Source: an uncultured Alphaproteobacteria bacterium (GTDB lineage Bacteria > Pseudomonadota > Alphaproteobacteria > CAAHEQ01 > UBA3637). Taken from it: a stretch of DNA of 32,419 bases. The stretch spans positions 1 to 32,419 of the forward strand of contig CALXXX010000017.1 in assembly GCA_944392795.1 (NCBI GenBank). Reading direction: 5' to 3'. The notes under the pieces were generated by a model. It saw nothing but the letters and a program-made list of their open reading frames with translations, was not told the origin of the DNA and did not search any database. The translations under genes and the position numbers were made by a program. Position 1 is the stretch's first letter; every line of letters begins with the position of its first letter. Positions 1 to 32,419 of the stretch are shown here, in pieces.

Positions 1-607
1 GACGTAATCGTCTAACATGAACATCAACGGTCCGAGTGTCTACACGAATCCCATGTCCCCATGCGGCTGTCAACATCCCTTCACGAGAAAAAACCTCTTC
101 AGGAGCAGACATGAAAATCTGCAACAATCGAAATTCTGTAGGACCTAAATGAATAATGTTTCCCGCACGTGTAACCTCTTTTTTTTCAAAGTCGACACGA
201 ATATCTCCATATGTTTTAGCTTCCAAAACTGGCTTTTTAACCTGCCGCCGCAACAAAGCACGAATACGAGCCATTAATTCCGGAATTGAAAAAGGCTTTG
301 TCAAATAATCGTCTGCTCCGGCTGTTAAACCGGAAACTTTATCAGCTTCATCTCCTCTGGCCGTTAACATTAGAACAAGTGTATGACGAATATCATGATC
401 TTGACGAAGTGATTTACAAATATCTATCCCTGAACTATGTGGCAGCATCCAATCTAACAAAATTAAATCAGGTTCTTGTGAACGAATTTCTTCAAGAGCT
501 TTTTTACCATCTGTTACTTGTATCGTTTCATAGCCGGCTTTTTCTAAATTATATTTTAAGATGGTTTGTAGACCAAGTTCATCTTCTACAATCATAATTT
601 TCGTCAT
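1..607 (-). CDS. phoB: PhoB-like OmpR-family response regulator (3' end outside window)
   Basis: A two-component DNA-binding response regulator; 202 residues are visible and the last roughly 25-30 lie off the left edge. The receiver domain occupies about residues 1-120: acidic pocket E8-D9, phospho-acceptor D52 inside LILLDWMLP, and the switch lysine in LTKPFS near residue 102. A winged-helix output domain follows, with LGPTEFRLLQ and VDTRTVDVHVRRLR. LLDWMLP and LGPTEFRLL are typical of PhoB, the phosphate-starvation activator, but another OmpR-class regulator cannot be excluded because no phoR or pst gene is in view. The ATG overlaps the rpe stop as ATGA, so translation is probably coupled to rpe. 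The gene has no visible promoter of its own and appears to be transcribed from upstream genes. Confidence 0.82.
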   Translation of the reverse strand, partial: MTKIMIVEDELGLQTILKYNLEKAGYETIQVTDGKKALEEIRSQEPDLILLDWMLPHSSGIDICKSLRQDHDIRHTLVLMLTARGDEADKVSGLTAGADDYLTKPFSIPELMARIRALLRRQVKKPVLEAKTYGDIRVDFEKKEVTRAGNIIHLGPTEFRLLQIFMSAPEEVFSREGMLTAAWGHGIRVDTRTVDVHVRRLR

Positions 608-1254
608 TGTTGCCCCTTTAATAACATAATCGCTTGATGCCAATCCGAAGATTTTAAAATATAATTCCCCGCCACTAAAATATCTGCACCGGCTTTAACG
701 CAATTTGGTGCTGTCTTATCGTTCAGGCCACCGTCTACTTCAATTTGTATTTTTTTCCCTTGAATCAGTCTTTTGACTTCCTGAATTTTATCAATCAACT
801 CATATCTAAACGGCTGTCCACCAAAACCCGGCTCTACTGTCATAACAAGGACTTGATCTAACAAATCCAAAAAAGGAATAATTGTTTCAGCAGGCGTTGC
901 CGGTTTTAAACATAAACCGGTATCAACCCCTTTTTCTTTTAATTGCATAAGTAAAGAACGAACATCTTCTTCTATTTCCGCATGTAATGTAATTCGATTA
1001 GAACCCGCCTTAATAAAGCTATCTAATAAAATAGATGGACGGCTCATCATTAAATGAACATCTAAAGGAACGGTTGAAGAACTTTTAATTGCTGAAACAA
1101 CCATAGGTCCGATTGTTAAATTCGGAACAAAATGACCATCCATTACATCTACATGAACAAAGTCTACGCCTGCCGAGCATAACTCTTTAACGACACGCCC
1201 CAAGCAAGCGAAATCCGCTGATAAAATGCTCCCGGAAACATACACGTTATCCAA
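604..1254 (-). CDS. rpe: Ribulose-phosphate 3-epimerase
   Basis: Interconverts D-ribulose 5-phosphate and D-xylulose 5-phosphate in the cytosolic pentose phosphate pathway. The 216-residue length is normal for the family. The opening SGSILSADFACLG, the metal-site HVDVMDGHFVPN (H34, D36), H67 in LDVHLM, the phosphate loop VEPGFGGQ (about 140-147) and D174 in EVDGG are the expected TIM-barrel active-site elements. The start is a TTG preceded by AAGGAG at good spacing; no in-frame ATG lies near. It sits 15 bp after the coiled-coil gene and overlaps the PhoB-like gene by 4 nt, so it belongs to the long minus-strand run. It supplies the xylulose 5-phosphate used by the transketolase at 8320-10293. 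Confidence 0.95.
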   Translation of the reverse strand: MDNVYVSGSILSADFACLGRVVKELCSAGVDFVHVDVMDGHFVPNLTIGPMVVSAIKSSSTVPLDVHLMMSRPSILLDSFIKAGSNRITLHAEIEEDVRSLLMQLKEKGVDTGLCLKPATPAETIIPFLDLLDQVLVMTVEPGFGGQPFRYELIDKIQEVKRLIQGKKIQIEVDGGLNDKTAPNCVKAGADILVAGNYILKSSDWHQAIMLLKGQQ

Positions 1255-1269
1255 AAAAAAGCTCCTTCA

Positions 1270-1689
1270 TTACTGTTGTTGAAGAACAGATAATTTACGC
1301 TTTAAGTCCTCGTTCGCTTTTTGGATTGTTTGATTGGCTCGCGTAATAACCTCATTTGTTTCTTTTTGGACAGCTTCGAACTCCTCACGTGCACGATTAG
1401 CTGATAATTGGGCATTAGAAATAGCTGCCTCTGCATCCGCTTTAGCTTTTCTAGCCATTGATTCAGCCTCTTTATATTTTTGTTCAGCAGCTGTCACTTC
1501 TTTTTGAGCTGCCGCTATAATCGCATCTGCTTCTTTTTGATAAGTCGCAATTTTAGCTTCAATCTCCGCTTTTTGTTTCTCATCAACCGAGAATTTAACA
1601 ACATTACTATCAACTGCCTGAGCAAAAGCACCTAAAGCCACAAAAGAAATTCCAGCTAAAACAGCCCCCAGCAAAAATGTTTTTTTCAT
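1270..1689 (-). CDS. Small secreted coiled-coil protein, function unknown
   Basis: A 139-residue protein with a clear Sec signal peptide (MKKTFLLGAVLAGISFVALG, likely cut after AFAQA, about residue 25). The rest is highly charged, Ala/Glu/Lys-rich and predicted to be one long alpha-helical coiled coil (about 35-135) ending in LQQQ. There are no cysteines and no catalytic motif. It resembles periplasmic helical-rod proteins such as Skp-like or F0F1 b-like coiled coils only in general character; no family can be named. A strong AAAGGAGG ribosome binding site precedes the ATG. It lies 11 bp downstream of the PilT-like ATPase and 15 bp upstream of rpe, so it is co-transcribed with them. A periplasmic role is inferred from the signal peptide alone. 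Confidence 0.75.
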   Translation of the reverse strand: MKKTFLLGAVLAGISFVALGAFAQAVDSNVVKFSVDEKQKAEIEAKIATYQKEADAIIAAAQKEVTAAEQKYKEAESMARKAKADAEAAISNAQLSANRAREEFEAVQKETNEVITRANQTIQKANEDLKRKLSVLQQQ

Positions 1690-1700
1690 ATTTTCCTCCT

Positions 1701-2840
1701 TTAAAAACTCTTAAATAACGGCTTACCTTGAATCATCTTAGCCATTTGAGATTCCATCAAAGTTGCCAAGTTAATTTTACCATCTCGAATAATCATACGC
1801 ATCTGATCAGCTTCTAATGGATTAGGATTAGCAAAACAATAATGCAATGTTGGAATCAACTTAACCGTCCCTGTCAGCTTTTGATGCACAACGGCTAAAA
1901 TACCGCGAGCCAACAAATCTGCCGCTAATTCTTCATTCATCCCCGCAGCCGAAGCATATTTAATAACGGAATTCAAAGCATCTTCCAGGTTGTTGGCGTG
2001 AATTGTCGAAATGACCAAGTGACCGGAAGTTGCCGCACGTAAGAGTTCACTGGCTGTTTCAGCCGTTCTTATCTCGCCAACCAGGATATATCTTGGTCTG
2101 CTTCGTAAAGCAGAGCGTAAACCGCCATCCCAATTTTGATTAACGACTTCCGTCTGTTTACAAATACCTAATCCTTTCTTTTTCGTTTGGTAAACACCAT
2201 CCAAAGGCATTTCTGGAGGATCTTCAATCGTATACGCAAATCCTCCTTCTGTTTCCAAATAAGTCTTTAATAAAGATGTTGCCGTCGTTGTCTTTCCCAT
2301 ACCTGTCGGACCGCCGAACAAAATAAGACCTGTTGCTGTATTTAATGAAAGAAGTTGATTAACTAACGGTTCTGGAATACCTAATTGATAGATATCAGGT
2401 ATGTGATGTGGCATTCGTCGAGCTGTATAATGAATACCTGTCACTGTTTTAATTCGTTCCACGCGATAAGTCGAAGTCCCATAATGCATAGAATAACTGG
2501 AGGCCCCTTGGAAATTTTCTTCTAAAGCTTTATGAAAATCCATTAAGTCTGGTGCATCAAAAACTTTTAAGCCGAATTGAGATTGTTTATCATGCACATA
2601 AGCAATTCTTTCCGGAGTAAAATAAATATCCGAGAACCAAACATCATCAATGCGAGGTAATAGACTTTCTTCATATGAAGGGGTCTCCAAAGCTTGCTGA
2701 GGAACCATCGGCGCAGCTTGAGGGACTTCCTGAATAACCTGAGGCGTAGATGGAGAAACAGAAGGTTCATGCATCGTTGTTGTTGCTTGTTCAACGGGTG
2801 GTTTAGGTGCAAAAATCATATTAACCTCTCTTATTTTCAT
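1701..2840 (-). CDS. PilT/GspE-superfamily secretion ATPase
   Basis: A cytoplasmic hexameric-type ATPase of the type II/IV secretion superfamily (PilT, VirB11, DotB/TraJ relatives), 379 residues. Residues 1-60 form a proline/glutamine-rich linker. An N-terminal domain containing SDIYFTPERIAYV follows, then Walker A GGPTGMGKTT (176-185), the Asp box around TIEDPPE, Walker B YILVGEIR (E256) and the His box SGHLVISTIHANN (H274, H281). The zinc-binding tetracysteine of GspE/PilB is absent, favouring a PilT/DotB-type enzyme. Two starts are possible: the ATG at 2840, which overlaps the znuB stop (ATGA), or the ATG at 2819 (MIFAPK), which has the better AGAGAGG site 5 nt upstream. No pilus assembly genes flank it. 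It could power the prepilin-like protein at 23712 or a conjugative or T4B-like machine; this is unresolved. Confidence 0.83.
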   Translation of the reverse strand: MKIREVNMIFAPKPPVEQATTTMHEPSVSPSTPQVIQEVPQAAPMVPQQALETPSYEESLLPRIDDVWFSDIYFTPERIAYVHDKQSQFGLKVFDAPDLMDFHKALEENFQGASSYSMHYGTSTYRVERIKTVTGIHYTARRMPHHIPDIYQLGIPEPLVNQLLSLNTATGLILFGGPTGMGKTTTATSLLKTYLETEGGFAYTIEDPPEMPLDGVYQTKKKGLGICKQTEVVNQNWDGGLRSALRSRPRYILVGEIRTAETASELLRAATSGHLVISTIHANNLEDALNSVIKYASAAGMNEELAADLLARGILAVVHQKLTGTVKLIPTLHYCFANPNPLEADQMRMIIRDGKINLATLMESQMAKMIQGKPLFKSF

Positions 2841-3664
2841 TCTTTTTTGAATGATAAGACTTTTTTTCTTAATATCTTCTTAACAACAGCAGTTATTACA
2901 TATGAGAGCACATAAAAACTCAAAGCGACGGCAACCATTGTTGGTCCAGTTGGAACATCGACTTCAAAAGAGAACCATAATCCTAAAACTGCTGATAGAA
3001 CGGCAACCAAAGTCGCAAAAAAGGCCATTTTTTCAGGTGTCTTTGAAAAAGGACGCGCTGCCATAGCAGGTATCACCAAAAAAGCAGGAGCTAAAAGGGC
3101 TCCCATTACTTGAATCCCGCAAGCGATAAAAAGACCTGTCATCAGTAAAAACAGAAATTCCAGCAATGAAACATTGATCCCGCGAGCTTTAGCTAAATCT
3201 CCATTAACTGCAATCAATATCCATTTTTTCCAAAAGACAAGTAATAAAGACAATACAATCCCATTCACAATCCAAATTAAAATAACATCTTCTCGGCTGA
3301 CTGTTAAAATATTACCGATAAAAGCGCTCATAAGGTTCGGATTTCCGACAGGTGCCAAAGCAAACAGAAGAATAGCAAGAGCTAATGAACTCTGTGTTAA
3401 AAAAGCCAAAACACTGTCTGTTGTCGCCCATCGTGAACGCTTTAAAAACCATAAAAGAAAAACCCATACTGCCGTCAATCCAATCAAAGAAACAATCGGC
3501 GAAGCTCCTATTAAAAAACCGACGGCCAGACCCAATACTGAACCATGCGCTAAAGTATCACCCAATAAAGATAAGCGACGCCACATCATCAAGCATCCCA
3601 AAGAGCCTGCTACAAACGCAACACCTAACGCTGCCAACAAAGCTAAAATCATAAAATCAACCAT
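2837..3664 (-). CDS. znuB: Zinc ABC transporter permease
   Basis: An inner-membrane permease of the ABC-3 family that forms the channel for Zn2+ (possibly Mn2+) delivered by ZnuA. At 275 residues it has the usual length. It is strongly hydrophobic, with about seven or eight membrane segments, the family stretch RRLSLLGDTLAHGSVLGLAVG (about 29-49) and GALLAPAFLVIPAMAAR in the second half. It overlaps znuC by 8 nt and its TGA overlaps the upstream ATG of the secretion ATPase, indicating translational coupling on both sides. Zinc rather than manganese specificity is inferred from the candidate Zur box upstream and the His-rich tail of ZnuC. Confidence 0.93.
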   Translation of the reverse strand: MVDFMILALLAALGVAFVAGSLGCLMMWRRLSLLGDTLAHGSVLGLAVGFLIGASPIVSLIGLTAVWVFLLWFLKRSRWATTDSVLAFLTQSSLALAILLFALAPVGNPNLMSAFIGNILTVSREDVILIWIVNGIVLSLLLVFWKKWILIAVNGDLAKARGINVSLLEFLFLLMTGLFIACGIQVMGALLAPAFLVIPAMAARPFSKTPEKMAFFATLVAVLSAVLGLWFSFEVDVPTGPTMVAVALSFYVLSYVITAVVKKILRKKVLSFKKE

Positions 3665-4346
3665 GAATAGGATTTCCTTTCAAATCATGTGTATGATTAT
3701 GATGGTGATGATAAGGCAAAACCATTCCTTTAAAGCAAGAAGTTCCTGCAACTTTCTCTGGAGCCCCTTCACAACAAATATGTCTGTTTACACACAAAAC
3801 ATGTTGTGTATTACGCATAACAAAATTTAAATCATGTGATACTAAAATAACGCAACATTTATGCTCTTTTTGATAAGTTAAAATCTGCTTGTATAATTGG
3901 CTTTCTCCTTCAGCATCTAGTCCTTGAGCCGGTTCATCCAAAATTAAAACATCCGGTTCATTTTGCAGGGCATACGCTAATAGAACTCTTTGCATCTCTC
4001 CACCGGATAATGTCGACATATCCAAATTCAAAAGACCGCGTCCGTTTACAATATCCAATGCTCGTTTGTCTTCCAAAAAACGCTTTACCGTTAACGGCAT
4101 GCTCGGATCAATCGTAATGCGTTGCGGCATATAACCAATTTTTAAATCGGCTCGATGATATATAGCCCCACTTGTCGGTTTTTCGATTCCTAAAATAAGT
4201 TTAACTAAAGTTGTTTTACCGCCACCGTTGGGACCAATAATCGTCGTCACTTGCCCAGCCTCAAAAGAACAGGTAATCCCGTCTAAAATCATATGACCGC
4301 CCGAAATATATCCGACATTTCGACAAGTAATTAGTGTTGTTTTCAT
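3657..4346 (-). CDS. znuC: Zinc ABC transporter ATP-binding protein
   Basis: The cytoplasmic ATPase that drives zinc import through ZnuB; 229 residues. All ABC motifs are present: Walker A GPNGGGKTT (38-46), signature LSGGEMQ (113-119), Walker B VLILDEP (133-139) and the H-loop histidine H171 in ILVSHDLN. The C-terminus carries a histidine-rich tail, HHHHNHTH at 213-220, as in several ZnuC proteins, probably for metal binding. It is the first gene of the minus-strand run and is divergent from znuA. AAGGAAAAGAG precedes the ATG. A candidate promoter, TTGCTT-17-TAAGAT, lies in the shared intergenic region. Confidence 0.94.
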   Translation of the reverse strand: MKTTLITCRNVGYISGGHMILDGITCSFEAGQVTTIIGPNGGGKTTLVKLILGIEKPTSGAIYHRADLKIGYMPQRITIDPSMPLTVKRFLEDKRALDIVNGRGLLNLDMSTLSGGEMQRVLLAYALQNEPDVLILDEPAQGLDAEGESQLYKQILTYQKEHKCCVILVSHDLNFVMRNTQHVLCVNRHICCEGAPEKVAGTSCFKGMVLPYHHHHNHTHDLKGNPIHG

Positions 4347-4355
4347 CTCTTTTCC

Positions 4356-4402
4356 TTGAAAAATCGAAATCTTATCTTATAATGAATCTAATTTTTAAGC
4401 AA
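4356..4402. promoter_or_regulatory. Divergent znuA/znuCB promoters with candidate Zur operator
   Basis: On the plus strand TTGAAA (4356-4361), a 16-bp spacer and a perfect TATAAT (4378-4383) would drive znuA. On the minus strand TTGCTT (4402-4397), a 17-bp spacer and TAAGAT (4379-4374) would drive znuC and the genes after it. Both -10 boxes fall inside an imperfect dyad, 4366-4388 (starting GAAATCTTAT), which matches the remembered Zur consensus GAAATGTTATANTATAACATTTC at roughly 16 positions. One zinc-loaded Zur dimer here could shut both directions. The promoters are read from the sequence; the Zur assignment is inference. Confidence 0.55.
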
Positions 4403-4416
4403 GGAAAGGAAATATC

Positions 4417-5271
4417 ATGCGTTCATTTTTTGCCTTTTTATTTCTGTTAATCAGTTTCCCTGCCATTGCAAAAGCGCCAAAAGTCGTAGCAACATTCTTG
4501 CCTATTCACTCCTTAGTCGCTGGTGTAATGGAAGATGTCAGCAAAGTTAATTTATTAGTAACGCGTGCAAACGACTCTCATCATGGCTATGAACTCAGAC
4601 CTTCTGAAATGAAAATCCTAAAAAACGCGGATATTGTCTTTTGGGTCAGTCCGGAATTAGAAACTTTTGTTCCTAAAGCTCTTCAAGAAGCTGCACCTAA
4701 TGCTATTTCTGTTCCGCTGATGGAAAAAACCCCGGATTTAACACTTTTACCTCTTTCCGATGGGCGAAAAGGAAATGATCCCCATATTTGGATGGATCCT
4801 AACAATGCGTTAAAAATGATTGATGTTATTGAAGCAACTTTATCTCAGAAAGATCCAGCCAACGCAAATAAATATAAAGCCGGTGCTAAAAAGGCAAAAA
4901 GTTATATTGAAGAATTAAAAAAGTTAAAGCTTCAGAATCAAAAAGAAACTATTGTGAGTCTACATGGCGGTTTTCCATATTTATTCGACTATTTTAGTAT
5001 AAACGGAACAGCATTAGGCATAGATGTCGACACATTAACCGGTCCAAAGACTATTCGAGAAACACAAAAAAAATTAAAAACACTTCATCCGGAGTGTCTG
5101 ATTATTGAACCCACCATGAAGAAAAAAGAAATTAAATTATTAACAAATGATGCTTATAAAACCATCAAAATGGATTTAATGGGATGGAAATTAACAGCCG
5201 GTCCCGGACTTTACACAAATATGATACGTCGAGATGTTGACCGCATAAAAAAATGCTTGAACGATAAATAA
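4417..5271 (+). CDS. znuA: Periplasmic zinc-binding protein of ABC transporter
   Basis: Captures Zn2+ in the periplasm and hands it to ZnuBC; 284 residues, cluster A-I/TroA fold. A Sec signal peptide (MRSFFAFLFLLISFPAIAKA) is cut around residue 20. Likely metal ligands are H55/H56 (SHHGYELRPS), H123 (DPHIWMDP) and H183 (VSLHGGFPY); E231 (IIEPT) and D253 also sit at conserved places. The charged His-rich loop of many ZnuA proteins is missing between residues 108 and 120, so the protein resembles the short-loop variants. AAGGAAAGGA lies 6 nt before the ATG, and a TTGAAA-16-TATAAT promoter lies upstream. The gene converges on priA with a 3-bp gap and no hairpin terminator. Confidence 0.93.
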   Translation: MRSFFAFLFLLISFPAIAKAPKVVATFLPIHSLVAGVMEDVSKVNLLVTRANDSHHGYELRPSEMKILKNADIVFWVSPELETFVPKALQEAAPNAISVPLMEKTPDLTLLPLSDGRKGNDPHIWMDPNNALKMIDVIEATLSQKDPANANKYKAGAKKAKSYIEELKKLKLQNQKETIVSLHGGFPYLFDYFSINGTALGIDVDTLTGPKTIRETQKKLKTLHPECLIIEPTMKKKEIKLLTNDAYKTIKMDLMGWKLTAGPGLYTNMIRRDVDRIKKCLNDK

Positions 5272-5274
5272 TCG

Positions 5275-7245
5275 TCAAAAAAACGAATAAGGATCAATAT
5301 CTATCCTGATAGTTACAGAAGAAGGCAGTTTCAATTGAGCGAGCCAAGTCGTTAAAATCGTTTGCAGTCGTATTGTTTTTTCTGATTTAACCAAAATTCG
5401 CCACCGATATTTCCCTCGAAGTTGATAAATAGGCGCTTGAACGGGCCCCAAAAATTCTACCCCGTTTAAAAAGGGAGCTTTAGAAATTAAAGCTTTAGCT
5501 GCACGTTGACACAGTTGCTCGTTTCCGGCGCTGATGATAATGGCGGCCAATCTTCCGAAAGGGGGCATCCCCAACAATTGTCTTGCCTGTATCTCCGTTT
5601 CCATAAAAACATCACGATCCCCTTTTAGCAAAGCTTGTATCACTAAATTTTGAGGACTATAAGTTTGAATAAAAGCCCGACCTTTATGAACAGATCTTCC
5701 TGCTCGACCGGATACTTGCTGCAACAATTGAAAAGTTCGCTCCGAGGCTCTTAAATCTCCCCCGGATAATCCGAAATCTGCATCTACAATACCAACCAAT
5801 GTTAAATTAGGAAAATTATGTCCCTTTGCCAACATTTGCGTCCCTATTAAAATATCCACTTCACCTGAAGCCAACTGTCCGCAAAGAGCATCAAAAGCCG
5901 AAGCATTGGATACCGTATCACTTGTAATAACTGCCGTTCTTGCCAAAGGAAAAACTTCTGCCACTTCTTCGGCAATTCGCTCAACACCGGGGCCACAAGA
6001 AATTAATGTCCCTTCTTCTCCGCAAGCAGGACACTTCGTCGGGATAGAGCGAGTATACCCACACTGATGACAAACCATAGCAGCCGGATGATGATGCTCG
6101 GTTAAAAAAACAGAACAATGAGGACATACTAATTTTTCTCCACACGCTCGGCACAATCGCATCGGCGCATATCCTCTGCGATTTAAAAACAATAATACTT
6201 GTTGATGAACCTGAAGCGTTTCTGCTATAGCAGACTTTAAAGCAATTGATAAAAAACCTTTTTCTTTAGCTTCTTTAGAACGCATATCCACAAGTGTCAT
6301 TTCAGGTAAAACCGCATCCTGAAAACGCTCTGGTAAAACCAAGCGCTGATAGCGCCCGGACTTCACATTACAATAGGTCTCCAACGAAGGCGTTGCTGAA
6401 GCTAATATAACAGAAAAAGAACCTAAACGAGCTCGAACAACAGCCATATCTCGTGCTTGATATAAAACACCGTCTTCTTGTTTATAAGAAGAATCATGTT
6501 CCTCATCAACAACAATTAAACCTAATTTTTGAAACGGTAAAAACAAAGCAGACCGAGCCCCAACGACAACCTGAGCACTCCCATTTGCTACAGCTTGCCA
6601 AGTATCCCTTCTTGTTTTCGGCGTTAAACCAGAGTGCCAACAAGCCGGTTGAACGCCAAAACGCTTTTCAAATCGTTTCAACCATGCGGTTGTTAATGTA
6701 ATTTCAGGTAAAAGAATTAATGCTTGTCTTCCTTGTCGAATAGCTTCTGCAATTGCTTCAAAATAAACCTCCGTTTTTCCGGAACCAGTCACGCCATCTA
6801 ATAAAGTAACGCTAAAAGTATTTTGCTTAACTTGTCTTGTTAAGTCATCAACCGCCTTTTGTTGAGACGATGAAAAAGAAACTTCCGCATGCCCAGGTAT
6901 CGGAGGCAAGAAAGAAAGCGGTTGTCTGCTTTTTTTATCAAACTCCGCTCCTGTTAACGCCATCTTAAGCACAAGTCCCGGAGGAGAAAGCGTATAAGAT
7001 GCCACCCAATCAATAAAAGAACGATTTTCTTTACTTAATTGAAAATCATCTATCATTTTATCAATCGGCTTAATCTTATTATCAGGAAAACTTTCATCAA
7101 TAGGCGTGTCCCAGACAACCCCAAGAATATGTGTTCTTCCAAAAGGGACTTGAACAAATCTTCCCGGCATTAAATTTTCCTCTGCAAAATAGGTGCAGAT
7201 GCCAAACGGGTTCGGTAAAAGAACAGATATTTTTTGCATTTTCAA
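5275..7245 (-). CDS. priA: Primosomal protein N' (replication restart helicase)
   Basis: A superfamily 2 3'-5' DNA helicase that recognises stalled forks and D-loops and reloads the replisome. Of 656 residues, about 1-110 form the 3'-end-binding domain. The helicase core has Walker A GVTGSGKTE (151-159), DEEH (247-250), SATPSLE and QVSGRAGR (510-517). The two zinc sites use eight cysteines, C365, C368, C374, C377, C392, C395, C405 and C408, all present. The start is either TTG at 7245, 5 nt after AGGAAAG, or ATG at 7239; the ribosome-site spacing favours TTG slightly. It is divergent from xerC across 39 bp, an arrangement I associate with Alphaproteobacteria. Confidence 0.96.
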   Translation of the reverse strand: MKMQKISVLLPNPFGICTYFAEENLMPGRFVQVPFGRTHILGVVWDTPIDESFPDNKIKPIDKMIDDFQLSKENRSFIDWVASYTLSPPGLVLKMALTGAEFDKKSRQPLSFLPPIPGHAEVSFSSSQQKAVDDLTRQVKQNTFSVTLLDGVTGSGKTEVYFEAIAEAIRQGRQALILLPEITLTTAWLKRFEKRFGVQPACWHSGLTPKTRRDTWQAVANGSAQVVVGARSALFLPFQKLGLIVVDEEHDSSYKQEDGVLYQARDMAVVRARLGSFSVILASATPSLETYCNVKSGRYQRLVLPERFQDAVLPEMTLVDMRSKEAKEKGFLSIALKSAIAETLQVHQQVLLFLNRRGYAPMRLCRACGEKLVCPHCSVFLTEHHHPAAMVCHQCGYTRSIPTKCPACGEEGTLISCGPGVERIAEEVAEVFPLARTAVITSDTVSNASAFDALCGQLASGEVDILIGTQMLAKGHNFPNLTLVGIVDADFGLSGGDLRASERTFQLLQQVSGRAGRSVHKGRAFIQTYSPQNLVIQALLKGDRDVFMETEIQARQLLGMPPFGRLAAIIISAGNEQLCQRAAKALISKAPFLNGVEFLGPVQAPIYQLRGKYRWRILVKSEKTIRLQTILTTWLAQLKLPSSVTIRIDIDPYSFF

Positions 7246-7284
7246 TGAAACTTTCCTATACTTTTCTTAAGGATATAAAAAAGC

Positions 7285-8238
7285 ATGCAAGACATCAAGG
7301 ATTTTCAACAACTCGCCTCAAAAGAAATTCTGACAGACATCATTGCTTGGCAAGAATGGCTGTCGACCGAAAGACGGCTATCCATACATACAAGCCAAAG
7401 CTATTTTATTGATTTGAAAGAGTTCTTCTGTTTCTTAAAAGATTATTTAGGGCACATCGTCCGAGAAAAGGATTTATCTGAATTATCCGTCTCAGATTTT
7501 CGTTCGTTTCTTGTCGATAGAACGGGAAAAGGAATCGGACGTTCTTCTATTGCTCGAGAAATGTCTACTTTGCGTAATTTTTTCCGCTTTTTACAACGCT
7601 CGAAAATTTTAGAAAATACAGCTATTCGAGCCGTTAGACCGGCTCGTCCGCCGCGAACGCTTCCAAAACCTTTAACAGCAGAAGATGCTCTTGCTTTATT
7701 ACAACAAGCCAAAAACATGCAAAAGGAACACTGGCAAGGTCTCCGAGATGTTGCTTTATTGACTTTACTATATGGCTGCGGTCTGCGTATTTCAGAAGCC
7801 TTAAATTTAAATATCCAAGATTTTCCAAGTTCTTCAGATACCTTAATTATTACCGGGAAAGGGAACAAACAACGCATTGTCCCGATATTACCCTTGGTTA
7901 GAAATGCGATGATAAGCTATCTAAAAGAACGTCCCTCTGCAGATTCAAACAGTCCTCTTTTTGTGGGCGCCAGAGGAGAACGATTAAATCCGGGCGTCGT
8001 TCAGCGTCAAATTCGAAAGCTCAGAACTGTCTTAGGTTTGTCTGAAACGGTAACACCTCACGCCTTACGGCACAGTTTTGCTACACATTTATTGGCGGCC
8101 GGAAGCGATCTACGCAGTGTCCAAGAACTTTTAGGGCATGCGAGCTTATCCGCGACGCAACGTTATACGGAAATCAATATCGAACAAATGAAAACAGTTT
8201 ATGAACATGCCCATCCTCGAGCCCATGCAAAAGATTAA
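7285..8238 (+). CDS. xerC: Tyrosine recombinase XerC
   Basis: A site-specific recombinase that, with XerD and FtsK, resolves chromosome dimers at dif; 317 residues. The N-terminal SAM-like core-binding domain spans about 15-110 and the catalytic domain about 130-310. The full active-site set is present: R168 (YGCGLRISEA), K192 (GKGNKQR), H259 and R262 (TPHALRHSFATHLL), H285 (LLGHASL) and nucleophile Y294 (TQRYTEI). XerC rather than XerD is chosen from the YGCGLRISEALNL form and the priA neighbour; the two paralogs are hard to separate by eye. AAGGA lies upstream of the ATG. The gene is a host recombinase, not a sign of an integrated element. Confidence 0.9.
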   Translation: MQDIKDFQQLASKEILTDIIAWQEWLSTERRLSIHTSQSYFIDLKEFFCFLKDYLGHIVREKDLSELSVSDFRSFLVDRTGKGIGRSSIAREMSTLRNFFRFLQRSKILENTAIRAVRPARPPRTLPKPLTAEDALALLQQAKNMQKEHWQGLRDVALLTLLYGCGLRISEALNLNIQDFPSSSDTLIITGKGNKQRIVPILPLVRNAMISYLKERPSADSNSPLFVGARGERLNPGVVQRQIRKLRTVLGLSETVTPHALRHSFATHLLAAGSDLRSVQELLGHASLSATQRYTEINIEQMKTVYEHAHPRAHAKD

Positions 8239-8263
8239 GCTATTTTTTATCTAAATTATTTAC

Positions 8264-8291
8264 AAAAAAGCTGGCTTCACAAAAGCTTTTT
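8264..8291 (+). terminator. Weak hairpin between xerC and tkt
   Basis: AAAAAGCT (8265-8272) and AGCTTTTT (8284-8291) form an AT-rich inverted repeat with an 11-nt loop, ending in a T run. It could be a weak terminator for xerC. It lies just upstream of a possible -10 for tkt (TATAAA, 8300-8305), with TTCACA at 8276-8281 as a poor -35. Confidence 0.3.
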
Positions 8292-8319
8292 ATGTAAGAT
8301 ATAAAAAAAAGAAAGGAGC

Positions 8320-10293
8320 ATGATGATTTCTGAACAACAAATGGCAAATGCCGTCCGTTTCTTAGCTGTTGATGCTGTTCAAAAAGCCGGATCAGGACAT
8401 CCGGGAACGCCTCTTGGAATGGCGGACATTGCAACATTATTGTGGACAAAAATCATTAAGTTTGATGCGACTTGTCCTGAATGGCCAGACAGAGATAGGT
8501 TTATCTTATCTGCAGGACACGCTTCTGCCATGCTTTATGCTTTGTTTTATTTATCAGGATTTCAAGACATTTCTTTAGAAGACTTAAAAAATTTTCGGCA
8601 ACTAAATTCTAAAACGGCCGGGCATCCGGAGTATGGCTTGTTAAAAGGAATTGAGGCAACAACAGGTCCCCTAGGACAAGGGATAGGAATGGCTGTTGGT
8701 ATGGCGATTGCAGAAAAAATTGCTGCAGCTCGTTTTGGCTCAGATTTAGTCAATCATCGCACCTGGGTTTTGGCTGGAGACGGCGATTTAATGGAAGGGA
8801 TTTCAGAAGAAGCTATTTCCTTAGCCGGACACTTAAAACTCAATAAATTAACACTTCTCTGGGATAACAATTCTATCACCATCGATGGAAGCACAACTTT
8901 ATCAACATCAACGGATCAGAAAAAACGATTTGAAGCCTGTGGTTGGCAAGTCTTTGAAGTCGACGGTCACAGTCCGGAAGACTTATTCAAAGTCATTCAA
9001 AAAGCTCAACAATCCGATAAACCTGCTATGATTGCTTGTAAAACAACAATCGGTTACGGAGCTCCGACAAAAGCCGGAACTTCAGCAGCGCATGGCGCTC
9101 CATTAGGCGAAGATGAAATTCAAGGATTGCGACAAAATTTAAAATGGCCTTATCCTCCTTTTAAAATACCAAATGAAGTTTTAACAGAATGGCGAAACGC
9201 CGGCTTACGCGGCTCTGCCGAACGACAAGCGTGGGAAAAACGCCTGGAAAAAAGCGAAAAAAGAAAAGCTTTTACTGACACATTGATTCAAAATAACTTA
9301 CCTGAAAACTTTGAAACGATGTATCAGACTTTTAAAAACACTCTTCTGATACAAAAACCTAATATAGCTTCTCGCAATGCCTCTCAAATGGCTTTAGAAA
9401 AAATTATGGAGATTATTCCAAACATGATTGGCGGTTCTGCTGATTTATCTCCTTCCAACCTGACAAAAGCAACTTCCTCAAAAGTTATTTCTGCTGAAAA
9501 TTTTGATGGAAATTATATTGAGTATGGTATCCGGGAGCATGCTATGGGTGCCATCATGAACGGACTTGCTTTATCCGGCGGTTTTATTCCATACGGAGGA
9601 ACTTTTTTGGTTTTTGCTGATTATTTAAAACCAGCCATGCGACTCGCTTCCATGATGAGAAAACAGGTTATTTATGTCTTTACGCATGACTCTATCGGTG
9701 TGGGAGAAGACGGACCGACACATCAACCGATTGAACAACTTGCTATGCTCCGCAGTCTTCCGAATTTGATAACTCTCAGACCTTGCGATGCTTTAGAAAC
9801 CGCAGAATGTTGGCAAATCGCTCTTCAACACAAAAACGGACCGTCTGCCTTAATTTTATCCAGACAAAAATTACCTTTCCTTCGCACGCAAGCAGACATC
9901 AATTTATCTGAAAAAGGGGCTTATGTTATCAGCCCCGCAAAAGGAAAAAGAGCTGTTACACTCATTGCAACGGGTTCTGAAGTTGCTCTTGCCATCCAAA
10001 CGCAAACTTTATTATCCGCCAGAGGAATTGAAGCTGCAGTCGTTTCTATGCCATCTATGGAGTTGTTTAATCAACAATCCAAAAAATATCAAACAGATGT
10101 TTTAGGAAATAAGCTACGCATTAGCATCGAAGCGGCCAGTACATTTGGATGGGCTAAATATGCTGATTATTCTATCGGAGTAGATCGTTTTGGATTATCG
10201 GCGCCGGCAGAGCAAGTATATACCAAAATTGGTTTAACTTCAGAGGCGATTGAAAAAAAAGTCATGGAGGTATTATATGAGACTAACTCGTAA
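8320..10293 (+). CDS. tkt: Transketolase
   Basis: A thiamine-diphosphate enzyme that moves two-carbon units between sugar phosphates in the non-oxidative pentose phosphate pathway. At 657 residues it is full length. The N-terminal domain has SGHPGTPLGMAD, the ThDP/Mg motif GDGDLMEG (153-160) running to WDNNSITIDG, and DGH. The pyrimidine-binding domain has EYGIREHAMG with the catalytic glutamate and THDSIGVGEDGPTHQP; a transketolase C-domain follows. AGGAGC lies directly before two consecutive ATGs; the second (8323) has the more usual spacing. The 3' end overlaps the DUF2157 gene by 17 nt, so tkt heads a tkt-DUF2157-GDYXXLXY-fba operon. Confidence 0.97.
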   Translation: MMISEQQMANAVRFLAVDAVQKAGSGHPGTPLGMADIATLLWTKIIKFDATCPEWPDRDRFILSAGHASAMLYALFYLSGFQDISLEDLKNFRQLNSKTAGHPEYGLLKGIEATTGPLGQGIGMAVGMAIAEKIAAARFGSDLVNHRTWVLAGDGDLMEGISEEAISLAGHLKLNKLTLLWDNNSITIDGSTTLSTSTDQKKRFEACGWQVFEVDGHSPEDLFKVIQKAQQSDKPAMIACKTTIGYGAPTKAGTSAAHGAPLGEDEIQGLRQNLKWPYPPFKIPNEVLTEWRNAGLRGSAERQAWEKRLEKSEKRKAFTDTLIQNNLPENFETMYQTFKNTLLIQKPNIASRNASQMALEKIMEIIPNMIGGSADLSPSNLTKATSSKVISAENFDGNYIEYGIREHAMGAIMNGLALSGGFIPYGGTFLVFADYLKPAMRLASMMRKQVIYVFTHDSIGVGEDGPTHQPIEQLAMLRSLPNLITLRPCDALETAECWQIALQHKNGPSALILSRQKLPFLRTQADINLSEKGAYVISPAKGKRAVTLIATGSEVALAIQTQTLLSARGIEAAVVSMPSMELFNQQSKKYQTDVLGNKLRISIEAASTFGWAKYADYSIGVDRFGLSAPAEQVYTKIGLTSEAIEKKVMEVLYETNS

Positions 10294-11284
10294 GCTAGAA
10301 CAATGGACAAAAGCTAAACTTATCACATCTGTTCAAGCTCAAAAAATTGAAGCCTTTGAAATTTCCTGCAATACAAATAATTTACTTATGGTTCTTCTTA
10401 TTCTCGCAGGGTGTGCTATTGGGCTTGGCATTATCGCCTTAATTGCTGCAAATTGGCAAAATATTCCAGGTTTCTTTAAACTAATCGGAGGATTTATTCT
10501 ATTGGCTTTTTTCCTCAGTGGCACATACATAACACAAGTCAGCCGACACTTTCATTTAAAGGGGCTGTTTTTAACTTTATCTTTTTTTATGACTGGCGCA
10601 CAGATCTCTCTCATTAGTCAAGTTTTCCAGTGTAGTGGTTCTTTATCTGCAGCTTGTTTGTTGTGGAGTTTATTGACTTTTCCAATGGTTTTTTTAGCCT
10701 CCTGGGCTTTCGTTCCTTTTTTCTGGTTAATTATATCTGTTATGGCCTTACCTAAATTTTTAGAACTTTTAGAACCTCTAGCCTGTTGGATCGGAATAGA
10801 TAAAATTGCGATTTGGATAGAGACTTTTTATCACCATGCTCCTGTTTATTCAACGATTATAATCGGCGCTTTTACCTATCTATGCTTAGGAAGTTTATCT
10901 ATCCTGGCTAAGCGTTTTTATCAGCGCACAGAGCTTCCTATATGGTCGGTACTGAAATTTTTAATGTATTTCTGCATGTGTCTAACTTTATTATTAGGTG
11001 AAATTATATTACGTTGGTGGCATAATGTTCCCTGGATAGCAACTTGCTGGATGCTTTTTTTACTGGGTATTACAACAATTTATGAAGGATTTTGTCGACA
11101 AGAAGCCGCTTTTATTCGTATGATTGTTATAATAGAACTTTATTTATTTTATATTTTTGCTTCTTTTTATTCTAATCTATGGACGACGGGGTGGGGATTG
11201 ATTGCTTTTGGAGGCCTTATGTTAGCTGCAATGATATTAGCCAAAAAAACAATTTATTATTTTAAAAGGAAAAACGCATCATGA
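10277..11284 (+). CDS. DUF2157 polytopic membrane protein
   Basis: A 335-residue inner-membrane protein. A short soluble N-terminal helix pair (MRLTRKLEQWTKAKLITSVQ) precedes about eight hydrophobic segments from residue 40 onward, including GLGIIALIAANWQNIPGFFK, the typical DUF2157 signature around residues 54-73. The ATG at 10277 is chosen because GGAGG ends 6 nt before it; an upstream in-frame start at 10250 lies deep inside tkt and has no such site. It overlaps tkt by 17 nt and its TGA overlaps the next ATG (ATGA). DUF2157 proteins commonly sit beside a GDYXXLXY protein, as here. Their biochemical role is not known. Confidence 0.82.
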   Translation: MRLTRKLEQWTKAKLITSVQAQKIEAFEISCNTNNLLMVLLILAGCAIGLGIIALIAANWQNIPGFFKLIGGFILLAFFLSGTYITQVSRHFHLKGLFLTLSFFMTGAQISLISQVFQCSGSLSAACLLWSLLTFPMVFLASWAFVPFFWLIISVMALPKFLELLEPLACWIGIDKIAIWIETFYHHAPVYSTIIIGAFTYLCLGSLSILAKRFYQRTELPIWSVLKFLMYFCMCLTLLLGEIILRWWHNVPWIATCWMLFLLGITTIYEGFCRQEAAFIRMIVIIELYLFYIFASFYSNLWTTGWGLIAFGGLMLAAMILAKKTIYYFKRKNAS

Positions 11285-11703
11285 ATAAATTACATTTTAG
11301 AATGATCCTCGTTTTACTTTTACCATTCGTTTCTCTTTTGGGATGGACCGGCTGGTTAGTATACGAAACAGCGTCTCGTTTTGAAGTCACTTTACCTATT
11401 ACAGGATATGACCCTCGAGATTTATTATCCGGACACTATATTCTCTACGACATTGATTGGAAGAAAGTTGATTGTTCTATTTTTAAAGAAAACCTTTGCC
11501 CTAAAACAGCTTTCGTCACATCCCATCGGTATTATGTTGCACAAGAAGATGCTCCTATCTTAGAAAAACTTTTAACCGACGAACAAAAACATACTTTTGA
11601 AATTACTTTTGCTTATGAAAAGGATGAAAAACCTTTAGCAAAACAGTTGTTAGTCGACGGAATCGACTGGCATGATTTTTTAACAAAAAAGAAAGGAAAA
11701 TAA
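11281..11703 (+). CDS. GDYXXLXY-family membrane-anchored protein
   Basis: A 140-residue protein with one N-terminal membrane segment or uncleaved signal (about 8-28) and an outside domain. It carries [17 protein letters not shown] (about 44-60), a variant of the family's PRDLLxGDYxxLxY motif with H in place of the usual D. Two cysteines ([11 protein letters not shown]) could form a disulfide. It overlaps the DUF2157 gene by 4 nt and ends 1 nt before fba. The pairing with DUF2157 is a known genome association and suggests a two-protein membrane complex; the function is unknown. Placement inside a transketolase-aldolase operon is unusual. Confidence 0.8.
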
Positions 11704-11704
11704 A

Positions 11705-12769
11705 ATGGCTTTAGTTAGCTTAAGACAACTTTTAGATCACGCTGCAGAACACGATTATGGTATTCCAGCATTTAATGTGAATAACATGGAACAAGTTCTT
11801 GCTATTTTGGCAGCAGCAAAAAAAATGAACGCTCCTGTTATTATTCAAGCCTCAAAAGGTGCGCGAGCCTATGCAAATGACTCTGTTTTAAAACATTTAA
11901 TGATGGCCGGCGTTGAAATGTATCCGGATTTACCAATTTGTGTGCATCAAGATCATGGTCCTTCCCCTGAAGTTTGCTATTCCGCTATGACAAATGGCTT
12001 TACTTCAGTCATGATGGATGGCTCTTTAGAAGCAGATGGAAAAACACCAGCCTCTCATGAATATAATGCTGCCGTCACGCGGAAAGTTGTTGATGTCGCT
12101 CATGCAATCGGCGTCTCTGTAGAAGGCGAATTAGGCGTAATCGGTTCTTTGGAAACCGGCAAAGGAGATAAAGAAGATGGTCATGGTTTTGAGGGAACAA
12201 TAGATAAATCTAAACTCCTAACAGATCCAGATGATGCCGTTAAGTTTGTTCGAGAAACGCATGTTGACGCTCTGGCTGTTGCGATTGGTACATCTCATGG
12301 GGCCTATAAATTTACGCGCAAACCGGATGGTGCCATCTTATCCATTGACACGATTAAAAAGATTCATGAAAAGCTTCCAAACACACATTTAGTGATGCAT
12401 GGCTCTTCTTCCGTTCCTCAAGACTTACAAGATATCATTAACGAGTTCGGCGGTGCAATGCCTCAAACTTACGGTGTTCCTGTGGAAGAAATTGTCGAAG
12501 GAATTAAACACGGGGTCCGCAAAGTCAATGTCGATACTGACTTGCGAATGGCAATGACCGGAGCTATCCGTAAAGTTTTTGCAACCAAACCAGAAGAATT
12601 TGATCCACGTAAATACTTAAAACCTGCCATGGAAGCAATGCAAGCTGTTTGTGAAGCTAGATATGAAGCTTTCGGAGCAGCCGGACATGCTTCTGAAATC
12701 AAACCTATTCCTTTAGCAGAAATGGCAAAGCTCTATAAAGCGGGTAATTTAGATCCGGAAATTAAATAA
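11705..12769 (+). CDS. fba: Fructose-bisphosphate aldolase, class II
   Basis: A zinc-dependent aldolase that splits fructose 1,6-bisphosphate, or sedoheptulose bisphosphate in the Calvin-cycle subtype, in the cytosol. The 354-residue length and [20 protein letters not shown] (141-160) fit the CBB-type branch of class IIB. Catalytic D83 and zinc-ligand H84 (HQDHGPSPE), E142, H198 ([10 protein letters not shown]) and H232 (MHGSSSVP) are all present, and [11 protein letters not shown] binds the substrate phosphate. GAAAGGAAAATAA lies before the ATG. It is the last gene of the tkt operon and is followed by a strong hairpin at 12782-12812. Together with tkt and rpe it links glycolysis and the pentose phosphate pathway. 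Confidence 0.96.
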
Positions 12770-12781
12770 ATTATTCAAATC

Positions 12782-12812
12782 AAAAAAGCCGCTCTGATGA
12801 GCGGCTTTTTTT
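12782..12812. terminator. Bidirectional rho-independent terminator (fba / RND permease)
   Basis: GCCGCTC (12788-12794), loop TGAT, GAGCGGC (12799-12805) and a T7 tail form a strong terminator for fba. The A6 run on the left gives a U-tail on the opposite strand, so it also serves the RND permease gene, which ends at 12838 on the minus strand. Confidence 0.92.
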
Positions 12813-12837
12813 ATAACTTAAATCTTTTGCAGAAGAA

Positions 12838-15800
12838 TTAAATATCATCTTCCACACGAGGCCCTGCCACTTTCTCAGCTAAAGTTTGTAAAATGACATA
12901 CAATAAAGGCACAAAGAAAATAGCGACAAACGCAGAGAACGCCATTCCTCCGAAAATTGCGGATCCAACTGCACGACGAGATAATGCACCCGCTCCGGTT
13001 GCCATAATCAACGGCAGAAAGCCCATTAAAGAAGAAATAGCCGTCATCATAATCGCACGGAAACGCAAGGCACCTCCCTGCAAAGCAGCTTCTTGAATAC
13101 TATCGCCAAATTTTTCATGCCGATCTTTTGCAAATTCGACTAATAAAATAGCATTCTTAGCAGCCAATCCAACCAACACAATTAAACCAATTTGTGCATA
13201 TAAATCATCGAAAATACGATAAGTTGGGTTTTTGCTCTGCCACCAAATCATTAAAATAGCGCCCAAGAAACCAACGATAATGGATAACATCACAGAAATC
13301 GGTAAGGTCCAACTTTCATATAATCCGACCAAGAATAAATAACCGAACAAGAAAGCCATAAAGAATACCATCGCAACTTGACCAGAAGCTTCCATTTCCT
13401 GAGCCGCCGTACCGGTCCATTCATATTTATAACCGCTTGGCAAATGTGCATTAGAAATATCAATCATCGCTTTCAATGCATCACCAGAGCTGTATCCTGT
13501 TGCATTTTTACCCGTAATTTTCAAAGCACGATAGTTGTTATATCGTTGAATATTTGATGCTCCAATTGTTTCTTTGATAGTAATTAAAGAACGTAAGGGA
13601 ACCATTTCTCCTTTATTGTTTTTTAATTCCATCTTAAAAATATCTTCTTTTGTAGAACGATCCTGAATATCGCCTTGCATCATAACCTGCCAAGAACGAC
13701 CATATAAGTTAAAGTCGTTAATGTAAATTCCCCCTAAAATAGTCTGCATCGTTGTATAAATGTCAGAAACAGGAACGCCTAATGCATAGGCTTTTTCACG
13801 ATTAACTGTCACTGAAATACGAGGACTGTCTACGCGATAAAAAGTCATCACATTTTCAAGGGCAGGATTTTTGCGAGCTTCACCAATCAGCATATTTGCT
13901 GTTTTTAGCAAATCTTCTGGACTTGCTCCTTCCGTCGTTTGCAACATATATTCAAAACCATCTTGAGTAGAAGCTCCCATCAACGCCGGCAAATTAGACG
14001 CCATAATAATCGCATCTTTAATGTCTGCTGTAGCTCCGTAGAATTTTTTAATAACACCATCCACAATTAAGTCCGGAGACTCTCTATCTTCATACTCATC
14101 TAACTTAATGAACATAGAAGCACTATTGGAATTAGCTCCACCGGAAAACATACCATATCCGACAACAGCCATGACATTTTGAATGCCTGGAACTTGTAAA
14201 GCTCGTTTTTCAACCTCTTTAACAACCGCTAAAGTTCTTTGATAAGAAGCTCCTGACGGTAATTGAACCTCTGCCAAGAAAGATCCTTGGTCTTCTGCAG
14301 GCAAGAAACCTGTTGGTGTTGCCTTAAAGAAATAAAGAGCCAACACCCCAACAGCAATCAACCCTGGAACAGCAAGCCACGAGTGCGGAATAAACTTACC
14401 GATAATCCCGGCATATCCTTTACGCAACCATTCCACACCATCCATAGCTTTTGACACAACTTTATTCGGTTTCACGCCGGGACGCATCATCAGCTTCGCC
14501 AAAGCCGGAGACAAAGTTAACGCATTAATTGCAGAAATCACAACCGCACAAGAAATAGCAACAGCGAACTGACGATATAAAAGCCCCGTAATTCCCGGAA
14601 TAAAAGCGACAGGAACGAACACTGCCAATAAAATCAATGTTGTTGCAATAATCGGGTTTGTAATCCGATCCATAGACTTCTTCACATATTGAGCAGGTTT
14701 ATCTTTTGGGTTCTGCTGCATCATCGTTTCCACATCTTCAACGACAACAATCGCATCATCAACCACCACACCAATAGCAAGGACCAAGGCCAACAATGAA
14801 ACTGTGTTCATCGTCACCCCCAAGGCCATCATCCCCGCGAAAGCACCAATCAACGAAACAGGAATAGCGCACAAAGGAATAAAGGTTGTTCGCAAAGACC
14901 CCAAGAAAAAGTAAATAACCAAAACAACTAAAATGAAGCCCTCTATCAAGGTGCTTTCAATTTCTGCCATAGAACGTTTCACGAAAGCCGCATTATCAAA
15001 CATCATAACCGTTTCCAATTCGTCCGGCATACGCTGTTTTAATTCGGCCAGTTTTTTTGTAATACCTTCCGCTACTTCAATTGCATTTGATCCAGGAGAT
15101 TGGAAAATTGCCATTGCAACAGCAGGCTTACCATTAAAACGGCTGGAAATTTCTTCGCTTTTTGCACCCAACTCAACTCGCGCAACATCTTTAAGTTTTA
15201 AATAAGACCCATCATTATTCGCTCGAATAATAATATTTTCAAATTCGCTCACATCTGTTAAACGACCTTGAGAAGTTAAAGAAATTTGAAACAACTGATC
15301 TTTTCCCGTTGGCATAGAACCAATCCGTCCGACAGATGCTTGAATATTTTGTGTCGAAATAGCATTGATAATGTCTGTAACAGACAACTTTAAACTTTTG
15401 AGTTTATCGTCACTTACCCAAATACGCATCGCATAATCATAATTACTAAACACTTGAATATCACCAACACCCGGCACGCGAGCCAGCTCATCTTTCATGT
15501 TAATGATCACATAGTTGGTTAAATATTTGTTATCATATTTCCCTGTTTTAGATGTTAAACCAAACACTTGCAACATAGACGACATACGTTGACGAACTGT
15601 CACACCCTGTTTAACAACATCTTCTGGCAACTTTGATTCCACCTGCTTAACACGATTTTGCACGTTCATAGCAGCGGTATCAGGATCCGTTCCAACGGCG
15701 AAAGTAACTGTTAAGCTATAACTACCATCATCAGAAGAAGTTGAAGACATATAAAGCATGTCTTCCACACCATTCACTGTCGATTCAAGTTGCTGTGCAA

Positions 15801-15984
15801 CCGAACTTTCAATCACTTCTGCATTTGCACCAGGATATGTTGCACTTACAGATACTTGCGGCGGTGTAATATTTGGGAATTGCTCAACCGGCAATCCCAA
15901 AAAAGCCAAAAAACCAGCAATGGAAATAACAATAGAAACGACTAACGCAAGCCGAGGGCGCTTAATAAAAACGTCTGCAATCAT
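12838..15984 (-). CDS. RND multidrug efflux permease (HAE1 family)
   Basis: A proton-driven inner-membrane trimer that exports hydrophobic drugs or bile-type compounds through an adaptor and an outer-membrane channel. At 1048 residues it is AcrB/MexB-sized. It starts with IADVFIKRPRLALVVSI. The two porter domains are recognisable (FPNITPPQVSVSATYPGA near 36-53). TM4 has the proton-relay pair D409-D410 in GVVVDDAIVVVEDVE. The second half repeats the layout, with GLAAKNAILLVEFAKD at TM10. GGAGG lies before the ATG, overlapping the end of the adaptor gene; the two genes are 3 nt apart. No TolC-like gene is in the window, so the outer-membrane partner must be encoded elsewhere. Confidence 0.95.
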   Translation of the reverse strand: MIADVFIKRPRLALVVSIVISIAGFLAFLGLPVEQFPNITPPQVSVSATYPGANAEVIESSVAQQLESTVNGVEDMLYMSSTSSDDGSYSLTVTFAVGTDPDTAAMNVQNRVKQVESKLPEDVVKQGVTVRQRMSSMLQVFGLTSKTGKYDNKYLTNYVIINMKDELARVPGVGDIQVFSNYDYAMRIWVSDDKLKSLKLSVTDIINAISTQNIQASVGRIGSMPTGKDQLFQISLTSQGRLTDVSEFENIIIRANNDGSYLKLKDVARVELGAKSEEISSRFNGKPAVAMAIFQSPGSNAIEVAEGITKKLAELKQRMPDELETVMMFDNAAFVKRSMAEIESTLIEGFILVVLVIYFFLGSLRTTFIPLCAIPVSLIGAFAGMMALGVTMNTVSLLALVLAIGVVVDDAIVVVEDVETMMQQNPKDKPAQYVKKSMDRITNPIIATTLILLAVFVPVAFIPGITGLLYRQFAVAISCAVVISAINALTLSPALAKLMMRPGVKPNKVVSKAMDGVEWLRKGYAGIIGKFIPHSWLAVPGLIAVGVLALYFFKATPTGFLPAEDQGSFLAEVQLPSGASYQRTLAVVKEVEKRALQVPGIQNVMAVVGYGMFSGGANSNSASMFIKLDEYEDRESPDLIVDGVIKKFYGATADIKDAIIMASNLPALMGASTQDGFEYMLQTTEGASPEDLLKTANMLIGEARKNPALENVMTFYRVDSPRISVTVNREKAYALGVPVSDIYTTMQTILGGIYINDFNLYGRSWQVMMQGDIQDRSTKEDIFKMELKNNKGEMVPLRSLITIKETIGASNIQRYNNYRALKITGKNATGYSSGDALKAMIDISNAHLPSGYKYEWTGTAAQEMEASGQVAMVFFMAFLFGYLFLVGLYESWTLPISVMLSIIVGFLGAILMIWWQSKNPTYRIFDDLYAQIGLIVLVGLAAKNAILLVEFAKDRHEKFGDSIQEAALQGGALRFRAIMMTAISSLMGFLPLIMATGAGALSRRAVGSAIFGGMAFSAFVAIFFVPLLYVILQTLAEKVAGPRVEDDI

Positions 15985-15987
15985 GTT

Positions 15988-17175
15988 TTATTCCTCCGTT
16001 AAAGCTGGCGTATCTTGTTCTTCTGTTTCTTTAAGAACAGGATGAACAGGCGTACCGGAAGGCATCATCATAACCCGTTGGAAGTTATTCATAACAATAC
16101 GATCTCCTGGTTCAATTCCTTCCTCAATAATAATATCGCCACTTGTTAATTCTAAACCTGTTTTTACACGAACAATTTCCAGTTGATCTTTGTCATTTAC
16201 GCGGTAGACAAACGGACCGGCCAGATCTCGTTGAAGAGCGACCTGAGGCAACAAAACAGCTTCTTGAGGATGTTCAAACTGTAATTCTACACGACCATAT
16301 TGTCCTGCAATCAACTTATTGTCCGGATTAGGAAATGAGGCACGCAATTTCAAGGTATTCATTTGATCATCAAGCGCAATATCAATAAAATTCAAAGAAC
16401 CAGCTTCATCATATTTTGTTCCATTCGCCAAAATAAAAGAAATTTTCATTTCATTATTTTCACCGGTTGTCATTTCTTCATGTCCAGCTGCCAAAAAATC
16501 CCTGATTTGAAGCAGTTGATTTTCGGAAACAGAAAAAACCGCATACATCGGGCTGGTGCTGACAATAGAGGCTAAAGACCCGGATTCCGGTCCGATTAAA
16601 GAACCGACGCTATAAATAGCTTCTCCGATACGACCGGAAATCGGTGCTTTAATATCTGTATAATCTAAATCCAATTGAGCAATATCCAACTCCGACTGAG
16701 TTTGTTTAACGGCTGCTTTCGCAGAACTATAAAGCGCTTCTTGTTCATCTAATCTTGCTTCTGACACATCTTTTGTCTTAAACAAATCTTTAGCACGTTT
16801 ATATTGAGCAGCTTGATTTTCTTCATTTGCTATCGCACTGGCTAAATTAGCCTCGGCTTTACGAACTGTAGCCTCAAACTGATCTTTTTCAATCAAAAAT
16901 AAAAGTTGACCTTCTTTAACAAATTCGCCTTCATTAAACAACCGTTTTGTCAAAAAGCCTGTCACACGAGCTCGAACCTCAACACGATCTTTAGCTTCAA
17001 TCTTTGCAACATAGCTTAGCGTTGGAAAAAACTCTTTTTTCTCTGCTTGAATAACATCAACAGACAACAAACTAGCCTGCGTCTCTGATGTGGATGGCAA
17101 AAAACGATCTTTATAATAATAGCCGGCGCCTGCTAAAATAGCCAAGACAACGACAAACCCAACAGTTTTCTTCAT
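15988..17175 (-). CDS. RND efflux periplasmic adaptor (membrane fusion protein)
   Basis: Bridges the RND permease and an outer-membrane channel; 395 residues. It is anchored by an N-terminal hydrophobic helix (about 4-20). There is no lipobox cysteine, unlike AcrA/MexA of Enterobacteria and Pseudomonas. The lipoyl-like half motif ARVTGFLTKRLFNEGEFVKEGQ (about 72-93) precedes a helical hairpin (about 100-165), then IKAPISGRIGEAIYSVGSLI completes the lipoyl domain, followed by beta-barrel and membrane-proximal domains. AGAGG lies before the ATG, and a TTGCAG-17-TATGAA promoter lies 30-60 bp upstream. It is first in a two-gene operon with the permease. No TetR or MarR repressor is adjacent. Confidence 0.93.
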   Translation of the reverse strand: MKKTVGFVVVLAILAGAGYYYKDRFLPSTSETQASLLSVDVIQAEKKEFFPTLSYVAKIEAKDRVEVRARVTGFLTKRLFNEGEFVKEGQLLFLIEKDQFEATVRKAEANLASAIANEENQAAQYKRAKDLFKTKDVSEARLDEQEALYSSAKAAVKQTQSELDIAQLDLDYTDIKAPISGRIGEAIYSVGSLIGPESGSLASIVSTSPMYAVFSVSENQLLQIRDFLAAGHEEMTTGENNEMKISFILANGTKYDEAGSLNFIDIALDDQMNTLKLRASFPNPDNKLIAGQYGRVELQFEHPQEAVLLPQVALQRDLAGPFVYRVNDKDQLEIVRVKTGLELTSGDIIIEEGIEPGDRIVMNNFQRVMMMPSGTPVHPVLKETEEQDTPALTEE

Positions 17176-17207
17176 TATACCCTCTTCTATTATTTGATTG
17201 ATATTTC

Positions 17208-17236
17208 TTCATACTATTTTTTCATTAAATCTGCAA
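17208..17236 (-). promoter_or_regulatory. Candidate promoter for the RND operon
   Basis: On the minus strand TTGCAG (17236-17231), a 17-bp spacer and TATGAA (17213-17208) precede the adaptor ATG by about 32 nt. The -10 is only a moderate match. No clear dyad operator is seen nearby. Confidence 0.4.
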
Positions 17237-17287
17237 GAAAAACTTTCACAAAAAATGAATAGAAAATGCGTTAAGTCATTATAAAAT

Positions 17288-19051
17288 CTATTTTAAAAAA
17301 CTTTTTTTCAGCTTAAAGAAGCGACCGAACGGAGGTTTCTTTCGTCGAGGCGCTAAAATGAGACCAACCTCGCTTACAGCATCCTCTTCTTTTCTGCGAA
17401 TAACAAGCTCAACAGGTCCTAAAGCAAAACGATCGCCCACTTCCATATCTGAGAAGTTTTTCTCCAACACTTGACGCAAAGTCTGATCAGAGGGAGCTTT
17501 TGCAGGAAGCGGAACGCCATACAAATAACAAAGCTCACTTAGCTTTGTATCAGGTGAAATAATAAAATCTCCCATATTTTCCATTAAATCTGAGCGCTGG
17601 CCTCCTCCATAAAGCCAATCTAATTCATCTTCTCGCTTCTCTGAAATCGCAAAAACATAAACGCGATCACCTACTTCAAAATCTTTAATATTTGAACCAT
17701 TGTAGGACATATCGCCTCTTTTCACCAAAATAGGAGTCGCCCAACGAGGAACTTTTGCTCCTTGAACAACAGGTGTTGTCTCTATTAATTTATAAGTAAC
17801 AAGCGAGCTATCAGCAAGCCCTGGTAAATCTAGCTCTGTCTTAACAGGAGGTCTTTCCATTTGAGGAAGAATAACGCGTGTCAACCTAGCCATCATCGGA
17901 ATGAAAAATCCTTGTATAGCCAAGCTTATCAAAACCATTAAAAAAATCAGATTAAACATCATCTCAGCATTTGGCAAAAACATAACAAGCGGTGCCAGAG
18001 CCATTAAAATAGAGGTGGCACCTCTGAGCCCAACAAAAGAAATAAATATTTTCTCTAAAAAAGTGTATTTCAGAGGAAATAAGCATAAAAAAACAGCCAA
18101 CGGCCTTGAAAAAACGATTAAAATAAAGCTCAATGCAAGAGATGGAAGCAATAGTGCCGGCAACTCACTAAACTTGGCAAACAATCCCAATGTTAAAAAC
18201 ATAATAATCTGACACAACCACGTTAATGTTGTTTGAAAGCGTAAAATCTGATGATGTCCTTGCAGCTTGGAATTTCCCAAAACCAAACCGGCGATATATA
18301 ATGCTAAAAAGCCGCTGCCGTTTAATAAATTTGTTGCAGCAAAACCTGTTAAAACCATACCGATCACTAAAACGGGATAAAGCGCTGTATCAAAATGAAC
18401 ACGGTTAATCACCCATCGAATACCCCATCCCATCGCAACACCCGCAACAGCACCTATACCCATTTGAAGGATAAAATGAATAATTAAAAACCAAACGGCT
18501 GTTTGTTCAGGCGCTTGCATCAGACTCAAAAAAGAAAAGGTCAAAAAAATCGCCATTGGATCATTACTACCGCTTTCAATTTCCAATGTGGACTTTATCT
18601 TATCTCGAATAGAAATACCACTCATGCGTAACAAGAAAAAAACAGCCGCTGCATCCGTCGAGCTAATAACCGACGCCAATAAAAAACTTTCCAACCATGT
18701 AAAACCTAAAATATATCGAGCCGCCGGCGCTAAAAATAAAGCCGTAAAGAAAACACCAACCGTCGCCAAAAGCATGGAAGGACCTGCTGTTTTTTTATAG
18801 CTCTTTAAATTGGTTTGATACCCACTATCAAACAGAATCAGAGCTAATGCAACCGAACCGATAAAAAAAGCAATTTTAGGCTGATGAAAGCCAGAAATAA
18901 TCCCCAATCCGCCTCCGTCGCCCACAATCAAGCCGATACATAAAAAAACCAAAATTAACGGAATATTCATACGACTAGATGCAAGACTTGTTAAAATACT
19001 CACAACCAAAATCAACGAAAGAACTAAAATTGGCAGGTTGATAAATTCCAT
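17288..19051 (-). CDS. nhaP2: K+/H+ antiporter, CPA1 family (CvrA/NhaP2 type)
   Basis: An inner-membrane cation/proton exchanger that removes excess potassium (or sodium); 587 residues, close to E. coli NhaP2. About 12 membrane segments span residues 5-390, with family motifs ASVISSTDAAAVFFLLR (about 125-141), EIESGSNDPMAIFLT (about 156-170) and VGLRGATSILMALAP. The cytosolic tail has a TrkA-C-like domain (about 405-480) and a CorC/HlyC-like transporter-associated domain (about 490-575), which suggests nucleotide or ion control. The ATG overlaps the LOG-family stop as TAATG, so the two genes are translationally coupled. Exact ion specificity cannot be read from the sequence. Confidence 0.9.
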   Translation of the reverse strand: MEFINLPILVLSLILVVSILTSLASSRMNIPLILVFLCIGLIVGDGGGLGIISGFHQPKIAFFIGSVALALILFDSGYQTNLKSYKKTAGPSMLLATVGVFFTALFLAPAARYILGFTWLESFLLASVISSTDAAAVFFLLRMSGISIRDKIKSTLEIESGSNDPMAIFLTFSFLSLMQAPEQTAVWFLIIHFILQMGIGAVAGVAMGWGIRWVINRVHFDTALYPVLVIGMVLTGFAATNLLNGSGFLALYIAGLVLGNSKLQGHHQILRFQTTLTWLCQIIMFLTLGLFAKFSELPALLLPSLALSFILIVFSRPLAVFLCLFPLKYTFLEKIFISFVGLRGATSILMALAPLVMFLPNAEMMFNLIFLMVLISLAIQGFFIPMMARLTRVILPQMERPPVKTELDLPGLADSSLVTYKLIETTPVVQGAKVPRWATPILVKRGDMSYNGSNIKDFEVGDRVYVFAISEKREDELDWLYGGGQRSDLMENMGDFIISPDTKLSELCYLYGVPLPAKAPSDQTLRQVLEKNFSDMEVGDRFALGPVELVIRRKEEDAVSEVGLILAPRRKKPPFGRFFKLKKSFLK

Positions 19052-20070
19052 TATGCAAGCACCTTTCTTCGTTGTGCCTTTAACCCAGATAATTTCTCAC
19101 TAACTACTGCTGTATCATGACCGGTACGCTCTAATCGTCCATACATACGGTCTATTTCTTTCCTAAGATAGGCTTTTTCAATCAAAGGGGCAAGCGTATT
19201 TGAACGTTGTAACATCTCTTGACGAATCTTAGAAATAGAAAGATCCGGATGATCGACTTTCCTTTCCAAAATATACGGCAACTCATAAATAATTCTTTGA
19301 ACAAAATCATAGACTTTTTCTTTAGGCGGCGGCGTTTGATAAGCTTCTTTTAAAACCTCGAAAGCAACACCTGCTTCAAAGCTGTCATCAACGACGATAA
19401 AGGGCGTTTGTTCTGCAAAGCCCTTTAAATGAATTTCCTTCAGATATTCTAATATGTGATGATAATGTCCATTCACATTAAAAATAATAAATGGTTTCAG
19501 TGGCAAAAAGCCATCTTGCATTGCCACGCAATCATAAACCAGTTCATCCAATGTACCTAGACCACCTGGTGCGAAAATAACAAAATCTGCTCGAAGTAAT
19601 TGATTTTTTCTCTCCTCTAAAGTATGAGCAACAATTACGTCTTTAACTTGATTAACAACTTCGTCTTTTTGAGTAAGAGCCATATATTCTTTGGTTGTAA
19701 TTCCTTTAATTGGAATATGTCCCTCGGTATGAGCTTGTCCCCAAACAGCTAACATTCCTTTAGCGACAGCACCCATAATACCATGTCCAGACAAACCAAA
19801 ATCCAATCGAAAATTCATCTTAGCGATTTCTTGACCTAATTTATACGCTTCTTGCTCATAAAGAGGATCATTTCCGGATCGGCTGCCTCCTGCCACGAAA
19901 ATACGAAGTCCTCGACCTTCGTTCGCCTTTCGAAAGGATGAAGCAATTTGCTGTGCTCTTTGCGTCATTTTAGCTTTTGGAGAGGGACGCATAAAAGGAC
20001 CACGAGCTACGGAAATTTCTTTTTCCGACAGCTGATGTCTTTTTTTTGCTTGAACCTGTAATTTTCTCAT
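19051..20070 (-). CDS. LOG-family (TIGR00730) nucleotide phosphoribohydrolase-like protein
   Basis: A Rossmann-fold protein of the family once called 'lysine decarboxylase-like'; characterised members cleave nucleoside 5'-monophosphates such as cytokinin riboside phosphates. The signature PGGLGTLDE (168-176) with the preceding LEERKNQLLRAD (R154, K155) is intact, and FVAGGSRSG (58-66) and FGLSGHGIMGAV (91-102) form the nucleotide site. At 339 residues it is longer than the usual 180-300. An N-terminal basic extension (about 1-50, rich in K/R) and a C-terminal helical region (about 275-339) are added. It is first in a two-gene run with the K+/H+ antiporter and divergent from xseB. The substrate is unknown. 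Confidence 0.85.
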   Translation of the reverse strand: MRKLQVQAKKRHQLSEKEISVARGPFMRPSPKAKMTQRAQQIASSFRKANEGRGLRIFVAGGSRSGNDPLYEQEAYKLGQEIAKMNFRLDFGLSGHGIMGAVAKGMLAVWGQAHTEGHIPIKGITTKEYMALTQKDEVVNQVKDVIVAHTLEERKNQLLRADFVIFAPGGLGTLDELVYDCVAMQDGFLPLKPFIIFNVNGHYHHILEYLKEIHLKGFAEQTPFIVVDDSFEAGVAFEVLKEAYQTPPPKEKVYDFVQRIIYELPYILERKVDHPDLSISKIRQEMLQRSNTLAPLIEKAYLRKEIDRMYGRLERTGHDTAVVSEKLSGLKAQRRKVLA

Positions 20071-20163
20071 AAGCTCAGTTTAGCCCCGAAAACTTAATGA
20101 AGTGTTAAATATTCTTGCGAGAAAAATCGCTTTATGTTAGGCTTACTTTAAAAGAGAGGAACA

Positions 20164-20406
20164 ATGACAGAAGAAACACAAAAAACCTTCGAAGAAGCTC
20201 TAACAGAGCTGGAAAATATTGTCCGAAGCTTAGAAAGCGGCCGTGTTCAATTGGAACAAGCTGTTGAAGCTTATGAAAAAGGAATAAAATTAAAACAGAT
20301 TTGTGAACAAAAATTAGCTGATGCTAAAGCACGTATTGATAAATTAACCATTAATGAAAATGGAGAAATTACTGGAAAGGAGGCTTTTGATGTCGAAACT
20401 GTCTGA
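20164..20406 (+). CDS. xseB: Exodeoxyribonuclease VII small subunit
   Basis: The small helical subunit that binds XseA to form exonuclease VII, a single-strand DNA nuclease. At 80 residues it has the normal length. FEEALTELENIVRSLESG (about 9-26) and LEQAVEAYEKGIKLKQICEQKLADAKARID are the family hallmarks of the two-helix hairpin. GAGAGGAAC precedes the ATG. It overlaps ispA by 17 nt, the classical xseB-ispA order; xseA is not in the window. Confidence 0.95.
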   Translation: MTEETQKTFEEALTELENIVRSLESGRVQLEQAVEAYEKGIKLKQICEQKLADAKARIDKLTINENGEITGKEAFDVETV

Positions 20407-21280
20407 TAGTTTGAAAGAAGTACGAAAGCTGGTTGATGAAGAGTTAGACAAACTCTTACATCCCTTGGCGAATCCAGAAAAAAGAGTGATTGAAGCCATG
20501 CGCTATGCCTCTATCGGCGGTGGAAAAGCTTTACGTCCTTTTTTGTTGATACAAACAGCACAATTGTTCGATATCTCTCCCATGCAAAGCATACGCGTTG
20601 CAACAGCACTTGAAATGGTCCATTGTTATTCCTTAATTCATGATGACTTACCGGCTATGGATGACGATGACTTGCGTCGTGGGAAACCTTCTTGTCATAA
20701 GCAGTTTGATGAGGCAACTGCTATTCTGGCCGGAGACGGTCTTTTAACGCGAGCCTTTGAAGTGTTAGCCAGCGATAAAACCTGGGTTGATCCCGTTGTC
20801 AGATGTGAACTGATCAGCCTACTCGGCAATGCCGCCGGTATGCATGGCATGGTTGCAGGACAAATGTTAGATTTAATGAGTGAAGGTGATTTAGAACTCT
20901 CTTTAACAGATATTGTCCGTTTACAATCTTTAAAAACAGGACGATTATTAGTCTTTGCTTGCGAAGCTGGTTCTGTCTTAGGAGGGGCTTCCTTTGAAGA
21001 ACGTCAAGCTCTAAAAAACTATGCAGCTGATTTAGGACTTGCTTTCCAAATTACAGACGATATTTTGGACATTGAAGGAAGCGTCGAAAAAATGGGAAAA
21101 AATCTCAGAAAAGACGTGAAAGCGGGTAAAAAAACATATGTTTCAGTTGTTGGCGTCGAGGCGGCCAAGAAAAAAGCAAAAGAATTGATAACACATGCTA
21201 TTGAAACACTTCAACCTTTCGGAGAAAAAGCTGATTTATTAAGAGACTTAGCTTTGTTTATTTTAACCCGAGATCATTAA
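20390..21280 (+). CDS. ispA: Short-chain polyprenyl diphosphate synthase (farnesyl-PP synthase)
   Basis: Condenses IPP with DMAPP and GPP to form farnesyl diphosphate for quinone and undecaprenyl-lipid synthesis; 296 residues. The first Asp-rich motif DDLPAMDD (85-92) has the two-residue insertion typical of bacterial type II FPPS, and the second is DDILD (223-227). GGGKALRPFLL (43-53) and KTGRLL complete the active site. The ATG at 20390 is chosen because AAAGGAGG ends 6 nt before it; an earlier in-frame ATG at 20354 inside xseB lacks such a site. The gene is followed by a terminator. The usual partner dxs does not follow. Confidence 0.93.
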   Translation: MSKLSDSLKEVRKLVDEELDKLLHPLANPEKRVIEAMRYASIGGGKALRPFLLIQTAQLFDISPMQSIRVATALEMVHCYSLIHDDLPAMDDDDLRRGKPSCHKQFDEATAILAGDGLLTRAFEVLASDKTWVDPVVRCELISLLGNAAGMHGMVAGQMLDLMSEGDLELSLTDIVRLQSLKTGRLLVFACEAGSVLGGASFEERQALKNYAADLGLAFQITDDILDIEGSVEKMGKNLRKDVKAGKKTYVSVVGVEAAKKKAKELITHAIETLQPFGEKADLLRDLALFILTRDH

Positions 21281-21296
21281 ATTTAATTTTATTTTC

Positions 21297-21333
21297 AAAA
21301 AAAGCCGCCTTGTTTTAACAAGGCGACTTTTTT
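21297..21333. terminator. Bidirectional terminator (ispA / small barrel protein)
   Basis: CGCCTTG (21306-21312) pairs with CAAGGCG (21319-21325) around TTTTAA; A runs to the left and T6 to the right give a U-tail in both directions. It ends ispA on the plus strand and the barrel gene (ending at 21354) on the minus strand. Confidence 0.88.
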
Positions 21334-21353
21334 AATCAGAATAAAAAACTAAA

Positions 21354-21902
21354 TCAGTATTCAAAACGAAGCCCAATGTAACCTTGTTGAGAGCGTGTTT
21401 TAATTTTTTCATCGGCAATTTTAGCTTTCCCTAAGTCCATATATCGATAACCGACATCCAAATAAACATGATTAGAAACTTCAAGTCCTAAGCCAACTGC
21501 AGCACTCCAAGCAAAAGAGGTATTTGAATCAGATTCTGTTCCTACTTCCGTATCATGATAGTTAATACCTGCACCCACACCGATATAAGGCATCAAAAAA
21601 GATTTAACAGGCGGTTCAAAATATAAGTTTGCCATACCTGTATGATTTGTCATTTTTAATGTTTTATCAGCATATTCTCGTTCTGGATGATAAGTATACT
21701 CTAAATCAAAACGGAAAAAGGAGTAATGATAACCCACGAATGCAGATCCGACTAGATCTGACTCAAATTCCCGCAAATCAAGATCTTTATCTTTGACACG
21801 AATATCCTCTAACCCGCCTTTTAATCCAAAATAAGCACCAGCTTGAGCGGGAAGGCTTAAAAAACTACAAAATAATGCTGCCAAAAGTAATATATTTTTC
21901 AT
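21354..21902 (-). CDS. Small outer-membrane beta-barrel protein
   Basis: A 182-residue protein with a Sec signal peptide (MKNILLLAALFCSFLSLP, cut after AQA near 22). The rest shows alternating hydrophobic strands with glycine and aromatic residues, as in eight-stranded OMP_b-brl/opacity-type barrels: GAYFGLKGGLEDIRVKD, FVGYHYSFFRFDLEYTYHP, MPYIGVGAGINYHDTE, WSAAVGLGLEVSNHVYLDVG, ending QQGYIGLRFEY with a terminal aromatic as BAM requires. It probably acts structurally or as an adhesin; the specific role is unknown. It has its own promoter upstream and a shared terminator downstream. Confidence 0.8.
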   Translation of the reverse strand: MKNILLLAALFCSFLSLPAQAGAYFGLKGGLEDIRVKDKDLDLREFESDLVGSAFVGYHYSFFRFDLEYTYHPEREYADKTLKMTNHTGMANLYFEPPVKSFLMPYIGVGAGINYHDTEVGTESDSNTSFAWSAAVGLGLEVSNHVYLDVGYRYMDLGKAKIADEKIKTRSQQGYIGLRFEY

Positions 21903-21948
21903 AATTCTATCCTTTTTTTATTAAAACATCTTTTAAAATTAACAGTTA

Positions 21949-21977
21949 TTGATAAAAAAGCAATAATAATATTTCAA
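21949..21977 (-). promoter_or_regulatory. Promoter of the small barrel gene
   Basis: On the minus strand TTGAAA (21977-21972), a 17-bp spacer and TATCAA (21954-21949) lie about 47 nt before the ATG. Confidence 0.5.
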
Positions 21978-21996
21978 GAAAACTTTCATTAAGATC

Positions 21997-22704
21997 TTAA
22001 TCCCGTGTATGTTCACAAGTTTGTTTTAGCACATGATCTGAATGTTGATGAGAAGAACAAATGAGTAAATGATGTTCAAAAGATTTTAAAGTTTGATAAA
22101 CAGTCTCGGAAAAAACTTGATGAACAGCTTGCCATCCGGTTAATCCGTTCTTATTTTCCATATACATATTTGCGCCAAAGGACATTAAATGTTGAACAGC
22201 CTCGACACAACACATTTGTACAGCATGCAAAATAGGAGTTGAGCCATCTGTTGTTTGATGATTCGGATTCCCGCCATGTGATAAAACATAATCTAGTGTT
22301 TTTGTTTCCGTTGTATTGATTGCATAAAAAACACTATGGCGACCAAGCTTATCCGCTTCATTAATATCAGCACCATTTCTTATCAATAAGTCCATAATTT
22401 CAAAAGAAAAAATCTTATCTTGCTTCATCAGAGAGTGAATAAAAGCAGTCCGTCCTTTATGATCTGTTCCATTCACATCTGCTCCAGCATCTATCAATGT
22501 TTGTATCATTTTTAAATTTCGGCCATGAACTGCCAAAATTAAGGGCGTAATACCAACGCTATTTAAGCTGTTGAGCTCACTAGACGGAGCCGAATGGCAA
22601 TATGCTCGAACACCGGCTAAATCATTATAATAAATTCGATAAAAAAGTGGACTTTCAAAGAACTGATCTTTAATTGTTTTCATCATGTTCCAAAAGGTAT
22701 GCAT
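21997..22704 (-). CDS. Ankyrin-repeat protein
   Basis: A 235-residue protein without a signal peptide or membrane segment. Four ankyrin repeats fill about residues 49-183: GITPLILAVHGRNLKMIQTL then DAGADVNGTDHKGRTAF, IRNGADINEADKLGRHSV, LSHGGNPNHQTTDGSTPIL and MSFGANMYMENKNGLTGW. A cysteine/histidine-containing tail (HHLLICSSHQHSDH) follows. Ankyrin repeats mediate protein-protein contacts. In host-associated bacteria some are secreted effectors, but no secretion signal is visible here, so that is only a possibility. AAGGAG precedes the ATG, and a TTGCAA-16-TATACT promoter stands upstream, so it is a single-gene unit. Confidence 0.85.
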   Translation of the reverse strand: MHTFWNMMKTIKDQFFESPLFYRIYYNDLAGVRAYCHSAPSSELNSLNSVGITPLILAVHGRNLKMIQTLIDAGADVNGTDHKGRTAFIHSLMKQDKIFSFEIMDLLIRNGADINEADKLGRHSVFYAINTTETKTLDYVLSHGGNPNHQTTDGSTPILHAVQMCCVEAVQHLMSFGANMYMENKNGLTGWQAVHQVFSETVYQTLKSFEHHLLICSSHQHSDHVLKQTCEHTRD

Positions 22705-22732
22705 TTGCTTTCTCCTTTCATGGTGAGTTTAC

Positions 22733-22760
22733 AGTATAACTCTTTTAAAGAAAATTGCAA
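22733..22760 (-). promoter_or_regulatory. Promoter of the ankyrin gene
   Basis: On the minus strand TTGCAA (22760-22755), 16 bp and TATACT (22738-22733) are a good sigma-70 match about 30 nt before the ATG. Confidence 0.65.
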
Positions 22761-22792
22761 ATAGCCCTTTTACAAGATAAAAACGACCTATG

Positions 22793-23311
22793 TTAAAAAC
22801 CTTTTAAGTATCTGTTTAGCTCAAAAGCACCATATTCTATCAAATAAATGCCAAAGACAACTGTAATTGATAACGCACCAACAGCTGGGAATAGGAAAAT
22901 CAATAAAGCAAAAAGAATACCAAAGACACCTGAAGCTGTCCACCATTTCCAACCTTTGCTATTAGATGAGAGCTTTCTTAAATCTAAACCGACCGTTAAT
23001 TGAGAAATACCAACAAATAAAATCCATAAAGCAAAAATAATTGGCATACTTGCAGCACTAACCCCCATATTGCTCAAGAAAACAATACCGATAAACAAAT
23101 CCAGTATACCTAACCCAAGAGCCCAATATGTTTTAACTTGACCATACAAAAATAAATAACCAACACCCAAAAAGACAAAAACAAAGCCAATCATAAATGC
23201 TGAAGCCAATAGTGCAGCTATCGGATGAAATAACACATAAATCCCCCCGATAATAAGCAACAAGCTAATTAAAAGTAAACCGAAATTTCTTGTTTGAAGT
23301 CTGTTTTCCAT
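22793..23311 (-). CDS. HdeD/DUF308-family membrane protein
   Basis: A 172-residue inner-membrane protein with about six hydrophobic segments arranged as paired repeats, for example FGLLLISLLLIIGGIYVLFHP (about 9-29) and WTASGVFGILFALLIFLFP, matching the HdeD/DUF308 layout (E. coli HdeD is an acid-stress membrane protein). The ATG at 23311 is chosen because AGGAGG lies 4 nt upstream; a longer reading from 23440 adds 43 residues that would cover that ribosome site. The role is probably in envelope stress, by family only. Confidence 0.82.
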   Translation of the reverse strand: MENRLQTRNFGLLLISLLLIIGGIYVLFHPIAALLASAFMIGFVFVFLGVGYLFLYGQVKTYWALGLGILDLFIGIVFLSNMGVSAASMPIIFALWILFVGISQLTVGLDLRKLSSNSKGWKWWTASGVFGILFALLIFLFPAVGALSITVVFGIYLIEYGAFELNRYLKGF

Positions 23312-23447
23312 TTTTCCTCCTTTTACCTTTAAATCTTTTAAAGAAATAGGAACTGTTTTTATTTTTTTCAAGTAATCTATCGAATGATTAACAAGAACGA
23401 ACAATTCAAAGATAAACTTTTTTAAAAGCGCTTTTACCAAAAAAAGA

Positions 23448-23476
23448 TTGACTTTTATGAAAGAATAAAATATAAG
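23448..23476 (+). promoter_or_regulatory. Promoter of tRNA-Ser
   Basis: TTGACT (23448-23453), a 17-bp spacer and TATAAG (23471-23476) put the start point only a few bases before the mature tRNA. Confidence 0.72.
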
Positions 23477-23487
23477 AGTGCTGGCAT

Positions 23488-23575
23488 GGAGCGTTGGCAG
23501 AGTGGTAATGCAGCGGATTGCTAATCCGTCACGGTTTGTAGCCGTGCAGAGGTTCGAGTCCTCTACGCTCCGCCA
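23488..23575 (+). tRNA. tRNA-Ser (anticodon GCT)
   Basis: The acceptor stem GGAGCGT (23488-23494) pairs with ACGCTCC (23565-23571), followed by discriminator G and an encoded CCA (23573-23575). The anticodon loop TTGCTAA carries GCT at 23520-23522, reading AGC/AGU. The long variable arm CACGG...CCGTG identifies a class II serine tRNA. The T loop is GGTTCGAGTCC. No direct repeat of its 3' end or integrase gene is visible nearby, so it does not look like an occupied attachment site. Confidence 0.96.
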
Positions 23576-23655
23576 GTTTTTATCTTATAATCACATCAAA
23601 TACCACCTTTATTTCTTTTTCCATTTTTTAATAAAAATATATTTTCATTTAAAGA

Positions 23656-23683
23656 TTGACAAAAAAATATTTTTTTTATTAAT
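23656..23683 (+). promoter_or_regulatory. Candidate promoter of the prepilin-like gene
   Basis: A perfect TTGACA (23656-23661) is followed after 16 bp by ATTAAT (23678-23683), about 28 nt before the ATG, in a very A/T-rich tract (A7 then T7 runs). The -10 match is weak. Confidence 0.4.
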
Positions 23684-23711
23684 TCTTTTATAAAGGGAAA
23701 AGAAGAAAAAG

Positions 23712-26180
23712 ATGAAATACCATTTACGCAATAAAAATCATTTTTTAAATGAATCTGGTCGCAGTATGCTAGAAATGCTAAGTGTCTTAGCTATTTCCGG
23801 CATATTATTATTGGCCGGATTTATGGGCTTTAAGTATGCTATGAACAAATATCATGCTCAAATTATAATACAAGATATTATGCTTGTTGCTAGTGCTGTT
23901 GAAACATCAGACATCTTCGAAAAAGCGAGAGATGGCGATCTTTTATCTTTACCTGAACTTGACATGACAACCACACGCACCGGAAATCCGATATATGCTT
24001 ATAGATATGATAAAGAATTATTTATTGTTTCCGTAGAAGATATTTCCAAAAAACTTTGCATTCAAATTTTAAAAGAGCCAAATCCATCAGACACATATAT
24101 TGATGTCAACAATGAGACAAGCAGAGGTCATACAGAATCTGAAATATGTTTACCGGAAGGAAATATACTTGATTTTTATTTTGATTTATATCACACAAAG
24201 GAATGGTGTGGTGGGGAGTTATGCAAAGATACATTTATCTGTGATACAGCAACTCAAAGCTGTCAATGTCCCGAGAACAAACATAATGAGAACGGTATTT
24301 GCGTCTGTAATGAGGGATTAGATACATGCGGGAACGGTTGTTATGAACCCTGCGATCAACCGGGAATGACCGGTTTTCGAGATCCAAACAATTGTCAATG
24401 CAAATGTGACGTCTCTTTAGGATTTGAAGAACTGGCACAAAATGGATATTGTACGTGCCCGATTGGTTATATAAATATGGACGGCGTTTGTAAACGCTTT
24501 GGCTGTTCCGGAGGAACACCAGGCGGAAACGATTGGAATTGTTGTATCGGAACGACAGAAGAAGAATGCAAACAAACAGACCCCTCTGCATGCGGACAGG
24601 GATGTACACAACAAGGGCAAAGTTGTCAATATGGTTTTTGTGCAGATATGTGTCCGGAAGGAACGACCTGGGGCAGTTTAGGAAGTGTTTCGACTTATGG
24701 GAAACGTATGCTTTATGGGTGTATAAATGGCTCCATCGGTTGCTATCAGCGAATGGGAACCGTTTATTGTGTTGACATGTCACGGACGGTTAGCTCAAAC
24801 ATGCATCCAAGATGCGGACAACAATGTCAATATGACGGAACTGATTGTGTCTCGGGAGATTGTGAAAACAGGTGTTTAACCTTTGGGGATGATTTTATCT
24901 GGCAATCTTGTGAAAGCACCAGTGCAGAAGCTTTTTATGGATGTTATATGACAGATAAGAACTTATATTGTCAAAAACGCGGAACAAAATATGAGTGTTA
25001 TAATCAAAGTTGTAAAGTATGTGCTGAAAGCTGTGAGTATAATGGCACATCATGTCATATCAATATGTGTCTTCCGGAAGACAATGCCTGTCCAGAAGGA
25101 ACGACTTGGGAAATAAAAGAAAATGGAAAATATGCTGGATATTACGTATGCCAATATCCCAATGGCTTTTATTGCGCTCAACAAAATCAAAGATGTCTAA
25201 CTAATGAAGATAAAATCTGTGGATCTAGCTGTAATCGCGGGAGCATATTAGATATAAATGCATGCCTTTATGGGACATGTAATGCTTCCGATTGTCCGGA
25301 AGGCCTTGTATGGGAATACTTTAGAACCGTTGATAATCACGTTTGTCTAAATCCAAACACTGGAGTCAAATGTTATCATGCGAATAAAGGTTATACATGT
25401 TACAATAATGAGAATAAATTGTGTGGTTCTAATTGCACGGATTATAACGCATCAAACTGCCCGAATTGTGCTACGTTTACATGCCCTTCCGGTTGGGAAG
25501 TCAGCAATAGTAGTTGTATCAATGGAGAACTTAAGTGCTTCTTAGATGGAAGCTCCAGTAGATGTATGCGTAATGGCCACACTTGCGGCACAGAATGTTC
25601 CTTAGACGGCACTTGTTCTGTCGGAGAATGTCTAGACACAACCTGTCCTAATAATTTGATCTATACATACTTGGGAATTGGCGCTTACGGATACTATGGC
25701 TGTCAAGATTTAGAACACAATGTTTTCTGTATCAAAAGTCAAGGGGCCTACAAATGTTATGGTCCGGATCTGGCTGTATGCGGAACCGGTTGTTCCAAAG
25801 ACGGAAAGTCTTGTTCATCCGGATTGTGTATCTGCCCTGACGGTCAAGAACTGATTAACGGAAATTGTCAAGTTATGTCATCAGATATTACTTGTTCTTC
25901 AGGAACATGCATGATAGGCAATCGATATTGTGGCACAGGCTGTAATGAAAATGGTGAGAATTGCCAAGTAGGCGCTTGTTCTGCCTCAGATGCTGCCTGT
26001 CCGACAGGAACCCATTTTGGACGTATTACAAATGAATTTTATGGTTGTATTCATGATGAAACTTTTATCAGCTGTTATCAACTCAGTGGAAATTATGTTT
26101 GCTTTAAAAACGGCACACAATGCGGCACCAACTGTCAAGCAGACGGAACAGGCGGCACATGTGATACCGGTTGCTATTAA
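23712..26180 (+). CDS. Giant cysteine-rich protein with type IV prepilin leader
   Basis: An 822-residue surface protein candidate. Residues 1-16 are a basic leader ending in G16. RSMLEMLSVLAISGILLLAGF follows, with E21 at the +5 position of a type IV prepilin (GFTLIE-like, but R at +1), so a PilD-type peptidase would cut after G16. A short pilin-like helix and head domain (about 40-160) is followed by a tail with about 90 cysteines in all. From about residue 315 there are seven or eight repeats of 50-75 residues of the form CPEGTxW ... YGCxxxxxxxxCYxxxGxYxC ... CGxxCxxDGxxCxxGxC. It probably assembles into or onto a pilus-like structure and is disulfide-bonded. The function is unknown. No other pilin gene is adjacent; the PilT-like ATPase at 1701-2840 is the only candidate partner in the window. 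Confidence 0.85.
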   Translation: MKYHLRNKNHFLNESGRSMLEMLSVLAISGILLLAGFMGFKYAMNKYHAQIIIQDIMLVASAVETSDIFEKARDGDLLSLPELDMTTTRTGNPIYAYRYDKELFIVSVEDISKKLCIQILKEPNPSDTYIDVNNETSRGHTESEICLPEGNILDFYFDLYHTKEWCGGELCKDTFICDTATQSCQCPENKHNENGICVCNEGLDTCGNGCYEPCDQPGMTGFRDPNNCQCKCDVSLGFEELAQNGYCTCPIGYINMDGVCKRFGCSGGTPGGNDWNCCIGTTEEECKQTDPSACGQGCTQQGQSCQYGFCADMCPEGTTWGSLGSVSTYGKRMLYGCINGSIGCYQRMGTVYCVDMSRTVSSNMHPRCGQQCQYDGTDCVSGDCENRCLTFGDDFIWQSCESTSAEAFYGCYMTDKNLYCQKRGTKYECYNQSCKVCAESCEYNGTSCHINMCLPEDNACPEGTTWEIKENGKYAGYYVCQYPNGFYCAQQNQRCLTNEDKICGSSCNRGSILDINACLYGTCNASDCPEGLVWEYFRTVDNHVCLNPNTGVKCYHANKGYTCYNNENKLCGSNCTDYNASNCPNCATFTCPSGWEVSNSSCINGELKCFLDGSSSRCMRNGHTCGTECSLDGTCSVGECLDTTCPNNLIYTYLGIGAYGYYGCQDLEHNVFCIKSQGAYKCYGPDLAVCGTGCSKDGKSCSSGLCICPDGQELINGNCQVMSSDITCSSGTCMIGNRYCGTGCNENGENCQVGACSASDAACPTGTHFGRITNEFYGCIHDETFISCYQLSGNYVCFKNGTQCGTNCQADGTGGTCDTGCY

Positions 26181-26198
26181 AGAAAAAAAATAAACGAT

Positions 26199-26954
26199 TT
26201 ATCCGCCATTAACTGCTTGTCGTAGTTCTTCCTGACGAGCCAGCAATTTTTGTTGATATTTGCTAATATGAAGAGGGACAGAACGTTTTTCTGACGATTT
26301 AACGTTTTGTAATGAATTGCTTAAAATAAAACTTCTTTTAATCTCAAAATTCTCATATCGCGTATATGCATCCACCAGTTCTTTTTTAGAATGACGATAA
26401 ACAAAAAATTGAATGTCTCGGATTGCATTTTCTTCTTGTAATTCCTTTAAAAGCAGAAAGCGAATATCAGCTGTATGACGCAAAAACTCTTCATTCGTTT
26501 CTTCACTTTTTCTCACAGGAATAGAAAATTGAACGACCCGCGGCTGATCAACAATAATTGTATTTAAAATCGTTTCATATAAACGAGACTTTGGCTTAAA
26601 AAGCATCCCTTCATAAATAAACTTTCCAGGTTTACTGATAATTTTACCTTGAGGAAAACGAATCAATCTTTCTTTTTCGAAAAGAGGACGTTGCAAAAAT
26701 AAAATATTTTTACGTCTGAAAACTTTTGCTTCCAAGTCAGGATAACAAACCAATAGACTACAAATATCTTCAATCATACTTTTTTCATGTTCGCTTTTTT
26801 CATCAAAATAAAAAACAACTCGTCTTACATCCGAGTTATTTAATTGTTCTTCGACTTTTCTTAAAAGAGATGAAGAAAAAGAACCTTTAGAATTTGTCAC
26901 GAACAAGACATCTTCCTTTTTTTTTATCAGAGCAGATTTCTGAAATTGTGCCAT
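26199..26954 (-). CDS. Basic protein of unknown function
   Basis: A 251-residue soluble protein that I do not recognise. It has no signal peptide or membrane segment, is rich in Lys/Arg/Glu, and has an alternating alpha/beta look: KEDVLFVTNSKGSFSSSLLR, RRVVFYFDEKSEHEKSMIED, PRVVQFSIPVRKSEETNEEF and IRDIQFFVYRHSKKE. The ATG at 26954 is chosen because a strong promoter (TTGACA-16-TATACT, 27008-26981) lies just upstream and AGCGAGG sits 4 nt before it. The longer reading begins at a TTG that is itself the -35 box. It converges with the prepilin-like gene (18-bp gap, no hairpin) and is divergent from the HAD gene. Confidence 0.7.
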   Translation of the reverse strand: MAQFQKSALIKKKEDVLFVTNSKGSFSSSLLRKVEEQLNNSDVRRVVFYFDEKSEHEKSMIEDICSLLVCYPDLEAKVFRRKNILFLQRPLFEKERLIRFPQGKIISKPGKFIYEGMLFKPKSRLYETILNTIIVDQPRVVQFSIPVRKSEETNEEFLRHTADIRFLLLKELQEENAIRDIQFFVYRHSKKELVDAYTRYENFEIKRSFILSNSLQNVKSSEKRSVPLHISKYQQKLLARQEELRQAVNGG

Positions 26955-26980
26955 AAAACCTCGCTTATTTATTGCATAAT

Positions 26981-27008
26981 AGTATACACTTTTTATGAGA
27001 TTTGTCAA
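26981..27008 (-). promoter_or_regulatory. Strong sigma-70 promoter of the 251-residue protein
   Basis: A perfect TTGACA (27008-27003), 16 bp and TATACT (26986-26981) on the minus strand. Transcription would start near 26974, about 20 nt before the ATG at 26954. Confidence 0.75.
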
Positions 27009-27137
27009 GCAAATATCTGATAAAAGGCGAAATTTTATTTTGTCACCTATTTTGTTATTTTTTTTGCTTGTGTCTTTGAAAAAAGTTGTTTTATAGTGTA
27101 TCTCTTGAATATGAAAAGTTATACTAAAGAGAAATAT

Positions 27138-27737
27138 ATGAAAAAAGTTGCGTTATTTGATGTTGACGAAGTTTTATTGGAAATGTGGCAACCCATGATT
27201 GTTGCCTTTAATAAATATTTTAAAACTCATTATACTTTTAAGACCTTTCCTATTGTTGTACGTGATTTTGATAAAAACAGAGATAAATATAAAGATTTTG
27301 CTTTTTATTTTATGCAAAGCGACTTATTTGGAAAGCTTCAAGCCAGAAGAGGTATGAAAGAACTCATTCATCAGATGCAAAAACAAAATTATGATTTGGT
27401 CGTTGTAACAGCCTCCTCTCCGCTTCCGACTTTTGCAGAAAAGCGGCGCCAAAATTTAGAAACAGAATTTGGACCCGTTTTCAGGAAAATCCATTGCGTG
27501 GGCAGCACAGATAAAACATCTGTCATTCGTCATTATGCGGATCAATATGATTTAAGCTTATTTATTGACGATCATCCATATACTGTTGCACAAAGCGTTG
27601 GAGTCGTCACTGCTCCAATCTGGCAGGACAATATAGTTCGTCGCCCTTATTTAAATAAAATCACAAAACCAATGTATATTGCTCGGCATCCAACAGATAT
27701 TTTAACAATAGCAACACATCTTGAAAAACAAAGATAA
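27138..27737 (+). CDS. HAD-superfamily hydrolase, 5'-nucleotidase-like
   Basis: A 199-residue cytosolic HAD phosphatase. The nucleophile and acid are D8 and D10 in ALFDVDEVLLEM, motif II is the threonine in VVTASS, a conserved lysine follows in the STDKTS region, and motif IV is LFIDDHP. The alpha-helical cap between DEVL and RRGMKELIHQ and the short length suggest the 5'(3')-deoxyribonucleotidase/NT5C-like branch, but the substrate is uncertain. The ATG at 27138 is chosen since a likely -10 (TATAGT, 27092-27097) overlaps the GTG at 27096 that would start a longer form. It is a single gene, ended by a strong terminator. Confidence 0.78.
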   Translation: MKKVALFDVDEVLLEMWQPMIVAFNKYFKTHYTFKTFPIVVRDFDKNRDKYKDFAFYFMQSDLFGKLQARRGMKELIHQMQKQNYDLVVVTASSPLPTFAEKRRQNLETEFGPVFRKIHCVGSTDKTSVIRHYADQYDLSLFIDDHPYTVAQSVGVVTAPIWQDNIVRRPYLNKITKPMYIARHPTDILTIATHLEKQR

Positions 27738-27770
27738 AAAAGACCACCTCAAAAGAGGTGGCCTTTTTTA
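27738..27770. terminator. Bidirectional terminator (HAD gene / outer-membrane barrel)
   Basis: CCACCTC (27744-27750), loop AAAA and GAGGTGG (27755-27761), with A6 on the left and T6 on the right. It serves the HAD gene (+) and the barrel gene ending at 27784 (-). Confidence 0.9.
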
Positions 27771-27783
27771 TCATGATCAATCC

Positions 27784-28557
27784 TTAGAAAGCAGCTTTCA
27801 GATTTAAACCAACATTGTAACCATCGTAATCTTCATCTGTATTTTCAAAGTCTTCGTTTCCGTCAAACATCCATGCGGCATAAACACCGACAGATAATTT
27901 ATCCGTAAACAACCAATCTGCACGGGCTTGAACAGACCAATCTTTTCCATCGTCATTCTTATCCCAACCATAGTTGATTCCGGCATCCAATGCTAAAGGA
28001 CCAACCACTTTATATCCCCCTAAATAGAAGTTATAACTTGGATCATTGTCGCTTAGTTTTGACTGTGCGACAGGGAATTCTCCCGTTACACGCAAATACG
28101 GCAAGAAATAACCAATATCATAACCACCTTTTAAGTCAACATTCACATACTTATACTCTCCGACATCAGCAACATTTTCTCGTTGACCATAATCTACGCC
28201 AACTTGAGCAAAAACATTGTTTTGATTCATCAGATTATAGACAGCACCCACAGACCAAGATAAGTTTCTATCTTCATCTGAAGATGGCCCCTCCTTCGGA
28301 TTAAATCTTGTCCAGTCGTTTGCACCAGCAACACGGACAGCTAATCCATCATAAACACCCACAGAAATTTGCTCTGATAATGTATTCGCTGAAGCATGTC
28401 CTGTTTTGTCATAACTCACTTTTGTATAAGAATAATTCGTATCTGTTAAAACATGTCCTTGATCCGGAACATAAAACGGATGCGTCACTTCTGTTGCAAA
28501 AGCGTGACCTGCAAAAATAACTAATCCAGAGGATAATAAAAGTGTTGAAAGTTTCAT
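27784..28557 (-). CDS. Outer-membrane beta-barrel protein
   Basis: A 257-residue protein with a Sec signal peptide (MKLSTLLLSSGLVIFAGHA, cut near FA|TEV, residues 21-23). The mature part alternates amphipathic strands (SYTKVSYDK, LSEQISVGVYDGLAVRVAG, YKYVNVDLKGGYDIGYFLPY, LSVGVYAAWMFDGNEDFEN) and ends YNVGLNLKAAF with the terminal Phe recognised by BAM. Length and pattern fit a 10-12-stranded porin or MipA/OmpW-like barrel; the transported substrate cannot be told. The ATG at 28557 has GGAG upstream; the longer reading to 28620 runs through the 5' UTR. It has its own promoter and a possible mRNA 5'-end hairpin. Confidence 0.8.
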   Translation of the reverse strand: MKLSTLLLSSGLVIFAGHAFATEVTHPFYVPDQGHVLTDTNYSYTKVSYDKTGHASANTLSEQISVGVYDGLAVRVAGANDWTRFNPKEGPSSDEDRNLSWSVGAVYNLMNQNNVFAQVGVDYGQRENVADVGEYKYVNVDLKGGYDIGYFLPYLRVTGEFPVAQSKLSDNDPSYNFYLGGYKVVGPLALDAGINYGWDKNDDGKDWSVQARADWLFTDKLSVGVYAAWMFDGNEDFENTDEDYDGYNVGLNLKAAF

Positions 28558-28583
28558 TGTAATCTCCTTTTTTAAATTGCTCC

Positions 28584-28600
28584 TATCCTTTAACAGGATA
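28584..28600 (-). promoter_or_regulatory. Inverted repeat at the predicted mRNA 5' end
   Basis: TATCCT-GTTAA-AGGATA lies exactly at the predicted transcription start. It could be a 5'-terminal stabilising hairpin, as known for ompA mRNA, or an operator dyad. Confidence 0.4.
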
Positions 28601-28606
28601 CATACT

Positions 28607-28636
28607 ATCGTAAGCACCAAGAAAACATTGTGTCAA
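28607..28636 (-). promoter_or_regulatory. Promoter of the outer-membrane barrel gene
   Basis: On the minus strand TTGACA (28636-28631), 18 bp and TACGAT (28612-28607); the start point would be near 28600, giving a 5' UTR of about 43 nt. Confidence 0.6.
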
Positions 28637-28805
28637 GAAAAATAACCTATTGATTTATAAAGCTTTTTTATTTTGAATTCTTTTTATCTAGCTGATTTTA
28701 AAAGAAAAAACATTTTTTTCACAAAATTGAAACTTTCTTCAATAAATATTTCATTTTATTACATTTTTATTTTCAAAAAGAATGTTTATTTAACCGAACA
28801 AATAC

Positions 28806-28834
28806 TAGACAAGACTATTAAAATTTATTATAAT
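28806..28834 (+). promoter_or_regulatory. Promoter of CC-rich secreted gene, copy 1
   Basis: TAGACA (28806-28811), 17 bp and a perfect TATAAT (28829-28834). The -35 sits in CTAGACAAG, which recurs before copy 2 at 32210-32218. Confidence 0.7.
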
Positions 28835-28863
28835 ATAATTAACTTGTAGAAAAGGCTTAAAAT

Positions 28864-29511
28864 ATGCTTATTTTTCAAAGGAAGTATTTAATCATTTTAT
28901 ATTGCTTAGCATGTCTAATTATGACACCTTTTGCAAATGCGAAATCAATTAACCGACAAGCCTATAAAGTCTGTCAAACAAATGAAGAAGCTTATTGGAA
29001 TGGTTCTTCCGCTCAATGTTGCGAAAAATCAATCAAACAGGTACAAGGAACAGATTATTACACTTGTTGTGAAGAATGGCAAAATGCCTATTTTTATAAT
29101 GATGCAGTTATCTGCTGCAACGAAGATCCGAATAAGACCCCAGGAAATATTTGTTGTAAAGGGAAAGCTGACAATGGAATTGAAAAAGCATATGAACAAG
29201 GATGCTGTATAAACAATCCAGAAACTTCTCCTGAAGAAGAAACAGGAGATATGGCAACCGGTCAACTTTGTTGTAATGCATCTGCTCCTTATTACAGTGT
29301 TTGGCAAGAAATTGGCACGACAACAAAAAAATATGAATGCTTTAAATGTCAACCAGGACAAGTCAGTGATTTATGTGGCGCCGAAAAAAGGTACGCGTGC
29401 TGTCCGAATGGCTATACTGACTGGATTGAAACATGCTCAAGTTGGCAAATGGGTGCAGATGGAAATCTTTATTGTGGCGGTTGCTGGTGGAAAGATAGAA
29501 GTTGTTTATAA
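28864..29511 (+). CDS. Secreted protein rich in Cys-Cys pairs, copy 1
   Basis: A 215-residue protein that I cannot assign to a family. A Sec signal peptide (about 1-26, ending FANA) is followed by KSINRQAYKVC. The mature part has 22 cysteines, an even number. Fourteen of them form seven CC pairs (QCCEK, TCCEE, ICCNE, ICCKG, GCCIN, LCCNA, ACCPN) spaced through the chain; ECFKC and YCGGCWW give CxxC motifs near the end. It is therefore probably a disulfide-packed periplasmic or extracellular protein. There is no membrane segment after the signal. AAAAGG lies 8 nt before the ATG, with a promoter upstream and a strong terminator right after the stop. A second copy starts at 32270. Confidence 0.82.
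   Translation: MLIFQRKYLIILYCLACLIMTPFANAKSINRQAYKVCQTNEEAYWNGSSAQCCEKSIKQVQGTDYYTCCEEWQNAYFYNDAVICCNEDPNKTPGNICCKGKADNGIEKAYEQGCCINNPETSPEEETGDMATGQLCCNASAPYYSVWQEIGTTTKKYECFKCQPGQVSDLCGAEKRYACCPNGYTDWIETCSSWQMGADGNLYCGGCWWKDRSCL
28933..28991 (+). repeat. Direct repeat, copy 1 of the CC-rich gene 5' region
   Basis: Matches 32361-32419 at 52 of 59 positions, without gaps; the match stops only because the window ends. Confidence 0.85.
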
Positions 29512-29541
29512 AAAAAGCCCCTCTTTGGAGGGGCCTTTTTA
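29511..29541. terminator. Bidirectional terminator (CC-rich copy 1 / cold-shock gene)
   Basis: GCCCCTC (29517-29523), loop TTTG and GAGGGGC (29528-29534), flanked by A6 and T5. It begins at the stop codon of copy 1 and lies 16 bp from the end of the cold-shock gene on the other strand. Confidence 0.9.
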
Positions 29542-29556
29542 TAGAATGTTCAAAAA

Positions 29557-29766
29557 TTAGCCTTTGACAACAATGTTGGAAGCTGAACTTCTGCCATTTT
29601 CATCTGTTTTAACTTCAAACTCAACTTCTTGGTTTTCACGCAACCCGCGCAAGCCAGAAGCATGCACGGCAGAGATATGCACAAAGACATCTTTATCTTC
29701 ACCTTCTGGTGTAATAAAACCATATCCTTTTTTGAAGTTAAACCATTTTACTTTACCGACAGCCAT
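29557..29766 (-). CDS. Cold-shock domain protein (CspA family)
   Basis: A 69-residue single-stranded nucleic-acid-binding protein and RNA chaperone. The five-stranded OB fold is recognised from KVKWFNFKKGYGFITPEG with RNP1 KGYGFI (13-18) and RNP2 VFVHIS (27-32), and the end VEFEVKTDENGRSSASNIVV. The length is typical. AAGGAG precedes the ATG, and TTGATT-16-TATAGT is the promoter. The 5' UTR is only about 55 nt, much shorter than the thermosensor leader of E. coli cspA, so cold induction by that route is not evident. It is divergent from parC. Confidence 0.95.
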   Translation of the reverse strand: MAVGKVKWFNFKKGYGFITPEGEDKDVFVHISAVHASGLRGLRENQEVEFEVKTDENGRSSASNIVVKG

Positions 29767-29827
29767 TTTAATCTCCTTAAAAAATAAATAAACACAGTCA
29801 AAGGCTTTTAAAACCCTAGACTCTTTT

Positions 29828-29855
29828 ACTATAACCGAACTAAAACAAGAATCAA
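29828..29855 (-). promoter_or_regulatory. Promoter of the cold-shock gene
   Basis: On the minus strand TTGATT (29855-29850), 16 bp and TATAGT (29833-29828). Confidence 0.6.
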
Positions 29856-29882
29856 CATATTTGTTGTTTTTTGCATAAAAGG

Positions 29883-29911
29883 TTGCGTTTTTTTTTGAAA
29901 TCTTCTATAGT
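29883..29911 (+). promoter_or_regulatory. Promoter of parC
   Basis: TTGCGT (29883-29888), 17 bp containing a T run, and TATAGT (29906-29911), about 23 nt before the ATG. Confidence 0.6.
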
Positions 29912-29934
29912 CTACTCAGAAAAGAAGGAAAAAA

Positions 29935-32154
29935 ATGAGCATAGAACCGAAAGAAGAACAAATTCAAAACTCAAAACTAGCAGATGCTTTATCAGAAAGA
30001 TATTTAGCATATGCCATGTCTACAATTGTTTCCCGTTCTTTGCCGGATGTCCGAGATGGATTAAAACCCGTTCATCGTCGTTTATTATACGCAATGCGAC
30101 ATTTAAAGTTAGATCCTAAGTCAGGCTTTAAGAAATGCGCGCGAGTTGTTGGTGATGTTATTGGTAAATATCATCCACATGGAGATGTGGCCGTATATGA
30201 TGCGATGGTTCGATTAGCTCAGGATTTTGCTGTTCGATATCCGTTGGTTGAAGGGCAAGGGAACTTTGGCAACATTGATGGAGACAGAGCTGCTGCTATG
30301 CGCTATACAGAAGCTCGTTTGACAGAGATGGCCATGGCTTTAATGGAGGGACTAGACGATAACGCGGTTGATTTTGGCCCGACTTATGATGGTTCTGAAG
30401 ATGAACCCCTTGTTATGCCGGCATCTTTCCCCAACTTATTAGCAAATGGCTCCTCCGGTATTGCTGTCGGTATGGCAACGAATATTCCGCCTCATAATAT
30501 CGGAGAGGTGTGTGATGCTTTATCTTACTTAATTAAACACCCCGAGGCTGAAACAGCAAAGTTGCTTGATTTTGTTCAAGGGCCTGATTTTCCGACCGGA
30601 GGATTGCTTGTAGAAAGTCATGATACAATTGTAAAAGCCTATGAAAAAGGTCGAGGTTCTTTCAGAATGCGGGCTAAGTGGGAAAAAGAAATTTTATCTC
30701 ATGGACAATATCAGATTATTGTGACAGAAATCCCTTATGGTGTTCCTAAAGCTGATTTAATTGCACGTATTGCTAAGTTATTATTAGATAAGAAATTACC
30801 TCTTTTGGCTGATATTCGAGATGAATCAGCAGAAGAAATTCGAATTGTTTTAGAACCTAAAAACCGAACTGTAGAAGCTGAATTTTTAATGGAGCATTTA
30901 TTCCAAAATACAGACCTACAATCTTCTTTTCATTTAAATATGAATGTCTTAGATGCGGACTCAACTCCGAAAGTAATGAGTTTAAAGCAAGTTCTACAGG
31001 CTTTTTTAACTCACCGTATGGAAGTTTTAACTCGGATGTCCCATTATCGGCTGGATAAAATTACCCATCGTATGGAAGTCTTACAAGGTTTCTTAACAGC
31101 TTATTTAAACCTTGACAGAGTGATTGAAATTATTCGTGGAGAGGATGAACCAAAACCTGTTTTAATGCAGGAATTTCACTTAACAGATGTCCAAGTAGAA
31201 GCTATTTTAAATATGAAGTTGCGTTCTCTTCGTAAACTGGAAGAAATGCAAATTCGTGATGAATATAATGCGTTAAATGCGGAAAAAGATAGTTTGGAAG
31301 CTTTATTGGCTGATGAAAGTTTACGCTGGACAAGAATTGGAGAACAAATCGCGGATATCAAAAAACGGTTTGGACAAAAGACAAAATTAGGTGCTCGTAA
31401 AACAATTATTGCAGATGCTCCGATAAATATTGATGTACCAATTGAAGCGATGATTGAAAAAGAACCAATTACAATTGTTTTATCAGAAAAAGGATGGATT
31501 CGAGCTTTAAAAGGGCATGTCAACACGCAAGATGTCAAATTCAAAGAAGGTGACACTTTACAATTATCCTTACAAGCTCAAACAACGGACAAAATTTTGC
31601 TATTTGCCTCCAATGGTCGTTTTTACACCATCATGGGAGACAAAGTTCCGGGAGGGCGTGGTTTTGGAGAGCCTGTTCGACTTCAGATAGATTTACCTGA
31701 AAACGAAACGATTGTTGATATGATTATTTATCAACCAGAAACAGATTTACTTGTTGCTTCTGCAAAAGGAAAAGGATTTTATATTAAACAAAAAGATGTT
31801 GTGGCTCAAACCCGTTCCGGTAAGATTATTTTAAACTTAAGTAAAGGCGATAAAGCTAAATTCTGTTTACCTGTTTCCGGCGACAGCGTTGCTATTATCG
31901 GGCAAAATCGAAAATTGCTTATTTTTAAGTCCGATGAGATTCCTTTTATGGCGCGCGGACAAGGTGTGATTTTACAAAAATATCAAGGTGGCGGTGTTTC
32001 CGATATTGAATTTTTTAACCTGGCAGAAGGCATGCCATTTGCTTTTGGAAACGGTATCCGAATTGAACGAGACTTAACCCCTTGGCTTGGGAAAAGGGCT
32101 TTAGTCGGCAAAATTCCGCCTATTGGTTTCCCTCGCAGCAATAAGTTTAAATAA
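29935..32154 (+). CDS. parC: DNA topoisomerase IV subunit A
   Basis: The breakage-reunion subunit that, with ParE, unlinks replicated chromosomes. At 739 residues it is ParC-sized rather than GyrA-sized (about 850-900), and the shortened C-terminal propeller (about 500-735) fits that. The catalytic tyrosine is Y124 in AAAMRYTEARLT. The quinolone-determining loop reads HPHGDVAVYDAMVRLAQ (80-96), with V85 where E. coli ParC has S80 and D89 where it has E84. The N-terminal LSERYLAYAMSTIVSRSLPD is typical. GAAGG precedes the ATG. It is transcribed alone; no terminator hairpin is evident after the stop. Confidence 0.93.
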   Translation: MSIEPKEEQIQNSKLADALSERYLAYAMSTIVSRSLPDVRDGLKPVHRRLLYAMRHLKLDPKSGFKKCARVVGDVIGKYHPHGDVAVYDAMVRLAQDFAVRYPLVEGQGNFGNIDGDRAAAMRYTEARLTEMAMALMEGLDDNAVDFGPTYDGSEDEPLVMPASFPNLLANGSSGIAVGMATNIPPHNIGEVCDALSYLIKHPEAETAKLLDFVQGPDFPTGGLLVESHDTIVKAYEKGRGSFRMRAKWEKEILSHGQYQIIVTEIPYGVPKADLIARIAKLLLDKKLPLLADIRDESAEEIRIVLEPKNRTVEAEFLMEHLFQNTDLQSSFHLNMNVLDADSTPKVMSLKQVLQAFLTHRMEVLTRMSHYRLDKITHRMEVLQGFLTAYLNLDRVIEIIRGEDEPKPVLMQEFHLTDVQVEAILNMKLRSLRKLEEMQIRDEYNALNAEKDSLEALLADESLRWTRIGEQIADIKKRFGQKTKLGARKTIIADAPINIDVPIEAMIEKEPITIVLSEKGWIRALKGHVNTQDVKFKEGDTLQLSLQAQTTDKILLFASNGRFYTIMGDKVPGGRGFGEPVRLQIDLPENETIVDMIIYQPETDLLVASAKGKGFYIKQKDVVAQTRSGKIILNLSKGDKAKFCLPVSGDSVAIIGQNRKLLIFKSDEIPFMARGQGVILQKYQGGGVSDIEFFNLAEGMPFAFGNGIRIERDLTPWLGKRALVGKIPPIGFPRSNKFK

Positions 32155-32210
32155 GTTCATTCGTCGTCTCATATCTTATTTTAAAGTCTTTCAATATTCT
32201 ATAAAAAGTC

Positions 32211-32240
32211 TAGACAAGCCAACTATGAATTTGTTATACT
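32211..32240 (+). promoter_or_regulatory. Promoter of CC-rich secreted gene, copy 2
   Basis: TAGACA (32211-32216), 18 bp and TATACT (32235-32240). CTAGACAAG is shared with copy 1. The start point would be about 23 nt before the ATG at 32270. Confidence 0.65.
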
Positions 32241-32269
32241 TATTTTACCAACAAAATAAGGAGACGCAG

Positions 32270-32419
32270 ATGTTCATTTCTAACAAAATTACCCCCCCCC
32301 CCCCATGTTTTACCTAATCTTTTGATATATTTAATACTTTTTTCCTTTTTTTTCTTAACTGCAAATGCAAAAACAATTAATCGACAAGCTTATAAAGTCT
32401 GTAAAACGAATGAAAAAGC
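32270..32419 (+). CDS. CC-rich secreted protein copy 2, phase-variable and out of frame (3' end outside window)
   Basis: The start of a paralog of the gene at 28864-29511. AAGGAG lies 6 nt before the ATG. With the 13 C present, translation reads MFISNKITPPPPCFT and stops at 32315-32317. If one C is removed or two are added, the frame continues as HVLPNLLIYLILFSFFFL-TANA, an excellent signal peptide, then KTINRQAYKVCKTNEK. Over the 19 visible full codons beginning with the ANA of the signal, 16 residues match copy 1 (KSINRQAYKVCQTNEE), and 52 of 59 bases match. A signal peptide and homologous coding sequence preserved in one alternative frame argue for a switchable gene rather than a decayed one. 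A sequencing error in the homopolymer remains possible. Only the first 150 bp are visible. Confidence 0.75.
32292..32304 (+). repeat. Poly-C tract (13 C), candidate slipped-strand phase-variation site
   Basis: An uninterrupted run of 13 C within the first 35 bases of a coding region, in otherwise AT-rich DNA; I see no comparable G or C run elsewhere in the window. 12 or 15 C place the ATG at 32270 in frame with the signal peptide and the conserved mature sequence; 13 or 14 do not. Confidence 0.9.
32361..32419 (+). repeat. Direct repeat, copy 2 of the CC-rich gene 5' region
   Basis: Partner of 28933-28991. It lies beyond the poly-C tract and preserves the reading frame of copy 1. Confidence 0.85.

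Follow-up and report, generated by a model that had tools for sequence, protein, structure and literature searches.

A run of 13 consecutive C residues, close to the start of a gene for a Cys-rich protein at the end of a contig from an uncultured Alphaproteobacterium, is very probably a slipped-strand switch for translational phase variation, as judged from the sequence of the locus and its relatives. The tract sits in the 5' coding region, and one length class opens the frame. The stretch of DNA analysed (the window, 32,419 nucleotides) is the whole of contig C17 of the genome (G000; an assembly of 1.29 Mb in 41 contigs, 99.4% complete), and the gene runs off its end. An earlier note on this DNA had described a promoter, a ribosome binding site and an ATG followed by 13 C, all of which were borne out (exact positions in Table 1), as was closure of the frame after 15 codons at the present length, with the product MFISNKITPPPPCFT and a TAA stop at 32315-32317. 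With 12 or 15 C, the ATG at 32270 gives MFISNKITPPP(P) followed by HVLPNLLIYLILFSFFFLTANA and, beyond the expected cut, KTINRQAYKVCKTNEK, i.e. the leader, a hydrophobic stretch ending TANA (core Kyte-Doolittle value 2.55 over 15 residues) and a Cys-rich body; 11, 13 or 14 C give products of only 15-18 residues. That the same ATG opens a signal peptide with 12 or 15 C, and that the mature start resembles the protein encoded at 28864-29511, had also been claimed, and both points stand, but the latter gene is without a C-run.

Table 1. Features of the window relating to the proposed switch
Feature	Position	Strand	Basis
Putative promoter: TAGACA (32211-32216), 18-nt spacer, TATACT (32235-32240)	32211..32240	+	by inspection
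Ribosome binding site AGGAG	32259..32263	+	sequence; fits the AGGA-N-ATG-N-C9 pattern
Start codon and leader ATGTTCATTTCTAACAAAATTA (MFISNKI + A)	32270..32291	+	sequence
13-C tract, proposed switch	32292..32304	+	sequence
Remaining signal peptide, ON frame, HVLPNLLIYLILFSFFFLTANA	32305..32369	+	frame reading; cut expected after ANA at 32369, by inspection
Start of mature Cys-rich protein, ON frame; goes on in contig C26(-)	32370..32419	+	127-base exact overlap
Cys-rich paralogue without C-run, not switchable by such means	28864..29511	+	sequence comparison
Upstream neighbour, presumed topoisomerase IV subunit A-like (parC) gene	29935..32154	+	sequence

The final 127 bases of the window match the start of C26(-) exactly, the overlap starting precisely at 12 C. 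Because the contig names of a related assembly, G002, carry k127, this is probably the overlap that adjacent contigs of a k=127 assembly graph should share. Extending the contig across the join, a check proposed in the earlier note, left the ON frame open to 219 codons with 12 C; the product with 15 C has 220 residues. The longest A and T runs in the window are 8 and 9, respectively. A promoter block like that of the window is also found 5' of C7, C9, C25 and both C27 tract genes and, in the relative G001, parC is followed by a similar promoter-ribosome binding site block, of a different variant, the contig stopping just before the ATG. The window also encodes, at 23712-26180, an 822-residue Cys-rich protein without a C-run and with a weak prepilin-type N terminus (TIGR02532 below cut-off), which is akin to the switchable prepilin-like genes considered below.

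The Cys-rich product gave no match in Pfam or NCBIfam, nor in a sequence search of the PDB. A confident AlphaFold model of its G001 homologue (pLDDT 90.8) places a single helix in the signal-peptide part and is mostly β-strand elsewhere; Foldseek returned no match to this model at E 0.001, and the best VIA-align score (Z 7.3), to β-barrel membrane proteins, lies within the range of unspecific matches. The product may be a surface or secreted adhesin-like protein, as its signal peptide, its paired cysteines, the variability of the bodies and the type of regulation suggest.

The tract is one of a set. A search for further C/G runs, likewise proposed in the earlier note, gave 12 runs of at least nine C/G in G000, with about eight loci carrying the run behind a gene start. 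Every one is 11-15 long, and the runs are longer than chance allows for the genome, with 12 of at least 11 C/G found in 1.29 Mb compared with 0.03 expected from the composition of the window. Nine of the 12 fall at eight gene starts, the run lying 7-28 nt behind a ribosome binding site and ATG (seven loci with a readable gene, plus C7, where the contig ends inside an 11-C run after the same leader, and which was assigned by its upstream block). The Cys-rich tract loci are C8, C17 (with C26), C19, C27:32817 and C27:92741, and those called prepilin-like, from likeness by eye, are C9 and C22. In the window the first C of the tract lies 22 nt after the A of the ATG, a distance shared by most Cys-rich copies (19-28 nt in the remainder); on C25 the leader is similar and an A breaks up the run (8 C, A, 5 C).

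The other three runs in G000 are on C4, C11 and C34, the C4 and C11 tract regions both matching a single region of G001, C20:18878. As a separate observation, the C-runs at the C4 end (L069), the C11 start (L073), C34:49446 (L082) and G001:C40:1177 (L151) lie beside or inside inverted repeats, by eye terminator-like hairpins, with no obvious start codon, and their lengths differ from G001.

Placement of the tracts at gene starts is beyond chance and directional. When scored as a ribosome binding site and ATG within 40 nt opening at least 80 codons in one of three tract lengths, 4/6, 4/7, 10/42 and 4/31 eligible C-strand tracts qualified in G000, G001, G002 and a further genome, G017, respectively, compared with 0/8, 0/6, 0/46 and 1/31 on the G strand and 3.4% for random insertion of C12. 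The AGGA-N-ATG-N-C9 architecture is rare in the class, with any match in 36 of 385 genomes, and the reversed-pattern control gave at most one match per genome per strand.

Since the Cys-rich paralogues have either a long run or none, the family is divided into switchable and fixed members; in the other paralogues examined, including that at 28864, the longest C-run near the start is 2. Searches with the 28864 protein gave about 16 matches for G000, 13 for G001 and 22 for G002 (same genus), and few for the rest of the taxonomic family. In a scan of GTDB r220, which covered one genome per species and may have omitted records near the window's own genome, the Cys-rich family was found only in G001 and G002 (CASDQF01, CALXUB01; uncultured Alphaproteobacteria).

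Comparison with G001, which shares 97-99% DNA identity with G000 over long stretches and 91-95% in others, enabled matching of individual tracts (flanks 91-98% identical). The lengths, G000 versus G001, are 12 versus 10 (C19/C15), 14 versus 12 (C27 end/C39), 13 versus 14 (C34/C40), 12 or 15 versus 11 (C4 or C11/C20) and 12 versus 12 (C22/C6), i.e. length differs at four of the five directly matched loci, exact short-read lengths being uncertain. At coding loci in the window's genus, tracts range from 9 to 15 with mixed phase; copies with a C-run behind the start are seven in frame and seven out in G002, two and two in G001, and none and seven in G000. If phases were random, the chance of all seven readable G000 copies being OFF is (2/3)^7, about 6%, which weighs against the switch. 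All these lengths derive from short-read assemblies, which are unreliable at 12 C or more, so that single lengths may be off by at least one.

Contigs terminate within 130 bases of a tract much more often than chance would allow (6/12 in G000, 25/60 in G002), and some tails behind tracts look error-laden (the C11 start compared with the C4 end and G001 C20; C6:12155 and C36:13195 in G002). Such breaks are compatible with length variation in the population, and also with sequencing failure. The C17/C26 break, at 12 C, together with the 11-C run at the C7 end, was considered as proof of mixed tract lengths, and rejected because the breaks are explained equally well by another locus sharing the downstream sequence or by failed sequencing beyond long C-runs.

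Behind the tracts, the pairs compared give dN/dS values of 0.11-0.51 in the ON frame, some of them involving copies that were assembled out of frame, and the value is 0.32 for C17/C26 compared with the in-frame copy on G001 C25; the G001 copy homologous to the C26 body carries 12 C. The ON frames are thus under purifying selection, and copies whose assembled tract puts them out of frame are therefore unlikely to be dead.

In the proposed mechanism, polymerase slippage on the C-run would gain or lose C. At 12 or 15 C the ribosome would pass the proline-containing leader and enter the signal peptide, giving a secreted Cys-rich protein of about 219 residues; at other lengths translation would stop within 15-18 codons. 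With about eight loci behind shared or similar promoter, ribosome binding site and leader blocks, each cell would show a random subset of Cys-rich and prepilin-like proteins. We infer that slippage occurs in living cells, that the product is secreted, that expression switches, and that this has an adaptive role at the cell surface. It may be that transcript slippage enables leaky expression from any length, a point against phase variation. The earlier note's view of a contingency locus is supported by the frame, the ribosome binding site, the signal peptide, the open downstream frame and the selection on it, the presence of about eight loci and the length differences, but it was understated, in that the set is genome-wide and family-wide.

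Three other explanations have to be weighed against a phase-variation switch. Programmed slippage of RNA polymerase or the ribosome, whereby some constant share of the product would be in frame at any DNA length, is unlikely here, even though two genomes of another family of the class have arrangements that it could account for. In one (G053; L231-L239), all nine prepilin-like genes carry exactly 9 C behind the ATG, and a shift of one base, the same in each, puts them out of frame, a uniform offset that suggests programmed slippage, not switching; in the other (G194; L241-L243), all three readable genes also carry 9 C, and it is the other offset that puts each of them out of frame. The OFF state of all seven readable G000 copies, as assembled, is in keeping with this. 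A programmed signal would not, however, allow the range of 9 to 15 C and the mixed phase at coding loci of the window's genus, nor does it accommodate matched loci of close relatives that differ in length.

Slightly less likely still is an error of assembly or sequencing in the tract length, in which case 12 or 15 C would keep the gene constitutively in frame. The genome is a short-read MAG in which contig ends cluster at tracts and the tails behind them look error-laden, the C17/C26 graph overlap starts exactly at the ON length of 12 C, and the G001 homologue of the C26 body is in frame at that length. Miscounting nevertheless leaves unexplained both the long C-runs at the same place in many genes, in three related genomes and another genus, and the differing lengths at many loci, and a constitutive gene has no evident need for an unstable C12 run in an AT-rich genome. 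That the paralogue is dead and decaying, with the run as its frameshift lesion, is highly improbable: the window copy is indeed out of frame, but the promoter, ribosome binding site and leader are conserved, and the stop-filled downstream region that the earlier note named as a sign of a pseudogene was contradicted by 219 codons free of stops across the contig join and by the dN/dS values, both against the in-frame homologue and family-wide.

The 5' block may itself be mobile between loci. In G001, the C26 body and 9.5 kb downstream of it (97.2% identical) are preceded by a promoter and an upstream flank (about 1.2 kb) that belong to the C27:32817 locus; about 200 nt past the tract, identity to C27 drops from 0.97 to 0.55 (G001:C25, L220, compared with L079, L219 and the window end). 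This arrangement suggests either that the loci exchange via the conserved 5' block or that there is a misjoin in one of the two assemblies. The block and the tract are separable, because at L255 (G001:C17:5354) the same promoter-ribosome binding site block precedes a prepilin-like gene without a C-run.

Runs of C/G total 60 in G002 and 74 in G017, where G-runs lie directly behind an exact TTGACA in 13 and 16 of the tracts examined, respectively; the other three placements tested gave none. A TATAAT-like hexamer comes after the G-runs, and the downstream genes are in many cases prepilin-like; with spacers of 11-25 nt, such runs would be porA-like transcriptional switches. Examples, with G-runs of 9-16 and then the ribosome binding site and ATG of a prepilin-like gene, are L096 (G002:C5:71036), L167 (G017:C8:20329) and L183 (G017:C32:3584). 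The pattern TTGACA-N0-7-G9 occurs in 7 of 42 genomes of the family, compared with one match to the reversed pattern; a search for promoter-spacer G-runs in G000 found them absent. The prepilin-type domain TIGR02532 was detected in the product of G017 C2:7030 (24.6 bits, cut-off 16.3), Pfam N_methyl falling just below cut-off for a prepilin-like product. Beyond these families, a C13 tract lies early in a family 2 glycosyltransferase gene of G002 (L130, G002:C28:31038; PF00535, 61.3 bits), out of frame as assembled.

The two genomes with the most runs, both 93-94% complete, are without a detectable mismatch-repair protein (MutS in G002, MutL in G017). Mismatch-repair loss was rejected as a general cause, since G004, G011 and G031 are also without one of these yet have few runs, and G000 and G001 have both. 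The mutS neighbourhood of G000 has hardly any DNA match in G002 except for Cys-rich paralogues. It is conceivable, with slightly under an even chance, that these uncultured, small-genome Alphaproteobacteria have a two-tier contingency system, in which start-codon C-runs and promoter-spacer G-runs would act on two unrelated families, the Cys-rich secreted proteins of unplaced fold and the prepilin-like proteins, the 5' block would recombine and reshuffle the bodies, and the set would have expanded in genomes without a mismatch-repair gene.

The best precedents are from Neisseria, in which the pilC tract lies in the signal-peptide region and porA-type genes have the tract in the promoter spacer. 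The pilC1/pilC2 genes have a homopolymer in the reading frame (listed as genic G, 9-20), and opa genes have CTTCT repeats in up to 11/12 dispersed copies (PMC5953494). As with pilC, a homopolymer near the 5' end of a secreted-protein gene sets the frame; by contrast with the two pilC genes, there are many dispersed paralogues here, in a different class of Proteobacteria and with a Cys-rich product lacking a Pfam match. The likeness to opa is that of a dispersed, surface-type multigene family with an early repeat in each copy, inter-copy recombination being suspected here too, whereas the repeat is a homopolymer, not a pentamer, the protein is unrelated, and unrelated gene families share a similar block. 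The G-runs of G002 and G017, between the -35 and -10 boxes upstream of surface-type genes, resemble the porA type, but each of these genomes has them at many sites (about 13 in G002 and a higher number in G017), and G000 has none. Within the Alphaproteobacteria, phase variation of adhesins has been reported in Bartonella, with slipped-strand mispairing suggested (PMC8859334, PMC10936683); unlike the present set, that of badA involves repeat reshuffling or single frameshifts, without a genome-wide set of C/G-runs. No report of such a switch set in this lineage was found in the open-licence literature. The mechanism is of a known kind; the novelty appears to lie in its lineage, in how many loci are involved and in the two families targeted.

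A practical caution is that the C-run genes are precisely where assemblies of genomes like these break and where tract lengths may be miscounted. Genomes of about 1.2-1.3 Mb from uncultured Alphaproteobacteria carry 9 to 74 long C/G runs, many of them sited exactly like switches of this kind. With two target families named, and variation traceable in metagenome reads, the question of phase variation can now be put to the test in a lineage that is not a known pathogen.
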